The position numbers were made by a program, and so were the translations under genes. The notes beneath the pieces were generated by a model. It saw only the letters and a list, made by a program, of their open reading frames with translations. It did no database searches and was not told the DNA's origin. A stretch of DNA of 64,000 nt from Arthrobacter sp. ERGS1:01 (GTDB lineage: Bacteria; Actinomycetota; Actinomycetes; Actinomycetales; Micrococcaceae): the NCBI RefSeq assembly GCF_001281315.1, contig NZ_CP012479.1, positions 2,170,001 to 2,234,000 of the forward strand, given 5' to 3'. This document shows, piece by piece, positions 1-64,000 of this stretch; the first letter of the stretch is position 1, and each line of letters begins with the position of its first letter.

Positions 1-1145
1 TAGTCACGGACGGTGATCTGCACTGCCTCGAGGATCGCTGATGAACCTGCTTTTGAAGATTCATGCAGCCGAATCCCGGAAGAATTCGCAGGGGCCAAAA
101 AGCACCCATCTTTTACCCATCTAATTCAAACGAAAACTACGATGATTACTGACATGTCGTAGGAACCAAAACGGACGAAAATTCTCGAGAATAAGCGAAT
201 TTTGATGGTCGCCGATACTCAATGACGTCCAGATGGTGAGTTTCTCTTGGTCGTAGGCTCAATTCTCACCCGGGGAACCCTGTGATGTCTCGGTTCATGG
301 TTCCCACTATCTCTCGAGACGTCGTTCACATGCCGTGTGAGGACGTTTAATTACACCCCGGTCTCGGATCATGGTGCTTTTCTACCCTCGGTCGCGCTGG
401 ATTGCGAAGGCGACCTAAAGAGCCGTACGCTCGGATCTCTCGTCCGCCATTAGGTTGTAGACGGCCAGTTTGCGATGTTCAACGTGGTGAACGCACTCTT
501 TTCCTTGGTTGCAGCAGATGCCGGGTTTCGCTGGCAATCACTGCTCAACCGGAGTGGCAACCGTGTCCTGAGATCACACAGCAAGTGGGACCGACGCTTG
601 GATGTCCGGCTCGAACCGTAACGCATTCCGGCCCGACCTGGATGAGTCCGTTGAAGCACTAGGACCATCATTCAAAGCACAAATCGATACGCCGCTGACG
701 GCGCAATCACGCCTTTAGCCATCTCATAGGACGCAGGAAGGCTGCCCTTGAGCACACCCATGGCACCCGCACAGACACCGCATGGACTGAGGTAAAAGCA
801 CCGCCGCCATGCTTCAGGCGGTGCTCGTCAAGGCTGATGCAGTTCGCTCGAGCAGAGGTGAACTCGTTGGAGCGTCACACGATCCAGCTTTGGTGGGATA
901 CGAGTATCGTCCAATCGCCGAACTCTTGTTTGAACCAGTGGAGCGAAGAGGTCTGTACGCAGGACAGAGCCCACGCAGCCGCATCGCGGCGCCGGTCGAC
1001 GTCGAACCCACCATGGTCTGGCTGGGTTGTAGAGGATGTATTGCCGGCCCAAGCAGACCCGTCCAATGGCTGCCTCCAAAAGGCACTGCGTCTCCGTGAA
1101 GCTAGGATTCCGGCGGGTGGCCGTGAAATAGCGAGAATGTCAAGG
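1..1145. other. Stretch without a supported gene
   Basis: About 1.1 kb upstream of the convergent end of the SLC13 permease gene. Short open frames exist on both strands, but they overlap each other, have ordinary or arginine-rich composition and no good ribosome binding site. Base composition is less GC-rich than the rest of the window, especially in the first 350 bases. I see no RNA gene or repeat. It may be decayed sequence, like the relic found at 3049-3329. Confidence 0.5.
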
Positions 1146-2954
1146 TTAACGTAACGGCCAGAACACAGGGACCAGGAACACGGACACCACAAAATACAAG
1201 GCCATGATGACCAGGCCTAGTTTCCAATAGTCACCAAATTTGTACCCCGCAGGACGCATGATCATCATGTTTGCAGGTGTGGCGATGGGAGTCAGCAAGG
1301 CGGCCGATGAGGCGACGCTGACGCACATCAGTACCGTAATCGGCGAGATTCCGGCCTCCGCGGCAACGGATAGGGAGATGGGGATGATGATCAACGCAGT
1401 CGCTGTATTGCTGATGAGTTGTCCCAACACGGCAGTGACCAGGAAGATCCCGGCCAGCAGCAGGTAGGGACTCCCCCCACCGGTGAGGGAGACGATCCCG
1501 TGTGCCAGCAGTTCCGCCGTACCGGTGCGGGTAATAGCGGTGGACAGTGGGATCATCCCGGCCACCAAGATCAGCGTTTGCCAGGACATGGCCCGGTGGG
1601 CCTGCCCCACCGTCACAACCCGAGCCAGGATCATGGCCATCGCGGCCAGCAGTGCCGCGACCGGGGCCGGCACCAAGTTGGTGGTCATCAAGACGACCAT
1701 GGCGGCCAGGATGGCAAGGGCAGGCACGGCGCCCGGTCCGAGAGGTACCGTCTGACGGCGGATCGCGTCCGGTGAATCGACGAGCAGCACGTTTTGGTCC
1801 CGCGTGTGCCTATCCAGCGCCGACCAACTTCCCTGTAACAGCAAGATGTCGCCCGCCTTAACTTGGTTGACCCTGGTTTCAGAGGGCTTCCCGGCTCGCT
1901 GATGGGCCAGAACCACCAGTGATCCACTCACGGTAACCATTCCCGGGTACACCTCGGTTCCGACAAGTGTGGAGCGCGGCGACACCACAACCTCGGCCAC
2001 ACCAAATGACTTACTCACCAACCCGTAGGCAGCTTGGTCGTTGTTAGTCTCCGTGCCAAGGCCATTGTCTCTGGCAAACGCCGCGATGTCTGACGGTGTT
2101 CCCCTGACCACAAGATAATCGCCGGCGGACAATTCACCCGTAGTGGCCGGCTTCCCCTGAGCGTTCTGAACGCTCAGCAGGTGCACACCGCCATCACCGC
2201 CGGTCATCACTTCGGCGACCGCATCCCCTATTCTCGGCGCTCCGCTCGGCACTCGAAGCCGTGCAAGGTCTTGTTCACCTGGCCAGTACTGCTCCAGAAG
2301 GACCGCTGGATGAGCACTCAAGTCCTTGGGCAACTCCTCCGGCGTGCGTTGCGGAAGCAGCCTTGAACCCAGGGTGACCGCAATGATGACGGTGCCAATC
2401 AGCAGTGGCACCCCGACCAGCGCGAACTCGAAGAAACCGATTCGGCGCCCGGTGGAACTGATAGCCGCCTCGAGGATCAATATGTTCACCGGGGAACCGG
2501 TCAAGACCAGGAGGGAGCCGGCGTGGGCCGCGAAGGCCATCGGCATCAGCAGCTGGCCAGGCTCACGCCCCAGGCGCACGGCGAGGACGACGATCATGGG
2601 AAGGAGCGCCGCGACCGCTCCGTTGACACTGATGATGGCTGAGAGAAAAGCGGTGAACAGCATAACCAAAACAAGAAGCCTGATCTTGCTGGAGCCGGCG
2701 AACCTTATCAGCACTCCCCCAAGCCACGTCGTGACTCCGGAGGCATCAATCGCCTCGGCTACGACAAACAGGGCCGCGATGAGAACCACGGTCCCGGAAC
2801 CGAAACCCGCGAAAGCGTCGTCGATATTGATAATTCCCGCACCCAAGAGGGCAAGCGTCACACTGATCGCCACGACCTCGACCGGGAATTTGTTCCACAC
2901 AAAAATCGCAATAGTCAGCGCCAAGATGACCAGCATAGTGCCCGTGTCCGTCAT
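1146..2954 (-). CDS. SLC13-family anion permease with central TrkA-C domains
   Basis: A 602-residue integral membrane protein of the SLC13/CitT-like ion transporter superfamily. Hydrophobic segments fill residues 5-195 and 400-600. The soluble middle (about 210-390) contains two RCK_C (TrkA-C) type modules, a common layout in bacterial SLC13 permeases. The family moves dicarboxylates, sulfate or related anions with Na+ or H+; the substrate cannot be told here. The ATG start at 2954 has a GAGAG purine run just upstream. It stands alone: upstream lies a gene relic and downstream a gene-poor stretch. Family assignment is firm, substrate unknown. Confidence 0.88.
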   Translation of the reverse strand: MTDTGTMLVILALTIAIFVWNKFPVEVVAISVTLALLGAGIINIDDAFAGFGSGTVVLIAALFVVAEAIDASGVTTWLGGVLIRFAGSSKIRLLVLVMLFTAFLSAIISVNGAVAALLPMIVVLAVRLGREPGQLLMPMAFAAHAGSLLVLTGSPVNILILEAAISSTGRRIGFFEFALVGVPLLIGTVIIAVTLGSRLLPQRTPEELPKDLSAHPAVLLEQYWPGEQDLARLRVPSGAPRIGDAVAEVMTGGDGGVHLLSVQNAQGKPATTGELSAGDYLVVRGTPSDIAAFARDNGLGTETNNDQAAYGLVSKSFGVAEVVVSPRSTLVGTEVYPGMVTVSGSLVVLAHQRAGKPSETRVNQVKAGDILLLQGSWSALDRHTRDQNVLLVDSPDAIRRQTVPLGPGAVPALAILAAMVVLMTTNLVPAPVAALLAAMAMILARVVTVGQAHRAMSWQTLILVAGMIPLSTAITRTGTAELLAHGIVSLTGGGSPYLLLAGIFLVTAVLGQLISNTATALIIIPISLSVAAEAGISPITVLMCVSVASSAALLTPIATPANMMIMRPAGYKFGDYWKLGLVIMALYFVVSVFLVPVFWPLR

Positions 2955-3048
2955 AGCTCTCAGGCTAACGACAATGGCTCTCCGCAGAAAGTACCCATTC
3001 CGAGAGAAAAGGAACCGACTGTCCTACTGGAAAATCGCACTCAAGATC

Positions 3049-3329
3049 TCACCACGGGAGGACACATGACGTGATCGCCCGCACGAGCTGCGACCCCGTT
3101 CGCAAGGAGGCGACGCTCCGCTCAGCCATTCCGCTGCCGCCGTCGCGGTCGAAGATGTAAATCAGCGCAGTAACAACCGGCGCCACCAGTAGGAAGAGAG
3201 TTTCCAGTGCCTTGTAACTTCCCGAGAGGCTGGCATCGCGGAGGATGCCCCCTCAATCTGGAACAGCAAGATGAGGTAGGGCAAAAACAAACAGAATACG
3301 ACGATGGACCAAAAGTCTTTTACGGAAGT
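3049..3329 (-). pseudogene. Frameshifted relic of a small PLDc_N/SHOCT-type membrane protein
   Basis: Reading the minus strand, one frame encodes a hydrophobic start (DFWSIVVFCLFLPYLILLFQ). After a run of five G residues near 3250 the sense passes to a second frame reading ILRDASLSGSYKALETLFLL and on through LIYIFDRDGGSGMAERS to a stop at 3049. Joined, this resembles the common actinobacterial small membrane protein (PLDc_N / SHOCT, two helices then a MAER-type tail). No start codon survives at the upstream end; a TGA sits at 3330-3332. One extra G would explain the break, so sequencing error is possible. Confidence 0.5.
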
Positions 3330-3784
3330 TCAGCGTGGCCTCGTGCAATATTTTCGTTCCCTTGAAAGGGTTTGCATCCGGCGAACCTTGAAATCCTAGA
3401 TCCACCGATCACGAGGAGACCTCCGCAGGGCGGACCGGCGTCGCTCAAATAATTTACTTCGTTTTGGAATCTAAGGCCAATGCGCAGATGACGGGGCGAA
3501 TCATCGCGTATCCATCTCTGGGCCAGAAATATGCCCTATCCAATCAGTGATGCTTTCACAGGGGTAAGCCCGGCATCCGTCAATGCACCGGATACATGCA
3601 GCACGGCCAACCGCTTTGCAAAGGCGCGACCTCACACGGCCCAACGCGTTTCGCCTGCACTTGTTGCAAGTCATCGAATCCTCTTGTTTTTGCCTTGGCA
3701 CCCTCTTAGGCTGTGCTGAAAAGGCCCGAATCGATCAAGTGTCATCAGTTCCGATGGCACTCCACCTTAGTTCAGGAGTCTTCC
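3330..3784. other. Intergenic region upstream of the AbgT gene
   Basis: About 450 bases with no supported gene. A minus-strand open frame at 3501-3701 is Cys/Arg-rich and lacks a ribosome binding site. The segment probably carries the promoter of the AbgT/aminopeptidase pair, but I cannot name a convincing -35/-10 pair. Confidence 0.4.
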
Positions 3785-5461
3785 GTGTCATCAAATGGGG
3801 CAAGTAGCGCGGCTAAATCACCAGGCACCAGCCAAGGTAGTGAATCCGGGCGATTCCTGAATTCGATTGAACGTTTGGGAAACAAGATTCCCAACCCAAC
3901 CATCATGTTCGTATACCTCATTGCACTTGTCGCGATTTTGTCGGCAATCCTGTCGTGGGCCAACGTCAAAGTCACCGACAAGGTCATGACGCCGGTCCCC
4001 ACAGAACAGCTCCAACATCTCAACGACGCACTCGGTGGGACGATTGTGCCTTTTGATACGGCGACCGGCATGGCGGTGACACTTCCTGAATATACGGTGA
4101 GCCAGCAAACATTCGCCGTCCAGAACCTGCTCTCCGCCGACGGCCTGCGCGTCTTCTTCTCCTCCTTCGTGGACAACTTTGCGGCTTTCAGCGTCGTTGC
4201 CGTAGTCCTTGTCGCCATGGCCGGTGTCGGCGTCGCCGAGCATGCGGGCCTCATGGCGGCCCTCATCCGCAAGATCGTGAAGGTGGCCCCGCGCTGGTCG
4301 CTCGCTTTCATCTTGATCTTCGTTGGGGTGCTGTCCTCGGTGGCCTCCGACGCCGGGTACCTGATCTTGATACCCCTCTCGGCCGCGGCATTCTTGTCGG
4401 TCGGACGGCATCCGTTGGCCGGCATGGCTGCGGCCTTCGCGGGCGTTGGTGCCATTTTTGGGGTCAATCTCCTGATCACCCCTTCTGACTCAATGATTAC
4501 CGAGATCACCAACGAGGCTTTGGGAAACATCGGTGCGCAACCGCTCTCCGTGACCGCCAACTTCTACTTCAGCATCGTCTCCTCGATCGTTTTGGCCTTG
4601 GTGGCCGTGCTGGTCACGGTGAGGATCGTCGAGCCCCGGCTGGGTAAATACGAGATGGCCGACCCACTCGCGGCAGATTCCGGGGAGCAGATTGATGCGG
4701 CGGCCGAATCCCGCGGCCTCAAATTCGCTCTCTGGGCCTTCGTCGTCGTCGTCATCGGTGTGTTGGCGATCTCGCTGCCGCCGGGAGCACCACTGCGTGA
4801 CACCGAAACGGGACAATTGATCGGCCCCACACCCTTCATGGCAAGTTTGATCTTCATCATCTCGCTGGCATTTCTGATCTGCGGGATCTTTTACGGCATA
4901 GGCGCCAAAACACTCCGCGGTGGCGACGAAGTCGTGGGGGCAATTGCAAAGACGTTTGGCAGCCTGGGCGGATTGCTCATCATGTTCTTGATGATCGCCC
5001 AGTTCATTGCCTTGTTCAATTGGACCAACCTGCCCACAATTGCCGCCGTCGAGGCCGCCCAACTTCTCGAACGGGCCAGCATCCCGGCCGTGTTGCTACT
5101 GATCGCTTTTATCTTGGTGATTTTCATACTGGACATCATCCTTCCCGGCCTGGTACCAAAATGGGCGATTTTCGCACCGATATTCCTGCCCATCTTTGCT
5201 TCACTCAATGTCGCCCCCCAAACATTACTGGCCGCCTACCGGGTGGGTGACTCGCCCATGAACGTGCTTACCCCGCTGATGGTCTATATGCCCTTTATCG
5301 TCACAATTGCCCAACGCTACAAGAAGGACGCCGGAATCGGCACGGTGATTGCCCTCATGGTCCCGTACACACTGTGGATCCTGGTTGCTTGGGTCGTCCT
5401 CTTCGCCGCCTGGTTCCTGCTTGGCATTCCGTGGGGTCCCGGCGCCCCGGTGAACATGTAA
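3785..5461 (+). CDS. AbgT-family transporter
   Basis: A 558-residue membrane transporter of the AbgT family. E. coli AbgT takes up p-aminobenzoyl-glutamate, while other members export sulfonamides, so the direction is not settled by sequence. Typical features are the N-terminal cytoplasmic stretch, helix 1 with NPTIMFVYLIALV, the SDAGYLILIPLSAAAF motif, GVNLLITPSD, and near the end YRVGDSPMNVLTPLMVYMPF. I chose the GTG at 3785 because an AGGAG element lies 8-9 bases upstream; an upstream in-frame ATG at 3713 has no such signal. It is followed after 29 bases by a leucyl aminopeptidase, suggesting uptake and hydrolysis of a peptide-like substrate. Confidence 0.9.
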   Translation: MSSNGASSAAKSPGTSQGSESGRFLNSIERLGNKIPNPTIMFVYLIALVAILSAILSWANVKVTDKVMTPVPTEQLQHLNDALGGTIVPFDTATGMAVTLPEYTVSQQTFAVQNLLSADGLRVFFSSFVDNFAAFSVVAVVLVAMAGVGVAEHAGLMAALIRKIVKVAPRWSLAFILIFVGVLSSVASDAGYLILIPLSAAAFLSVGRHPLAGMAAAFAGVGAIFGVNLLITPSDSMITEITNEALGNIGAQPLSVTANFYFSIVSSIVLALVAVLVTVRIVEPRLGKYEMADPLAADSGEQIDAAAESRGLKFALWAFVVVVIGVLAISLPPGAPLRDTETGQLIGPTPFMASLIFIISLAFLICGIFYGIGAKTLRGGDEVVGAIAKTFGSLGGLLIMFLMIAQFIALFNWTNLPTIAAVEAAQLLERASIPAVLLLIAFILVIFILDIILPGLVPKWAIFAPIFLPIFASLNVAPQTLLAAYRVGDSPMNVLTPLMVYMPFIVTIAQRYKKDAGIGTVIALMVPYTLWILVAWVVLFAAWFLLGIPWGPGAPVNM

Positions 5462-5490
5462 ATCAACTTCCGACCAATCCTGAGAAAGGT

Positions 5491-6993
5491 ATGCCCGCGA
5501 TGAACACCACGGACGCCGTCATCCCCTCCCACACCGCCCCCTTTACCGTACAAGTTGTCACCGGTGAGACCCCAGACGTCGATGCCATCGGTGTGCCGGT
5601 GCCCATCGATGGGCCTGCACCGGCCTCTTTTGGAGTCGACATCGATGCGCTCACCCGAGCCGGGTTCAACGCCAAGATCGGTGCGGCGCTAACCGTCCCC
5701 GCTAGTCCAGTCACACTTGTTGCCGTCGGCATAGGCAAAGCCGGTTCCCTGGACGTCACAGGCGTCCGAGACGCCGCGGCTGCCTTCGCAAGCGAAACCG
5801 TCACTGCGCGGCGCCTGGCTATTCTCCTCAAGGACCTTCCAAACCTCGACGTCGGTGCCGCGGCCGCCGCCGTCGTCGAGGGCGTCCTGCTGGCGCGCTA
5901 CCACTTTGACCTGCGAACCACACCAGCGGCCAGCGTCAGGGTCGAGGAACTTGCGCTCGTCGTCAACGAAGCGGATTTGGCCGACGCACGAGCCGGCGCC
6001 GAGCGCGGACGCGTCACGGCACGCGCAACTATGCTCGCCCGAGACCTCGCCACCAGTCCGGCCGGGATGCTCACCGCGACGCGGATGGCAGAGGTTGCCG
6101 TGTCCCTCGGGGCGGAATTCGGCTTCGAGGTTGAGGTTTATGACAAAGCTGCCTTGGTGGAACTTGGCTGCGGAGGACTGCTGGGTGTGAACAAAGGGTC
6201 GGTGGAGCCACCGCGCATGATCGTGCTCCACTACCGGCCAAGCGGAACTGTTTCAGGGCACCTGGCCCTCGTGGGAAAAGGCGTCATGTACGACTCCGGC
6301 GGCATTAGCCTCAAACCCGGGGACCTTTCGCACTCCCAGATGAAAAACGACATGACGGGGGCGGCCGACATCCTCGGGGCGATGACGACCCTTGCCTCGC
6401 TTGGCTGCACGGCCGAGGTCACCGGGTACCTGATGTGCACGGACAACATGCCGTCAGGTTCGGCCATGCAATTGGGTGACGTGCTCATCACGCGTGGCGG
6501 TAAAACCGTCGAGGTGCTCAACACCGATGCCGAGGGCCGCTTGGTAATGTCGGACGCGCTGGTACTGGCCGTAGAGGCCGGTGCGGACGCCATCGTCGAC
6601 ATTGCAACCCTCACCGGAGCCTGTCTGCGCACCTTCGGCACAGAAATCGCCGGAGTGATGGGCAATAACGAGAGCATCCTCTCCCAGGTTGAAGCGGCGG
6701 CAAGAACCACGGATGAGCCGGTCTGGAGGCTGCCACTGCCTCCGCGTCTACGCGCCGACCTCGACTCCGACATTGCCGACATCAAGAACATCGGCGGTAT
6801 TAATGCCGGCTCGATCACCGCCGGGCTGTTCCTGCAGGAATTCGTGGCCGGAACCCCTTGGGCACACATAGACATCGCAGGAACGGCGCAGGCTCCGACA
6901 ACGAGCCGGTGGATCCCCCGCGGACCAACAGCGTTCGGCACACGGCTGCTGGCCGAACTGGCACTGCGGTTCACCTCACCCGAGACAAGCTAG
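5491..6993 (+). CDS. pepA: Leucyl aminopeptidase (M17 family)
   Basis: About 500 residues. The C-terminal catalytic half shows the M17 signature NTDAEGRLVMSDAL and the metal-binding KGVMYDSGGISLKPG block, with two metal ions expected; the N-terminal half is the usual variable domain. It cleaves N-terminal residues from peptides in the cytoplasm. GAGAAAGG lies just before the ATG at 5491 (a second ATG follows at 5500). The open frame extends upstream into abgT, but that overlap has no start signal. Linkage to the AbgT transporter suggests a two-gene operon for import and cleavage of a glutamyl or other peptide conjugate; this is inference. Confidence 0.93.
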   Translation: MPAMNTTDAVIPSHTAPFTVQVVTGETPDVDAIGVPVPIDGPAPASFGVDIDALTRAGFNAKIGAALTVPASPVTLVAVGIGKAGSLDVTGVRDAAAAFASETVTARRLAILLKDLPNLDVGAAAAAVVEGVLLARYHFDLRTTPAASVRVEELALVVNEADLADARAGAERGRVTARATMLARDLATSPAGMLTATRMAEVAVSLGAEFGFEVEVYDKAALVELGCGGLLGVNKGSVEPPRMIVLHYRPSGTVSGHLALVGKGVMYDSGGISLKPGDLSHSQMKNDMTGAADILGAMTTLASLGCTAEVTGYLMCTDNMPSGSAMQLGDVLITRGGKTVEVLNTDAEGRLVMSDALVLAVEAGADAIVDIATLTGACLRTFGTEIAGVMGNNESILSQVEAAARTTDEPVWRLPLPPRLRADLDSDIADIKNIGGINAGSITAGLFLQEFVAGTPWAHIDIAGTAQAPTTSRWIPRGPTAFGTRLLAELALRFTSPETS

Positions 6994-7751
6994 TCCGCAG
7001 CCAGGTCGCATGACCTGTTCGTTGGCAGTTGCACTACTTCAAGACGACCGTCCGCCTCGACACCAAACCCATAATCATTGCTTCCTGCCGCCAACGCCCG
7101 AACTGACGCGGCTTGTTTCATCCATGACGCGCGTCGGCTAACCCCTGCCCACCGGAGCCACCGCCGAAGTAAACATCGCGCCACGTCACCGAGCAACCGA
7201 GGTCCGGCAGTGTGGTCTGCCTGGCGGCTCCAGCGGCCAGTGGCCCACAGAAACGTGAATCACCAAATAGCGTCATTGGGGCAAATCGGTCTGCCCTTTT
7301 GCCAGGACACCTCTTCTTGCGGCAAGGACGGATATCCCGCGTCATAATCCCGCAAAACCGGGCTCTTAACAAGGAGATGCGCGCTTCTCGTCGCCGTCGG
7401 CCTGCCCCCACGGCGAACGGAGCTTGCCTCTGCCTACCTGTTCACTCCCCGCGACTTTGAGGCCATCCATGACTGAAACCGCCGTCGAACTACTGCTACC
7501 GATTGTTCCCCAGGCACAGATCCACTTCTCGGCCGGCGCCCTCGTCACCGTCCTAGGAGGAGGTCCCGATATGTATCCGGGGATCGACGAGCCACCGATC
7601 CGATCCTTGTTGGGTCTTAGTTTGAGCAACAACCCTTGGCTAGGGGGGCAGAGTCTTCGGATTCCCCAGCGAAATTCATTACCGAACCCACCCAACCAAG
7701 AGTTTCGCGGATGTCAGCGGCTACTCCAACGGTTCGGACTGGTTTCCGAGC
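6994..7751. other. Gene-poor stretch with a small hairpin
   Basis: About 760 bases after pepA without a supported gene. CAGGTC-gcat-GACCTG at 7002-7017 is a weak candidate terminator for the abgT-pepA pair, with no T run. Open frames on both strands (for example 7366-7695 minus and 7424-7801 plus) overlap and have no recognisable product. Confidence 0.4.
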
Positions 7752-8108
7752 ATGCCGCCTTCAGTCCAGATCCAAGTCTTGCCACGGGTGGATCCACTTA
7801 ACGGGCTCGAGCTTGGCATCCAGTCCGATTGGTATGCGATGTGCCAAGATGACGGCGCAGACCGCGAAGCCCAGCGAGATCGAGAAGACCACTTGGTCAT
7901 CATGACCCCCGGTCATGAGGCCCCACATGTTCGGGAAACCATCGACACCTGGGCCAGGACATCTGCGCGATGGCGTGTCATCACCTTCGAAGAAGTCCTT
8001 GAGCGTCTTGTCTGTGCCGGCGTCGCCGCGCTCGAGGCAGGACAGTCCCAGACGCTGGTACAGATGCTGATCCGCGAGCAATCAAGCTCACCCACTGACC
8101 GCCGTTGA
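7752..8108 (+). CDS. Short ORF of unknown function, possibly a gene fragment
   Basis: A 118-codon frame, not recognised. The C-terminal 70 residues (from DHLVIMTPGHEAPHVRETID through WARTSARWRVITFEEVLERL) look protein-like, with a plausible strand/helix pattern and few rare codons, while the first 35 residues do not. No clear ribosome binding site precedes the ATG. It may be the surviving 3' end of a longer gene whose upstream part has decayed in 7000-7750. No known neighbour supports a function. Confidence 0.3.
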   Translation: MPPSVQIQVLPRVDPLNGLELGIQSDWYAMCQDDGADREAQRDREDHLVIMTPGHEAPHVRETIDTWARTSARWRVITFEEVLERLVCAGVAALEAGQSQTLVQMLIREQSSSPTDRR

Positions 8109-8589
8109 TGGGACATGGGGACTTACAGACTGCAAAAACCGGCATCAACCTTGATACCCGCCAAGCGGCTGACCCTGCCTCTGCGGCCTGCACCCCGGTG
8201 AGGGTAATCGCCAACGAGTGACGGCAATTTGCTCCCGATCAATCCGACGGTTCCGTTATGGGTGGTAGCCACCCAACACCCACCGGCGCGAGGCAACGGA
8301 GGTCAGGGCTCGGCTGTGTCCGCGAGTAATGTGCGGTCGAACCCGTGTCTCCGTTGCCTCACGCCTTCCACCCTGATGCCTGGGCCTTGTAGCTTCAGCA
8401 GGGGTCGAGTCCAGCCCTGGTCTCGTCGTTCGCTGCGAAACTTGGGCTGTGGCGGGGGATGCGATCCTTCCCTTCAGGACCTCATGCTGACCTGAAAGGA
8501 GAGAAGACATCCCCCACGCTTAAAGAGTCCCGAACAGACAAATCATGACGCAACCAGTCCACGCTCCCTTGGGATGGGACAGCTGCATC
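8109..8589. other. Intergenic stretch
   Basis: Nearly 500 bases between the orphan ORF and the end of the pilus-linked gene set. I see no supported gene, terminator or repeat. Confidence 0.4.
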
Positions 8590-9147
8590 TCACACTTGCG
8601 TGCCGTGATGCGTAGTTATTAGGCGTGATTGCTGCTTTGATGCGGTCAGCAGCACGAATTCCTGCGGGGTCAAGAGTCCGACATCCCGAATGAGGCGCAG
8701 TTCGCCGAAGGACGCTCGATGCCTGGTTCGATAAGGAAAGTGGTCCAGGGAGTACATCAACTCCTCGGTGGTAATCTCGCCGGTGGCCCGCATCCGTGCA
8801 AGTTCTGCGGGGGTTGCGTGGGTGGGGGCGGCCGGGGCGCGCCAGTGTTCGATCTGCGGCAGACAAGCAATCAAGTCAGCTGCACCCCGGAAGGTCCTGA
8901 CGTACGGATTTCGCAGCGGCGACCAGCTCGCCGGCTCGACGCAGCAAAACCCTTTTTCCTCGGGGGTGTGAATGAAGATTCCCGTGGGATGTCCCTGCGG
9001 GCCAGAGGAATCGCTACGCGGCATGCTGGGCAGAAAGTCCCAGACAGGGCATTCTGCCGGACTGAGATCAGCGTTGATCTGCCATCCCCTCATGGCGAGG
9101 AGAGCAGCGAGCTCCGTTGTCGGATCCTTGGGTGCTGTTGAAGTCAA
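8590..9147 (-). CDS. Hypothetical protein, last gene of the pilus-linked set
   Basis: About 185 residues, not recognised. The sequence is soluble and Pro-rich, with CPVWDFLPSMPR near the N terminus and an ELARMRATGEITTEELMYSL helix pair towards the C terminus. I prefer the TTG at 9147, which has AAGGAAG 6 bases upstream; ATG codons at 9171 and 9186 overlap the end of the preceding gene. The preceding gene ends at 9168, about 20 bases away, so co-transcription is likely. Start uncertain. Confidence 0.5.
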   Translation of the reverse strand: MTSTAPKDPTTELAALLAMRGWQINADLSPAECPVWDFLPSMPRSDSSGPQGHPTGIFIHTPEEKGFCCVEPASWSPLRNPYVRTFRGAADLIACLPQIEHWRAPAAPTHATPAELARMRATGEITTEELMYSLDHFPYRTRHRASFGELRLIRDVGLLTPQEFVLLTASKQQSRLITTHHGTQV

Positions 9148-9167
9148 AGAATTCTTCCTTGTTAGTC

Positions 9168-9371
9168 TCATTGCTGTTCGGAACACGCTTCCAGGAGCGC
9201 CTGCCCGAGTTTGATAGCCTCATCGGGGGTGAGTGCTACGTGACGTTCTCCGACTGAAACACGCACGACGGGGAGGTCGAAGAGGGCCGGAATACGTTCG
9301 GCTTCGACAGTGAAACTGTCGGCGCTGTAAGGGATCTTGACTTCAGTCTTAATGGGGTCACCTTCCAGGAT
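9168..9371 (-). CDS. Small conserved-looking hypothetical protein
   Basis: The well-behaved part reads from about EGDPIKTEVKIPYSADSF to the stop at 9168 and ends in ALTPDEAIKLGQALLEACSE, a compact beta-strand then helix pattern like a small single-domain protein of about 65 residues. The frame stays open to 9644, but that extension overlaps another plausible gene and is low in protein-like character. No ATG or GTG lies at the start of the good part; a GGAAGGTGA element near 9360 could serve an ATT or CTG codon. Boundary given is approximate. Confidence 0.4.
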   Translation of the reverse strand: MLEGDPIKTEVKIPYSADSFTVEAERIPALFDLPVVRVSVGERHVALTPDEAIKLGQALLEACSEQQ

Positions 9372-9720
9372 CTGACTGCGTCGAGGAGGCCGCAATGGGC
9401 ATGGCTGCCCATTGCGAGCCGAGGACGTGGGTGCTTGCTGAGTTCGGTTCTGGTCGGTCGGGCCAGGGACGGCCGGCGTTGTAGCCTTGTTGCAAGCGTC
9501 GAAGCTCTTGGTGAGTTGCTTCGACAAATAGATCACTAATGCGCTGGCAACCTTCGGATTCGCCTGCCACTGCGTGGGCTGCGTGCAGTTGATGCACAAG
9601 GTCTTTGGGGCGCTGCAATTCCTTAGGGACCAACGCTTGTTCACGGACGGGATCGTCTGCGGAAAGAGGGATCGGTTCGGCCTTTCTATTTCGGGTCCTG
9701 AGGGCCGTGGAACCTGGGGT
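9358..9720 (-). CDS. Hypothetical protein of the pilus-linked set (start uncertain)
   Basis: A minus-strand frame containing DDPVREQALVPKELQRPKDL and then a helical region (HQLHAAHAVAGESEGCQRIS, LFVEATHQELRRLQQGYNAG). It follows the stop of the upstream gene at 9720 in another frame. The frame itself is open to 9783, but no ATG or GTG with a ribosome binding site is visible, so the start is a guess. Not recognised. It overlaps the 5' part of the next small gene by a few bases, consistent with a tight operon. Confidence 0.35.
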   Translation of the reverse strand, partial: TPGSTALRTRNRKAEPIPLSADDPVREQALVPKELQRPKDLVHQLHAAHAVAGESEGCQRISDLFVEATHQELRRLQQGYNAGRPWPDRPEPNSASTHVLGSQWAAMPIAASSTQSDPGR

Positions 9721-10274
9721 CAGCTGTGTTGGAAGGTCAGCGGCTGAGCACCCGACACGGCGACGGAGACCAAGGCATCGCATTCGCTGAAAAGCCGTCC
9801 CTGGCGTGGTGTCACGAGGTTTGCTTTGAGGGCGCTGATCAGCAAACCTGGTTCCTCGACGTCCCGCTCAGTCGCCACATAGCTGAAGTGGTACTTCAGC
9901 GCTTGCCTGGGGCCAAGGGTTCGTCCGATCATTTCCGAGGCCGGGGGCTCCGTCCGGTAGCCAAGCTGGTCTCCGTGCTCGTTAGTAAACGAGTGGAGGT
10001 GCAAAGTTACGTCGGTGAGCGCCTCGGCCGTGGCATTCAAGATCCATGCGGTGAACGTGATGAGGTCCCCGGCAGCCACTGATTCCTGCCCTGCCATGTG
10101 CACCAGACTGATGCCGGCTACTTCGGTGGCTCCGCGATGGGCAAAGAACCCGGCCAAGGGGCAAAGTTCCGGGGTCCGTGGCGGTTCAAAGGCGGCGCGG
10201 ATACTGGCTTCTTTGGGTGCGGCTTCGTCGTCGCTCGGCATTTCAGCCGCTCCGACAACTGATTCACAGGTCAT
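9720..10274 (-). CDS. CARDB/DUF11-like protein translationally coupled to the sortase
   Basis: 184 residues. The ATG at 10272-10274 lies inside the sortase gene's last codons, giving an 11-base overlap, so it is probably co-translated with the sortase. The core (SLVHMAGQESVAAGDLITFT through LNATAEALTDVTLHLHSF to LGPRQALKYHFSYV) has the pattern of a CARDB/DUF11 immunoglobulin-like domain: paired strands with a phrase on unequal or added components of a mixture. No signal peptide or membrane span is seen, unlike true surface adhesins, which is odd. Possible roles are an accessory factor for pilus assembly or a chaperone; function unknown. Confidence 0.6.
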   Translation of the reverse strand: MTCESVVGAAEMPSDDEAAPKEASIRAAFEPPRTPELCPLAGFFAHRGATEVAGISLVHMAGQESVAAGDLITFTAWILNATAEALTDVTLHLHSFTNEHGDQLGYRTEPPASEMIGRTLGPRQALKYHFSYVATERDVEEPGLLISALKANLVTPRQGRLFSECDALVSVAVSGAQPLTFQHS

Positions 10275-11205
10275 CGTTGTGCCACTCAATCTCTTCTAAT
10301 CGTTGATTCTGCTTCCGGACTCGCCGGCCTTGCGGGCGGGTGAGGATGATCGTGCCGGCGGCGGTGCCTACCAGGATGACGACCCACCACGGGAAGCCCG
10401 GGTTGGTGACATTGTTCGCCACGGTTTGCGGACCATTGGCTTTTACCGGGTCCGCAATGCGTTCGCCCCGGACCAGGAGCCGGTGGGTGTTCACGCCGGT
10501 GGGTGTGCAGGTCACCAAAGTGATGTAATCCTTGCCCTTGACCTGCCGCAAATCCTCGGTCTCGTCGGGGAGCACGGTCTTGATTTGGTCGACCTTGTAG
10601 TAGATGGTCTGATCCAGCACGGTGACGCTGAAGACATCGCCGGTGACCACCCTTTTCAGTGAGTCGAACAGGGTGGAGTTGACGTACCCGGAATGGGCCG
10701 TCAGCACTGCGTGGGTGCTTGTACCGCCCACGGGAAGAGAGGACCCGAAAAGGTGCCCCACCCCTTTAGCCAAGGTGGCTTCGTCGGTGCCGTGGAAGAC
10801 CGGCAGATTCGTACTGATGGCGGGGATGCTGATGGTGCCCATCATGCCTTCCGGATCCACCGCGAGCATCTTCTTGTACGCTGCCGAACCCGAGCCAACA
10901 GTTTCCGTCTCCCCGTTTTCGTTCAACGAGTACGGGTCCCGGAGCGGGCCGGCCGGGAGCTCGGCGTTGTACTGGTGGGCCTGGGCCAGGAGTCTTTGTT
11001 GCTCAGTCTGGGCCAGGTCCTTGACCGTGGTGGCGTAGCCGCTGATTTGCGTGTCGTGGACCCGGTCCGAGAACCAGGCCGCGGCTGTCGGGTACAGCAG
11101 GACGCCGACGCCGATGGTGGCGATGAGCACGATCGCGAGTCGTTGCAGGCTCCAGAGTTGGGGCGGCCGGGCAAGCCGCCGCGGCGAGTACTGGAGTTGG
11201 GTCAT
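10264..11205 (-). CDS. Class C (pilus-type) sortase
   Basis: 313 residues with an N-terminal membrane anchor (about 23-45), a lid with the DPY motif in LRDPYSLNE, catalytic His in VLTAHSGYV, catalytic Cys in ITLVTCTPTGVNTHRLLVRG, and the Arg of the same block. A second membrane span near 270-290 and a basic tail are typical of class C sortases. These polymerise pilin subunits through isopeptide bonds outside the membrane. AGGAAG precedes the ATG at 11205. It lies just downstream of the major pilin gene, with a hairpin in between, and overlaps the next gene. Confidence 0.93.
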   Translation of the reverse strand: MTQLQYSPRRLARPPQLWSLQRLAIVLIATIGVGVLLYPTAAAWFSDRVHDTQISGYATTVKDLAQTEQQRLLAQAHQYNAELPAGPLRDPYSLNENGETETVGSGSAAYKKMLAVDPEGMMGTISIPAISTNLPVFHGTDEATLAKGVGHLFGSSLPVGGTSTHAVLTAHSGYVNSTLFDSLKRVVTGDVFSVTVLDQTIYYKVDQIKTVLPDETEDLRQVKGKDYITLVTCTPTGVNTHRLLVRGERIADPVKANGPQTVANNVTNPGFPWWVVILVGTAAGTIILTRPQGRRVRKQNQRLEEIEWHNDDL

Positions 11206-11256
11206 CGATCTTCCTAAAACAAGGGGAGGGAAAGTGCTCTACGCGTGAACCGAGCA

Positions 11257-11294
11257 CAATGGGGAAGAACGGCGTGAACCGCTCTCCCCCATTG
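11257..11294 (-). terminator. Hairpin between pilin and sortase genes
   Basis: Arms CAATGGGG (11257-11264) and CCCCATTG (11287-11294) pair perfectly; further partial pairing exists inside. There is no T run. It sits in the 128-base gap between the pilin stop and the sortase start, where it could reduce read-through so that pilin exceeds sortase, or protect the 3' end of pilin mRNA. Confidence 0.5.
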
Positions 11295-11333
11295 CTGGTG
11301 TGTCAGTTCCTTACAGCTTCAGCTGTTCGGACG

Positions 11334-12866
11334 TTAGCCGTTGCTGCGGCTGCTGCGGCGGCTGCGAGCGAACAGCAGCACTGCACCGGCGAGGATCAAA
11401 ACGCCCGCACCGTACAGGACGGTGGTTCCGGGGCCACCGGTGAAGGGAAGCTGGAAACCGGAGTTGGAGGGCACATTCTTGACCTGCAGGTCAACGCCGA
11501 CGGCGGTGGTGGCTGCGTTCACCAGGAACGACACGGGTGCGGCGAGCAATTCGTAGCCGGACGGTGCCGTGGTTTCCGCAAGGTAGTAGGTGATGTAGCC
11601 TGCGTCACCCGGAGCCACGGTGGCACCGTTGGCGAAGTCGGAGTAGCGCAGGCCGGTGATGGTGAGCTGGCCGTTGGCGCCAACCGTGAACACGGTCTGT
11701 CCGCCGAGGGTGATCGGGTTGGTGCCGGCTTTCGCGTCGGCCTGGTTGGCATAGACGGAGAAGGAGGCGCCGGCGAGGGGCGCACCGTTTTGGTCGACCT
11801 TCTGCACGGTGATGTTGCCCCACTTGGTCACGACCGGAGGGGTAACGACAGGGCCGGGGTTGCCGGGGGTGCCGACAATGCTGGCATTGTTCGGGTAGAC
11901 CAGGGCCGTGTTGGCGATCTCGCCAATGGTGTTGACCTTGGTGTTGACGGCGACCTTGACGGTGGTGGTGTTGTGGGCTGCCAGGATCGCACGTCCGGAG
12001 GCGGTGAAGACCACTGAAACGGTGTTGCTGGGGGCGTCGAAGACCACGTTGTAGTCCGTGCCGGCGGTGATGGCGGTGCCGTCGGCCAAGGTCACGGTGG
12101 CACCAACGTAGGTGAGTTTCGCGTCCAACTTGTCAGCGATCTTGTAGCCGTCGATGACCGCGTCTGTGGGAATGCCACCGGTGATGGTCCAATTCACGGC
12201 GTCGCCAAGCTTGACGGCGGAGGCGTCCTGGACGGTCTTCGTCGCGGTCGTGATCGAGTTCTTCGGGTACACGTGGACGTTGTAGAGCCACCCGTTCTCG
12301 TTGTTCGGATCCGTCAACGGAACCGACACCAGGAAGGGAGCCGACGGTGTCACACCGGCCGGGAAAGTGGTTTCCTGCACCAGGTACAGACCCAGGGGCA
12401 GGGCGGTGAAGGCAGCCGTTCCGGTACTGTCCGTCGTCTTAACCGTGGCTGTTCCGAGCGTGTAGCCCTTGCTCGTGATGGAGCCTGCGGCGTTAGCCGG
12501 ATCGAAGGTGTTGCTCAGGGTGTTTGCCGACTGCCAGCCGGCATTCGTCGTCAGGTCGATCGTGTTGACCTGCTGGATCGTAAAGCCAATCCCCGCAAGC
12601 GGCGTCAACCCGGTGGTGGAAACCTGGGTGCCGTTGGCCGGCAGGCCGGTAGGGGTATTGGGCCGCTGGAATTTGTGCACCGTAATGGAGCCGACCTGGC
12701 TTCCGTCAACAGTGCCTGGATTGACGGTCGCAGCGGACGCGGGGACAACGGAGAGCGACATTGCCACCACCGCTCCGGCGATGGCAACGGCGGTGGTCCG
12801 CCAGAGCCCGAGCTTCTTGTTCTTAACCACTGTGGTCTGCTTTCTATTTTCAGATTGATTCATCAT
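11334..12866 (-). CDS. Major pilin subunit (SpaA/SpaH type, LPxTG)
   Basis: About 510 residues. After a signal peptide (cleavage near PASAATVNPG) come an N-terminal domain, the pilin motif around YNVHVYPKNSIT with the isopeptide-forming Lys, a fimbrial D2-type isopeptide domain, and a C-terminal SpaA/Cna-B domain with an E-box (YYLAETTAPSGYE). The tail has LPFTG, a hydrophobic span and RSRRSSRSNG. The pilus sortase should polymerise it. The ATG at 12866 (or 12863) follows AAAGAAG; an upstream ATG at 12938 would put 24 unlikely residues before the signal peptide. It lies between the large surface protein and the sortase. Confidence 0.92.
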   Translation of the reverse strand: MMNQSENRKQTTVVKNKKLGLWRTTAVAIAGAVVAMSLSVVPASAATVNPGTVDGSQVGSITVHKFQRPNTPTGLPANGTQVSTTGLTPLAGIGFTIQQVNTIDLTTNAGWQSANTLSNTFDPANAAGSITSKGYTLGTATVKTTDSTGTAAFTALPLGLYLVQETTFPAGVTPSAPFLVSVPLTDPNNENGWLYNVHVYPKNSITTATKTVQDASAVKLGDAVNWTITGGIPTDAVIDGYKIADKLDAKLTYVGATVTLADGTAITAGTDYNVVFDAPSNTVSVVFTASGRAILAAHNTTTVKVAVNTKVNTIGEIANTALVYPNNASIVGTPGNPGPVVTPPVVTKWGNITVQKVDQNGAPLAGASFSVYANQADAKAGTNPITLGGQTVFTVGANGQLTITGLRYSDFANGATVAPGDAGYITYYLAETTAPSGYELLAAPVSFLVNAATTAVGVDLQVKNVPSNSGFQLPFTGGPGTTVLYGAGVLILAGAVLLFARSRRSSRSNG

Positions 12867-12938
12867 GTGTGTGCTTCTTTGAACGGGAGAGAGTCTGTGG
12901 GTCGCCGGCGGGGGCGGGTTCGGAAACAGGGCGCTCAT

Positions 12939-15785
12939 TTACCGCCCATCCGATCCGGTGGACCTCCGACGGCGGCGGTGGCTGCCCACGAACAGGGCCA
13001 CGGCTGCCAGCAGCAACACCGATCCACCTGCCATGAACGGCAGGGTTCCGGTTCCGCCGGCGTCCGGCATCTTCAGGGCGGGTACGTCACGGACGGTGAT
13101 GGTGAAGATTCCGTCACCATCGACGTCGGCCGAGGTGACGACTCCGCCCCCGGCGCCTTGACCAATGGTCACTGCGCCGTTCGCGGCAATCGTGAACTGC
13201 ACCGGTTCGGCCAACAGGCTGAACCCTGCCGGCGCGGCGGTTTCAGAAAGCCAGTAGGTGCCCACGGGAATGTTCTGCAGCTGGAACTGGCCGGTCGCTG
13301 CCGGAACCACGGCGGTCACGCCCGACCCCGTGTAGGCGGTGCCCTCGTGCCCGGCGTTGTCATTGGACACGGACCAGGACGAACCTGCCATGGGGACCCA
13401 AACGGCGTTTCCGGATTCGCCGATCTTGGCGATCAGCACCTTCGCCGGGGTGATGTGCGTGGTGGTGCAGACGGGCGCCACCGGGGTAACCCCAACAGCA
13501 CAGGTGGTCGGCGGGGTATCACCGGTGCCGGTGACGACGTTGATCAGCTGCTTGTTCCACACACCGGCCTTGACCGTGACCTGGTAGCTCAGGCTCGCCA
13601 CCACCCCGGGGGTGAGGTTGAACTTCCCCGTGGTGAGTATGTTTCCCGGGGCCACCGGGTTGGGCACCGAAACCGGTGCCGCCCCGCCAACGGTCAGCGT
13701 TGCCGATCCGGAGACGAACGTGGCGTCGTCCAGGACGTTGCTCAGGTTGTCCGTCAGGACGGCGTTGCTGCTCAGCCCGCTGACACCGGTCGCCTTGACG
13801 GTGTAGGTGATCACGTCACCGCCCTGGACCACATTGGTGGCCGGCGTGGCCCCGTTGACCGTGGCCGTTTTGGCAACATTCCACACACCGGGGGCCGGCG
13901 GGGTCGTCACCGTGGCCGAACAACCGGCTCCCGGGCTCGGCGGACAATTCGTATCCACCGTCGTCACCACGGTGGTGGAGCCCGTCACGGGGTTGGGGCC
14001 GCCTCCGGGCATGTTGGGGATGCTGGTCGTGGCGGCCGGGACAATCGTGGCCTTGTTGACCAGGTTGCCGGTGGTTGCCAAGGCCACCGTTCCCGCGACC
14101 GTGTATTTGAGGGTTCCGCCGGTATTGATGCGCACGGTGTCAGTGATGCTGCCCGTGCCGCTGGCGGCGCCACACTGGGTGGGCCCGGTGGTAGGCGGCA
14201 GATTCGCCGTGCCCGCCGCGGTGACAGCGCACGTCCAGTTGGCGCCCGTGACGGACGCCGGCAACGGATCAGTCAGGACCGCGTTGATGGCGTCGCTGGG
14301 CCCGTTGTTGTGGACGGTCACCGTATACGTGATGGGGCTGCCCGGGGTGTACTGGGCCAGGGTGGCGCTCTTGGTGATGGAAAGGTCGACGACGGGCAGC
14401 ACAGTCAGCGGCGCCGTCCCGGGCGGGTTGATGCCCGTGATGGTCGGGAAGTTGTTGGTGCAGTTCGGGATCGCGGTGCCGTTGTTCGCCACGCAGCCGG
14501 AGTTGTTGTAGGTGCCCGGAGTGTTGCTGGTGACCGTGACGGTGATGGTGCACGAGGCACTGCCGGCGGCCAGGTTGCCGGTCACATCCACGGTGCCGGC
14601 GGTGATGCTGGAAGCAGTGCTGACACAGCTGCCGCCCAACGCGCCGCTGGCCGACAAGCCAGCGGGCAGCTTGTCCACGAAGTGCCAGCCGTTCTTGGCC
14701 AGCAGATCGCTGGTATTCGTCACCGTATAGGTCAGGACAGTGTTCTGGCCCTGGCTGATCGTGGCCGGGCTAAACGACTTGTCCAGCTGCGGGGTGACGT
14801 CGAGCAATTTGATGTTGTCGAATCCGCCGTCGTTACCATTGGTCACTCCGGAGGCGTTGTACATCTTGATGCCGAGGGTTGTGCTGTTGTACTGGAACGG
14901 CGCGTTTGCCACCAGGGAACTGACATAGGTGGCCATGGTGGTCGCGGCCCCTACTGCGAGGGGGCGGTTGACGGTGATTTGCTGGCGGGTGGCGCTCGGG
15001 CGGCAGCCATCCAGGACGCTGCCGATGTTCGTTGCGGCTCCGGTGCTGTCCACCAGCTGGAACTGGTACTGCGGGTCGCTGGCCTGCACGGTGGTGCTGG
15101 CAGGGCTGGCGCAGTTGCCGTAGACGGTGTCGACGCCGAAGGTGTAAAAGTGCCCAGATGTCACCGGCAGCGTCGAGGTGGTTTGGAACATCACACCGTT
15201 GGTGGCGCCACTGCCGATCGTGTCGCAGTTGCTGGTGTTGCCCAGGGCGTCGAGCTGGCATTCGGTGTAGCCGGAAACGATGTGTTCGTTGTCCCCGGAT
15301 CCCGTGTAGACACCCATGGCCCGGGCCAGGGTTCGAATACCGTTGTAGCTCTGGACTCCTGCAACCGTGCTGCATTTATTGCTCAGCAGGGGCGTTGCCG
15401 CCCACGCCGGCACGATGGAATTGTTATAGCTGAGGATGACGCCGTTACACCGGTTGCCGTTGATCCAGTCGGTTGAGCCCGTGTACGTTTGACCCGCTGC
15501 CCCAACATACTGCGTGGCTCCATTGGTGGTGGTGTACGACTTCGCGCCGGTCGCGACGTTGGTCATGCCATTCTCAAAGTTCTCCAAGAACGTGACCACG
15601 GGCGCCGACGTCGTGCCGGGACTACCGGGATTGGCAGATGCCGGCGTCGAGGAACCCAGGATGCCTACGGTCGTCAGACCAATGGCCGCAATCGCTACGC
15701 ACAGGAAAAGCGTAAATAAGGACACCAACCCTCTTCGCCCGTGGCGCGCACCGGCAGCTCCCGACGGAGTCCGACTAACCTGCAT
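12939..15785 (-). CDS. Large DUF11/SpaA surface protein, probable tip pilin
   Basis: About 948 residues. A signal peptide with a long hydrophobic core (LVSLFTLFLCVAIAAIGLTT) is followed by a 300-residue N-terminal adhesin-like region (from FLENFENGMTN), then DUF11-type repeats (LDKSFSPATISQGQNTVLTY, DLSITKSATLAQYTPGSPIT, WNVAKTATVNGATPATNVVQ) and a C-terminal SpaA/Cna-B domain with the E-box YWLSETAAPAGFSLL. The tail has MPDAGGTGTLPFMAGG, a hydrophobic span and RRRRR, so the sorting signal departs from LPxTG. GAGAGAAG precedes the ATG at 15785; a TTG lies at 15806. It is the first gene of the pilus operon, the usual place of a tip subunit. Confidence 0.88.
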   Translation of the reverse strand: MQVSRTPSGAAGARHGRRGLVSLFTLFLCVAIAAIGLTTVGILGSSTPASANPGSPGTTSAPVVTFLENFENGMTNVATGAKSYTTTNGATQYVGAAGQTYTGSTDWINGNRCNGVILSYNNSIVPAWAATPLLSNKCSTVAGVQSYNGIRTLARAMGVYTGSGDNEHIVSGYTECQLDALGNTSNCDTIGSGATNGVMFQTTSTLPVTSGHFYTFGVDTVYGNCASPASTTVQASDPQYQFQLVDSTGAATNIGSVLDGCRPSATRQQITVNRPLAVGAATTMATYVSSLVANAPFQYNSTTLGIKMYNASGVTNGNDGGFDNIKLLDVTPQLDKSFSPATISQGQNTVLTYTVTNTSDLLAKNGWHFVDKLPAGLSASGALGGSCVSTASSITAGTVDVTGNLAAGSASCTITVTVTSNTPGTYNNSGCVANNGTAIPNCTNNFPTITGINPPGTAPLTVLPVVDLSITKSATLAQYTPGSPITYTVTVHNNGPSDAINAVLTDPLPASVTGANWTCAVTAAGTANLPPTTGPTQCGAASGTGSITDTVRINTGGTLKYTVAGTVALATTGNLVNKATIVPAATTSIPNMPGGGPNPVTGSTTVVTTVDTNCPPSPGAGCSATVTTPPAPGVWNVAKTATVNGATPATNVVQGGDVITYTVKATGVSGLSSNAVLTDNLSNVLDDATFVSGSATLTVGGAAPVSVPNPVAPGNILTTGKFNLTPGVVASLSYQVTVKAGVWNKQLINVVTGTGDTPPTTCAVGVTPVAPVCTTTHITPAKVLIAKIGESGNAVWVPMAGSSWSVSNDNAGHEGTAYTGSGVTAVVPAATGQFQLQNIPVGTYWLSETAAPAGFSLLAEPVQFTIAANGAVTIGQGAGGGVVTSADVDGDGIFTITVRDVPALKMPDAGGTGTLPFMAGGSVLLLAAVALFVGSHRRRRRSTGSDGR

Positions 15786-16202
15786 TGCGTTCTTCTCTCT
15801 ACTCAATCAACGTCATCGCCGGCGAGAACCCCCTTCCCTCGCCCGGCCCATTCATCCCGGCCCGACCGGACCCCGGAAGGACTAAATGAAGGGCATTCAT
15901 CAGTAAAGAGTGGTTCGGCAGCGGGATCATGACGCGGATTCGCAAAAGATTAATTAATCCTGCTCCTTGGCAGGACGCGTCAGGGGGCGGCTGCGCCCAT
16001 GAGGCTGCTGGAGCCGCTCAACCGTGCTAAATTAACTCGCTAGACGTTGGAAACCACCGGCCAAGACCGCGCAGATACCCCGTCTCGACTGATTTTCATT
16101 GCTTCGTGTGCTCTCTTTTGTCCTGACTCCAAGCGCTTGGCACGGCGGCCCCAATCTTGGGGTGACAGATTTTCAGCGTCTTTTTTCACGAACGGCGATC
16201 CC
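15786..16202. promoter_or_regulatory. Divergent control region between pilus operon and sigma factor
   Basis: About 420 bases between two divergently transcribed units, so promoters for both should lie here. GATTAATTAATC at 15948-15959 is a perfect 12-base palindrome in an AT-rich patch, and TCCTGC-tccttg-GCAGGA (15958-15975) forms a small hairpin beside it. These are candidate regulator sites. I cannot assign -35 and -10 elements of the ECF type with confidence. Confidence 0.45.
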
Positions 16203-18047
16203 ATGGATACCCAACTCCCACCAACTGAGGAAGCTCCGATCAGGCCCTCGGATATTGAATTGGTCGCACGCACCCGCGCCGGCGACAACGAAGCCTTTGG
16301 CGAGCTCTGGGAACGTCACCGCCAAGCCGCCCTGCGAGCCGCAACCTCCCTCACCAGCGACCACGACCCGGAAGACCTCGTGCAGGAAGCGTTCCTGCGG
16401 ATTCTCACTGCTATTCGCAGCAATGCCGGGCCTCGTGAAGTGTTCCGCGCTTACCTGTACACAGTGCTGCGCTCGATTTCCATGAGTTGGAAGTCTCCTC
16501 ATGGCGCTACGACGGATCTCGATATTCTTGACTACGTTTCCGATCCCGAAGATTCGTTTGAAAACCAGATCATCGACAAATCCATCACCGGACGCGCCTT
16601 CGCAAGCCTCCGACCCGAATGGCGCACGGTGCTCTGGTACTCCGAAGTCGAGGGAATGACTCCGCGCGACATTGCTCCCCTACTCGGAATGACCGCCAAT
16701 ACGATCGCGGCCCTGACGTACCGTGCACGCGAGGGGCTGCGGGTGTCCTGGCTACAAGCACACCTCAACGACGCCCAGGCGGATAAGAACTGTCAATGGA
16801 CCGTCGAGCGCTTGGGCAAGTACAACCGCAACTCACTAAGCCAACGCAATCGAGACCGCGTCCAAGAACATCTGACCACCTGCATCAAATGCTCCATCCT
16901 TGTTGAAGAACTCGATCAGGTCGGACGGAACCTCGGCCTGGTTCTGCTGCCGCTCTTCCTTGGACCGGCCACCGCGGGCCTGAAGGGCGCCATTGCTCTC
17001 GGCACTCCGCTGGGAAGTACCGCGCCTGCCTGGGCTGCGGCAAGCCGTCCGTTGAATGGCCACCGCGTAAGACTGAGCGTCCTCACCGCCGCCGTGGCCG
17101 TCGGTGTGATCGTTGCTGCCGCCGTTGCCATGACTCCGGCAGCCAAAGACTCCGCAGCCGAGCCAGGTATCACCATCAATGCTGCCGCGTCACAGACCAG
17201 CACCCCCGCCCAGTCCTCTCCCGCACCGCGCACCACCATTGCCGGCCACGACAGGCCGATTACTGGTACCCCGGCGTCAGTGCCCCAGCCAATTCCCCGG
17301 GCTACTCCCGCACCCTTGGTCCAGTTGCCCGTGTCCCAACCGGAAGCCACCAGCCCAACTGTGGTACACCAACCATCCGCCCTGTTGGTCCCGGCTCCCA
17401 GCCCGACGCCGAAACGGACAGCGGCGCCAACAAAGAGTCCGTCACCTACGCCGCCAACTACGCCGTCGCCGACCGCAAGTCCCTCGCCAACTCCGACACC
17501 GACGCCCGCACCCACGATTCCAACGGTGGCGTTGGCGAAGCCTGCCATCGTTTCGACGGTGGATCGGGGGCTGTTCCTGCCGCTTTTGAGGGGCACCGGA
17601 GTCCCCGGCACCCTCGTGCACCTACTCGCCAACAGCAAGGAGGTATCCACAGCCACCGTGGACGCTGCCGGTGCGTGGTCAGTGACACCTGAAGCCGTCC
17701 CTGGGCCCAACGGAACCGTGCAGTTCGCCGCCTACGAAACCTCGAACGCCCTTACCTCGGCCCCCACGCCACCAACTTCCCCCGTCCAGTTGCAAACCCC
17801 CACCGTCATCTCCCTGACAACCGCCAATGGGGTTAGGCAGGTCGAGTTCGACGGCCCTGCGGGGTCCACAGTTGAAGCAATTATCGATGGCAAGCCAACA
17901 GGGAATTACCACCCTATGAATGGCCAGCCGTTGACTCGTGATCTACCACCTTTGGCATCCGGACCCCATACCCTCGGGCTGAGGTTCGTTGACACCGCCC
18001 AAGGACTCCACGGGGCGACGATCACTACGGCCATCCTGGTGCCCTAG
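16203..18047 (+). CDS. ECF sigma factor fused to zinc-finger, membrane span and Ig-like ectodomain
   Basis: About 614 residues. Sigma region 2 spans 20-95 (DPEDLVQEAFLRILTA) and region 4 about 130-185 (GMTPRDIAPLLGMTANTIAA). A zinc-finger anti-sigma-like segment follows, with His223, Cys227 and Cys230 in QEHLTTCIKC. Membrane span(s) lie at about 291-310 and perhaps 243-267, then a Pro/Thr/Ser-rich stalk (320-445) and a C-terminal Ig-like domain (445-614), predicted outside the cell. The ATG at 16203 is chosen because the sigma domain begins directly after it; the ribosome binding site is weak. It diverges from the pilus operon, so it may sense the surface and drive pilus genes (inference). 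Confidence 0.88.
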   Translation: MDTQLPPTEEAPIRPSDIELVARTRAGDNEAFGELWERHRQAALRAATSLTSDHDPEDLVQEAFLRILTAIRSNAGPREVFRAYLYTVLRSISMSWKSPHGATTDLDILDYVSDPEDSFENQIIDKSITGRAFASLRPEWRTVLWYSEVEGMTPRDIAPLLGMTANTIAALTYRAREGLRVSWLQAHLNDAQADKNCQWTVERLGKYNRNSLSQRNRDRVQEHLTTCIKCSILVEELDQVGRNLGLVLLPLFLGPATAGLKGAIALGTPLGSTAPAWAAASRPLNGHRVRLSVLTAAVAVGVIVAAAVAMTPAAKDSAAEPGITINAAASQTSTPAQSSPAPRTTIAGHDRPITGTPASVPQPIPRATPAPLVQLPVSQPEATSPTVVHQPSALLVPAPSPTPKRTAAPTKSPSPTPPTTPSPTASPSPTPTPTPAPTIPTVALAKPAIVSTVDRGLFLPLLRGTGVPGTLVHLLANSKEVSTATVDAAGAWSVTPEAVPGPNGTVQFAAYETSNALTSAPTPPTSPVQLQTPTVISLTTANGVRQVEFDGPAGSTVEAIIDGKPTGNYHPMNGQPLTRDLPPLASGPHTLGLRFVDTAQGLHGATITTAILVP

Positions 18048-18376
18048 GGAAGCGACCACAGCCCATGTTCGGGACGAGTGCGGCTCTTTCTTGGCAGGCA
18101 GTAACGTCTTCGTGGCAAATTCCGGTCAGAACGAGACAGCGGCATCAAACCCGGAACGGTTCACGGCGAATGATCGTGTTTTCGGAGATTGCTGGACGCG
18201 AATATCGAAAGGTGCCGACGACACCACCGCAATTCTCATCTTCTACTTTTCTAAGTCGACCAAGAATATGGCGAATACTGACGTTTCGTGGAGACCAACA
18301 AAGCGGCCCTGAGCTGCGGTTTCATCTCGCAGGCCAGAGCCGCTTCGAACAAGCCATCAGTTCGGGACATGGGCAA

Positions 18377-18401
18377 GCCGGAGGGTCAAATACCCTCCGG
18401 C
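18377..18401. terminator. Terminator-like hairpin between convergent genes
   Basis: GCCGGAGGGT (18377-18386) and ACCCTCCGGC (18392-18401) form a perfect 10-base-pair stem with a 5-base loop. It lies between the sigma factor gene and the convergent cupin gene and may end transcription from both sides. The rest of 18048-18514 shows no supported gene. Confidence 0.65.
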
Positions 18402-18514
18402 CAACCACAAATGGGGTGCACTTTCTCTCAAGACCTGAACACCGCATGCCAGGGCCCAGACCTCATCCTTAGCGTGTTGGCTGACCCGGCCATTGGTCAG
18501 GAGAGGTCGAGCGG

Positions 18515-18877
18515 TCAGGCTGTGAAGATCACGAAGAACTTCCTGATGCGTTCCTTGATCTCCCAGGTTCCCTGCCATCCAATGGGGAAAATCGCGGAGG
18601 TTCCGGCATCCACGGTGATGGGTTCACCGCCATCCTCGGTCACCACCATGCGGCCTTCAAGGACATGAATCGCCTCGCCGCGCTCCAAGAACTCCCATCG
18701 CGAGAGGCCCGGATCGGCTTCCCACACTCCGGACAGGATGCGTGAGTCGTCACTGGTAAACGGAATGGCGATCCTCGTAGGAATCTCCTTGCCAATCACC
18801 TCTGCCAACGGGGGACCCAAGGGAGATCCGTCCAGCTTCTCTTCGAAGAGCTCGCGGGGCTTGAAAGTTACGCTCAT
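18515..18877 (-). CDS. Cupin-domain protein (cupin_3/DUF861 type)
   Basis: 120 residues, a single small beta-barrel of the kind called cupin_3 (related to ureidoglycine aminohydrolase-like cupins). Visible motifs are GVWEADPGLSRWEF, HVLEGRMVVTEDGGEPITVD and GTSAIFPIGWQGTWEIKER, the last being very typical. The family binds small ligands or metals; the substrate is unknown. The start ATG at 18877 has a GAAAGGTAAG stretch upstream. It stands alone, convergent with the sigma gene. Confidence 0.85.
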   Translation of the reverse strand: MSVTFKPRELFEEKLDGSPLGPPLAEVIGKEIPTRIAIPFTSDDSRILSGVWEADPGLSRWEFLERGEAIHVLEGRMVVTEDGGEPITVDAGTSAIFPIGWQGTWEIKERIRKFFVIFTA

Positions 18878-19347
18878 TTCAACTTACCTTTCTACTGCTT
18901 CACACCGGCATCATCTCCGGCGTATTTATGGTGTCGGCACGGCTCAATCAAGCCGCGATGGAATCTTCGGTCCTGCAGGGGAAGGATCGGTCATGAGGGC
19001 CAAATCTCCTCCTCCAAAGGTGGGCCTAGTATTCATCGTCCAGTCATTTTCAGCAGGAGGTAACGCCCATTCAGGATGGTCAGAACTATCCCTTTTGATT
19101 GGTCGTGGCGGCTGTCCGGGCCGTGATGCTGGACAGCCATTCCTGGAGGCCATCGCTGCCTGTGCGGATAGCTGGCCGGGTTTTGCCCTTGCCGCAATTC
19201 TGACTGATAGCAAAATCCATTGAAGTTTCGATAGCCCGCGGAGTCTGCCAGGGTGTAGCCTGCGAACAATTGGTGCCGGCCCCCTCGGCTGACAATGCCG
19301 CGCGGCCTGCCCGTTCCCTTGCTTCAAATTGCGATATGGAGATGACG
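18878..19347. other. Intergenic stretch upstream of cupin and VOC genes
   Basis: About 470 bases between divergently oriented genes. Promoters for both should lie here. Open frames present are out-of-phase and arginine-rich. I see no RNA gene or repeat. Confidence 0.4.
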
Positions 19348-19695
19348 ATGGCTGACGTCGTGAACTACTTCGAGATCGGCTCCCCCGACCCTGTTTCCTC
19401 ACGAACCTTTTACGGCTCGCTCTTCGACTGGGGGTTCGGTGAGCAATCCCCCGTCGGCTACCAGATGGTGAACTCCGACCAGGGCGGCCTGTGGGACACG
19501 GCGTCGATGGGTGGACAGGCTTGGGCGATCTTCTACGTGCAGGTCGAGGACGTGAAGGCCGCAATTACCCGGGCCGAGGCGCTCGGCGCCAGCATCGCCG
19601 TCCCGTTCGTTGATAACGGAGCCATCGAGTTCGCGCACCTCGTTGATCCGCAAGGCAATCGCTTCGGCGTTTGGCGTCCGAAGGGTCAGGCCTGA
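19348..19695 (+). CDS. VOC-family (glyoxalase-like) protein
   Basis: About 115 residues, a vicinal-oxygen-chelate fold protein: NYFEIGSPDPVSSRTFYGSL at the N terminus and EFAHLVDPQGNRFGVWRPK at the C terminus are the usual VOC end motifs. Members are dioxygenases, isomerases or resistance proteins; a specific reaction cannot be given. The ATG at 19348 is preceded by GGAG at 19338-19341 with 6-base spacing; ATGs at 19336 and 19342 are in frame but overlap that site. It is monocistronic. Confidence 0.85.
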   Translation: MADVVNYFEIGSPDPVSSRTFYGSLFDWGFGEQSPVGYQMVNSDQGGLWDTASMGGQAWAIFYVQVEDVKAAITRAEALGASIAVPFVDNGAIEFAHLVDPQGNRFGVWRPKGQA

Positions 19696-19781
19696 CCGAA
19701 GGGAGCGCCGGTGCGCCGGCGCGCTTCGCCAACCGGTCCGAGGCCACTTCCCCGGACGCGCGTCAGCAAGCTCAGCAGTCG

Positions 19782-20348
19782 CTAACCGTGCCGGCCCGAC
19801 AACGACTGATCTAACGCGTCAATGAGTCGGAGGTAGGTTTCGTCGAGCGACTGGCTCATCCCAAACCCTCCGGCAGCCTCGAGGCTGGTGAAGCCGTGCA
19901 TGACCACGCGCAGTGCCCGAACGGCATGGATCGTGTCATCCTCGGAGAGGCCGTAACCTGCGAGCACCAGACGGAGGATTGTCATCGCCTCCTCAGCCGC
20001 GGCTTCATGCTCATGGTCTCCGGCCGCCGGAGCGCGGAGCACCGTGTTTACGAGCCCCGGCCGCGCCAGGGCAAAGTTCCGATACCCCTGCGCGACGGCC
20101 AGGAGAGCGTCACGCTTCGATTTGCCGACCGCCGCCCCACGGATCTTTCCGCACAGTTCGGTGAGGCCCAGAAGGGTCAAGTCACGACGGAGCCGGTCCA
20201 GGCCGTCGACGTGTTTGTAAAGGGCCGGGGAGGAAATGTCGAGCCGTTTTGCAAGCGCGGCAAACGTCAGCTGATCGAGCCCCACCTCGTCGGCAAGGAC
20301 GGCAGCTTCGGCGACTACCTGTGAATGAGAAAGACCTTTTCGTGGCAC
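19782..20348 (-). CDS. TetR/AcrR-family regulator
   Basis: About 188 residues. The N-terminal helix-turn-helix (LTFAALAKRLDISSPALYKH) and the C-terminal domain with a WHG-like segment (RALRVVMHGFTSLEAAGGFG) are typical. I place the start at the GTG 20348, four bases beyond the stop of the upstream membrane gene, with AGGGGA upstream; an in-frame ATG at 20378 lies inside that gene. It is therefore co-transcribed with the membrane protein and probably binds the palindrome at 21057-21071 upstream of the pair. Confidence 0.88.
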   Translation of the reverse strand: MPRKGLSHSQVVAEAAVLADEVGLDQLTFAALAKRLDISSPALYKHVDGLDRLRRDLTLLGLTELCGKIRGAAVGKSKRDALLAVAQGYRNFALARPGLVNTVLRAPAAGDHEHEAAAEEAMTILRLVLAGYGLSEDDTIHAVRALRVVMHGFTSLEAAGGFGMSQSLDETYLRLIDALDQSLSGRHG

Positions 20349-20352
20349 TGCT

Positions 20353-21039
20353 TCAGTGTCCCCTACGGCCGAGCACAATGGCGAACCCGGTCACCCAGAC
20401 GAGGAGGAGCGGGAGCGAAGCATCGGCCGCCGTCGCGAGCGAGGTGACCATGAACAGATAGCCCAGGCCCGAGACCGTGATGGTCACGGCCAGTAGCAAA
20501 GAGACGATGCGAAGCCACAGCAGCTGACCGTGCTGAGCCCGGGCCAGGTAGACGAACGTCGTGATGGCCATGCCGGCGAACAGCAGCATCTTGGCACCGT
20601 CGAGCCTGGTCACCGAATCCGAGAGAAGTGCGCTGATTGCCGCGTCACCGGCCGGCACTGCCACCGTCACCAGAACGACGCCGAATACGAACTGCGCGAA
20701 CGAGATGATCGAGGCGACGAGTGCCGCCACCCAGGTGGCCTTGGCAAGTCGCCGGTATCCAGCCCCACGGGCCCAGCGCGCCAGCGCCCCGACGACAACC
20801 AGGATCGCGACAGGTGGCAACCCCTCGGTGAAGAGGTACTGGAGCACGCCGGCAGCCGCGCGCCCGCGGTAGGCCGCAATGATCTCGGCACCGGTCGAGA
20901 CCACAGTGGTCGATGCGGCAAAAACGGACAGCCCAATGAGCCAGGAAAGCGTGAAGCCAAAGCCCGCAAGAGCCGTGCGTTGCAGCGCCCAGGTCTTCCC
21001 GGCGGCCTCCGGACGGATAGGCGTAAAGTTCGTGGTCAT
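20353..21039 (-). CDS. Hypothetical six-helix membrane protein (DUF4386-like)
   Basis: 228 residues with six or seven hydrophobic segments (for example GFGFTLSWLIGLSVFAA, GLPPVAILVVVGALARWA, LPLLLVWVTGFAIVLGRR). The layout recalls DUF4386-type proteins, function unknown. It begins at ATG 21039. It heads an operon with the TetR gene that follows and shares its upstream region with a divergent metallo-beta-lactamase-fold gene, so the three are likely co-regulated. Confidence 0.65.
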   Translation of the reverse strand: MTTNFTPIRPEAAGKTWALQRTALAGFGFTLSWLIGLSVFAASTTVVSTGAEIIAAYRGRAAAGVLQYLFTEGLPPVAILVVVGALARWARGAGYRRLAKATWVAALVASIISFAQFVFGVVLVTVAVPAGDAAISALLSDSVTRLDGAKMLLFAGMAITTFVYLARAQHGQLLWLRIVSLLLAVTITVSGLGYLFMVTSLATAADASLPLLLVWVTGFAIVLGRRGH

Positions 21040-21056
21040 GACGCATCCTCTCGTTG

Positions 21057-21071
21057 GTTAATGATATTAAC
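21057..21071. promoter_or_regulatory. Candidate TetR operator
   Basis: GTTAAT-gat-ATTAAC is a perfect inverted repeat (6-3-6) in the 106-base gap between the divergent DUF4386-like and MBL-fold genes. The local TetR-family regulator is the obvious candidate ligand. This is inference from position and symmetry. Confidence 0.6.
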
Positions 21072-21145
21072 TTTACGGCTACTATTGATAACCAGTCAAG
21101 AGTCATGAGCCTCAACGTTCCCGCGAACTATCGAAGGACGAACAC

Positions 21146-21868
21146 ATGGAACTTGCACCATCACTTCACCGTGTCGGCAATGACATCGTCGCCGCCTACC
21201 TCGTGAACGCCCCGGATGGGGTGCTCCTCATCGATGCCGGGCTCCCGGGGCAGTGGGAGGACCTCATCAAGGAGCTGGCGTCGATGGGCCGGGCGGTCGG
21301 CGACATTCGCGCCGTCGTCCTGACCCACGGCGACACGGACCATATCGGCTTCGCCGAACGCCTTCGACGCGACCACGGCGTGCCGATCTACGTGGAGGAG
21401 TCCGACGCCGCCCGCGCCCGTGGCGAGGTCTCCTCAAAACCGTCCTGGGGCAAGATGAAGCCCGGCGCGACGGCCCGGTTCCTCTGGTATGCGCTGCGCA
21501 AGGGCGGGATGCGCGCAAAGTACCTGGCCGACGTCGCCACCGTGCACGACGGTGACGTGCTCGATCTGCCGGGCGCTCCTCGGATCATCGGGCTGCCCGG
21601 CCACTCCCCCGGCAGCATCGGCGTCCATGTGCCCGCCGTCGACGCCGTCTTCGTCGGCGACGCCCTCACGACCCGCCACGTCCTGACCGGCAAGACCGGC
21701 CCCCAACCGGCGCCGTTCACCGATGACCCAATCAAGGCACTGGACTCCCTCAGCAAACTGGAGTCACTCAACGTGACCTGGGTGCTGCCCGGCCACGGCA
21801 CACCCTGGAACGGCGGGGGCGCGGAGGCGGTCCGCGAGGTCAGGGCCGCGGCAGCGACGCCGTCGTGA
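21146..21868 (+). CDS. MBL-fold metallo-hydrolase
   Basis: 240 residues of the metallo-beta-lactamase fold. The metal-binding motif reads VLTHGDTDHIGF, that is HxDxDH with Asp in place of the usual second His, followed by PGHSPGSIGV and a late GHG. Such enzymes hydrolyse thioesters, lactones or other esters; the substrate is unknown. GAAGGACG precedes the ATG. It is divergent from the membrane protein/TetR operon with a shared control region, so the TetR ligand may be related to its substrate. Confidence 0.88.
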   Translation: MELAPSLHRVGNDIVAAYLVNAPDGVLLIDAGLPGQWEDLIKELASMGRAVGDIRAVVLTHGDTDHIGFAERLRRDHGVPIYVEESDAARARGEVSSKPSWGKMKPGATARFLWYALRKGGMRAKYLADVATVHDGDVLDLPGAPRIIGLPGHSPGSIGVHVPAVDAVFVGDALTTRHVLTGKTGPQPAPFTDDPIKALDSLSKLESLNVTWVLPGHGTPWNGGGAEAVREVRAAAATPS

Positions 21869-21934
21869 TGACGCGCCCATCGTAGGACTGGCCCAAGCAC
21901 GCGCACTCGGCGGAACGGTGCAAGAATTGCCTCC

Positions 21935-23137
21935 ATGGCGCACACACAATCCAGCGGTCCGGCGGAGCCCCCGCTCCCGGTGAACCCGGTCAATACCCGC
22001 GGCGGGCGATTCACCCAGGGCCTGCCCGTGATCTGGGGCGACGGACTGGGCCGCTCGGCGATCCGCTCCGCCCAGGCATTGCTGGTCCTGACCCTGGTCT
22101 CGGTGGTCATCTGGGGGCTCACCCGGGTCCCGCTGGTCCTGACCCCCATCCTCCTGGCACTGATCCTTGCCTCGGCGATCGGCCCCATGGTCCATTGGCT
22201 CAGCCGGCACCGCTGGCCCCGGGCCCTGGCGGTGCTGACCTCATTTGTGGCGATCCTCGCCGTGTTCGGCGGCGTCATCACCGGGATCGTATTCCTGATC
22301 CGCTCCCAGTCAAAGGACCTGGTGGCCCAGGCCGACATCGGCATCGACCGGCTGCACGGGCTGCTCGTCCAGGGCCCCTACCCGGTCACCGACGCCCAGA
22401 TCAATTCCATCCGTGACACCTTGCAAAAATTCATCCTCAGCGCCACGTTTGGCAACGAAGCACTGACCGGCCTGCGCGTCGCCGCCGACGTCGCCGTCGG
22501 GACGGTTCTGATGGCCGTGATCCTGTTCTTCTTCCTCAAGGACGGGGAGAAGATCCGCAACTTCCTGTTCAGCTTCCTCCCCACGACCCAACGCACCAAG
22601 GCCCACATCGCCGCCGATCACGGCTCCGTGGTGCTGGGCGGATACGTGCGCGGCACCGCACTGGTGGCCTTGACCGACGCGCTCATCATCGGCCTGGCCC
22701 TGGCCATCATGCGCGTGCCCCTGGCACTGCCGCTGGCCGTATTCGTGTTCATCGGCGGATTCATCCCGATCATCGGCGCCACCGCCGCCGGCACCCTCGC
22801 CGTGGTGGTGGCACTGATCTTCAACGGCCCCGTGCCGGCCCTGATCGTGCTGATCGTCCTCGTCGGCGCCAACCAGCTCGAACACCACGTCCTCCAGCCG
22901 CTGCTGATGGGCAAGGTCCTGCGCATCCACGGCCTGGCGATCCTGCTCGCCCTCGCCGCCGGCACCACCCTGGCGGGGCTGACCGGCGCCCTGCTCGCCG
23001 TGCCGCTCACCGCCGTCGGCTGGTCGATCATCAAGATCTGGACGGGACGGGATGCGCTGGTGCCGATGTCACCCGGAACGACGACGGCGGCAGCCGAGCC
23101 GCCGGACGACGCCGAGCCCCAGGGTGGCGAGGCGTAG
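21935..23137 (+). CDS. AI-2E family transporter
   Basis: 400 residues with eight predicted membrane spans. The family block FVFIGGFIPIIGATAAGTLA and the NQLEHHVLQPLLMGKVLRIH motif are diagnostic of the AI-2E/PerM/YdiK group. Members export small molecules or ions; autoinducer-2 transport is proven only for some, so no substrate is claimed. Both termini are cytoplasmic and Pro-rich. Monocistronic, ending about 25 bases before the convergent sigma gene. Confidence 0.92.
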   Translation: MAHTQSSGPAEPPLPVNPVNTRGGRFTQGLPVIWGDGLGRSAIRSAQALLVLTLVSVVIWGLTRVPLVLTPILLALILASAIGPMVHWLSRHRWPRALAVLTSFVAILAVFGGVITGIVFLIRSQSKDLVAQADIGIDRLHGLLVQGPYPVTDAQINSIRDTLQKFILSATFGNEALTGLRVAADVAVGTVLMAVILFFFLKDGEKIRNFLFSFLPTTQRTKAHIAADHGSVVLGGYVRGTALVALTDALIIGLALAIMRVPLALPLAVFVFIGGFIPIIGATAAGTLAVVVALIFNGPVPALIVLIVLVGANQLEHHVLQPLLMGKVLRIHGLAILLALAAGTTLAGLTGALLAVPLTAVGWSIIKIWTGRDALVPMSPGTTTAAAEPPDDAEPQGGEA

Positions 23138-23161
23138 CCAGGACATCCCCCAGGCAGGCCG

Positions 23162-24055
23162 TCATCGGCTCAGTGCGGTCTCCTGCTCGAGCCGGCCGAG
23201 CTTGTCCGGGTTGGCGGTGGAGAAGATCTGCGTCACCTTTCCGTTCTCCACCGTGACGCTCGCGACGGCGACCAACTGCCCGTTCAGCTCCATCCGGAAG
23301 GCGAGACGGCCATTGACCCGCATGGTGGTCACGGCGAGGTCGCCCGCAGCCTTCGCCATCCCGCCCACGAGGTACCGGGCCAGCCGATCCGCCCCGACGA
23401 TGGGCCGCCGCGCAGCGCCGCGAACTTTCCCGCCGCTGTCGGCGACTGAAACGACATCGGGCGCAAGGATGTCCATGAGCCCCTGGATATTGCCGGTGTT
23501 GAGGGCGGCCACGAGCCGTTCAACGGCCTCCTCGTGTTCGGAACGAACCACGCGAACCCTCGGACGCCGTGCCTGGACGTGGTCCTTGGCGCGGTGCGCG
23601 ATCTGCCGAACGGCCGCCGGCGTCTTGCCGACGGCGTCGGCGATCTCGTCATACGGCACGTCGAAAACCTCGCGCAGGACGAACACGGCGCGTTCGGCCG
23701 GCACCAGGGTTTCAAGCACTGTCAGCATCGCGATGGAGAGGTTTTCCGCGAGTTCGACGTCGTCGGCCACGTCGGGACTCGTGAGCAGGGGCTCCGGCAG
23801 CCACTCGCCCACGTAGTCCTCGCGGCGCCGCGACGCCGCGCGCAGGTGGTTGAGCCCCTGCCGCGTCACGACGCGCACCAGGTACGCCCGCGGGGCACGG
23901 ATCTCCGAGCGGTCCACTTCCTGCCAGCGGAGCCAGGACTCCTGCAATACGTCCTCGGCGTCCGCGGCCGAGCCGAGCATCTCGTAGGCGATGGTGAACA
24001 GCAGCCTCCGGTGGATAACGAAGGGATCCTCCCCGGCGGGCGCAGGACTGCTCAT
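23162..24055 (-). CDS. sigJ: ECF41-type RNA polymerase sigma factor (SigJ-like)
   Basis: About 297 residues. Sigma region 2 (DAEDVLQESWLRWQEV), region 4 (VPYDEIADAVGKTPAAVRQI) and a C-terminal SnoaL-like domain (AALNTGNIQGLMDILAPDVV) define ECF41, where the SnoaL-like tail controls activity in place of a separate anti-sigma factor. The ATG at 24055 lies 10 bases after the stop of the carboxymuconolactone decarboxylase gene, the classic ECF41 partner, so the two form an operon. A matching promoter lies at 24703-24729. Confidence 0.92.
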   Translation of the reverse strand: MSSPAPAGEDPFVIHRRLLFTIAYEMLGSAADAEDVLQESWLRWQEVDRSEIRAPRAYLVRVVTRQGLNHLRAASRRREDYVGEWLPEPLLTSPDVADDVELAENLSIAMLTVLETLVPAERAVFVLREVFDVPYDEIADAVGKTPAAVRQIAHRAKDHVQARRPRVRVVRSEHEEAVERLVAALNTGNIQGLMDILAPDVVSVADSGGKVRGAARRPIVGADRLARYLVGGMAKAAGDLAVTTMRVNGRLAFRMELNGQLVAVASVTVENGKVTQIFSTANPDKLGRLEQETALSR

Positions 24056-24065
24056 ATCCGGGAGC

Positions 24066-24659
24066 CTACTCCGGGGTGCCCGGGACGGTCGACCGCACCG
24101 CCAGCGGGGCCAGGCCGCACGCGTCCGCGAATTCCTCGGAATGGATGCCAAGGGCGACATTCATGCGGGCGGTCATGTTCATGAACGAGACCCGCGCGGC
24201 GAGCTCGACGAGTGCCGCCGGTCCGATTTCCGCCAGGAGCGCGTCCGATAGCTCGTCGGTGACGGCGGGCGGCGTCTGGCTCGCGGCCTCCGCGTATTCC
24301 ATGACCCTGCATTCGAGCGGCGTGAAGACCGTCGATTCCCGCCAGCGCGGCACCTCGCGGACCTTCGCCTCGTCAAGTCCGTGGTTGTGGGCCATGAAGT
24401 AGTTGAAGTCGAGGCAGAAGCTGCAGCCAATCGTGGCGGCGGACGCCATGGCCGCATACGTCGCGAGGTCCGGGGCGAGCTCGTGCCAGCCTTCCACCTT
24501 GCGGCCGATGCCCATGGAGTCCTTCATGACCGTCTTGTGGTGCCACAGCACCCCGATCGAGTCGGGTACGCGGCCGATCATCCGGCGGGCCCCGAACTTC
24601 ACGAGCGCTCCGAAAGCGCCGGTGACCTCGATCGGGGGAATGCGGGTTTCGCTGTTCAT
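24066..24659 (-). CDS. Carboxymuconolactone decarboxylase-family protein, ECF41 partner
   Basis: About 197 residues. The AhpD/CMD helix with the CxxC-like segment SAATIGCSFCLDFNYFMAH shows the catalytic Cys pair of alkylhydroperoxidase-like members. Such proteins are peroxidatic or decarboxylating; here the linked ECF41 sigma factor points to a redox or stress-response target. ATG at 24659, then sigJ 10 bases downstream. Confidence 0.9.
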   Translation of the reverse strand: MNSETRIPPIEVTGAFGALVKFGARRMIGRVPDSIGVLWHHKTVMKDSMGIGRKVEGWHELAPDLATYAAMASAATIGCSFCLDFNYFMAHNHGLDEAKVREVPRWRESTVFTPLECRVMEYAEAASQTPPAVTDELSDALLAEIGPAALVELAARVSFMNMTARMNVALGIHSEEFADACGLAPLAVRSTVPGTPE

Positions 24660-24702
24660 GACTGCTCCTATGTCGTGGGTGTTTCGATTCCTTCGACATT
24701 GA

Positions 24703-24729
24703 GACACCGCCCGGCGCCCGCGTGTGACA
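24703..24729 (-). promoter_or_regulatory. ECF41-type promoter of the CMD-sigJ operon
   Basis: On the minus strand TGTCACA (24729-24723) is followed after 16 bases by TGTC (24706-24703). ECF41 sigma factors are known to use TGTCACA with a CGTC-like -10, so this fits with one mismatch in the -10. It lies 44 bases upstream of the CMD start, suggesting autoregulation of the sigma operon. Confidence 0.65.
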
Positions 24730-24748
24730 TCTCCTGCGGAAACTGCGA

Positions 24749-25189
24749 CTATTGCCCCGCTTTAGCCTGCAGTTCGCCGATCTGCTTGCGCGCGGCCGCG
24801 ATGAGTTCATCATTGGTATTGGCGTGCCCGGCGAGGCCCCAGCCGCCGGGAACCGCCTCGGTCAGCAGGACCCAGGTGCGTTCGGTCAACGTGGGGTCGC
24901 CCGCGGCCTTGGCCACGAGCTCGGTGAATTGGGCAACGACCGCCAGCTGCTTGTCCCGGTCCAGCGCACCGGCATTCGTCAGCACCTGGACCCGCACGTA
25001 GTTCGAGTCGCCGTCGACGTTCGACAGGTCGCCCTCCGGCAAATCGTGGACGAAGCCCGCGGTGTTTTGACGGAACATCGGGATGTTCGGCACGGCCTCA
25101 ATCCCCATCAACGTGGTGGCGAGGTCCTTGGCAAGCTGGTGCTTGTCGGCGAAGGTGCCGGCCGTTGCGTACACATCGATCATGGGCAT
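24749..25189 (-). CDS. Tautomerase-superfamily protein
   Basis: About 146 residues. The start at 25189 gives Met-Pro-Met-Ile-Asp, so removal of Met leaves the N-terminal Pro that is the catalytic base in tautomerases (4-oxalocrotonate tautomerase family). The rest of the fold matches the family's C-terminal part (WVLLTEAVPGGWGLAGHAN). It isomerises keto-enol substrates; which one is unknown. It is upstream of the CMD-sigJ operon but the promoter between them makes it a separate unit. Confidence 0.82.
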   Translation of the reverse strand: MPMIDVYATAGTFADKHQLAKDLATTLMGIEAVPNIPMFRQNTAGFVHDLPEGDLSNVDGDSNYVRVQVLTNAGALDRDKQLAVVAQFTELVAKAAGDPTLTERTWVLLTEAVPGGWGLAGHANTNDELIAAARKQIGELQAKAGQ

Positions 25190-25243
25190 GACGGTTCTCC
25201 TGGCTGTGAAGGTGAAATTTGGCGGTCGTCGCCATGATTCACC

Positions 25244-25257
25244 CTGATGCACATCAG
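25244..25257. promoter_or_regulatory. Palindrome upstream of the tautomerase gene
   Basis: CTGATG-ca-CATCAG is a perfect 14-base palindrome 55 bases upstream of the tautomerase start. It is a candidate operator; no local regulator can be linked to it. Confidence 0.4.
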
Positions 25258-25292
25258 CGTCAAGGATCCGGTTTCCATCTCACCAGAACGCG

Positions 25293-25356
25293 AAACAGAC
25301 CCCGGCCCGCGAGGAAGCTGTTGGGCAACAACCTTCTCGCGGGCCGGAGTCTGTTT
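25293..25356. terminator. Long hairpin terminator
   Basis: Two 21-base arms (25293-25313 and 25336-25356) pair at 20 of 21 positions around a 22-base loop, the stem beginning with AAACAGAC and ending in GTCTGTTT, so T runs flank it on both strands. It lies just after the stop of the LAxTG surface protein gene and before the tautomerase gene promoter region, ending transcription of the surface protein. Confidence 0.75.
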
Positions 25357-25377
25357 CACGCCTGATGGACAGCCACG

Positions 25378-28300
25378 CTACTCGGCCTCGCGCCTCCGGA
25401 TGACGACGAGCCTGACGGCCAGCGCGATCGCCCCGAGGAGCAGGAGCAGCGCGGCCAGGGCCAGCGGCAGTCCGGCGTTCGCACCCGTGCTGGCGAGGTC
25501 GGAACCCTGCCCCTTGGCGCTCGTCACGTTCGACGATGCCTTGGTTGCACCGGCGGAGGCCTTCACCGAGGCCGACGACGACGCCGTCGGCTTGCCGGGC
25601 TTGCCGGACGCCGAGGCGCTCGGTGCGGCCGACGAACTCGGAGCGGCCGTCGCGGTGGCACTCGGCTTGGCCGACGCGGTTGCCGACGTACTTGGCGTGG
25701 GCGTTGCGCTTGGCGAATCCGTCGGATCTGCTGTCGGGTCCGTCGTCGGCGATGCCGTGGCGGTCGCGCTCGGCGAATCAGTCGGCGCATCCGTCGGATC
25801 GGTTGACGGGGACGCCGTGGCCGTTGCACTCGGCGAATCGGTTGGCTCCGCGGAAGGCGAGGCCGTCGCGCTCGGCGATTCGGTGCTTGTCGGCGCAACC
25901 GTGATGGTCAGCTGCGCGTCCACCGATGCGGTGAAGCCGTCGTCGTCGGTGCCCGTGATGGTCACCGGGTAGGCGCCGGAGGCGCCCTGCTTGACCTTGG
26001 AGAGGTCGATCGTAATCGTGCCCGGCACGTTGAGAGCGGGCTTGAGTGCCGCCTCGACGTCGGCCTCGGTGAGGTCCTTGCCGGCGTCGAGCGCAATGTC
26101 CGCAGCGGTCTGAGCCAGGGTCACCTTGACCACGGGCACGATCTTCACGGTCACGCCGGCCGGCTCGGACACCTTGCCCGTTGCGGGATCGGTCGCCGTG
26201 ACGTCTGCCGTGTAGCTGCCGGTCTTCGTGAAGTCGATGGTGCTGCTGTCCAGGGCAAAGGTGGCGCCGTCGGTGGTCGACGTGGCACCGACCTTGGCGA
26301 GCAACTCGGCCGCCGTGGGCGTTGCACCCAGCTGGAGGACCAGCGACGGCTTCGCCACGGACACCACGGGTGCCGGCTTCGGCGGAACCGGCGTGCCGAC
26401 GCTGAACGTCGTCACCACCGCGCGGTGGTTGCTGGTCCAGCTGTTCCCGGGGATGTTCTTGACCGACGGCCAGCCGGCCACCAGCGTGTTGGAGCCAAGG
26501 ACCTTCAGCGAATCGCCCGCGAAGTGGATGTAGTCGATGCGGTCCTGCGGCTCGGGCGTGCCCGTTGACGGGTTGGTGGCCACGAGCGGCGACCACGTGG
26601 TGCCGGCAGCCGTCGCCGGGTCCGGGTTGGCCACGCGGAACGAATCATGCAGACCGGCGGCGTCCAGCAGGGCCGGGGCCGGCCAGGCGACCGGACCGAC
26701 ACCACAGTGGGCGCCGGCCGTGGCCGCCGTCCAGTCGCTGGCGGACGGCGACTGGAGATCGGAAAGCACGATCACGGGAGTGGCCCCGGCCGCGGGCACG
26801 TCATGGGCGACGGCCGCGGCAACGCCCTGCGCCTGGGTGAAACGGTCGGTGCCCTTCTCGGCCGCAACAAGCGCTGCGGGGTCACTCACACCGCCTTGGC
26901 AGGCGGCCTCGGGACCGTAAGCGGCGTCGTCGAGCCCGGCGCTCCACACCCGGATATCCTGGCCCAGCACATGGGCCGTCGCACCGACTGCGGGAACAGC
27001 GACGGCGGTGGCCGCCCTTGCCGCGGCATCGGCGTCGAGCGGGTAGGCGGAGATGATGCCCACTCCGCCGGCGCCCTCGACGGCGTGCCAGCCAAGGGCC
27101 GCGGCAAGCGCGGTGGCCACGGTGCCGTTGTCCTCCTGGACGCCGATCACGTCGAGTCCGTTCGACGCGATGACCGCCAGGTCCTTGAACGTGGAATCGT
27201 TCACGTGGCTGCCGGCATCCCAGAGGTTCCAGGTGGCGGTGGCCAGTTGCGGGGCCTCCTTGGCGCCGATGACGCCCACCTCCACCGTGATTTGGGAGGT
27301 GGTGGTGCCGTCGGTGGCCTTCACCGTGATGGTGCCCGGGTCCTGGGAGGCGCCGGACGGGGCCGTGCCGGTGACGGTTCCGTCGGTGCCGACGCTGAGC
27401 CAGTCATCGCCGGAGACCTTCGTGTAGGACGTGACGGCATTGCCGTTCCACAGGCCCGAGACCGGCTGTGAAACCGTCCCGCCCTCACGGACCTGCGGGG
27501 CGCGGAAGGTGTCGGTCACGAAGCCCTTGTCGATCGTGGAGCCCGTGTTCGACACCGCCGTGTTCGCCTTGACCGCGGCGTACTCGTTCTGGATCTGCGC
27601 GGCGCTGATGGGCGCGTTGTAGAAGTCGAAGTTGTCGATCGTGGCGTTGATGAAGCCGTCGGTCGTGTCGGTGCCCGAGCCTTCGGCGCCGACCGCGAAG
27701 GGCCGCCCGCTCATGAGGTTGAACGCGCTGGTCAGTGCCGTGCTCTGCGCGGTTTGTTCGCCGTCGACGTACGTGGTCATGGTGCCGGCCGTGCGGTCCG
27801 CGACCATCGCCACCTGGTGCCAGGCGCCAATCACCGAGTTGGCGCTGACGTTGGCCAGGTAGTTCTGCGAGGTCGAGGTGCCGTTTTGGCCGAAGCAGGC
27901 ACGCAGGATGCCCGGGTTGCCCGCCGTGTTGTACAGCGTGGTGCCCTTGTTGTAGCAGTGCAGGAAGTCCTGGTTCGACACGATGGGCGAGTCGGAACTC
28001 GTGGCCGCCTCATTCATCCAGAACACATAGGAAAAGCTTGCGGACGCGTCGGTTTGACCCGCGACCAGCGGCAGCGAGAAGAAGTTGACGCCCTTGTTGC
28101 TGCCGGCCGGGGAGTTGACGTAGGCGCCATTTCCGCTGACGGCGCTTGCGTACGACGGCGTCCCGGACCAGGTACCCGCGTTGCCGTTGCCGGAGCTGTC
28201 CGTCACAGTGGTGCCGGAGTCGTTCGTGAAGTCGTAGGAGACAACGGGGGCAACAGTGTCGCCGACCGCGCGGTAGCGGTTCCAGACCGCGTACAGGCTG

Positions 28301-29352
28301 ACGGTGGCTCCCGGGTTCGTGGCCAGGTCCGTGACGCTTTGCGCGTCCTTGTACACGACGGGGCCGGAGGCGTTGGTGGCCCAGCCCATGAACTTGTAGC
28401 CGGAGCGGGTGAAGCCGTTGGCGGTCAGTGCCGCGGATTGCCCCGCGGCCAGGTTCTGCGAGGCGGTGGTGCCGCCGTCGGACCCGTTGCCGTTGAAGGC
28501 CACCGTGTAGTTGACGGTGGTCGGCTTGCTCGCCGTGTAGTCGGCGGCCACCTGGGCGCCGGGGATGGCGGCGTTGAAGAAGGAGAAGTTGTCGATGGAG
28601 GCGTTGACGTAGCCGTCTCCGGTGTCGTTCTCGCTGCCGCCCAGGCCGCCGATGTTGAAGGCCAGGCCGCTGTTGAATGCCGCCGAGGCGGTGATCGAGC
28701 CTGCCGGTGCGGTGGACTTTTGTACGCCGTCCACGTAGAACGTTGCCGTGTTGGCTGTCCGGTCGACGACGACGGCCACGTGGTGCCAGGCGTTGAGGAT
28801 GTTGGGGGTGGCGCCGTGGACGTATTCCTTGGTGCCGCCGGAGGTCTGGCCCCAGCACGCCTCGAGCACGCCCGGGGTGGTCTGGTTGTACAGGGAAAGG
28901 CCCTTGTTGTTGCAGGAGGCGAAGTTCTGGTTGCTGACGATGGGGCCGTAGGAGGTCCGGCTTGCCTCCGACATCCAGAATTCGTAGGAGAAGCTTGCGG
29001 AGGCATCGGTCTGCCCCGCCACGAGCGGCAGTTTCAGGTAGTTGGCCCCGCCGCTGACGGATGCGGCTTGGCCGGACACGCCGGTCACATATGCCGGGGT
29101 GCCCTTCCAGACGGCGTTGTTGCCGCTGCCGGAGGAATCGGTGACGGTGGTCCCGGTGTCGCCGTCGAAGGTGTACGAGGCCACGGGCTTGATGGCATCC
29201 GCGGGGTCGTAGGCCGGGGCGGCCGAGGCCGCGTAGGCCACGCCGACGACGCTGGCGACGACGATTGCCGCCGTCGTGCCCGCAGCAATGAGGCGGTGTG
29301 AACGGGATCGGGGTATGGGGATGGTGGAGTTGGGGCGGGGGGATGCGGCCAT
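25378..29352 (-). CDS. LAxTG-anchored surface protein: two LamG domains, nuclease-fold domain, Ig-like domains
   Basis: 1324 residues. A signal peptide near residues 20-45 is followed by a LamG-like domain (48-280), an InlB/Listeria-type repeat (about 285-355, GFTRSGYKFMGWATNA), a second LamG domain (360-590), an Ig-like segment, then an endonuclease/exonuclease/phosphatase-fold domain (about 705-1000). More Ig-like modules and a Pro/Thr/Ser-rich stalk follow. The tail LASTGANAGLPLALA plus RRREAE matches the LAxTG signal of class E sortases. GGAGAAG precedes the ATG. It follows the phospholipase C gene on the same strand, so both may respond to one condition. Natural substrate unknown. Confidence 0.85.
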   Translation of the reverse strand: MAASPRPNSTIPIPRSRSHRLIAAGTTAAIVVASVVGVAYAASAAPAYDPADAIKPVASYTFDGDTGTTVTDSSGSGNNAVWKGTPAYVTGVSGQAASVSGGANYLKLPLVAGQTDASASFSYEFWMSEASRTSYGPIVSNQNFASCNNKGLSLYNQTTPGVLEACWGQTSGGTKEYVHGATPNILNAWHHVAVVVDRTANTATFYVDGVQKSTAPAGSITASAAFNSGLAFNIGGLGGSENDTGDGYVNASIDNFSFFNAAIPGAQVAADYTASKPTTVNYTVAFNGNGSDGGTTASQNLAAGQSAALTANGFTRSGYKFMGWATNASGPVVYKDAQSVTDLATNPGATVSLYAVWNRYRAVGDTVAPVVSYDFTNDSGTTVTDSSGNGNAGTWSGTPSYASAVSGNGAYVNSPAGSNKGVNFFSLPLVAGQTDASASFSYVFWMNEAATSSDSPIVSNQDFLHCYNKGTTLYNTAGNPGILRACFGQNGTSTSQNYLANVSANSVIGAWHQVAMVADRTAGTMTTYVDGEQTAQSTALTSAFNLMSGRPFAVGAEGSGTDTTDGFINATIDNFDFYNAPISAAQIQNEYAAVKANTAVSNTGSTIDKGFVTDTFRAPQVREGGTVSQPVSGLWNGNAVTSYTKVSGDDWLSVGTDGTVTGTAPSGASQDPGTITVKATDGTTTSQITVEVGVIGAKEAPQLATATWNLWDAGSHVNDSTFKDLAVIASNGLDVIGVQEDNGTVATALAAALGWHAVEGAGGVGIISAYPLDADAAARAATAVAVPAVGATAHVLGQDIRVWSAGLDDAAYGPEAACQGGVSDPAALVAAEKGTDRFTQAQGVAAAVAHDVPAAGATPVIVLSDLQSPSASDWTAATAGAHCGVGPVAWPAPALLDAAGLHDSFRVANPDPATAAGTTWSPLVATNPSTGTPEPQDRIDYIHFAGDSLKVLGSNTLVAGWPSVKNIPGNSWTSNHRAVVTTFSVGTPVPPKPAPVVSVAKPSLVLQLGATPTAAELLAKVGATSTTDGATFALDSSTIDFTKTGSYTADVTATDPATGKVSEPAGVTVKIVPVVKVTLAQTAADIALDAGKDLTEADVEAALKPALNVPGTITIDLSKVKQGASGAYPVTITGTDDDGFTASVDAQLTITVAPTSTESPSATASPSAEPTDSPSATATASPSTDPTDAPTDSPSATATASPTTDPTADPTDSPSATPTPSTSATASAKPSATATAAPSSSAAPSASASGKPGKPTASSSASVKASAGATKASSNVTSAKGQGSDLASTGANAGLPLALAALLLLLGAIALAVRLVVIRRREAE
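25690..25905 (-). repeat. Tandem Pro/Thr/Ser-rich coding repeats
   Basis: Repeats of a unit around (S/T)PSATATASP-TDPTD inside the surface protein stalk, seen as near-identical DNA blocks such as GGCGAATCGGTTGG. They probably form an extended cell-wall spanning region. Slippage or assembly length errors are likely here. Confidence 0.7.
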
Positions 29353-29409
29353 AAGCTTCTCCAGCTGGCTCGGTGGGTCGGGTGGATTGGGTGACTGGGT
29401 GGCTGTGGG

Positions 29410-31602
29410 TCAGGCCGAAAGCTGGGCCACGCGGCCAGCGTAGCGGTGCTGCCAGCCGGTGCCGGTGTCGGCCGTGAGGATCACGTCGTAGTAGCCCTCC
29501 GAGGTGGGCCAGTTGATCGATTCGCTGCTGCCGGGGTGGACCCAGATGCTGCGGGTGCCGCCCAGGTAGTCGTTGGCCGCCAGTGCGTAGTGCACGGGCT
29601 GCAGGCCGTCGTTGCGCAGCGTGATCTTCACGACCGGCTCCGCGCCGGAGACAAGGTCGACGTCGACGCGCGGCACCCCGGCGTTGTTCTGCCCGGCCGG
29701 GAGCACGGTGCCGGCGTGGGAGCGGACGAAGCCGTCGGGTCCGTAGACGGAGAACGCGTATTTGCCGTCGCGGGATGAGGCGTCCCAGTTGTGGCTGGCG
29801 GACTTGGCGGCCGAGACCGTGTATGGGGTGTTGGAGAAGGCGGCGTATTTGTCCGGGAAGGCCTGCAGGCTGACGGTCTTGCCCTTGGGCCCGCCAACGA
29901 GGCTGAGCTTGGCGCTGACCGTGCCGCTGTTGCGGTCCTCGACGAAGGAGCCGTGCGGGTGGAAGGACAGCGGGCGGTGGCGCAGCGTGCCGCCGTCCCA
30001 CTTGTCGGCGGCCGGCACCTGGGTGCTGATGGTGCCGCCGGCGCGGGCGATCTGCACGAGGGCGTCCGTGTCCGGCAGCGACGGGGTGTCGAAGATGGGG
30101 TTCGCGAAGTCCATGGAGCTGGTCAGGTCCCCGCTGATGCCGCGGCGCCAGTCAGTGATGGTGGTGCTGAGGGCAGGGGTTCCCTGTGCGGTGGTCCACT
30201 TCTCCAGGAACTGGATGATGGAGGTGTGGTCGAACGTCTCGCCGCTGACCCAGCCGCCGCGCGTCCACGGGGAGACCAGGATGGCCGGGACCCGGGCACC
30301 GTAGCCGATGGGGGTGCTGCCGGAGTACTCCCCCGGGGTGCCGGGCTCGGCGTACGGCGGCAGGACGTGGTCGAAGTAGCCGTCGTTCTCGTCGAACGTC
30401 ATGATCAGCAGGGTGCTCTTCCACAGGTCCGGGTTGCCCTGCAGCGTCTGGATCACGCGGTTGCTGAAGTGGGCGCCGTGCTCGGGGTTTGCCGAGGGGT
30501 GTTCGGACCAGCTGTAGGGGGCCACGATCCAGGAGACCTGCGGGAGCGGGTTGGCGGCGGCCGGCTGGCAGGCGGCGATGAAGTCCTTCAGGACGCCGTT
30601 GAGGTTGGCGTCGCTGTCGTTGTTCGGCGTGCCGGTGGAGGCGTACGGGGCGGAGCCGGCACGCCAGACAAGGCCGGTGCCGGGCGCGTTCTTCACGGGG
30701 TCGGCCCTGTTGGCAAGGTCGGTGGCCGTGGAGCCGGAAGTCGTGAAGGCGGAGAATCCGCGGATGGGGCTGTCGGTGTAGTCGCCCACCCAGCTGCTGC
30801 CGTTGTTGGTGTTGTCAACGTAGATGCGCCACGAGACGCCGGCGTTCTGCAGCGCCTCGGGGTAGGTCTGCCAGGTGCGGTTGCCGTCGGATTCGCCGCC
30901 GTTGCCGGTGACGCCGTTGGAGGTGCCGGTCCAGTGGTAGAGGCGGTTCGGCGTGGTCGGGCCCATGACCGAGCAGTGCCAGTTGTCGCAGATCGTGTAG
31001 GCGCTGGCCAGCGACCACTGCCACGGGATTTCCTCGCCCGTGAGGTACTGCATGGTGGGGGCGCCCTTGGCACCGATCCAGTTGTTGTACCGGCCCGAGT
31101 TCCAGGCTCCCAATCCGCCGGAGTACGAGTGGTCAAGGCCCGTGGTGGTGCCCGCGACGGTGGTGACCCGGGTGGGCTTGACGAACGACGAGCCGTTGGG
31201 CTGGGAGAAGACGTCGGCGCCGTTCTGGAAGCGCAGCGCCTGCTTGTCGTTGAAGCCGCGCACGCCCGGCAGCGCGCCGAAGTAGTGGTCAAAGGCGCGG
31301 TTTTCCTGCACCAGGACCACCACGTGCTTGATGTCGGTGATGTCGCCCTTGAAGCCGGCGGGCAGCGCGTACTTCACCGGTGCGGCGTTCGTCCCCGCCG
31401 TCTTGAGGCCGGCGGTGTTTGTTCCCGTGCCGGATTGCGCCCAGGCGGCGCCCGCGGTGCCGGTGAGCGTCCCCACGCTGCCCAACAGCCCCAGCGCCTT
31501 GAGCATGCCGCGACGCGAAAGCCCCGAGCGGAGGACTTCCGGGGGCACGCTCTCCTTGCGCACGTACGGGTCGGGGGTAAATTCTTTGGGCTCGCTGGAC
31601 AT
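29410..31602 (-). CDS. Phosphocholine-specific phospholipase C, Tat-exported
   Basis: About 730 residues. A Tat signal (LSRRGMLKALGL) is followed by the non-hemolytic phospholipase C/acid phosphatase-like catalytic domain: VVLVQENRAFDHYFGALPGV near residue 100 and DENDGYFDHVLPP near 395. The last 200 residues hold two DUF756-type C-terminal domains typical of bacterial phosphocholine-specific PLC. It acts outside the cell on phosphatidylcholine or sphingomyelin. AAGGA precedes the ATG at 31602; the frame extends upstream without a start signal. Gene neighbours are the LAxTG surface protein and a GntR regulator. Confidence 0.92.
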   Translation of the reverse strand: MSSEPKEFTPDPYVRKESVPPEVLRSGLSRRGMLKALGLLGSVGTLTGTAGAAWAQSGTGTNTAGLKTAGTNAAPVKYALPAGFKGDITDIKHVVVLVQENRAFDHYFGALPGVRGFNDKQALRFQNGADVFSQPNGSSFVKPTRVTTVAGTTTGLDHSYSGGLGAWNSGRYNNWIGAKGAPTMQYLTGEEIPWQWSLASAYTICDNWHCSVMGPTTPNRLYHWTGTSNGVTGNGGESDGNRTWQTYPEALQNAGVSWRIYVDNTNNGSSWVGDYTDSPIRGFSAFTTSGSTATDLANRADPVKNAPGTGLVWRAGSAPYASTGTPNNDSDANLNGVLKDFIAACQPAAANPLPQVSWIVAPYSWSEHPSANPEHGAHFSNRVIQTLQGNPDLWKSTLLIMTFDENDGYFDHVLPPYAEPGTPGEYSGSTPIGYGARVPAILVSPWTRGGWVSGETFDHTSIIQFLEKWTTAQGTPALSTTITDWRRGISGDLTSSMDFANPIFDTPSLPDTDALVQIARAGGTISTQVPAADKWDGGTLRHRPLSFHPHGSFVEDRNSGTVSAKLSLVGGPKGKTVSLQAFPDKYAAFSNTPYTVSAAKSASHNWDASSRDGKYAFSVYGPDGFVRSHAGTVLPAGQNNAGVPRVDVDLVSGAEPVVKITLRNDGLQPVHYALAANDYLGGTRSIWVHPGSSESINWPTSEGYYDVILTADTGTGWQHRYAGRVAQLSA

Positions 31603-31717
31603 GGGATTCCTTAGTTCGGGGAGGTCTGGGCCGTTCACAGAGAAACAGCCCAAAACCAACCCTTGGTGAACAGAAGGAATCAAAAGGGGATAACCCGCCA
31701 CGTCCTACAACATCGGC

Positions 31718-31741
31718 GGGCCCAGTGTGCGCACTGGGTCC
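31718..31741. terminator. Hairpin between the GntR gene and phospholipase C gene
   Basis: CCCAGTG (31721-31727), TGCG, CACTGGG (31732-31738) with flanking pairs extend to about 10 base pairs. No T run. It may end the GntR transcript or be an operator in the phospholipase C promoter region. Confidence 0.45.
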
Positions 31742-31771
31742 CTTCCCGCACTTCCGTGACGTCCCCGCCGG

Positions 31772-32494
31772 CTACACCAGCGCGCGCGTGCTCTCCCCCG
31801 CGTTCACGTTGAACGCGATGGTCCCCGCCCGGTAACGGTCCTCCCCCAGCTCGATGACCCGCCCGTCGCTGGTGGTGGTGACGCGGCTGACCTGCAGCAA
31901 AGGACTTGATCGCCGCACCCCCAACAGCTCCGCATCCTGCTTGGATGCGGCCGCAACCTCGATCCGGTGGTTCCCCAACGCCACCCGGATGCCCGCAGCA
32001 GCCAGCGCAGCGGTGGTCGAGACGGCGTCGTCGGGCAGGACATCAATCAACGGGGCAACCCAGGGCGCCCAAACGGAACGCTCAATCATCACCAGGCTGC
32101 CATCCAGTGAACGGACCCGGGTCACGCACAGCAGCGGCTCACCCAGGCCCACGTGCAATTGCTGGGCCTCACGGGCGCTCGCCGGCCGCCGCTCCTTCAA
32201 CGCCACGAGCCCGCCCGGCACACGGCCGCCCGCCTGCGCCCATTCGGTGAACGACTGCATCCGCTCAAAGCCCTGCGCCTGGTGGGGTGCCTGGACGAAC
32301 CAGCCGCCGCGGGGGCTGGAACGGACCAGCGACTGCCGTGCCAGCTGTGCCATCGCCCGGCGGATCAGGCTGCGGGTGACCCCGTACTCCGCCGCCAGCG
32401 CGGCCTCGCTGGCAATCCGGCTGCCGACGGCGAACTCCCCCGACTCGATCCGCTGCCGCAGCTCGACGGCGATCGCCGCATACCCGGCGGTCAC
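31772..32494 (-). CDS. GntR/HutC-family regulator with UTRA domain
   Basis: 240 residues. N-terminal winged helix (GVTRSLIRRAMAQLARQSLV, FVQAP) and C-terminal UTRA ligand-binding domain (VTRVRSLDGSLVMIERSVW, LGEDRYRAGTIAFNV) mark the HutC subgroup. Its ligand is unknown. It lies upstream of the phospholipase C gene on the same strand with a hairpin between, so it may control that gene; PhnF-like members respond to phosphorus compounds, which would fit, but this is inference. Confidence 0.88.
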   Translation of the reverse strand: MTAGYAAIAVELRQRIESGEFAVGSRIASEAALAAEYGVTRSLIRRAMAQLARQSLVRSSPRGGWFVQAPHQAQGFERMQSFTEWAQAGGRVPGGLVALKERRPASAREAQQLHVGLGEPLLCVTRVRSLDGSLVMIERSVWAPWVAPLIDVLPDDAVSTTAALAAAGIRVALGNHRIEVAAASKQDAELLGVRRSSPLLQVSRVTTTSDGRVIELGEDRYRAGTIAFNVNAGESTRALV

Positions 32495-32633
32495 CGGCCG
32501 CCATTTCGCGAAGGTCCGGCGGTGATCGACCGGCGTGGACCCGGGCGCCCGTCGCGGCTCGTTCTTCTCATGCGCCTATCTTCCCAGACGACGCCGTGCG
32601 CCCGCCGACGGCGAGCGCGGCGGGCCACACGGC

Positions 32634-33395
32634 TTAGGCGGTCTTGCGCCGGTAGCTTGTCACCGCGACGGCGTAGGCGACGGCGAGGATGCCCACGCAC
32701 CAGGCGAGTGCGATCCAGATGTCCCCGCCGACGGGCTGCTGTGCGAGCAGCTTTCGGATCGTGTCGACGATGGAGGTGACGGGCTGGTTCTCGGCGAAGG
32801 CGCGTACGGGCCCCGGCATGGAGGCGGTGGGCACGAACGCCGAACTGATGAAGGGCAGGAAGATCAGCGGGTAGGAGAATGCGCTCGCACCGTCCACGGA
32901 TTTCGCGGTCAGGCCTGCGATCACGGCCAGCCAGGTCAGGGCCAGGGTGAACAGGACCAGGATGCCGGCCACGGCGAGCCAGGCGGGTACTCCCGCCCCT
33001 GAGCGGAAGCCCATGATGAGGGCCACGAGCACGACGACGACGATCGAGATCAGGTTCGCCACCAGTGAGGTGAGGACATGGGCCCACAGCACCGAGGAGC
33101 GTGCGATCGGCATGGATTGGAATCGTTCGAAGATGCCGGTCTGCAGGTCCAGGAAGAGCCGGTAGGCGGTGTAGGAGATGCCCGAGGCGATCGTGATGAG
33201 CAGGATGCCGGGCAACAGGTAGGTCACGTAGGGGCCCGAGCCGTGTTTGATGGCGCCGCCGAACACGTAGACGAACAATAACATGAAGGCGATGGGCATG
33301 AGTGCCGTGGTGATGATGGTGTCCATGCTGCGTGTGACGTGGCGCAGGGACCGTCCCAGCAGGACTGCCGTGTCGCCGAAGAAATGCTTGTTCAT
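32634..33395 (-). CDS. ABC-2 type exporter permease (DrrB-like)
   Basis: About 253 residues with six spans (SISYTAYRLFLDLQTGIFER, FQSMPIARSSVLWAHVLTSL are typical of the DrrB/ABC-2 family). The preferred start is ATG 33395 with GAGG 8 bases upstream; ATG 33413 overlaps the end of the ATPase gene. It pairs with the ATPase to export a drug-like compound. Last gene of a PadR/DUF1048/ATPase/permease operon. Confidence 0.9.
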   Translation of the reverse strand: MNKHFFGDTAVLLGRSLRHVTRSMDTIITTALMPIAFMLLFVYVFGGAIKHGSGPYVTYLLPGILLITIASGISYTAYRLFLDLQTGIFERFQSMPIARSSVLWAHVLTSLVANLISIVVVVLVALIMGFRSGAGVPAWLAVAGILVLFTLALTWLAVIAGLTAKSVDGASAFSYPLIFLPFISSAFVPTASMPGPVRAFAENQPVTSIVDTIRKLLAQQPVGGDIWIALAWCVGILAVAYAVAVTSYRRKTA

Positions 33396-33405
33396 TGCAC
33401 TTACC

Positions 33406-34218
33406 TCACTCATTCGTGGCGACGCGGGGGTTGCCGGCGTCGTCGTCCTTGCTTGCGTCACCGACGATGGCGAAGAAGACGTCCTCGAGGGTGGGTTGTT
33501 TCTCGACGTATTCGACCTTGGCGGGCGGAAGCAGTGCCTTCAGCTCCGCCAGTGTGCCGTTGACGATGATCCGGCCCTCGTTCAGGATGGCGATCCTGTC
33601 GGCGAGCTGTTCGGCCTCGTCCAGGTACTGCGTGGTGAGCAGCACGGTGGTGCCGTGGCCGGCGAGTTCCTTCACGGCCTGCCACACCTCGATGCGGGCC
33701 TGGGGGTCGAGCCCCGTGGTCGGTTCGTCGAGGAAGATGACCGGCGGGTTCCCGATAAGGCTCATGGCGATGTCGAGCCGGCGGCGCATGCCGCCCGAGT
33801 ACGTCGCCACCTTCCGGGTGGCCGCGTCGGTCAGCGAGAACCGCGCCAACAGGCCATCGGCGATGGTGCCGGGGTTCTTCAGGTGCCGCAGCCTGGCCAC
33901 CAGGACCAGGTTTTCCCGGCCGGTGAGGATCTCATCGACGGCGGCAAACTGTCCCGTCAGGCTGATGGACTCCCGCACGTCCGGCGCCTGCGTGACGACG
34001 TCGAAGCCGTTGACGCCGGCCGTGCCGGAATCGGCCTTGAGGAGTGTGGCCAGGATGTTCACGACGGTGGTCTTGCCCGCCCCGTTCGATCCGAGCAGGG
34101 CGAAGATGCTGCCGCGGGCGACGTCGAAGTCCACGCCGCGCAGCACCTCCACGTTCTTGTATGACTTTGTCAGCTCCCGCACGTGGATTGCGGGTGCCTG
34201 GTCCTGTTGGGTTGTCAT
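33406..34218 (-). CDS. ABC exporter ATP-binding protein (DrrA-like)
   Basis: 270 residues. Walker A LGSNGAGKTTVVN, signature YSGGMRRRLDIAMSL and Walker B VIFLDEPTTGLDPQ are intact. The C-terminal segment (EKQPTLEDVFFAIVGD) is the usual DrrA tail. Partner of the downstream permease; start ATG 34218. Substrate unknown; drug or lipid efflux is likely for the family. Confidence 0.93.
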   Translation of the reverse strand: MTTQQDQAPAIHVRELTKSYKNVEVLRGVDFDVARGSIFALLGSNGAGKTTVVNILATLLKADSGTAGVNGFDVVTQAPDVRESISLTGQFAAVDEILTGRENLVLVARLRHLKNPGTIADGLLARFSLTDAATRKVATYSGGMRRRLDIAMSLIGNPPVIFLDEPTTGLDPQARIEVWQAVKELAGHGTTVLLTTQYLDEAEQLADRIAILNEGRIIVNGTLAELKALLPPAKVEYVEKQPTLEDVFFAIVGDASKDDDAGNPRVATNE

Positions 34219-34242
34219 CTGCTTCTCCCTACATCCGAAGGG

Positions 34243-34608
34243 TTATTGTTCGGCGCCGGTGGCGCCGTCGATGGCCTTGTTCAGCCGGTCCCGTTCCTTG
34301 TCGATCCAGGTCTTGCCGTCATAGGCCTGGGCGAAGGTGTCGGCGAAATCGACCGGATCCTCGCCGACGATTGCCCGCACGGGTGTTCCGTCGACGGCGG
34401 CACGCTCCCAGAGGTCGACGAAGTCGCCCATCATCTTCAGTGCGGTCTCGCCGTCCGTGACGCCGCCGGTATACATGAAGTACCGCATCAGCGCCTTGGC
34501 AGTGGTGCCGTAGGGCTCGGGCAGGCTCTCCATGCGGGCCTTGTGTTGGCGGTATTGCTTCTTTTGTTCGAGTGATCCGGTAACCAGCTCGATCCACTTT
34601 GCAGCCAT
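34243..34608 (-). CDS. DUF1048-family protein
   Basis: 121 residues, mostly helical, matching DUF1048 (for example GDFVDLWERAAVDGTPVRAI, DPVDFADTFAQAY). DUF1048 proteins are commonly encoded beside PadR regulators and ABC exporters, as here; biochemical role unknown. It lies 2 bases after the PadR gene, same operon. Confidence 0.85.
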   Translation of the reverse strand: MAAKWIELVTGSLEQKKQYRQHKARMESLPEPYGTTAKALMRYFMYTGGVTDGETALKMMGDFVDLWERAAVDGTPVRAIVGEDPVDFADTFAQAYDGKTWIDKERDRLNKAIDGATGAEQ

Positions 34609-34610
34609 TT

Positions 34611-34940
34611 CTAGTCTTCTCCTTCGTGGAGCTGTGCAAGACGTTCAGCGAGGAAGCTCCAGGTCCTCCAGAACTCGTCAAGGTATTCACGACCTTGGGC
34701 GTTGAGGGAATACACCTTGCGTGGCGGGCCCTTCTCCGACGGAACCTTCTCCACGTCGACCAGGCCGTTGCGTTCGATCCGCACGAGGATCGCGTAGACG
34801 GTCCCTTCGGCGATCTCGGTGAAGCCCTGGTCCCGCAGCCTCGCCGTTGTCTCATATCCGTACGCGGGACGAACGGCCAGGATCGCAAGGACGATGCCCT
34901 CAAGGGTTCCCTTGAGCATCTCCGTCATTTGCTTCCCCAT
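34611..34940 (-). CDS. PadR-family regulator
   Basis: 109 residues. Winged helix typical of PadR: GTLEGIVLAILAVRPAYGYE at the start, then RIERNGLVDVEKVPSEKGPP and KVYSLNAQGREYL. First gene of the PadR-DUF1048-ATPase-permease operon. It probably represses the operon by binding the inverted repeats upstream and releases on a transported ligand. Confidence 0.9.
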   Translation of the reverse strand: MGKQMTEMLKGTLEGIVLAILAVRPAYGYETTARLRDQGFTEIAEGTVYAILVRIERNGLVDVEKVPSEKGPPRKVYSLNAQGREYLDEFWRTWSFLAERLAQLHEGED

Positions 34941-34972
34941 GGGACACCTCCTTAGCTACTCAGCATTACTAA

Positions 34973-35002
34973 CTACTAGTACATAGTAGCACTAGGTACT
35001 AG
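34973..35002. promoter_or_regulatory. Candidate PadR operator
   Basis: Two overlapping inverted repeats lie 35-60 bases upstream of padR: CTACTA-gtaca-TAGTAG (34973-34989) and CTAGTAC (34976-34982) with GTACTAG (34996-35002). Position and symmetry suggest the PadR binding site. Confidence 0.6.
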
Positions 35003-35186
35003 CGGCGCAAGGGGCCGCCAAGAAATTTTTGGCGCGAATTCCACGGCGGTCGGCAACACGACAACTACGCAAAATTCCTGTGGCAACCGGGGCAAGCCGT
35101 GGCTACAGTTTGAGTAGCGCATGCCGAAGCGGGCGTCCGTTCCCGGCACCCAACGGCCTGCGCGGCTCCACGGAGGAGGACAAGTG

Positions 35187-35363
35187 ATGGACCAGCAAGA
35201 ACCCACACAACACGCCGAAATTCACGAGGGCGGCTACGGTGCCCCCATGCCGGAGGATGAAATGCCCGCGCCCGGGACCGGGGAGGCGGGCCGGGAGCCG
35301 GCGGAGGGCACCGGCGTCGAACCCGGGGAAAGCGATCAGCCGGACGGTACCGAAAGCGCCTAG
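35187..35363 (+). CDS. 58-residue acidic micro-protein
   Basis: About 58 residues, very acidic and Pro/Gly-rich (MPEDEMPAPGTGEAG, GVEPGESDQPDGTESA), no membrane span. A strong GGAGGAGGA lies just before the ATG at 35187. The stop TAG overlaps the GTG of the next gene by one base, so the two should be translationally coupled. Not recognised. A TACAGT element at 35104-35109 is a candidate -10. Confidence 0.65.
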   Translation: MDQQEPTQHAEIHEGGYGAPMPEDEMPAPGTGEAGREPAEGTGVEPGESDQPDGTESA

Positions 35364-36517
35364 TGGACGTCGCGATCTGGGCGTGCTTTGCCGCCGGGGC
35401 GATTGGCGTGCTGATGACCTGGATCAGCGTCATTGGAACGTTGATCGTGCCGCGGCCCCTGCACAGCGTCCTGTCCCGGGTGACGGGACTGGCCACCATG
35501 AACGTGTTCCATGGGGTGCTGCGGCCCGTCACTTCCTACCAAATGCGCGACCGGATCCTGTCCTGGCAGGCCCCGATGTCGCTGTTCGTCCGGCTCCTGG
35601 TGTGGATGGTCCTCTTCTACGTCTCCTACGGCCTCCTGCTGCTGCCGTTCGTGGACGGCGACATCTTCCGGGCCGCGTCCGAGACCGGATCGGCGATGTT
35701 CACGCTGGGTTACGCGGCGCCTAACAACGTTGGCAACACCGTGCTGGTTTACGCCGCCGCCTATACCGGGTTGACGGTCATCGCCCTGCAGGTCAGTTAC
35801 CTGCCCACCCTCTATGCGGCGTTCAACCGGCGCGAAGCGGACGTCACGCTGCTGGTCTCACGGGCCGGCTCACCGGCATGGGGGCCGGAGCTGCTGGTCC
35901 GCACCCGCTTTGGCCGGGACGCGCACGGTGGCGTCAGCGAGCTGGCCGAACTTTACCAAACCTGGGAACGCTGGGCCGCCGACGTCGCCGAGTCCCACAG
36001 CACCTACCTCACGCTGGTCTGGTTCCGCTCCCCCGCACCGCAATCGAACTGGCTCATTTCCCTGCTGAGCGTGATGGACGCCGCGGCACTGCAACTGTCC
36101 CTGAGCCCCGGAACCGTACCCAACACCCGCGCCCGCCTGGTGCTGCGGATGGGCTTCACCTGCATGAACCAGGTGGCCCGGGCCATCCACATCCCGGTCG
36201 AGGACGACGTCGACCCCGACACCCCGCTTAACATCACCTTCGACGATTTCCAGGGGGCCGTGGAGATGCTGCGCGGCGTCGACTTCCCCGTTGAAGTCAG
36301 CGCCGACCAGGCCTGGCCGCACTTCAAGGGCTGGCGCGCCAACTACGAACGAGTGGCCTACGCCATCGCCTTCGCGATCGACGCCCCTCCCTCTATGTGG
36401 AGCGGGCCGCGGCGGTTCACCTTTGAACCGGTCCTGCCGTACCGGCCCAAGAACCGCACCTCTAAGGAGACCAGGCCGGAGGATCCGCAAATGCCGGGCC
36501 GCCGGCGGATCGGGTGA
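35363..36517 (+). CDS. Membrane protein with a K+-channel-like pore loop
   Basis: 384 residues starting at GTG 35363. Four hydrophobic segments lie in the first 160 residues (3-25, 73-95, 112-150). Between segments 2 and 4 is ETGSAMFTLGYAAPN, which resembles the pore helix and filter of two-helix potassium channels (T-V-G-Y-G) with Leu for Val and Ala for the final Gly. The remaining 230 residues are soluble and mostly helical. Coupled to the acidic micro-protein. A channel role is inference; the altered filter could mean lost selectivity or a non-channel use. Confidence 0.6.
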   Translation: MDVAIWACFAAGAIGVLMTWISVIGTLIVPRPLHSVLSRVTGLATMNVFHGVLRPVTSYQMRDRILSWQAPMSLFVRLLVWMVLFYVSYGLLLLPFVDGDIFRAASETGSAMFTLGYAAPNNVGNTVLVYAAAYTGLTVIALQVSYLPTLYAAFNRREADVTLLVSRAGSPAWGPELLVRTRFGRDAHGGVSELAELYQTWERWAADVAESHSTYLTLVWFRSPAPQSNWLISLLSVMDAAALQLSLSPGTVPNTRARLVLRMGFTCMNQVARAIHIPVEDDVDPDTPLNITFDDFQGAVEMLRGVDFPVEVSADQAWPHFKGWRANYERVAYAIAFAIDAPPSMWSGPRRFTFEPVLPYRPKNRTSKETRPEDPQMPGRRRIG

Positions 36518-36556
36518 CGCCCTCCGGGTTCCCTCGCAGGCACGACGCCGGCTTTG

Positions 36557-36568
36557 TATAGTGGGCCC
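36557..36568 (+). promoter_or_regulatory. -10 element of a leaderless VOC transcript
   Basis: TATAGT (36557-36562) ends 6 bases before the ATG at 36569, so transcription should start at or next to the start codon. Leaderless mRNAs are common in actinobacteria. Confidence 0.55.
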
Positions 36569-36964
36569 ATGACGATCACTCCATTCTTGATGTTCACGGG
36601 CCAGGCCGAGGAGGCCATGGACTTCTATGTCTCCACCTTCCCCGATGCCGAGATCCTTCGGATCGAGCGGAACGGGCCGGAAGATCCGGCCCGGGCAGGC
36701 ACCGTCAGGGGCGCCACGTTCCGGATCGCCGACCAGACCTTTAGGTGCATCGACAGCCCGCCCGTGCACGCATTCGGGTTCACCCCGTCGGTGTCGTTCT
36801 TCTTCGACTGCAAGGACGAGGCGCAACTCGATGCGTTGTTCGGCCAACTGTCCGAGCAGGGCTCCGTCATGATGCCGCCCGGCCAATACCCCTTCGCCCA
36901 ACGCTACGCATGGCTCAGCGACCGCTTTGGCGTCTCCTGGCAGCTCAGCGTCACCGCCGGCTAA
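36569..36964 (+). CDS. VOC-family protein (PhnB/3-dmu-9_3-mt type)
   Basis: About 131 residues. TPFLMFTGQAEEAMDFYVST, PPVHAFGFTPSVSFFFDCKD and AWLSDRFGVSWQL match the PhnB-like VOC family, often annotated as 3-demethylubiquinone-9 3-methyltransferase domain; the real function is unknown. The ATG at 36569 has no ribosome binding site but a -10 box directly upstream, consistent with leaderless translation. Confidence 0.85.
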   Translation: MTITPFLMFTGQAEEAMDFYVSTFPDAEILRIERNGPEDPARAGTVRGATFRIADQTFRCIDSPPVHAFGFTPSVSFFFDCKDEAQLDALFGQLSEQGSVMMPPGQYPFAQRYAWLSDRFGVSWQLSVTAG

Positions 36965-37015
36965 GGTGCAGGAGACCACCTTGCCCCGGGGCATCGCACC
37001 GTCCGTGGCTCAGCA

Positions 37016-37441
37016 ATGAGCGCCGTCCAACCGTATGGCGCCGAACCGGCAAGCACGGGCCTCGGCCTGGGGCTCCATCACGTCCAACTCGCCCTGCCGG
37101 CGGGCGGCGAGGACGCCTGCCGCGAGTTCTATGTGGGCGTCCTGGGCATGACGGAAGTCCAGAAACCACCCGTCCTGGCAGCCCGCGGCGGCCTGTGGCT
37201 CAGGGCTGACCGGCTCGAAATCCATCTGGGCGTCGAGAGCGATTTCCAGCCGCAAAAGAAGGCCCACCCGGGCATCCTGGCGCGCGATCTAGATGCGCTG
37301 GCAGCGCGGATCGTGAGCCACGGCCATCTGGTGGAATGGGACAATAACTTCCCCGGCATTCGCCGGTTTTACGCCTGGGACACCCACGGAAACCGGCTCG
37401 AGTTCCTGTCACCGGACACCGGCGTCGACCGCGCGGGCTGA
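37016..37441 (+). CDS. VOC-family glyoxalase-like protein
   Basis: 141 residues, with LGLHHVQLALPAGGEDACRE at the N terminus and the closing WDTHGNRLEFLSP motif. The two halves hold the usual metal-site His and Glu. Reaction unknown. Its last 242 bases are overlapped on the opposite strand by the DUF1990 gene, and the stop codon lies inside an 8-base-pair palindrome (37432-37448). Confidence 0.85.
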   Translation: MSAVQPYGAEPASTGLGLGLHHVQLALPAGGEDACREFYVGVLGMTEVQKPPVLAARGGLWLRADRLEIHLGVESDFQPQKKAHPGILARDLDALAARIVSHGHLVEWDNNFPGIRRFYAWDTHGNRLEFLSPDTGVDRAG

Positions 37442-37892
37442 GCCCGCGGACCATCTTCTGCGCGATCCGGAGCGCAGGGTAGAGCGCCCTCCAGGGTTGC
37501 TGGGGCGCCGCACGCGTCAGGGACCGAATGGTCACGTACACCTCGGCGCCCTCACGGTGAACAACAAACGCCTCCTCGCCGCTCACCGGATGCCCGGGCA
37601 GGGTGCGGTAGGCGAAACCAACCCGGTCACTCCCGGCAACCACGGACACGACCTCCACCGGCTCCACGATCACCAGGCCCAGGAGCCGGACCGTGATGTG
37701 CACGCGCTCGCCGATCCGCACCGGCCCCGTCGAATCCACCGTGAATCCGCTGCGGGTCTTCACGGTCCACCGCAGCACCTCCGCACTGGCCCGCGCCCAG
37801 ACGGCGTCACCACTGCCCAACCAGGCGGACACTTCGGAACGGCGGTGGCCGGCACCCGTTGGGGGCCAGTGGTTGAGGAGCGGATTCGTCAT
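37200..37892 (-). CDS. DUF1990-family protein with an extended C terminus
   Basis: About 230 residues from ATG 37892. Residues 1-150 match DUF1990 (VHITVRLLGLVIVEPVEVVS, FAYRTLPGHPVSGEEAFVVH, YPALRIAQKM). Typical DUF1990 proteins stop soon after that motif; here the frame runs on about 80 residues of Arg/Gly/Pro-rich sequence antisense to the VOC gene. Either the natural stop was lost or the frame shifted near 37450. Function unknown. Confidence 0.75.
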   Translation of the reverse strand: MTNPLLNHWPPTGAGHRRSEVSAWLGSGDAVWARASAEVLRWTVKTRSGFTVDSTGPVRIGERVHITVRLLGLVIVEPVEVVSVVAGSDRVGFAYRTLPGHPVSGEEAFVVHREGAEVYVTIRSLTRAAPQQPWRALYPALRIAQKMVRGLSPRGRRRCPVTGTRAGFRGCPRRKTGECRGSYCPIPPDGRGSRSALPAHLDRAPGCPGGPSFAAGNRSRRPDGFRAGQP

Positions 37893-38043
37893 GGAACCAG
37901 CATGCCATTGCGTCGGCCGGGGCACGGCGGGAGCAATTTCCCACACTGTTCATCCCATGTCCTGCGACCATTTGCGTCCGGTTCCCCACGGGGTGCGAGT
38001 GTCATGGAGTCCCACAGGCACCACAAGAGATGAGACCCCCGCA

Positions 38044-40149
38044 ATGACCAGCATCAATCGCCGCACCCTCCTGGGAGGCGTGGCCGCCGCTGCCGCGTCC
38101 ATGGCGCTGCCCGCATCCATCACCCGGGCACTTGCCGCCGAACCCAACGTCCGCACGGGAACCATCAACGACGTCGAGCACGTCGTGATCCTCATGCAGG
38201 AGAACCGGTCATTTGATCACTATTTCGGCACGATGCGCGGTGTGCGCGGCTTTGGCGACCCCCGCCCATGGCTCCTGCCCAACGGCCAGGACGTGTGGCA
38301 CCAGCCGCCTGCCGAGGTTCAAACCGCCCGCTACAACGCCCGCGGCCTGCCGGCCGGGTCCAGCTTCGTGCTGCCGTTTCCGCTCAATTCGGAGCGGACC
38401 AGCGAGAATATTGCCGGCACCGACCACGGCTGGAGCAGCGGGCACCTGGCCTGGAACAACGGCCGCTGGGACCAGTGGGTCAACCAGAAGCAGGACGTGC
38501 TGACCATGGCATACCTGACGGAGAAGGAAAACAGCTTCCACCGCTCGCTCGCCAACAACTTCACGATTTGCGACGCGTACTTCGCCTCGGTCCACGCCGA
38601 CACGGCCCCCAACCGGATTGCCCTGTGGACCGGCACCCTCGACCCGCAAAACCGCATGGGCACAAAGCCGAACGGCCCGGGGCTCGGCGAGCGGAACGGC
38701 ACCAACGGCTACACGTGGACAACGTACGCGGAGCGGCTCCAGGACGCCGGCATCAGCTGGCGCGTCTACCAGGGCGGCACTGGCGTGGCGGGCCAACCCA
38801 CGGACAACTACACCGACAACTCCCTGGAGTTCTTTGCCAACTTCCAGAGGGCTCAGGGTGCCAGCGGCCCGCTCGTGGACAACGGCGCCTCAACCCACAC
38901 CCTGGCCGAAATGAAGCAGAGCGTCCTGGACGGAACCCTGCCGGCCGTCTCATGGGTGGTCTCGCCCTACAAGTACAGCGAGCACCCGTCCGCATCCCCC
39001 ACGGACGGCGCCTACTACATCGACACGGTCCTCGACGCCCTCACCGCGGACCCGGCGGTCTGGGCCAAGACCGCCCTGATCCTCAACTACGACGAGAACG
39101 ACGGCTTCTTCGACCACGTGGTGCCGCCCATGCCGCCGGTCACGAACCGCCCGGGCACCGACGGCCTGGTCTCCACCTCCCTGGCCGCCAGCCTGGCCGA
39201 TGAAATCCTCGACCTTGACCTCCACCCCGGCGAGGCAAGCCCGCTGGTGCCCGGCGCCGACCCCCACGGCCGCCAACCCATTGGATTGGGCCCCCGCGTG
39301 CCCCTCGTGGTGGTCTCGCCGTGGAGCAAGGGCGGCTGGGTGTGCTCGGAGGTGTTCGACCACACCTCCGTGATCCGCTTCCTGGAAAAGCGCTTCCGCG
39401 TGGCCGAGCCCAACATCAGCGACTGGCGCCGCTCCGTGGTGGGCGACCTGACGTCGGCCTTCGATTTCTCCCGCAAGCAGGCCGATTTCCAGGCGATGAC
39501 TCCGCCGGCCCCGATCCACGGCCAGGGCCGGCCCTTCTCTGTGCAGACCCCGCAGGCCATGCCCGTCCAGGACCCCGGCGTGCGCCCGGCCCGCCCGCTC
39601 CCCTACCGTTTCGGCGTCGAACTGGCCCGCGTCAGCGGAACCGAGCTGCGCCTTGAATTTGCCAACCGCGGCAAGTCCGGCGCGTACTTCCAGGTCCGCA
39701 ACGGCCTGTCCCCCGCCGATGCGCCCCGCCGCTACCAGGTGGCCGCGGCCGACACGGTCCGGGACTCGTGGGCCAACAGCCCCGCCTATGCGCTGTCCGT
39801 CTGGGGCGCCAACGGGTACCTCGCCGAATTCAAGGGATCCCTGGCGGATGCCGATGAAGTGGCTGCCGGGATCGACGACGGCGGCGGCACCCTGGTGCTG
39901 GTCAACTCCGGAAACCGTCCGCGCAAGGTCCGCGTGGCAAACTCCTACAGCCGCGACAAGGTCCGCAAGGTGACCGTTCCGCCACGGAAGACCGTGTCGG
40001 TGGAGATCGACCTGGCGGACAGCTACGGCTGGTTCGACGTGACCGTCACGGATGACGAAGCGGCGGCCTATTTCCGCCGCTTCGCAGGGCACCGGGAGAA
40101 CGGCAAGCCCAGCTTCAGCGACCCGGCAGCAGGCCTCCGCCGCAGCTAG
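38044..40149 (+). CDS. Phosphocholine-specific phospholipase C, Tat-exported (second copy)
   Basis: About 701 residues. Tat signal INRRTLLGGVAAAAASMALP; catalytic-domain motifs HVVILMQENRSFDHYFGTMR near 45 and YDENDGFFDHVVPP near 355; two C-terminal DUF756 domains (FEFANRGKSG-type region and the RFAGHRE end). Same family as the phospholipase at 29410-31602, different sequence, so ancient paralogues. ATG 38044 is chosen as the start of the Tat signal; the frame is open upstream without a start signal. A strong hairpin follows the stop. Confidence 0.92.
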   Translation: MTSINRRTLLGGVAAAAASMALPASITRALAAEPNVRTGTINDVEHVVILMQENRSFDHYFGTMRGVRGFGDPRPWLLPNGQDVWHQPPAEVQTARYNARGLPAGSSFVLPFPLNSERTSENIAGTDHGWSSGHLAWNNGRWDQWVNQKQDVLTMAYLTEKENSFHRSLANNFTICDAYFASVHADTAPNRIALWTGTLDPQNRMGTKPNGPGLGERNGTNGYTWTTYAERLQDAGISWRVYQGGTGVAGQPTDNYTDNSLEFFANFQRAQGASGPLVDNGASTHTLAEMKQSVLDGTLPAVSWVVSPYKYSEHPSASPTDGAYYIDTVLDALTADPAVWAKTALILNYDENDGFFDHVVPPMPPVTNRPGTDGLVSTSLAASLADEILDLDLHPGEASPLVPGADPHGRQPIGLGPRVPLVVVSPWSKGGWVCSEVFDHTSVIRFLEKRFRVAEPNISDWRRSVVGDLTSAFDFSRKQADFQAMTPPAPIHGQGRPFSVQTPQAMPVQDPGVRPARPLPYRFGVELARVSGTELRLEFANRGKSGAYFQVRNGLSPADAPRRYQVAAADTVRDSWANSPAYALSVWGANGYLAEFKGSLADADEVAAGIDDGGGTLVLVNSGNRPRKVRVANSYSRDKVRKVTVPPRKTVSVEIDLADSYGWFDVTVTDDEAAAYFRRFAGHRENGKPSFSDPAAGLRRS

Positions 40150-40158
40150 GGTCCTGGA

Positions 40159-40197
40159 TCGGTGGTACCGGCGGGCACCTCCTGCCGGTACCACCGA
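40159..40197. terminator. Terminator-like hairpin after phospholipase C
   Basis: Arms of 17 bases (40159-40175 and 40181-40197) pair with one mismatch around a 5-base loop; the core is GGTGGTACCGGC / GCCGGTACCACC. It lies 10 bases after the stop codon. No T run follows. Confidence 0.65.
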
Positions 40198-40229
40198 CGC
40201 CGCCCGTCATGTCACCGACTGTCATTAGG

Positions 40230-40241
40230 TAGGATGGGGCC
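40230..40241 (+). promoter_or_regulatory. -10 element of a leaderless TetR transcript
   Basis: TAGGAT (40230-40235) ends 6 bases before the ATG at 40242; no ribosome binding site is present, suggesting a leaderless mRNA. Confidence 0.5.
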
Positions 40242-40805
40242 ATGAGCAGATGGCAGCCCGATTCCCGCGGACGCCTCCAGCTGGCCGCGATGGAGCTTTA
40301 CGTGGAGCATGGTTTCGAGCAAACCACTGTTGCCGACATTGCCGAACGGGCGGGCCTGACCGAACGCACGTTCTTCCGGCACTTCACCGACAAGCGTGAG
40401 GTGCTCTTCTTCGGCCAGGACAAATTCCAGGAACTGTTTATCTCCTCGGTTGCCCTGGCCCCCGAGGGCGCCTCCCCCCTGGCAACGATCACGGCCGCGC
40501 TCCACGCCGCCGCGCTTGACTTTGAGCCGCGCCGCCGCTGGTCCCAGGAACGCCAACGCATCATCAATACGAGCCCCGGACTCCAGGAACGCGAGCTGAT
40601 CAAACTTGCCGGCCTCTCCGCGGCCGTTGCCGCGAGCCTGCGTGAGCGAGGGGTGGGCGAACCCGCGGCAAGCCTCACCGCCCAAAGCTGCACCACGGTA
40701 TTCCACGTGGCGTTCCAGCAGTGGATCGCAGCCGACAACACCCGAACCTTCACGCGTATCGTCGGCGAAGCCCTCGACGCGCTCAAGGCCGTCACGGCGG
40801 GCTGA
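40242..40805 (+). CDS. TetR-family regulator
   Basis: 187 residues. Helix-turn-helix TTVADIAERAGLTERTFFRH; C-terminal ligand domain with no recognised ligand. Predicted leaderless. It precedes a second TetR gene by 53 bases, but the strong promoter/operator between them suggests separate transcription. Confidence 0.88.
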   Translation: MSRWQPDSRGRLQLAAMELYVEHGFEQTTVADIAERAGLTERTFFRHFTDKREVLFFGQDKFQELFISSVALAPEGASPLATITAALHAAALDFEPRRRWSQERQRIINTSPGLQERELIKLAGLSAAVAASLRERGVGEPAASLTAQSCTTVFHVAFQQWIAADNTRTFTRIVGEALDALKAVTAG

Positions 40806-40830
40806 ATCCTCGTCAAAGCCCTTGCCGGAC

Positions 40831-40855
40831 AATAATGTTAGTGACTAACATTATT
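40831..40855. promoter_or_regulatory. Long perfect operator overlapping a -10 box
   Basis: AATAATGTTAG (40831-40841), TGA, CTAACATTATT (40845-40855): a perfect 11-3-11 inverted repeat. TAACAT (40846-40851) inside it ends 7 bases before the ATG at 40859, so it can act as -10 of a leaderless transcript. Binding of the TetR protein encoded just downstream would block this promoter, giving autorepression of the TetR/ABC operon. Confidence 0.8.
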
Positions 40856-40858
40856 CCC

Positions 40859-41428
40859 ATGGGCAAGCGGGAACGCACCAAGGCACAGCTGCAGACCGTG
40901 GCCGTCAGGCTGTTTCGGCTGCACGGCTACGAGGCAACAACGGTGGAGCAGATTGCCGCGGAGGCCGGAGTGTCAGCCATGACCTTCTTCCGGCATTTTC
41001 CGTCAAAAAGCTCCGTGCTGTTCGATGACCCGTACGACCCGCTGATCGGTGCGACCGTGGCCCAACAGCCCGCCGCCCTGCCAGCGCTGGAGCGGGCCCG
41101 CCGCGGGCTGCTCCAGGCGTGGGCGGAACTGCCCGAACCCGACAGGGATGACACCTGGGAACGCGTGCGGATCGTCGACGCACACCCCTCGCTGCGGGCA
41201 CGGATGTGGGAAAACAACCAGCTGACCCACCAGGTCATCGTCGCCGCGCTGCGCAGCACCGGCACGCCCCCGCTGGAGGCCGAGGTGGCCGCCGGCGCGT
41301 GCCTGGGCGCCATCACGGCAGCGCTCTTTGAGTGGGCCCGCACAGACTCCGGCGGCCTGGGCGTGCGGATTGAGACGGCCCTGGGGCAACTGGCCCTGGC
41401 CGGGCAGCATAGTGAGGCACCGAAATGA
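40859..41428 (+). CDS. TetR-family regulator of an ABC exporter operon
   Basis: About 189 residues from ATG 40859. HTH TTVEQIAAEAGVSAMTFFRH. First gene of a three-gene operon with ATGA and GTGA overlaps to the ABC ATPase and permease genes. It probably represses the operon through the operator directly upstream. The frame extends upstream to 40721, but that part covers the promoter. Confidence 0.92.
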   Translation: MGKRERTKAQLQTVAVRLFRLHGYEATTVEQIAAEAGVSAMTFFRHFPSKSSVLFDDPYDPLIGATVAQQPAALPALERARRGLLQAWAELPEPDRDDTWERVRIVDAHPSLRARMWENNQLTHQVIVAALRSTGTPPLEAEVAAGACLGAITAALFEWARTDSGGLGVRIETALGQLALAGQHSEAPK

Positions 41429-42156
41429 ACCCAACCATGCCCTGCATTGAACTGACCGCCGTTGCCAAAAGCTACGGCAAGGAAGACGTGCTCAGCGACA
41501 TCAACCTGACGGTTTCCGCCGGTGAGATCCATGCCCTGGTGGGGCTGAACGGAGCCGGCAAGACCACCCTGATGCGCCTGGTGCTCGGCATGACCCGGGC
41601 CGGCGGCGGCACCGTCCGGGTGCGCGGGCGCGACGTCGGCAGGCTCACCTCGGCCGAGTGGCGCGGCGTGGGCCACCTCATCGAAACCCCGCTGGCCTAC
41701 CCGGAACTGACGGTGGAGGCGAACCTGCGCATCGCCGGTCGGCTTGCCGGCCTCACCGCACAGTCCGCGCGGGCCGCCGCGAGCCGCATGGCGGAGGAAC
41801 TGCTGCTGACGCCCTGGTGGGGCAAGCGTTCCCGCGCGTTGTCCCTGGGCAACCGGCAGCGGCTGGGCCTGGCCGCCGCCCTGATCGACAATCCATCGAT
41901 CGTGGTCCTGGACGAGCCCACCAACGCACTGGACCCGGCCGGCGTCGTCGCAGTCCGGACGGCCATCACCTGCCGGGTGGCGCAGGGGATGGCGGCGCTC
42001 GTCTCCAGCCACCATCTCGACGAGGTGGCCCGCATGGCGAACAGGATTACCGTGATCAACGCCGGGCGCACGATTGGCGGCCTGGAACCGGACGCCCCGG
42101 ACATTGAGCGGCGCTTCTTCGAACTGGTCTACGCCGATGTGGAGCGGTCGCTGTGA
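41425..42156 (+). CDS. ABC transporter ATP-binding protein
   Basis: 243 residues. Walker A VGLNGAGKTTLMRLVLG, signature LSLGNRQRLGLAAALI and Walker B IVVLDEPTNALDPAGV. Signature begins LSLGNRQR instead of LSGGQ, as in Bcr/Nod/multidrug or bacitracin-type exporters (BcrA-like). ATGA overlap with the TetR gene. Exports an unknown toxic compound with the permease that follows. Confidence 0.92.
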   Translation: MNPTMPCIELTAVAKSYGKEDVLSDINLTVSAGEIHALVGLNGAGKTTLMRLVLGMTRAGGGTVRVRGRDVGRLTSAEWRGVGHLIETPLAYPELTVEANLRIAGRLAGLTAQSARAAASRMAEELLLTPWWGKRSRALSLGNRQRLGLAAALIDNPSIVVLDEPTNALDPAGVVAVRTAITCRVAQGMAALVSSHHLDEVARMANRITVINAGRTIGGLEPDAPDIERRFFELVYADVERSL

Positions 42157-42926
42157 ACGCCGCCGCGCAGTGGCGGGCCGCCCTGGCCGTGGAATGGACC
42201 AAGTTCCGCGCCGCCCCCGTCACACTCGTGACCAGTGCATTGCTCGTGTGCGGCCTGCTGCTGATTTCGCTGGCATCCGTGCTGGCCGTGGGCGGTTCAG
42301 GCGCGTTCGCGGCAAAGGCTGCAACCATCAGCACCGACCGCGGCTGGACCGGCCTGTTCGACGGCGCCACCCAAGTCAGCGCCGTGGCAAGCCTGCTCGG
42401 CTTCGGCGTGGTCATCGGGTGGATGTTCGGGCGGGAATTCACCGACGGCACCGCGACCGCCCTGTTTGGCATCCCCGTGTCCCGACCGGCCATCGCCGCC
42501 GCCAAGTTCACCATCATCGCGGCTTGGATCGGCACCATGGCGTTGGCCCTGACAGCCGGAGTGCTGGCCGCCGGCTGGCTCCTCGGCTTCCACGCACCCG
42601 CGGCGAACGTGGCGGCCCTCGCCGGCCGGCTCCTGCTGGTGACCTTGCTGACGGGACTTTTGGCATTGCCGTGCGCCTGCGTCGCAACGGTGGGGCGCGG
42701 TTACCTGGCGGCAATCGGCGCCGTCACCGCCGTCGTCGCGCTGGCCCAGGTGGCGGTGATCACGGGCATCGGGGGCTGGTTTCCCTTCGCCGCACCGGGG
42801 CTGTGGGCGGCGGCCGGCGGCGCTGCCCTGGGTGCCACGGCGGTGCTGCAATTGCTGCTGGCGCTGCCGGTTGCAGCCCTCGCCCTGTGGCTGACGCTGC
42901 GGATGTGGCGGCGGTTGACTCTGTGA
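42153..42926 (+). CDS. ABC transporter permease
   Basis: 257 residues, six membrane segments (for example LVTSALLVCGLLLISLASVL, LLGFGVVIGWMFGREFTDGT with the GREF-type motif common in ABC-2 permeases of the BcrB/YhaP group). GTG start at 42153 overlaps the ATPase stop (GTGA). Last gene of the TetR operon. Confidence 0.88.
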   Translation: MNAAAQWRAALAVEWTKFRAAPVTLVTSALLVCGLLLISLASVLAVGGSGAFAAKAATISTDRGWTGLFDGATQVSAVASLLGFGVVIGWMFGREFTDGTATALFGIPVSRPAIAAAKFTIIAAWIGTMALALTAGVLAAGWLLGFHAPAANVAALAGRLLLVTLLTGLLALPCACVATVGRGYLAAIGAVTAVVALAQVAVITGIGGWFPFAAPGLWAAAGGAALGATAVLQLLLALPVAALALWLTLRMWRRLTL

Positions 42927-42982
42927 ACGAGCCTGCCAACCGAGCTTCCCATGCCGGCTGTTCGGTGTCATTGGCTCCGCAT

Positions 42983-43011
42983 TTGACGGGCGCGCCCGGA
43001 AGGGTTACGTT
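42983..43011 (+). promoter_or_regulatory. Sigma-A-type promoter of the M-box transcript
   Basis: TTGACG (42983-42988), a 17-base spacer and TACGTT (43006-43011). The predicted transcript start, near 43018, falls just before the 5' strand of the M-box P1 stem at 43024. Spacing and position fit together well. Confidence 0.7.
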
Positions 43012-43023
43012 CGTCTTGTTGCA

Positions 43024-43183
43024 ACACCTTGTTCGGTGAGGCTTCTGCATGGACACAGGCCACTGACCTTCCCTGTCGAAAGACACCCCAGGTCAGGACA
43101 GGTCTCCCCGGATTAAGGGGTGACCCCAAGTGGCTGCCCCCAGGGCTACGCCGTGCAGTGCCAAAGCTCTGACGAGGAGGTGT
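43024..43183 (+). ncRNA. M-box (ykoK-type) magnesium riboswitch
   Basis: The segment matches the M-box consensus along its length: GGTGAGGCT (43035-43043), the ATGGA-AGGC block, AAAGACACC (43079-43087), GGTCAGGACAGG, a CCGG-TTAAGG-GGTGA block, GTGGCTG, and the diagnostic GTGCAGTGCCAAAGCTCT (43153-43170) followed by GACGAGGAGGT. ACACCT (43024-43029) pairs with AGGTGT (43178-43183) as P1. M-boxes bind Mg2+ and turn off Mg2+ transporter genes in Firmicutes and some Actinobacteria. Here the downstream unit is an ABC transporter. A T6 run at 43201-43206 follows a GC-rich stretch and may be the terminator; the expression platform is not proven. Confidence 0.9.
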
Positions 43184-43191
43184 TCGCCGCC

Positions 43192-43214
43192 GGCAGGCCC
43201 TTTTTTGCCCTGCC
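43192..43214 (+). terminator. Possible expression-platform hairpin after the M-box
   Basis: GGCAGG (43192-43197) and CCTGCC (43209-43214) can pair around a loop that includes T6 (43201-43206). Alternatively GGCAG pairs with CTGCC (43134-43138) within the aptamer, which would put the T6 run directly after a stem as in an intrinsic terminator. The choice between these foldings may be the Mg2+ switch. Confidence 0.45.
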
Positions 43215-43313
43215 TTGGCGCTCCCCCTGCGTTGCCTCGCCGACATGACAAAACTGACATGACGAACGCGCCGCGGCATGGACCGTGGCACTGACGCTAA
43301 GGAGGTGAGGGTT

Positions 43314-43385
43314 TTGAAACCTGGCCCGCATTCGCGCTACACATCATCCACCCCCACTTCCCGCAGCCTCCCCTCGACGCCGTAG
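43314..43385 (+). CDS. 23-codon proline-rich leader peptide between M-box and ABC genes
   Basis: A TTG start at 43314 with an extended AAGGAGGTGA Shine-Dalgarno (43299-43308) at 8-base spacing encodes Met-Lys-Pro-Gly-Pro, a Ser/Thr/Arg-rich middle and a final Pro before TAG at 43383. Five of 23 residues are Pro (3, 5, 14, 20, 23). It lies after the riboswitch and 45 bases before the permease start. Pro-rich leaders such as Salmonella MgtL act in Mg2+ and proline sensing, which makes a regulatory role plausible. No other product can be given. Confidence 0.6.
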   Translation: MKPGPHSRYTSSTPTSRSLPSTP

Positions 43386-43402
43386 ACGGCCATTGAAGGC
43401 TG

Positions 43403-43428
43403 ACGGGGCTTTCCCGTGCGGAGTTTTT
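43403..43428 (+). terminator. Attenuator-like hairpin before the permease start
   Basis: ACGGG-gcttt-CCCGT (43403-43417) is followed by GCGGAG and TTTTT up to 43428. It sits between the leader peptide and the permease ATG and overlaps the edge of the ribosome binding site, so ribosome position on the leader could affect it. Weak as an intrinsic terminator. Confidence 0.4.
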
Positions 43429-43429
43429 C

Positions 43430-45169
43430 ATGCCTGCCATTCGTCCCCTTCCCGGCGCCGGAATCCTGCGGCGCCCCACCCTGAACGGGGTTGACCTCCT
43501 TGTTGGCGGCGCCGTCCTGGTGCTGCTGTTCGTGCTCGTGCGCCTCGGCCCGGGGCTGAACGCCCCCTTCAACATTGCCAACGCCCCGGCCGCAATCTCC
43601 ACCGACCCGTCCCACCTTCCCTACTACGCGGCCCGGTCCCTGCTGCGGATGTTCATTGCCCTGGCCGCCAGCGTGGTGTTCACCTTTGTCTACGCCATTG
43701 CCGCCGCACGCCTGCGCCGTGCCGAGAAGGTGCTGTTACCGCTGCTGGACATCCTGCAGTCGGTGCCCATCCTGGGCTTCCTGTCCGTCACCGTGACCGG
43801 TTTCATCGCCTTGTTTCCGCATTCCACGCTGGGCCTGGAATGCGCCGCAATTTTCGCCATCTTCACCTCCCAAGCCTGGAACATGACCTTCGCGTTCTAC
43901 TACGCGCTGGTCAGCCAGCCCAGGGAACTGGACGAGGCGGCCCGGCTGATGCGCCTGACCAAATGGCAGCGCTTCTGGAAACTCGATGTGCCGGCCGGCA
44001 TGATCCCGCTCGTGTGGAACGGCATGATGAGCTTTGGCGGCGGCTGGTTCTTCCTGGCCGCCTCGGAGGCCATCTCCGTCAACAACCACGACTATGCCCT
44101 GCCCGGCGTGGGAGCCTATGTGGCCGCCGCCGTCGAACAAGGCCAGCTGGGCCGGGTCTGGTGGGCCATCCTGGCCATGGCGATCATGGTCATCGGCGTG
44201 AACTTCCTGTTTTGGCGTCCCCTGGTGGCCTGGGCCGAGAAGTTCCGGCAGGAGGACACCGTCGCCGTCGAACGTCCGCGCAGCGTGGTCCTTGACATGC
44301 TGCGCCGGTCCTCGATCCCGCACGTAATCTCCCGCGGACTCCGGCCCGTTGGCCGGCTCCTGGATTCGGGAACGCGGCCCTTCGGGCTGGCCGAGCACCC
44401 GCTCCACACCCCCGCCCTGGTGAGGCGCGGCGGGGACGCGGCGTTCGCCGTCGTCGTTGGCGCCATGGTTCTCTACGGCGTCTACGAAGCGTTCACCTTC
44501 GTCCAGGGCACGGCGGGACTTGGCGCCTTTGCGGAGGCGTTCGGGCTGGGCACGCTCACCTTTGCCCGGGTCCTGGTGATCCTGCTCGCGGCCACCATCG
44601 TGTGGGTGCCCGTGGGCGTGTGGATCGGCATGAACCCGAAGATCAGCCGGCTGGCCCAACCCATCGTGCAGCTGCTGGCCAGTTTCCCGGCGAACTTCCT
44701 CTTCCCGTTCGCCATCGCGTTCTTCGTGTTCTCCGGCATCTCGCTGAACTACGGCGGGATCCTGTTGATGTCGTTGGGCGCCCAGTGGTACATCCTCTTC
44801 AACGTCATCGCCGGGGCCAGCGCCATCCCCAACGATTTGCGCCTGGCCATGGACAGTCTGCGGGTTTCGCGGTGGCAGCGGTGGCGGAAGCTGATCCTGC
44901 CGGCGATCTTCCCGTCCTACGTCACGGGCGGCATCACGGCAGCCGGCGGGGCCTGGAATGCGGCGATCGTCGCCGAAATCGTCACCTACAACCACCAGAC
45001 GCTGACCGCCTCGGGACTGGGCACCTATATCACCGAGGCCACCACCACCGGTGACTTCGGCAAGGTCCTGGTGGGCGTCATCGTCATGTCCGTCTACGTG
45101 GTCGGCCTCAACCGGCTCTTCTGGCGCAGGCTGTACGAGCTCGCCGAAACCCGCTTCTCGCTTAGCTGA
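43430..45169 (+). CDS. M-box-controlled ABC permease with two fused transmembrane domains
   Basis: 579 residues, two BPD_transp_1 permease domains in one chain. Each has an EAA loop: [20 protein letters not shown] near 170 and [20 protein letters not shown] near 470. Sequence is closest in pattern to the NitT/TauT (nitrate/sulfonate/bicarbonate) permease group, normally two separate chains. CGGAG precedes the ATG at 43430. It is followed by its ATPase after 20 bases; no periplasmic-type binding protein lies nearby. Regulation by an M-box suggests Mg2+ itself or a Mg2+-linked solute as substrate; this is inference. Confidence 0.9.
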
Positions 45170-45189
45170 TTCCCCTCCAGGAGGAACCC

Positions 45190-46539
45190 ATGAACACCAC
45201 CCCCAAAACCCTTATCAACGTCAGCAACGTCGGCATGGACTTCGCCACCGACGGCGGCCACCTCACAGTGCTCGACGACGTCAGCCTGCGCGTCAACGAA
45301 GGCGAAATCGTGGCTCTGCTGGGACGCAGCGGCTCGGGCAAGAGCACCCTGCTGCGCTGCATCGCCGGCCTCGCCTCCCCCACGTCCGGAACCGTCTCCT
45401 ACAAGGGCGAGATCCTCAACGGCGCCAACCCCGGCGTCGCCATGGTCTTCCAGTCCTTCGCGCTCCTGCCCTGGCTCACCGTCCAGGAAAACGTGGAGCT
45501 CGGCCTGCAGGCGCGCGGCGTACCGTCGGCCGAGCGCCGCGAACGGGCCCTGCGCGCCATCGACATGATCGGCCTGGACGGCTTTGAAACCGCCTACCCC
45601 AAGGAGCTCTCCGGCGGCATGCGCCAACGGGTGGGCTTCGCCCGGGCACTGGTGGTGGAGCCGGACCTGCTGCTCATGGACGAGCCGTTCTCCGCCCTGG
45701 ACGTGCTCACCAGCGAGAACCTGCGTGGTGAGCTGATCCGGCTGTGGAATGACGGCACCTTCCCCACGCGCAGCGCCCTGATCGTCACCCACAACATCGA
45801 GGAGGCCATCCAATTGGCGGACCGGGTGCTGGTGCTGGATTCAAACCCGGGCCGCATCAAGGCCGAGCTGTCGATCGAGCTGGCCCATCCCCGCGACCGC
45901 CGCAGCCCCGCCTTCGAGGCCTTGGTGGACCAGGTCTACGGGATCCTGACCGGCCAGGCGTCCGCCGCCCGCACCACCACCCCGGCCACGCCCTTCGGCG
46001 CCGAGCCCACGGAGATTCAGGCGCCCCTGCCCAAGGCCAGCACGGGCGAGCTCGGCGGCTTGTTGGAGCTCCTCAACGCCGGCGGCGGCAACGAGGGCCT
46101 GGCCGAGATCGCCGACCAGCTCCGCTACGAACTCGATGACCTGCTGCCTTTGGTTGACGCCGCGCAACTGCTCAAGCTTGCCTACCCGCAGGACGGCCGG
46201 CTCCGCTTGAGTGAACAGGGGCGCCGTTATGCGGCCGCGGATGTGCTGCGCGCCAAGGAGCAGTTTGCCACGCTGGCCGTGGAGCAGGCGCCGCTGGTGC
46301 GCAGCATTGTCCGCCAGCTTCGGCACAGCGACGACGGCGCCCTGCGGTCCGAGACCGTGCTCGCCGAGCTGCGCCGCGGCTACAGCGACGACGACGCCCG
46401 GGCGCAGCTGGACACCGCCATCGACTGGGGCCGCTATGCCGAACTGTACGAGTACGACGCCGATTCCGAGCGCCTGCTGCTGCCCACCCACCCGGACGCC
46501 GCCATGGCCGGGCAGCCCGAGCAACCGGCGGCCCGCTAG
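45190..46539 (+). CDS. ABC ATP-binding protein with C-terminal AAA-associated domain
   Basis: 449 residues. Residues 1-255 are a NitT/TauT-type ATPase: Walker [15 protein letters not shown], signature [16 protein letters not shown], Walker [14 protein letters not shown]. Residues 285-430 form the AAA-associated C-terminal domain (winged-helix-like; [40 protein letters not shown]). This domain may be a regulatory sensor. AGGAGGA precedes the ATG. It follows the double permease as an operon. A hairpin follows the stop. Confidence 0.92.
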
Positions 46540-46548
46540 CCCGGCTTC

Positions 46549-46574
46549 GGCCGCCACTCGCCGGAATGGCGGCC
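46549..46574. terminator. Terminator of the M-box ABC operon
   Basis: GGCCGCC (46549-46555) and GGCGGCC (46568-46574) pair, followed by TTT. A second hairpin, GGGACC-aaaca-GGTCCC (46584-46600), follows directly. Confidence 0.6.
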
Positions 46575-46603
46575 TTTCAACGCGGGACCAAACAGGTCCC
46601 ACG

Positions 46604-46644
46604 GCCCGGAACCGGAGTAAAATGTGAGAGATCCGGTTCCGGGC
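46604..46644. promoter_or_regulatory. 13-base perfect inverted repeat enclosing a TAAAAT box
   Basis: GCCCGGAACCGGA (46604-46616) and TCCGGTTCCGGGC (46632-46644) are perfect complements separated by 15 bases that contain TAAAAT (46618-46623), a good -10 element. It lies 36 bases upstream of the small membrane protein gene. It may be an operator around the promoter or an mRNA hairpin. Confidence 0.5.
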
Positions 46645-46679
46645 ACCACCACGCCCAAGGGATGAGCCGGGGAGGTGCG

Positions 46680-47054
46680 ATGACTCTGAATACGCCACAG
46701 CAGGGACCCGCCGGGCCGGGCCGATCCGACCACGCCCCCGGCATGCGCACCCTGGCGATCCCGCACATGAAGGCCCACGGCTGGGCGCCCGCGGAAATCT
46801 CCGCGATCACCCACGTTCCTCCGGCCCTGGTGGAACTGATCCCGGCACAACCCTGCACCGCGCACGGGGCAACGGTGCCGCCGCCGTCCCCAGCCCGACC
46901 CAGCTGGTACAGGCGCCACAGGAAGTTCGTGATCTGGGCAGCCACCGCGGCATTCCTCGTTGCCGCCACGGCCGTCAGCATCGTGCTGAGGGCCCCGCTG
47001 CTCCCGTTGGCCGCCATGGTGATTGGCGGCTGGCTCGGTCCGCGACGGATCTAG
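46680..47054 (+). CDS. Small membrane protein of unknown function
   Basis: About 124 residues. N-terminal cytoplasmic part with HMKAHGWAPAEISAITHVPP, a Pro-rich linker and a C-terminal hydrophobic region with one or two spans (WAATAAFLVAATAVSIVL, LLPLAAMVIGGWLG). GGGGAGG precedes ATG 46680. Not recognised. The helix-turn-helix-like AEISAITHVPPALVELI might be DNA- or protein-binding. A long inverted repeat precedes it. Confidence 0.65.
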   Translation: MTLNTPQQGPAGPGRSDHAPGMRTLAIPHMKAHGWAPAEISAITHVPPALVELIPAQPCTAHGATVPPPSPARPSWYRRHRKFVIWAATAAFLVAATAVSIVLRAPLLPLAAMVIGGWLGPRRI

Positions 47055-47111
47055 AAGGCCGCCGGGTCACGCACCGACGAGTCAGGCGCTGAGGGTTCAG
47101 CCTCTGCCGGA

Positions 47112-47591
47112 TCAGGCGCTGCGCGGACAAGACCGTGCGCTACGCATGGCCCAGGCGGCCAGTGCGGCAACCACAAGTTCCAAAGCGATCACGCCCAGCA
47201 TGGCTCCCGTGTGGGAGGCCGGCGCGTTCGCCGCCATCCCCATCGAGTCCATCCCCATCGATCCCATGCCGCCGTGCTGCTGCCCTGCCATGGCGCCCGG
47301 TGCCAGCAGCAGTGTGGTGTGCACGGCGACCATTACCAGGGCCATGGCAAAGAGCAGTTGCACGGCCCGGTCGTGGCCGCGCCGCCACACGGCAACGGCG
47401 CACGGGAGGCACGCCGCAGCCATGAGGACCATCAACGCGCTTTCCCACGGCATCGACCGGTGCGCCCACGCCATCCACAGGTGTGCGACGACGGAGGCGG
47501 CCGCGACTGTGGCACACGCCCTGACGCGGACCGTCCCGCCGATCGTCCCCGGCGTCCGGGCGCCCGTCACCTCAGCACTGGCAGTGGTCAT
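47112..47591 (-). CDS. Met/His-rich membrane protein coupled to the copper amine oxidase
   Basis: About 159 residues with four hydrophobic segments. Between segments 3 and 4 is a loop with [16 protein letters not shown], a Met/His-rich composition known to bind Cu(I)/Cu(II). The first 90 residues resemble DUF5134-type membrane proteins. Its ATG (47591) lies inside the last codons of the amine oxidase gene (20-base overlap), so it is translationally coupled. A role in copper delivery or sensing for the oxidase is a reasonable inference. Confidence 0.7.
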
Positions 47592-49509
47592 CACCGGGCG
47601 CCCCGTCGTGATGGCCCGCTCCGGCCTTGATGCCGGCGGGTACGTCCAGCACCGGGCTGCGGTCAAAGAATCCCTCGGGGCGCAGCTTGAACCCGACGGT
47701 GTCCACGGGCATGATGGGCCAGTCCTCCATGCGGGGGAAGTGGGTCAGGCCGAAGGTGTGCCACACGACGATGTCCTCGCCGTCGATGGCGCGGTCTCCG
47801 GCGATGAAGGCCGGCAGTCCGGCCACGCCGCTGTTTTGGTTGACGAAGTCGCCCGTGGGGTAGCGCTCGTCCTCGGCGAACCGGGTCACCCACAGGTCCT
47901 TCGTGGCGAAGGCCGCCCGCCGGGCCACGGACGACGCCGGATCGGCCAACAGCATGGGCTGGCCTTGGGGGTGGAGCTTGTACGCCACCGGTTCGCCCAA
48001 TCGGTTCAGCGACTCGGGGTTGGAGATCACCCAGGTCCGGCCGCTGCGCATGTCGGCCTCACGGACGGCCTCCTGCTCGGTGGCCAGAACCGTACGCCGG
48101 CGGGTGAAGGCGTTGCCGCGCTCGTTGCCGGGGCCCATGGGAACCCGCACCACGTCCTCCTCCTCGACCCGGTTGGCGAATCCATCCACCGCCATGTCCA
48201 GGCGGGCGCCGAACAGGTGCTGGTGGTAGGGCGCACCGAGCCCGGGCGCCAGCTCGGACGCGAAGGGGTAGCCCTTTCCGGGGTGTGCGCTGGTGAAGAC
48301 GACGCCGGTCGCCTTGGCCTCGAATTCGATCGTGCCGTCCAGGTAGAGGTACCAGTAGAAGCCGTAGTCGTAATTGCCAATCGTGGTGAAGAAGGAGATC
48401 ACCAGGCGGCGGTTGCGGCGTGTGTAGTCGATGCCCGTCCACAGATCGGAGTGCTTGGCCAGGATGGACCAGTCCTCCTCGTGCATGCAGATGCCGTTGC
48501 GGATCTCGCGCGGATTGCCAAAGGCGTCGCTGATGACAGGGCTCAGGTAGGTGATCTCGCCGAGGCAGTCGCAGCCGAGCTCCAGCGAGTTCGCATATTG
48601 GCCCACCAGGTATTCGCCGGTATCGAAGTAGTTTTGCCAGGACCGCACCGGGGACGGGTCACCGTACGGGACCACCATTTCGGCGATCGAGGCCCGGTTG
48701 ATAATGGGGCGCCGGCGGCCGGCGTCGTCGAACGCAATGTTGCGCAGGACGATCCCTTCGCGGGCGTCGAAGCCGATGTCCAGGCTCCACTTCTCCCATT
48801 CGACGTGGTTGCCGGCCGTCACGGCAAAGCTGGGCCCTTCCGGCTGGGTGATGCTGATGGGCTTTTGGGTTTCCCGCAGCGGGCCCGTCAGTTCCGGGTC
48901 CGTGTAGTTGCCGTGTTCGGCCGGAATCGGGACAGCGCCGAAGTCGATGACGGTGTCGACGGTCTTGCTGACGACGTCGACGTAGGCCACGAGTCCGTCC
49001 ACCGGATGGGCCCAGGGGCTGTCTTCCGGGAAGTCCTGCACAAATGCGAGCCCGCGCAGGATCCGCCTGCCGGATTCCTCCGGGTATTCGAAGACGCCGG
49101 CGGACAACGGGGCAACCCGCACCTTGGCGACGTCCAGGTTCCGCGCTGCGAGGGCCGCAAGCCATTCGGGATGGGTGGACAGGATTTCCTCCACCACCTC
49201 GAATTCCTCCTCCAGGACGGGAAGTTCCCCGGTTTCGGCGGTATTCAGCTGGACGGCGGATTCCACCACGCCCCGGGTCACCGAGACCACCACGTCGCGG
49301 GGCGCGGCACCGGAAACGTCGTGCAGGAAGGCTCGGAAGCGGCGGTCAACCGAGTTCCGGGCGGCGCCCCTCGGCGGGTCGAGCAGGCCGAGGTAGGCGA
49401 TGCGTGCCTGCTCCCCCAGCAGTCCGGCGGCCTGCAGGATGTCCCGGACCGCGGTGATCTCTGCGGCCGTGGCCAGCGAATGGGGTGTGAGGTCGGTGGC
49501 GGCAGTCAT
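47572..49509 (-). CDS. Copper amine oxidase
   Basis: About 645 residues, cytoplasmic (no signal peptide), as in the phenylethylamine and histamine oxidases of Arthrobacter. The TPQ site is in [10 protein letters not shown] (Tyr of NYDY becomes topaquinone). Copper ligands are the His pair in [11 protein letters not shown] and the later His in [13 protein letters not shown]. The catalytic base Asp is in [11 protein letters not shown]. It converts a primary amine to aldehyde, H2O2 and ammonia. Downstream membrane gene is coupled; a TetR gene is divergent; an aldehyde dehydrogenase and permease lie nearby, forming an amine catabolic island. I place the start at 49509; the frame is open to 49584. 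Confidence 0.94.
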
Positions 49510-49530
49510 GGGCGCCCTTCCAGTAGTTTG

Positions 49531-49549
49531 GCGGCCGGTGACCGGCCGC
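49531..49549. promoter_or_regulatory. Perfect 9-1-9 palindrome in the amine oxidase leader
   Basis: GCGGCCGGTGACCGGCCGC, a perfect inverted repeat 22 bases upstream of the amine oxidase start. It could form an mRNA hairpin near the ribosome binding site or be an operator. Confidence 0.5.
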
Positions 49550-49557
49550 ACATTTTT

Positions 49558-49579
49558 TATTCTATGGTTGTAGAGAATA
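49558..49579. promoter_or_regulatory. Candidate operator between amine oxidase and TetR genes
   Basis: TATTCT (49558-49563) and AGAATA (49574-49579) form an inverted repeat with a 10-base centre, inside the only AT-rich patch of the 142-base gap between the divergent genes. The TetR protein encoded next door is the likely ligand. Confidence 0.55.
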
Positions 49580-49651
49580 CTCACACGTAAGATGCATCAC
49601 AAGGGCCTTGCCCATAATTGTTCGCCACACCGGCCCGTCGGGGGAGTCCTA

Positions 49652-50239
49652 GTGCCAAAGATTGTCAATCACGAGTTGCGCCGCCTGGAGCTCGTGGACG
49701 CCACCTGGCGCATCATTGCCCGGCATGGCATCGAAGGCGCCACCATGCGGGAAATCGCCACCGAGGCCGGCTTTGCCAACGGGGCGCTCAAGCCCTACTT
49801 CCCCACCAAGGACGACCTGATCACCTTTGCGTTCGGGCACGTGTTCAACAGGACCAACGAGCGCATTGCCGAGCGGGCGTCCGGCCTGGTGGGCCTGGAC
49901 GCGTTGCGGGCGTTTTGCCAGGAGGTGCTCCCCCTCGACGAGGACCGCATCAACGAGGCACGGATCGTCATTCCGTTTTGGCAAAAAGCCCTGACCGACC
50001 CCGCCAAGGCCCAGTTGCACGAGCAGTCCATGGACGAATGGCGGGCCACCCTGGACCAACACCTGCGCGCTGCGCGGGACCGCGGCGAAGTTTCGGCCGC
50101 CATACGCGACGAGGACATCGTCAACCAGCTGATGAGCATGCTGCTGGGCGCCCAGATCATCGCTGCGATGTCGCCCGATGAACACCTACCCAAGCAATTG
50201 ACCGACCAGCTGGACGCCTACCTGGAGCTGCTGAAGTAA
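49652..50239 (+). CDS. TetR/BetI-like regulator of amine catabolism
   Basis: About 195 residues. HTH in ATMREIATEAGFANGALKPY with the BetI-type pattern. GTG at 49652 has GGGGAG 7 bases upstream; an ATG at 49592 in frame is less well placed. Divergent from the copper amine oxidase with a candidate operator between, so it likely controls that gene. Confidence 0.9.
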   Translation: MPKIVNHELRRLELVDATWRIIARHGIEGATMREIATEAGFANGALKPYFPTKDDLITFAFGHVFNRTNERIAERASGLVGLDALRAFCQEVLPLDEDRINEARIVIPFWQKALTDPAKAQLHEQSMDEWRATLDQHLRAARDRGEVSAAIRDEDIVNQLMSMLLGAQIIAAMSPDEHLPKQLTDQLDAYLELLK

Positions 50240-50410
50240 CCGACCGGCGATTGAGGCCGGCGGGGACGGCTCCGATCCGAAACAGGCACTTCTTTATATT
50301 CGCCGGTCGTCGAAAAAACGTGACAGCTGCCAACCGAACGGCTAGAGTGGTCAAAAGTGTCGCCCGTCACACTCCGCCCGCCGGGCCATGCACCACCCAA
50401 AGGATTAGCA

Positions 50411-51385
50411 ATGTCCGTCACCGCCGCACCCGGAACCGACGCCGCGATCCGCACCGCCGTCGCCCATACTTTTCCCGCGTGGCGTGAGGTCATCTCGGAG
50501 TCCTTCGTTCCGCTGCATGTGCGCACCCGCAATTCCGGGCAATTCCACGGCCAGCTCCGCTCCCGCCTCCTCGATGAGTTGTCCGTCGTCGAGGTAACCG
50601 CCTCGGGGCACAGCGTGCACCGCACCCCCGCGCTCATCGAAAGTTCACACCGCCCCTACTTCAAGCTCAATCTGCAGCTGGCCGGCAGCGGCATGCTGGT
50701 GCAGGACCAGCGCGAGGCCGTGCTGCACCCCGGGGACTTGGCAGTCTACGACACCCACCGCCCCTACACATTGGCCTTTGACTCGGATTTCCGCATGCTG
50801 GTGCTGATGTTCCCGCACGACGCCCTGGACCTGCCCGTCGGGGCGGTCGGCCGGCTGACGGCCCGGCGGATGGCGGCGGATCAGGGTCTTGGGCAGATGA
50901 TCAACCCCTTCATGACCCGGCTGGCCGAGAATCTCGATGTCCTTTCGGGACCCAGCGGCCACCGGCTGGCCCACAATACGATCGACCTGCTGAGTACCTT
51001 GTTTGCCGCCGAGTTGGACGGCCCCGGCGACGACGCCGAGCACCACCACGGCGAGCTTTTCGCCAACATTCGCCGCTACATCGAGGCAAACCTAGCCGAC
51101 CCGGACCTTTCCCCGGCCGCCGTTGCCGCGGCGCACTTCATCTCCACCCGGCACCTGCACAACGTGTTCCAGGAGGCCGGCACCACCGTGGCCAGCTGGA
51201 TCCGCACCAGGAGGCTGGAGAACTGCCGGCGCGAGCTGCGTGACCCGCTGCTGGCGCACCGCTCCGTCAGCACCATCGCTGCCCGCTGGGGGTTCGTGGA
51301 CGCCGCGCATTTCAGCCGGATCTTCCGCTCCGCGTTCGGCGAACCTCCCAGCTCCTACCGCCGCACCGGCGGCGGCCACCACTAA
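50411..51385 (+). CDS. AraC-family regulator (FeaR-like)
   Basis: About 324 residues. N-terminal AraC_binding_2-type domain (LNLQLAGSGMLVQDQREAVL) and C-terminal double HTH (FISTRHLHNVFQEAGTTVAS, RWGFVDAAHFSRIFRSAFGE). E. coli FeaR activates the phenylethylamine/tyramine oxidase and aldehyde dehydrogenase genes; the same gene partners are here. AAAGGA precedes ATG 50411. It is 147 bases upstream of the aldehyde dehydrogenase gene. Confidence 0.9.
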   Translation: MSVTAAPGTDAAIRTAVAHTFPAWREVISESFVPLHVRTRNSGQFHGQLRSRLLDELSVVEVTASGHSVHRTPALIESSHRPYFKLNLQLAGSGMLVQDQREAVLHPGDLAVYDTHRPYTLAFDSDFRMLVLMFPHDALDLPVGAVGRLTARRMAADQGLGQMINPFMTRLAENLDVLSGPSGHRLAHNTIDLLSTLFAAELDGPGDDAEHHHGELFANIRRYIEANLADPDLSPAAVAAAHFISTRHLHNVFQEAGTTVASWIRTRRLENCRRELRDPLLAHRSVSTIAARWGFVDAAHFSRIFRSAFGEPPSSYRRTGGGHH

Positions 51386-51531
51386 GCCCCGCGCCCGGCT
51401 GCCGAGGTTGTTCGCCACGCGACAACTTGCCTTCGCGGATCGACAAGACGCCGCGTCGGCACCCCGGCAGACTTGATGCAACGGGCAGCGCCGCCCCGGC
51501 CTTGCACCTACCGACTCGAAGTGGAGTTTTC

Positions 51532-52941
51532 ATGGAAACGTACGCCGACCTCCTCACCGCGATTGCGCCGTCCTCCGGCAAGACCCGCACCCTGCTTGAC
51601 CCGGCCACCGGGGAAGCCGTCGGCGACGCACCGGTGCACGACGTCGAGGACCTGGAACGCGCCGTCGCGGCCGCCGTCGCAGCCCAACCCGCCTGGGCCG
51701 CACTGGGCCACGAGGGACGCAGCGCCGCCCTGCTCAAGGCGGCCGACGCCGTGGAACGCAACGCCGAGGAACTTGCCCGCCTGCTCTCCCGCGAGCAGGG
51801 CAAACCGCTCAACGGCCCCAATGCCCGCTTTGAGGTGGGCGCCTGCGCCGCCTGGCTGCGCGCCACCGCCACCACCGAGCTGGCGCCGGAAACGGTGGTC
51901 GACGACGGCGCAACTCACGCCCAAATCTACTACCGGCCCATCGGCGTCGTCGGCGCCATCGGGCCCTGGAACTGGCCCATGATGATCACCGTCTGGCAGA
52001 TCGCACCGGCGCTGCGCATGGGCAACGCCGTGGTCGTCAAGCCGTCCGAATACACGCCGCTGAGCGTGCTGGCGCTCGTCAACGTGATCAACGCGGAACT
52101 TCCGGAAGGGCTGCTTTCCGTGATTTGCGGCGGCCGCGAGGTGGGCGCCCGGTTGTCTGAGCACCCCGCGATCGGCAAGATCATGTTCACCGGATCCACC
52201 GCGACGGGCAAGGCCATCATCAAGTCCTCGGCCGGCACCGTGAAGCGGCTGACCCTTGAACTGGGCGGCAACGATGCCGGGATCGTGCTCCCCGACGCCG
52301 ATCCCCGGGCCATCGCCGAGGACCTGTTCTGGGGCGCCTTCATCAACACCGGCCAGACCTGTGCCGCCCTCAAGCGCCTCTACGTGCACGAGGACATCTA
52401 TACCGAGGTGTGCGAGGCGCTGACGGCGGTCGCGGCCGCCGTTCCCATGGGCGTGGGGTTGGATGAGGCCAACGTGCTGGGCCCTCTGCAGAACAAGGCC
52501 CAATACGACATCGTGGCCCGGCTCGTGGAGGCCGCCAAGGACTCCGGCGCCAGGGTGTTGTTGGGAGGGAACCCCCAGGAGGGCCAGCCCGGCTACTTTT
52601 ACCCGACCACCCTGGTGGCGGACATCGACAATGACAACCCGCTCGTGGCGGAGGAGCAGTTTGGCCCGGCCCTGCCGATCATCCGCTACAGCTCCGTTGA
52701 CGACGCCGTCGCCATGGCCAACGCACTCGACGTCGGCCTCGGGGCCTCCGTCTGGTCCTCCGACCTGGAAGCCGCCCGCAGCGTGGCGGCGCGCCTGCAG
52801 TCCGGCACGGTCTGGATCAACAAGCACGGCGCCATTGACCCGCGCATCCCGTTCGGCGGGGCAAAGCAATCCGGCTACGGCCTCGAATTTGGCGTCGAGG
52901 GCCTCAAGTCACTGGGTGTCCCCCAGGTGATCAACGGCTAG
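51532..52941 (+). CDS. Aldehyde dehydrogenase
   Basis: About 469 residues, NAD(P)-dependent aldehyde dehydrogenase family. Catalytic Glu in LTLELGGNDAGI, catalytic Cys in NTGQTCAALKRLYV, Asn in GPWNWPMM. It probably oxidises the aldehyde made by the copper amine oxidase to the acid. GTGGAG precedes ATG 51532; the in-frame 5' extension has no start signal. A stem-loop follows the stop. Confidence 0.93.
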   Translation: METYADLLTAIAPSSGKTRTLLDPATGEAVGDAPVHDVEDLERAVAAAVAAQPAWAALGHEGRSAALLKAADAVERNAEELARLLSREQGKPLNGPNARFEVGACAAWLRATATTELAPETVVDDGATHAQIYYRPIGVVGAIGPWNWPMMITVWQIAPALRMGNAVVVKPSEYTPLSVLALVNVINAELPEGLLSVICGGREVGARLSEHPAIGKIMFTGSTATGKAIIKSSAGTVKRLTLELGGNDAGIVLPDADPRAIAEDLFWGAFINTGQTCAALKRLYVHEDIYTEVCEALTAVAAAVPMGVGLDEANVLGPLQNKAQYDIVARLVEAAKDSGARVLLGGNPQEGQPGYFYPTTLVADIDNDNPLVAEEQFGPALPIIRYSSVDDAVAMANALDVGLGASVWSSDLEAARSVAARLQSGTVWINKHGAIDPRIPFGGAKQSGYGLEFGVEGLKSLGVPQVING

Positions 52942-52959
52942 AGCACCTTCGGACCGCTG

Positions 52960-52990
52960 GGGCCGTCGTCACCTTCCGTGACGGCGGCCC
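52960..52990. terminator. Terminator after the aldehyde dehydrogenase
   Basis: Arms 52960-52972 and 52978-52990 form 13 base pairs (one G-U) around the loop CTTCC, followed by TCTT. Confidence 0.7.
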
Positions 52991-53145
52991 TCTTGCCATT
53001 GCTCCTGCGTTTCAGGCGCCATCAAGGACCCTGCACCATGCGGAAGTCCTGCGCTGGAAGTCAACCGCGGTGCCGTAAACAACAAGACATCGATTGTGAT
53101 GGCTGCCACACTCAAGTCATCTTTATTCTCCCACTGGAGGTTTTC

Positions 53146-54654
53146 ATGTCATCCGAAACGACCCTCCCGACCACCGGCACGATTGCCGGCGACGGGACCA
53201 GCAATGGCTTGAGCAAACGCACGCTTGGCGTACCCGCCCTTGTCTTCATGATCATCGCCGCCTCCGCTCCCCTGACGGTGGTTGCCGGCGGAATTCCCAG
53301 CAACTTCGCCGTCACCGGAAACGTCGGCATCCCCCTGTCCTTCATTGTCCTGGGGGTCTGCCTGGTCCTGTTCGCCGTGGGCTACGCGGCCATGAGCGCG
53401 CACATCCGCAATGCCGGAGCGTTCTATGCCTACATCGCCCAGGGCCTGGGGCGCGCCACGGGGGTGGGGGCCGCCTGGGTCGCCCTGATCTCCTACAACG
53501 CAATGCAGATCGGCATCTACGGCCTCTTCGGATTCGCGGCTTCCTCCTTCATCAACGGCAAGTTCGGGCTGAACCTGCCATGGTGGGTGACGGCCCTGGT
53601 GGGCTTCGTCATCGTTGGCTGGCTCGGCATCAACAAGGTGGACCTGTCCGCCAAGATCATCGGCGTCCTGGTGGGACTGGAGTTCGTTGCCGTCATCATC
53701 TTCGACATCGTCTCCTTCGCCGTCAGCCCGGAAGGGGTCAGCGGAGCCGGACTGGCGCCGTCGAACCTGTTCACGGCCGGCGTTGGCGCGGCACTGGCCT
53801 TCAGCATGGCGGCGTTCATGGGCTTTGAGTCCGCGGCGATCTACAGTGAAGAGGCCAAGGACCCCACCCGGTCCATTGCGCGGGCCACCTACATCGCCGT
53901 CGGCGTCATCTCGCTCTTTTACGCGTTCTCCGGCTGGGCCATGACCATCGGCACGGGCCCGGGCCAGATCATTGGCGAGGCCCAAAAGTTCGGCCCCGAC
54001 CTGCTGTTCGTCTTCCTCTCCGGACACGGCGCGGTAATTGTTTCCGACATCGCCCAGGTCCTGTTCATCACGAGCCTGCTGGCCGCGTTGATCGCCTTCC
54101 ACAACGCCGTGGCCCGGTATGTTTTCTCGCTGGGTCGCGAAAGCGTGCTGCCGCGCGGATTTGCCCGGGTCAATGCCCGGCACGCCCCGGTGGCCGGTTC
54201 CCTCACGCAGTCCGTACTGGCCCTCGTCATGCTGGCCGTGTTCGCTCTTGCCGGGATCGGCTCCGCACTCGGCGAGCTCTACCCGGTGCTGACGTTCTTC
54301 ACCTGGCTGACGAATACCGCCGCGTTCGGCCTGGTGCTCCTGCTGGTGCTCATTTCGATTGCCGTGATCGGCTACTTCCGCAAGCATGGGAGCGGATACT
54401 CCCTGTGGACCAGGGTCATTGCCCCGGCCCTGGCCACGCTCACCCTTGGCACCGTTTTTGTGCTGATCGTGGTTAATTTCAATGTGCTGATCGGCTCCGA
54501 GGGATTTTCCCCGCTTTCCTGGATCCTGCCGGCGCTGGTGGTGGTCCCGGGGGTTGCCGGGCTGCTGTGGGGGCTGCGGTTGAAGAGGGACCGCCCGGAC
54601 ATTTACCGGGGCATCGGCTTTGGCGGCGCCCCGGACCCCAACCAGGAACCCTAG
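53146..54654 (+). CDS. APC-superfamily amine/amino acid permease
   Basis: About 502 residues, twelve spans. N-terminal block (GVPALVFMIIAASAPLTVVA, GGIPSNFAVTGNVGIPLSF) and FMGFESAAIYSEEAKDPTRS are classic APC motifs. It likely imports the amine oxidised by the neighbouring copper amine oxidase. CTGGAGG precedes ATG 53146. The 205-base gap before it is filled by a terminator and leader sequence with no gene seen. Confidence 0.92.
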   Translation: MSSETTLPTTGTIAGDGTSNGLSKRTLGVPALVFMIIAASAPLTVVAGGIPSNFAVTGNVGIPLSFIVLGVCLVLFAVGYAAMSAHIRNAGAFYAYIAQGLGRATGVGAAWVALISYNAMQIGIYGLFGFAASSFINGKFGLNLPWWVTALVGFVIVGWLGINKVDLSAKIIGVLVGLEFVAVIIFDIVSFAVSPEGVSGAGLAPSNLFTAGVGAALAFSMAAFMGFESAAIYSEEAKDPTRSIARATYIAVGVISLFYAFSGWAMTIGTGPGQIIGEAQKFGPDLLFVFLSGHGAVIVSDIAQVLFITSLLAALIAFHNAVARYVFSLGRESVLPRGFARVNARHAPVAGSLTQSVLALVMLAVFALAGIGSALGELYPVLTFFTWLTNTAAFGLVLLLVLISIAVIGYFRKHGSGYSLWTRVIAPALATLTLGTVFVLIVVNFNVLIGSEGFSPLSWILPALVVVPGVAGLLWGLRLKRDRPDIYRGIGFGGAPDPNQEP

Positions 54655-54678
54655 GCCCATTCGCTCGTGACCCGTTCC

Positions 54679-54716
54679 CGCCAGGGGCGCCCGGTTGATG
54701 CCGGGCGCCCCTGGCG
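54679..54716. terminator. Strong bidirectional terminator
   Basis: CGCCAGGGGCGCCCGG (54679-54694) and its perfect 16-base complement (54701-54716) around a TTGATG loop, between the convergent permease and sulfatase genes. Confidence 0.85.
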
Positions 54717-54744
54717 CATGGTGGGCCGCCGGCGCCGGCATTGC

Positions 54745-56349
54745 TCAGGCCGACGCCGTCAGCCGGGTTCCCATGACCGTCATGGCCATGGTCTCCTCGA
54801 GCATCAATTCCGTGAGTTCCCGCAGGAGCCCGTCATGGGCCGGATCGGCGGCAACATTGTGCATTTCATCCGGATCGCTGGTGTGGTCGAAAAGTTCCAC
54901 TATGCGGGTCCCGAAGTACCGGGTCAGGCGGGCCCGGGGCGTCAGAATGGTCCGCATCCGCACCGGTCCCGGCAGGCCGGGCAGCCCGAACGGCTGGTCC
55001 TCCTCGATGATCAGGGCGTCCCTGACCGTCCGCGCCTCCCCTTTCAGGATCGGCGCCAGGGACTTCCCCTGGATGCCGCGGAAGGGTTGGGTGCCGCTGA
55101 GCTCCAGCAATGTAGGGGCCAGGTCGGCGGTGCTGGCTAGGGCATTGCTGCTTGACGGTACAACGCCCGGCGCCTTGATGACCAGGGGCACATTGGTCAG
55201 GGCCCGGTAGTGGGTGAAGTGCTTGAGCATCAGGCCGTGATCGCCCAGCAGGTCCCCGTGGTCACTCGTGAACACAATTATCGTGTCGTCCTCGATCCCG
55301 TGGTCCCGCACGGCAGCGAGGATCCGGCCAATCTGCTCGTCGAGCAAGGTGATCAGCCCGTATTGGGCTGCGGCCGCATGCCGGTACTGGTCCTCGGTCA
55401 CGGCCCACGTCATGGTTGAATCCTGGCCGGGCTCACCCCGATGGTCGGCGAGTGCGCGGATGTGCTCCGGCGAGGCGCCGTGGTCCTGGTTGAATCCCAC
55501 CGGCAGCGGAATGTCCTCGGGACGGTACAGGTCCGAGTACCCCGCCGGCGGGGAAAACGGGTGGTGCGGGTCGGGAAAGGAGACAAACAGGAAGAACGGA
55601 TCGTTCGTGCCGGCCAGCGCCCCGATGCGTTCCACGGCCTTCCCGGCGATGTATGCACTGGGGTGGAGCTCGGCCGGAACGGCGGTTTCATACACCTGGC
55701 TCCAGCCCGGGTATGCGGCCGCCGCATTGGCCGCACCGCCCACGGTCCGCGGATCCAGGCCATGCTCGAGCGCCCAATGCAGGTAGTGGCCGCCGGGGTT
55801 GTCGCCGTGGCCGATCACCAGGTCAACATCCTGGTACCCGTAGTAGTCCTTGGGCATGCGGATGAACGCGGCCTCGTGGTCGGCCCGGTTTTCCCAGCGG
55901 TCCCAACCGGGCTCCCGGTCGAATTCGACGGCGTCCCGGTGGACCTCGCTGAGCAGCAGCGGGTCCGTGGCCTGGATTTCCGTCCGCTGCTCGTCCTCGA
56001 ACGGCCAGCCCATGTTTTGGTGGTGCAGCTTGCCCACGGCGGCCGTGCGGTAGCCGTCGCGCGCCATGCTTCGCACCATGGTGCTGGCGTTCGGGTCCAT
56101 CGTGATGCCGTTGCACCGGGTGCCGTGGGCCGAGGGCCAGCGGCCCGTCAACAGGCTCGCCCGGTTGGGTGAGCAGGTCGGGTTGGCGACGGTGGCCTCG
56201 GAAAAGACAACACCGGCGCCCGCCAGGCGGTCAAGGTTGGGTGTCTTGACCACGGGGTTTCCGGCAAAGCCGAGGTGGTCGGCCCGGAGCTGGTCGGCCA
56301 CGACCACGATGACGTTGGGCCGCCGGCCTTCCGCCTGCGGGGCGCTCAT
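54745..56349 (-). CDS. Sulfatase (formylglycine type)
   Basis: About 534 residues. N-terminal metal site in RRPNVIVVVADQLRADHLGF and the sulfatase signature NPTCSPNRASLLTGR, where Cys59 would be converted to formylglycine (CxPxR). The C-terminal half has the usual GDHGDLLGDHGLMLK motif. No signal peptide, so it is cytoplasmic and cleaves an imported sulfate ester. ATG 56349 overlaps the stop of the upstream ABC ATPase gene (ATGA), so it is part of that operon. Substrate unknown; choline sulfate or aryl sulfates are possible. Confidence 0.93.
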   Translation of the reverse strand: MSAPQAEGRRPNVIVVVADQLRADHLGFAGNPVVKTPNLDRLAGAGVVFSEATVANPTCSPNRASLLTGRWPSAHGTRCNGITMDPNASTMVRSMARDGYRTAAVGKLHHQNMGWPFEDEQRTEIQATDPLLLSEVHRDAVEFDREPGWDRWENRADHEAAFIRMPKDYYGYQDVDLVIGHGDNPGGHYLHWALEHGLDPRTVGGAANAAAAYPGWSQVYETAVPAELHPSAYIAGKAVERIGALAGTNDPFFLFVSFPDPHHPFSPPAGYSDLYRPEDIPLPVGFNQDHGASPEHIRALADHRGEPGQDSTMTWAVTEDQYRHAAAAQYGLITLLDEQIGRILAAVRDHGIEDDTIIVFTSDHGDLLGDHGLMLKHFTHYRALTNVPLVIKAPGVVPSSSNALASTADLAPTLLELSGTQPFRGIQGKSLAPILKGEARTVRDALIIEEDQPFGLPGLPGPVRMRTILTPRARLTRYFGTRIVELFDHTSDPDEMHNVAADPAHDGLLRELTELMLEETMAMTVMGTRLTASA

Positions 56350-57218
56350 GCGGGCCGCTTGATCAGGGACAGCACGTCCGTGCGCTGCTGGGCGAACTGC
56401 GGCAGCGAGCGGGTGGTGATCTGGTCCCGGGGCGAGGGCAGGTCGATGTCGATGGTCTTGAGCACGCGGGCCGGCTTGGATCCCAGCACCACCACCCTGT
56501 CGGAGAGGTAGACGGCCTCGTCGATGTCGTGCGTGACCACCAGGATGGTCATGTTGAAGTCCTTGCGGATCTTCAGGCACAGGTCCTCCAGGTCGAAGCG
56601 GGTCTGCGCGTCGACGGAGGCGAAGGGTTCGTCCATGACAAGGATCTCGGGGCGGTAGGCCAGGGCCCGGGCAATGGCCACACGCTGCTGCATGCCGCCG
56701 GAAAGCTGCCAGGGATATTGCTGTTCGGCATGGGTCAGCCCCACGGCCTCCAGGGCGCTGTCGCAGCGGGCTCGCACCTCGGCGGCCGGCAGCTTCAGGT
56801 GGCGCAGCGGCAGCACCAGGTTCTTGCGGACCGTCAGCCACGGCATCAGGGACCGGTTGTAGTCCTGGAACACCAGGGCCATTTCCGGCGGCGGGCCGTC
56901 GATCACGCGGCCGTCGATGGCGGCGCTTCCGCTGGTGGCCGATTGGAGGCCGGCCAGGCATTTGAGCAGCGTGGTCTTGCCAACGCCGGAGGGGCCCACG
57001 ATGCACACCACCTCACCGGTTTCCACGGTGAAGGTCAGGTCCTCGATGATGACCTTGGCCTTGGCGCCGGTGCCGTAGGACTTGGCCAGGGCCTTCACGT
57101 CCAGGCGCGGATGTTCGCGCTGCTGTCGGGTTGCTTCGTTAGTCATGGCACGTCTCGCTCGCTCGGGGGTGGTCGATGGTGTGGCGCCGCGGAGGGCGGC
57201 TGTGGTCCGGATCGGCAT
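56346..57218 (-). CDS. ABC ATP-binding protein (NitT/TauT type)
   Basis: 290 residues from ATG 57218 (or 266 from ATG 57146). Walker A VGPSGVGKTTLLKC, signature LSGGMQQRVAIARAL, Walker B ILVMDEPFASVDA. The first possible start overlaps the permease stop (TGATG); neither start has a clear ribosome binding site. Works with the two permeases and lipoprotein upstream to import a sulfur compound. Confidence 0.92.
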   Translation of the reverse strand: MPIRTTAALRGATPSTTPERARRAMTNEATRQQREHPRLDVKALAKSYGTGAKAKVIIEDLTFTVETGEVVCIVGPSGVGKTTLLKCLAGLQSATSGSAAIDGRVIDGPPPEMALVFQDYNRSLMPWLTVRKNLVLPLRHLKLPAAEVRARCDSALEAVGLTHAEQQYPWQLSGGMQQRVAIARALAYRPEILVMDEPFASVDAQTRFDLEDLCLKIRKDFNMTILVVTHDIDEAVYLSDRVVVLGSKPARVLKTIDIDLPSPRDQITTRSLPQFAQQRTDVLSLIKRPA

Positions 57219-57991
57219 CAGGCGGCCCTGGCCATCTTGCGTGATCCGATGTACCAGGCGAGCACGCGCCGCCGGCCCAGTTCAAAGATCATGTTGGCGG
57301 CGAAGCCGATGACGCCCAGCAACAGGATGCCGGACCACATGTCGGCAATCATGAAGCTCTGCTGTGCCAGCAGGGTCATGGCCCCGATGCCGTCGGACGG
57401 GCCCAGCATCTCGCTGGCGATCATGACGACGAAGGCCGTTTGGAGGCTCACCTGCATGCCGGAGGCAATCTGCGGGCCAGCCGCGGGCAGGTACACCCGG
57501 GTCAGCCGTTCCGAAACCGTGAGCCGGTAGACACTGCTGACATCCTTCAGCGTGGAGTCCACGCCGCGCAGGCCGTCCACCGTGGCGATCAAGGTGGGGA
57601 ACACCGCGGCCAGGGCGATGCTGACGATCCGCATTTCGATGCCGAAGCCAACCAGCGAGATCAGGATCGGGATCAACGCCACCGCGGGGATGCCCCTGAA
57701 CAGGTGGATCACGGGGTCAACGTAGCCGCGGACCCGGGGCATCATGGCCAGCAGGAATCCCAGCCCGATCCCGGCCACCACGGCGATGGCGTAGCCGATG
57801 AGCAGGTTGCGCAGGCTCAGCAGCACGTCGGAGGAGAAGTGCGCGAAGATCCACAGCTGCTGGAACCGGACAAGGATGGTGGACAGTGGCGGGAAGAAGG
57901 TGTTGGTGGAGCCGGCCGAGACGGCAAACCACAGTCCAAGAAGGATTACGGGGGTGCCAACACCCAAGGCGATATAGAGGGTCTTACGCAT
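57218..57991 (-). CDS. ABC permease (NitT/TauT type), second
   Basis: 257 residues, six spans, EAA loop GVDSTLKDVSSVYRLTVSER. BPD_transp_1 family. It follows the first permease by a few bases and overlaps the ATPase start. Confidence 0.9.
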   Translation of the reverse strand: MRKTLYIALGVGTPVILLGLWFAVSAGSTNTFFPPLSTILVRFQQLWIFAHFSSDVLLSLRNLLIGYAIAVVAGIGLGFLLAMMPRVRGYVDPVIHLFRGIPAVALIPILISLVGFGIEMRIVSIALAAVFPTLIATVDGLRGVDSTLKDVSSVYRLTVSERLTRVYLPAAGPQIASGMQVSLQTAFVVMIASEMLGPSDGIGAMTLLAQQSFMIADMWSGILLLGVIGFAANMIFELGRRRVLAWYIGSRKMARAA

Positions 57992-57994
57992 GGT

Positions 57995-58759
57995 TCACAC
58001 CACCGCTTCCCGGTAGGAGGCATGCCAGTGCAGGAGCTTGCGCTCCGCGGTCCTGGCAAGGCCGATGAAGACGAGGCCCAGCAGTCCAAGGACCAAAACC
58101 AGGGCATAGAGGGAGGGGTAGTCCCCCGCATTCTGGGCCAGCAGGATGCTGTTGCCCAGGCCCGGCCCGCCGCCGAGCAGGCCGGCCACCACCGTCACAA
58201 TCAACGCGACAGGGGCGGCCACCCGCATGGCCGTCCCAATGAATGGCATGGCGCTGGGCAGCACCACCCGGACCAGGATCTCGATGCGCCCCATGCCGTA
58301 GGATCGCGCCGTGTCCTTGGCGACCGGATCGGTGTCGTGGACGCCGTCGACCGTCTGCATGACGATCTGCAACACGCAGCCGAAGAAGACGAGCAGCCAC
58401 GCCATTTTCGCCGTCGGGCCAAGGATCAAAACCAGCAGCGGCAGGATCACGATCGGCGGGACGGGCTTGAGGAATTCCAGCACGGCCAGCGTGGCGTAGC
58501 GGAATGCCGGGAAGCTGCCGATCAGGATGCCGACGAGGATGCCGACGACGGCGGAGCTCACGAGTCCCAGGAGTGCGACGCCGACCGTCTCCGCCAGGGC
58601 CATCCAGAAGTCGCTGCCGGAGACGTCGGTGGCCAGCTTTGCCAGGGTCGCGGTGAACGTCGGCATGGCCGCGCCCCACGGCGTCATCGCCACAAGCTGC
58701 CAGAGCAGGGCGGCACAGGCAAGGCCAATTGCTCCCCTGGTGACTTGAGAGGTTTTCAT
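57995..58759 (-). CDS. ABC permease (NitT/TauT type), first
   Basis: 254 residues, six spans, EAA loop DPVAKDTARSYGMGRIEILV. Pairs with the second permease as a heterodimer. Starts ATG 58759 after the lipoprotein gene by about 30 bases. Confidence 0.9.
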   Translation of the reverse strand: MKTSQVTRGAIGLACAALLWQLVAMTPWGAAMPTFTATLAKLATDVSGSDFWMALAETVGVALLGLVSSAVVGILVGILIGSFPAFRYATLAVLEFLKPVPPIVILPLLVLILGPTAKMAWLLVFFGCVLQIVMQTVDGVHDTDPVAKDTARSYGMGRIEILVRVVLPSAMPFIGTAMRVAAPVALIVTVVAGLLGGGPGLGNSILLAQNAGDYPSLYALVLVLGLLGLVFIGLARTAERKLLHWHASYREAVV

Positions 58760-58790
58760 GGTTGCTACCTTCGGATCCCTTGTCCCGGAG

Positions 58791-59774
58791 TTACTTCAGG
58801 ATGACGTTGTCGAGATTGGCGGGCTTGGCAAGGAAGCCGAGCTGGACCAGCTGGGTGTTGACGCGGGAAAGGTCCTCGGGGGCAACCGCGGTGGGCCAGT
58901 ACGTGACGCCGCCTGCCTGGATGACGGACAGCGGCTGCTTCGTCAGGTCCGCGCCGACCTGCTGGCACTCGGCCAGGTGCGCATCGCAGTAGGCGTTGGC
59001 CTTGTAGATTCCCCGCTGGAAGGCTTCAAGCGACGGGGTTTCGCTTTGCACGGTGGACTGGCCGGCAACGTACAGGCCCACGGCACCTTCCTTGAAGAAG
59101 GCGACACCGGGCGAGGCCAGCAGCGTGGCGCCGTCCGTGACTGCCTCCGAGGTGAACGGCGATACCAGTGCGGCGGCGTCGACCCGGCCGGTCTTCAACG
59201 CCTGCACGGCGGAGGCGAAGTCCAACACCATCCACTTCACCGTGGACGGGTCGCCGCCGGCGTCCTTGATGACCTGGGTGATGGTGACCTCCATCTGCGC
59301 CTTGCGGGCCGGAACGGCGATCGTTTTGCCGTCGAGGTCCTTGGCCGAGGTGATCGAGCTGCCCTTGGGCACGAACAATCCGGTGTCATCGACCTTGCTC
59401 AGGTCCTTGGGCTGCTCGGACGACGGCTCATAGCCGTCGGCCCCGGCGACCACTTTTAGCGGGACGCCCTGGCTGATGGCGTTGATGACGGGAATCGACG
59501 GTGCATAGGTGAGCGCAAGTTGTCCGCTCTGCGCGGCGGCGATTCCGGCCGGCGGGTTTGCCACGGTGGAAACCTGGACGTTGAGCTTTTCATCCTTGAA
59601 AAAGCCTTTGGTGATGCCGATCTGAAGTGCGGCGTCGGAGCTGAGGCCGATCGTGCCGACCTTCAGGGTGGTGACGCCGTTGCTGTCCGACGCCGAACCG
59701 CCCGATCCCGAACTGCACCCGGTCAGGGCCAGGGCAAGCAGACCGGCAACGGCGATGGGTACTCGTAGCTTCAT
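58791..59774 (-). CDS. ABC substrate-binding lipoprotein (SsuA/NrtA type)
   Basis: 327 residues. Lipobox ALTGC at Cys20, then a NMT1/SsuA-like binding domain (LKVGTIGLSSDAALQIGITK, GFFKDEKLNVQVS, KTIAVPARKAQMEVTITQVI). Binds the imported compound at the membrane surface. First gene of the ABC operon after the amidohydrolase gene. Confidence 0.92.
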   Translation of the reverse strand: MKLRVPIAVAGLLALALTGCSSGSGGSASDSNGVTTLKVGTIGLSSDAALQIGITKGFFKDEKLNVQVSTVANPPAGIAAAQSGQLALTYAPSIPVINAISQGVPLKVVAGADGYEPSSEQPKDLSKVDDTGLFVPKGSSITSAKDLDGKTIAVPARKAQMEVTITQVIKDAGGDPSTVKWMVLDFASAVQALKTGRVDAAALVSPFTSEAVTDGATLLASPGVAFFKEGAVGLYVAGQSTVQSETPSLEAFQRGIYKANAYCDAHLAECQQVGADLTKQPLSVIQAGGVTYWPTAVAPEDLSRVNTQLVQLGFLAKPANLDNVILK

Positions 59775-59847
59775 GGGGGGCTCCTAGGGTTTGGTCAAAA
59801 ATTGTTGGTGGGGGTGGGGTGCTGCGTTGTTGCTGCGGGAGAAGGTC

Positions 59848-61587
59848 TTAGGGTGTTGCGGCTGGGGCGTGTTCGTGCACGACCCGCCCGCCGACGGCGG
59901 TGAGGACCACGCGGCGCTCCAGGAGTTCCTCGATCCGGTCGTCGTCGGGCCAGGGTCCGTCCAGCACGCAAAGGTCGGCCACCATGCCGGGGCGCAAAGT
60001 TCCCTTGTACGTTTCGGCGTGGTCCTGCCAGGCCGGCAGGGACGTCATGGCCGCCAGCGCCTCAAGGGAGGTGATGCGTTCCGGGTCCGAGGCCAGGCCC
60101 GGGCGGGCCGGGGTGCTGCGGCGGACGGCGGCAATAATGGTCCGCCGCCAGTCGGTGGAGGTGACGGGCGAATCGGAGGCGAGGTTCAGCTGGACGCCGG
60201 CCGAGAGGGCGGAGCGCAGCGGCTGGTGCCGGGCGAAACGCTCCTCGCCCATGACCTCGCGCATGAGATCGCCGGCGGTGGCCCTGATCGAGGGGTTGGT
60301 GCTGTAGCCAATGCCCATCTCCTTCATCGTGTCCAGGGTGGCGTTTGAACTGAAGGCCCCGTGGATGATGTAGTGCCGGGCGTCCCGTGCCCGGCCGGGT
60401 CCCAAGCCGCCCAGCAGCTCGATGGCCGTTTCGGTGGCGGCGTCCCCGGTGGCATGAATGCCCGCCTGGAGGCCGGCGTCGTCGATCATGGCCAGGATCC
60501 TGCCCAGCTCGGCCACCCGTTCCTCGTCGCTGGTGCCGGCGACGACGAGGTGCCCGTGGGTGCATTCGGCCCCGTAGGGCTCCCTCATCCAGGCGGTGTT
60601 GCTGCGCGGAATGCCGTCGGAGAAGATTTTCACGCCGGCGATCGCCAGCCGGCGGGGGTCGATCCCCCGGTCCTTGTACGTTGATCCCAGCCCGGAGGCG
60701 AGGCCCCGTTCGACGGCGTCGGCGCTGACCCCGCCGGTCCCGGCGAACAGCATGAGCACTGCGACCCGGAGGCTCAGCTCGTTGGCCAGGGCCATGTCGC
60801 CGAGCAGTTCAAGCGCACCCGTGGTGCCCGAGCCGTCGAACAGTCCGGGGCTGCCCGGGCCCAGACCGGGTTCGGTCAGGGAGGTGATTCCCTGGGAGTG
60901 CAGCAGCGTCTGCGCCTTCAGGAGGGCGGCGTGCAGTACGGGCCGGGGAACATCGGGCAGCGCGTTGTTCATCAGGGTTGCAGCCCCGTCCTGGAGCAGT
61001 CCCGTGGGGGTGCCGTCGGGGAATCGAGCGATGACACCGCCGGCGGGGTCGGCGGTGTCCGCGGTGATTCCGGCCAACGCCAAGGCGGCGCGGTTGGCGA
61101 TCAGCTGGTGTCCGGTCTGGTCAAAGGCGACCACCGGGACATCCTCGCGGCAGTCCAGCAAGGCCTCGGTGCCGCCGGGTCCCAGGGTTGACGAGTCCCA
61201 GCCGTGGGCGCGGATCCATCCGTCGGCGGGCACCGCGGTCTCCCGCAGGATCTTCGCCACCTGGCCCCAGTCGGCGGCGACGGCGGACCCAATATTCACA
61301 TAGCCAAAGAGGCTCATGGCAGTGCCCATCAAATGCAGGTGGGCATCGTTGATGCCCGGAATCACTGCGCCGTCGTTCAGGTTCACGAGGCGGGTGGACG
61401 GCCCGGCGAGTTCACGGAGCTCCTCCCCTCCAATTGCCGAGACGATTCCGCCGGTGACGGCGAGGGCTGTGGGACGGTTGCCGTCCGTTGCGAGGGACGC
61501 CGCGTCTGACAGTTCGCCGCTCAGGACGGAGCCGCCGAACAACACCATGTCGGGTGCCTGGTTGCTTGCTGTCGATGGGGTCAACAC
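59848..61587 (-). CDS. YtcJ-like amidohydrolase
   Basis: 579 residues, amidohydrolase_3 type. Metal-binding DAHLHLMGTA near 95, GIHATGDAATETAIELL and ASDSPVTSTDWRRTI. Hydrolyses an amide or ester; exact substrate unknown. GTG 61587 is preceded by AGAGGTGAT; a TTG 61584 is an alternative. It begins the minus-strand gene set and diverges from the TetR gene, with the lipoprotein gene 73 bases downstream. Confidence 0.88.
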   Translation of the reverse strand: MLTPSTASNQAPDMVLFGGSVLSGELSDAASLATDGNRPTALAVTGGIVSAIGGEELRELAGPSTRLVNLNDGAVIPGINDAHLHLMGTAMSLFGYVNIGSAVAADWGQVAKILRETAVPADGWIRAHGWDSSTLGPGGTEALLDCREDVPVVAFDQTGHQLIANRAALALAGITADTADPAGGVIARFPDGTPTGLLQDGAATLMNNALPDVPRPVLHAALLKAQTLLHSQGITSLTEPGLGPGSPGLFDGSGTTGALELLGDMALANELSLRVAVLMLFAGTGGVSADAVERGLASGLGSTYKDRGIDPRRLAIAGVKIFSDGIPRSNTAWMREPYGAECTHGHLVVAGTSDEERVAELGRILAMIDDAGLQAGIHATGDAATETAIELLGGLGPGRARDARHYIIHGAFSSNATLDTMKEMGIGYSTNPSIRATAGDLMREVMGEERFARHQPLRSALSAGVQLNLASDSPVTSTDWRRTIIAAVRRSTPARPGLASDPERITSLEALAAMTSLPAWQDHAETYKGTLRPGMVADLCVLDGPWPDDDRIEELLERRVVLTAVGGRVVHEHAPAATP

Positions 61588-61634
61588 GCCATCACCTCTC
61601 TGTGATCCAGCTAACGTTGTATGAGTATGTCAGA

Positions 61635-61660
61635 TGACTTGGTCACTTGACTAGATCAAG
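61635..61660. promoter_or_regulatory. Candidate operators between amidohydrolase and TetR genes
   Basis: Two adjacent inverted repeats: TGAC-ttg-GTCA (61635-61645) and CTTGA-ctaga-TCAAG (61646-61660), in the 197-base gap between the divergent genes. They are likely binding sites for the TetR protein encoded downstream. Confidence 0.55.
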
Positions 61661-61784
61661 ACGTAGAATTATTTCTGTAGCCTGAGGGCAGACGTTCGGT
61701 AACGCCACAAGCGCTCCCCGGACGCCGCCACAGAGACCTTGCAGTAGACGGATCGTCCGTGTGCTGTTGCAGAGGGGAGGAATC

Positions 61785-62441
61785 ATGGCGCGCATTTCAG
61801 CCGATGACCGTCGGAGTGAGTTTGTCCGGTCGGCCGCCCGGGTCATTGCCGACCATGGCGTTGCCGCCGCAACGACGCGGCGCATAGCCGCGGAGGCCAA
61901 TGCGCCGTTGGCGTCGCTGCACTATTGCTTTCGCAACAAGGATGAGCTCCTCCAGGAGGTCTACAACTACCTCAGCCGCGACTACGCCACCGCGCTGGCG
62001 CCCGTCCCCTCCACCACGGCGGGGCTGGCACATGTCATGGAGGCCCACGCCCTGCGCATCTGGGACAGGATGCTCGGCAATCCGCACGAGCAGGTGACCA
62101 CCTTTGAACTCCTGTTGCGCCGCTTCCGGGTCGGGGACACCGAGCAGTCCGAGGCGCTGGCGATGAACCAATCCATGTATGACGGCTGGATCAACTCGAC
62201 CATGGGCCTGTTCACGGAGGCCGCAACGGCAGCCGGCGAACAGATTCCGAGCAACCTTGAGCAGGTCACCCGGCTGTTTATCTCCGGCATTGACGGCATC
62301 AGCATGCAGCACCTGGCCGACCCCAACGACGACCGGTCCCGGGAACTGGTACGGCTCCTGGCGCTCGGCCTGTCTAAGGTGTTGAGCTACTCCCCGCGAG
62401 CTAGTAGCCGGCTCGACGACGGGCGGTCCGGCTGGTGCTAG
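61785..62441 (+). CDS. TetR-family regulator of the sulfatase/amidohydrolase cluster
   Basis: About 218 residues. HTH in AATTRRIAAEANAPLASLHY. GGGGAGG precedes ATG 61785. Divergent from the amidohydrolase and shares its control region, so it likely regulates the cluster in response to a substrate or metabolite. Confidence 0.9.
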   Translation: MARISADDRRSEFVRSAARVIADHGVAAATTRRIAAEANAPLASLHYCFRNKDELLQEVYNYLSRDYATALAPVPSTTAGLAHVMEAHALRIWDRMLGNPHEQVTTFELLLRRFRVGDTEQSEALAMNQSMYDGWINSTMGLFTEAATAAGEQIPSNLEQVTRLFISGIDGISMQHLADPNDDRSRELVRLLALGLSKVLSYSPRASSRLDDGRSGWC

Positions 62442-62672
62442 TGACAGGACTACTATTGCCCACCCTTTGACGAAGCTTGGCTGCCTGTTTGGGTGGGGTT
62501 GGTGGTTGGGTTGTGGGTGTGGTTGGGGTGGTTGCTGTTCTTTTGGGTAGTGGGAACTGTCAGAAATCAGTGTTCCTCCTCTCTGTTTGATTCGAGACGA
62601 TGGATGTAGCCAGGCATCATCCAGTCGACCCTGTTGTGGGGTTGTTGACTTACTCGAAGAGGATCTAGAATC
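62442..62672. other. Intergenic region with a G/T-rich tract
   Basis: Contains 62488-62563, a run of GG/GGG tracts separated by T (for example GGGTGGGGTTGGTGG and GGGTTGTGGGTGTGG) that can form a G-quadruplex on the plus strand. TTGACG at 62467-62472 is a candidate -35. No other gene is visible. It precedes the transketolase start, whose control it may affect. Confidence 0.5.
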
Positions 62673-64000
62673 GTGAATCCAACGACTGCGGTACTTTCAC
62701 CATCCATTCCTGCTGTTTGCGTTCCCGGTGCGGGGTTGGCCCCGTTTTCCTGGACGGAGCTTGATCGGCGGGCGGTGGATACGGCCCGGGTGTTGGCCGC
62801 GGATGCGGTGGAGAAGGTCGGTAACGGCCACCCCGGGACGGCCATGTCGTTGGCTCCGGCGGCGTATCTGCTTTTTCAGCAGGTGATTCGTCATGATCCG
62901 GCCGTGCCGGAGTGGACGGGGCGGGACCGGTTCATTCTTTCTCCCGGGCATTCCTCCCTGACCTTGTACATTCAGCTGTTCCTTTCCGGTTACGGCCTGG
63001 AACTGGAGGATTTGCAGGCGTTGCGGACGTGGGGGTCGTTGACGCCGGGGCATCCGGAGTACAAGCACACTCCGGGGGTGGAGATCACGACGGGCCCGTT
63101 GGGGCAGGGCCTGGCGTCCGCGGTCGGGTTCGCGTATTCCCAGCGGCGCATGCGCGGCCTCATGGACCCCGACGCCCCGGCCGGCACGAGTCCGTTTGAT
63201 CACACGATCTGGGTGATTGCCTCCGACGGTGACCTCCAAGAAGGCGTCACCAGTGAGGCGTCCTCCCTGGCCGGGCACCAGGAATTGGGGAACCTGGTGG
63301 TGGTCTACGACGAGAACCATATCTCCATCGAGGACGATACCGATATTGCTTTCACCGAGGACGTCCTGACCCGGTACGCCTCCTATGGCTGGCACACCCA
63401 ACGCGTGGACTGGACGAAGACGGGCGAGTATGTCGAGGACGTCCGGGCCCTTCATGCGGCCCTGGTTGCGGCGAAGGCCGACACGACCCGGCCCTCGATC
63501 ATTTCGCTGCGGACCATTATCGGCTACCCGGCCCCGAAGAAGCAGAACAGCGGCAAAATCCACGGCTCCGCCCTGGGCGCCGAGGAAGTCGCCGCGTTGA
63601 AGACCGTGCTCGGCTTCGACCCGGCCCAGTCCTTCGAGGTTGACCCGGCGGTGGTGGCGCATGCCCGTGCCGTCGCTGCCCGGGGTGCCGCCGCCCACAC
63701 CGCCTGGAACACCGCGTTCCAGGCCTGGCAGGAGGCCAATCCGGAGAACGCGGCGTTGTTGGCGCGGATCGAAGCCAAGGAACTCCCCGCCAACCTCGAT
63801 ACGGTGCTGCCGGTCTTCGAAGCCGGCACGGATGTCTCGACGCGGGCGGCGTCCGGGAAGGTCCTCAACGCACTCGGCCCCGTCCTGCCCGAACTCTGGG
63901 GCGGGTCCTGCGACCTGGCCGAATCCAACAACACCACCATCGAAAATTCCCCCTCATTCATCCCGGCCTCGCGTTCCACGGACGCGTGGAAGGGCAACCC
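62673..64000 (+). CDS. tkt: Transketolase (partial, cut by window end)
   Basis: 443 residues from GTG 62673 to the window end, no stop reached. The thiamine-diphosphate half shows GHPGTAMSLAPAAYLLFQ, DRFILSPGHSSLTLY, TTGPLGQGLASAVG, VIASDGDLQEGVTSEASSLA and GSLTPGHPEY. AAGAGGA lies 9 bases before GTG. Transketolase transfers two-carbon units in the pentose phosphate pathway. The C-terminal pyrimidine-binding and end domains lie outside the window. Usual actinobacterial neighbours (tal, zwf) may follow. Confidence 0.95.
   Translation, partial: MNPTTAVLSPSIPAVCVPGAGLAPFSWTELDRRAVDTARVLAADAVEKVGNGHPGTAMSLAPAAYLLFQQVIRHDPAVPEWTGRDRFILSPGHSSLTLYIQLFLSGYGLELEDLQALRTWGSLTPGHPEYKHTPGVEITTGPLGQGLASAVGFAYSQRRMRGLMDPDAPAGTSPFDHTIWVIASDGDLQEGVTSEASSLAGHQELGNLVVVYDENHISIEDDTDIAFTEDVLTRYASYGWHTQRVDWTKTGEYVEDVRALHAALVAAKADTTRPSIISLRTIIGYPAPKKQNSGKIHGSALGAEEVAALKTVLGFDPAQSFEVDPAVVAHARAVAARGAAAHTAWNTAFQAWQEANPENAALLARIEAKELPANLDTVLPVFEAGTDVSTRAASGKVLNALGPVLPELWGGSCDLAESNNTTIENSPSFIPASRSTDAWKGN

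Follow-up and report, generated by a model that had tools for sequence, protein, structure and literature searches.

An M-box precedes a fused-permease ABC gene pair that recurs with magnesium genes and may import Mg2+

In the 64,000-nucleotide stretch of Arthrobacter sp. ERGS1:01 DNA analysed here (the window), two plus-strand genes, encoding a fused ABC permease and an ABC ATPase, lie downstream of an M-box, the aptamer of a Mg2+ riboswitch. The aptamer (43021–43186, plus strand) matched the Rfam covariance model RF00380 over its full length (model positions 1–169 of 169) with 144.9 bits, compared to a gathering score of 44, and an E-value of 8e-33, a strong match that bears out the M-box assignment of a preliminary description by the very check that it proposed. 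This copy was the sole M-box of the whole genome and the sole Rfam match in the window, where no other riboswitch was found, and it lies 243 nt to the 5' side of the permease gene. A Shine-Dalgarno-like GAGGAGGTG (43174–43182, plus strand) was read by eye within the 3' end of the aptamer. An AGGAGG Shine-Dalgarno sequence (43300–43305, plus strand), read by eye and also listed as a candidate, precedes a TTG-initiated leader ORF (MKPGPHSRYTSSTPTSRSLPSTP; 43314–43385, plus strand) of 23 codons, whose stop ends at 43385, and the proposed leader ORF is thus present as a reading frame. The promoter proposed earlier can be read by eye as TTGACG-17 nt-TACGTT (42983–43011, plus strand), but a consensus scan of 42900–46700 listed no promoter-like site, and we therefore regard it as tentative.

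The same scan of 42900–46700 listed no terminator-like site on the plus strand, and the folding z-score of the leader (−1.39) was unremarkable. No intrinsic terminator was seen in the leader, so the switch more likely works by masking of ribosome sites together with Rho, as a study of a mycobacterial M-box reported. The response is probably OFF at plentiful Mg2+. The mycobacterial pe20 and rv1535 M-box leaders resemble this leader in having a Shine-Dalgarno sequence (SD1) at the aptamer end and a further Shine-Dalgarno sequence and short ORF downstream, but differ in the genes that follow (PMC12810186). The authors call the leader peptide mycobacteria-specific; peptides similar to it were present in other lineages in our comparison. 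The Arthrobacter leader ORF lacks the acidic-Ser start that is common behind other M-boxes.

The permease gene (43430–45169, plus strand) encodes 579 amino acids with two BPD_transp_1 (PF00528) stretches, in agreement with the fused two-domain architecture noted earlier. The best PDB matches of the permease, modelled with a pLDDT of 79.9, were FbpBC, CmpB, and NrtB; these nearest solved relatives carry anions or, with a binding protein, ferric iron. Each half matched CmpB in both sequence and fold, and the halves likewise resemble the permeases of the bicarbonate and nitrate importers CmpBCD and NrtBCD, which use binding proteins. Those permeases, however, are single-domain proteins, and the arginine of their LRTVP motif is not kept in the pair: the corresponding residue is Gln110 in 47 of 47 sequences, and the second such position, 417, is Ala or Ser in all 47. 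NCBIfam equivalog cut-offs for NitT/TauT importers of the NtrB, TauC, and SsuC type were missed widely (ntrB, 83.6 vs 209 bits; TauC, 59.3 vs 342; SsuC, 20.8 vs 347), and the binding-protein gene that such an importer carries in its own operon was not found here. Above cut-off, the pair contained BPD_transp_1, ABC_tran, AAA_assoc_C, and a generic AAA_21 P-loop match, and the Pfam domains of CorA, MgtE, MgtA/B, and Nramp were absent.

The ATPase gene (45190–46539, plus strand) encodes 449 amino acids, with ABC_tran (PF00005) at residues 28–167 and, as the preliminary description had it, an AAA-associated C-terminal domain (AAA_assoc_C, PF09821; residues 306–423; 115.7 vs 27.6 bits). The pair stops at 46539, and not at 46574 as first given. 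Walker A, LSGGM, Walker B, and H-loop motifs are all intact. Modelled alone, the C-terminal region (46021–46536, plus strand; pLDDT 93.5) has a predicted tandem winged-helix fold that may resemble those of MarR and DtxR/MntR, and its sequence found no match among solved structures at E-values up to 1. Its conserved charges are mostly acidic rather than basic, and nine positions carry Asp or Glu in 38 or more of the 46 sequences compared. Perhaps this acidic domain tunes the pump.

No binding-protein gene adjoins the pair in the window, as was claimed at the outset. The NMT1-type binding-protein gene that the window does contain (58791–59774, minus strand) has its own two permease ORFs and ATPase ORF beside it, and in the genome labelled G734 both NMT1 genes adjoin other permease and ATPase genes. 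NMT1-type binding proteins were encoded somewhere in 16 of 16 genomes tested. Among the annotated gene families that recur beside the pair in 80 named loci, none was a binding protein, which counters the idea that homologous pairs always come with one; a tblastn search of the 80 loci with three NMT1 proteins also gave no match, a weak result in that the three miss one another in a control. We infer that the pair works without any binding protein.

How often does an M-box precede this pair? In a whole-genome comparison of three samples, 17 genomes held a relative at 57% identity or more, and in six of them an M-box lay upstream, no more than 1.3 kb away and on the strand of the pair, compared to 0.0026 expected; the other 11 had no upstream M-box. 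Relatives in the 80 named loci span seven phyla, and 16 loci, from Actinomycetota, Bacillota, and Chloroflexota, had an upstream M-box. All 12 M-boxes that were re-tested scored above the Rfam cut-off. Neither an upstream M-box nor a counted Mg-transport neighbour was present in 50 of the 80 loci, including those of Cyanobacteriota, Pseudomonadota, Acidobacteriota, and Vulcanimicrobiota, and four of eight Bifidobacteriaceae loci lacked an M-box even at an E-value of 0.1. An Rfam scan of 17 whole-genome loci returned M-boxes in two and nothing else above cut-off. The same scan of 12 loci without an M-box (five Cyanobacteriota, five Pseudomonadota, one Acidobacteriota, and one Actinomycetota) passed a single tRNA and no riboswitch, so the suggestion that homologous pairs might instead follow other riboswitches found no backing in these loci. 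One locus, L079, was counted for its Nramp gene rather than as M-box-linked: of the two M-boxes found there within 5 kb, neither precedes the permease on the permease strand.

Genes related to Mg2+ also recur around the pair. In 25 of 42 Actinomycetota loci there was an upstream M-box or nearby mgtC, mgtA/B, Nramp, or corA-like genes. A frequent operon partner is mgtC, whose product is not known to be a Mg2+ transporter; four mgtA/B neighbours scored above a Mg-type cut-off; and neighbours with M-boxes of their own recur that were assigned to Nramp at the family level, independently of NrmT sequences. Left out of the count were a P-type ATPase gene in L139, which proved to be KdpB and not MgtA, and an L150 Nramp gene with low identity to the others. 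Downstream of one Paraburkholderia copy of the pair lies a VIT-family (Fe/Mn-type) gene. The Arthrobacter aptamer has both the score of an M-box and its usual position, ahead of a gene related to Mg2+: with relatives that adjoin mgtA/B, mgtC, Nramp, and corA-like genes, the pair is itself probably a Mg2+ gene. Arthrobacter sp. ERGS1:01 has two CorA genes above cut-off. Four Gardnerella genomes with the pair had no match to CorA or MgtE at an E-value of 0.001, and a tblastn search of ~1.54 of 1.7 Mb of one of the four for MgtA, MgtC, Nramp, MgtE, and CorA found none of them; two P-type ATPases were found in that genome, neither of the Mg type.

Judged by domains rather than by a COG assignment, the pair has the makings of a COG4986/PF09821 pair, with both transmembrane domains in one chain, a PF09821 C-terminus, and no adjoining binding-protein gene; COG4986 denotes a duplicated permease. 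The preliminary description allowed for earlier accounts, and rightly. In Bifidobacterium breve UCC2003, an M-box was placed in 2017 in the expressed 5'-UTR of the ABC transporter Bbr_0406-07, which has a COG4986 permease and thus resembles our pair, in a passing mention for one bacterium that suggested general metal homeostasis; that mention draws no link to mgtA or mgtC, makes no argument about binding proteins, and proposes no importer class (PMC5746004). Two Bifidobacterium loci (L115 and L116) stood in for Bbr_0406-07 in our comparison. The architecture itself was described in 2012 for CLIBASIA_02415/02420 of Ca. Liberibacter asiaticus, a Nrt/Ssu/Tau-like system with tandem transmembrane domains in one chain, a PF09821 winged-helix ATPase, and no detected binding protein; that description gives no function, guesses an oxoacid ion as substrate, calls transporter status questionable, and reports neither a Mg2+ link nor a riboswitch (PMC3688454). 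The Nramp-related NrmT proteins, added to the Mg2+ transporters in 2014, were likewise tied to Mg2+ through upstream M-boxes, but belong to an unrelated family and were shown by experiment to transport Mg2+, whereas the pair is known here from sequence (PMC4072509). The papers searched, with terms other than COG4986, gave no account of how broad the linkage is, of operons shared with Mg genes, or of the situation in Gardnerella.

The aptamer and the gene pair are present at the locus, linkage of such pairs to M-boxes and Mg2+ genes recurs, and membership of the pair in a Mg2+ regulon is strongly supported. The initial proposal of a Mg2+-repressed ABC transporter is thus partly supported, for regulon membership more broadly than first seen; Mg2+ import, its second part, is the likeliest role. 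A pair that responds to low Mg2+ might nevertheless carry Mn2+ or another divalent cation, K+, a polyamine, phosphate, or some other solute. The frequent partnership with mgtC, the VIT-family gene after one copy, and an ABC family whose known substrates are otherwise organic and inorganic anions all lean that way, but marks of Mg2+ transport recur nearby (mgtA/B, with four above the Mg-type cut-off, CorA-like genes, and M-boxed Nramp genes) and Gardnerella has the pair without CorA and MgtE; we consider a different solute unlikely, if well worth keeping in mind.

It is quite improbable that the pair is an ordinary NitT/TauT anion importer with a binding protein encoded elsewhere and an incidental M-box. 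CmpB and NrtB are its nearest relatives in sequence and fold among the solved structures found by sequence, and every genome tested encodes NMT1-type proteins, but the M-box linkage recurs in distant lineages far above chance, the nitrate, taurine, and sulfonate cut-offs were missed, and both NMT1 genes of G734, as well as one NMT1 gene in the window, have other partners. Intact catalytic motifs and mostly acidic C-domain charges similarly make it very improbable that the pair is a Mg2+-regulated membrane regulator instead of a pump, for example a winged-helix sensor that binds DNA or a partner, despite the possibly MarR- and DtxR/MntR-like fold and the doubt about transporter status raised for the Liberibacter system (PMC3688454).

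The reading we favor, and think fairly probable, is that of a low-Mg2+-induced ABC transporter, most likely a direct Mg2+ importer without a binding protein, whose C-terminal domain may sense Mg2+. Here we infer transport, its inward direction, and Mg2+ as substrate. Cells would make the transporter at low cellular Mg2+, since the leader M-box would shut expression when Mg2+ is plentiful. A pair of ATPase subunits would power a pump with both transmembrane domains in one chain, Mg2+ would be imported directly, and the acidic tandem winged-helix domain might act as a sensor of cytoplasmic Mg2+ that slows the pump once enough had entered. Only tentatively do we extend this model to a new class of Mg2+ importer, a binding-protein-free ABC pump with an acidic winged-helix Mg2+ sensor, switched by M-boxes in three phyla, that could be the main route of Mg2+ entry in Gardnerella.

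If the model is correct, an ABC-type Mg2+ importer would form a further class beyond NrmT and the earlier ones, and an importer of the BPD-permease type would operate without a binding protein. PF09821 would gain a role, and the name 'nitrate/sulfonate/bicarbonate' transporter would need correcting in the genes that now bear it. Such an importer would also explain how Gardnerella lives without CorA and MgtE.

An M-box aptamer matched Rfam model RF00380 at 43021-43186 (plus strand; 144.9 bits, gathering cut-off 44), as the preliminary description had proposed, and was the sole match to this Mg2+-riboswitch model found in the 4.94-Mb genome. The permease gene (43430-45169) begins 243 nt beyond the aptamer, encodes 579 amino acids with the two fused BPD_transp_1 stretches previously claimed, and is directly followed by an ABC ATPase gene (45190-46539; 449 amino acids) that does carry the AAA-associated domain PF09821 at its C-terminus. 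PF09821 occurs once in the host genome, and the next permease relatives there share 27-28% identity over roughly one third of the length. The proposed leader ORF was also recovered, as 23 codons with a good SD sequence at 43300-43385. A promoter-like TTGACG-17-TACGTT is legible at 42983-43011 but is a guess, because a consensus promoter scan lists no site there. A primary-amine (copper amine) oxidase gene adjoins the pair (47572-49584, minus strand; PF01179, with NF008559 above cut-off).

Three whole-genome samples were each searched for the permease and for RF00380 matches. In the phylum sample, 13 of 296 genomes had a permease at E 1e-60 or better; seven of these permeases were at least 57% identical, two with an M-box directly upstream (G000, G288), and the six genomes with permeases at 30-38% identity had no RF00380 match anywhere. 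The family sample gave five permease genomes out of 197, two with an upstream M-box (G000, G365) and three with M-boxes elsewhere in the genome. In the sample from the order of G288, the permease was present in 7/249 genomes and preceded by an M-box in four (G288, G692, G669, G716), the last three with an mgtC gene in between; G577 had four M-boxes, all elsewhere, and the RF00380 search found none in G610 or G681. Counting each genome once, 6/17 genomes with a permease at least 57% identical had an M-box no more than 1.3 kb upstream of it and in its orientation, against 0.0026 expected, a comparison that gives an order of magnitude rather than a P-value because the sampled genomes are related.

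Contigs of named genomes contained at least 581 relatives, of which we retained the best 80 (42 Actinomycetota, 13 Cyanobacteriota, 12 Pseudomonadota, 6 Bacillota, 4 Acidobacteriota, 2 Chloroflexota, and 1 Vulcanimicrobiota); the closest named relatives were from Micrococcaceae, Mycobacteriales, and Streptomycetaceae. With a covariance model that we built from 25 M-boxes, 16 of these best 80 loci proved to have an M-box ahead of the permease gene. The 16 comprise 11 Actinomycetota (Nocardia 4, Tsukamurella 3, Gardnerella 2, Bifidobacterium 2), 4 Bacillota (two Paenibacillus, Pelosinus, and an Alicyclobacillaceae member), and 1 Chloroflexota; all 12 that were re-tested passed the Rfam cut-off (L091, L094, L095, and L109 were outside the re-test). 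In seven, the Nocardia and Tsukamurella loci, mgtC intervenes, and a Tsukamurella plasmid has the order M-box, mgtC, permease, ATPase. Four Bifidobacteriaceae loci (L110, L112, L125, L131) had no M-box even at E 0.1. Mapped onto a 101-permease tree, presence of the M-box required 11 changes versus 20.2 in shuffles (0/500 as low); it is clustered, yet has been repeatedly gained or lost in distant lineages.

Other Mg2+ genes were sought in 5-kb flanks by ORF clustering, family scans, and tblastn (mgtC was called by Pfam scan in three loci and by clustering plus tblastn in all others). Of the 42 Actinomycetota loci among the best 80, 25 bore some Mg2+ mark: 11 an upstream M-box, a further nine mgtC and/or mgtA/B (L080, on the opposite strand; L098, downstream; L082, L083, L085, L086, L087, L089, and L097), four more an Nramp gene (L079, where this gene has its own M-box; L081, L107, and L123), and one more (L096) a corA-like gene, 27% identical to the query, as its sole mark. 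Four of five P-type ATPases scored with NCBIfam exceeded the Mg-type cut-off (TIGR01524); that of Paenibacillus L139 was rejected as Mg-type and is KdpB. Five of the 38 non-Actinomycetota loci had an upstream M-box, with a corA gene immediately before it in L139. The remaining 50 of the 80 had none of these marks. They include every one of the 30 loci that belong to Cyanobacteriota, Pseudomonadota, Acidobacteriota, or Vulcanimicrobiota (the count disregards an Nramp gene in L150), and Rfam scans of 11 of those 30 found no riboswitch. The Mg2+ link is therefore shown for only part of the family.

Individual neighborhoods had further features. Two M-boxes flank the pair in Streptomyces orinoci L079 (4296-4469, minus; 8233-8406, plus), one pointing away and the other preceding the Nramp gene. 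In L139, a c-di-AMP riboswitch beside kdpB, corA, and the pair's M-box form a K+/Mg2+ cluster within 2 kb (2813-2983, 3388-4335, 4452-4622). A fluoride-riboswitch match (36.4 bits, cut-off 34) follows the pair in Bifidobacterium L115 (8118-8190), and a VIT-family gene directly after it in Paraburkholderia plasmid L312 (7903-8592) hints at a link to Fe or Mn in this lineage.

Among 16 pair-bearing genomes, MgtE scored above cut-off in two and CorA in 12, including two CorA genes and no MgtE in the window's host by family scan. The CorA-negative genomes are the four from Gardnerella, which also lack an MgtE match. In one of them, G734, tblastn over ~1.54 of ~1.7 Mb with MgtA, MgtC, MgtE, Nramp, and CorA queries from other taxa (CorB/C were outside the search) matched only two P-type ATPases, neither accepted as Mg-type: one scored 178 bits against a cut-off of 610.75, and the other scored 56 and passed heavy-metal cut-offs.

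The preliminary description saw no binding-protein gene nearby. Neighbor families recurring in at least four loci (MgtC, MgtA/B, Nramp, TetR, ribosomal protein L19, signal peptidase, SDR, histidine kinase, RNase HII, and phosphoglucose isomerase) likewise include none among those scanned, two having no Pfam match and small antisense-like clusters being left out. NMT1-type binding proteins are nevertheless encoded somewhere in all 16 genomes, so this absence leaves room for an unlinked partner. Both NMT1 genes of G734 share a 10-kb stretch with one ATPase gene and two genes for single-domain permeases, and that of the window adjoins permease and ATPase ORFs. The latter belongs to a complete-looking NitT/TauT-type operon (54745-59774, minus strand), whose binding-protein gene spans 58791-59774 and is accompanied by permease ORFs at 57995-58759 and 57218-57991, an ATPase at 56346-57218, and a longer overlapping ORF that reads like a sulfatase (54745-57006).

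A short SD-led ORF followed the M-box in 72 of 99 collected leaders, including L061, L099, L139, L140, and L164 (shuffles: mean 7.6, maximum 13), and was missing from 27. Its start fitted M-x(0-4)-[DE]-x(0-2)-S, a motif chosen after the peptides were seen, in 55/99 (shuffles: mean 0.6, maximum 4), and in frame 59 of 83 candidates matched it, versus 5 and 7 in the other two frames; after similar leaders were collapsed into 47 groups, the ORF was present in 31 representatives and the motif in 20. The peptide encoded in the window falls outside the motif. Several Mycobacteriales peptides begin MSSGDSP, with Pro at position 7 like uORF2 in a 2026 report that calls its peptide specific for mycobacteria (PMC12810186). 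Similar starts in Micrococcaceae, Nocardia, Tsukamurella, and Streptomyces, and looser ones in Bacillota (MDSSSRMQ, MDSDSSIM), make the peptide seem more widespread. The ORF could be a second Mg2+-responsive element, and acidic starts could destabilize ribosomes at low Mg2+, an idea borrowed from work on MgtL.

An M-box in the 5'-UTR of the B. breve ABC transporter Bbr_0406-07 (permease COG4986) is on record, with metal ion homeostasis suggested (PMC5746004), as is the same architecture with a PF09821 winged helix and no binding protein, its function left open in the part seen (PMC3688454). PMC4072509 places M-boxes 'almost always' before corA, mgtE, or mgtA and traces the discovery of NrmT to an exception; the portion of PMC9276622 consulted lists no ABC class. 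In listings of open-licence literature, we recognized no proposal of an ABC Mg2+ importer from this family.

Ribosome-site masking and Rho, both described in mycobacteria for the pe20 M-box (PMC12810186), appear the likelier means of control by analogy, because no intrinsic terminator was detected in the window leader. In Paenibacillus leaders, hairpins with T-runs were seen by eye. At high Mg2+ the aptamer would close; at low Mg2+ it would stay open and the pair would be made, and a gene expressed under that condition should import Mg2+.
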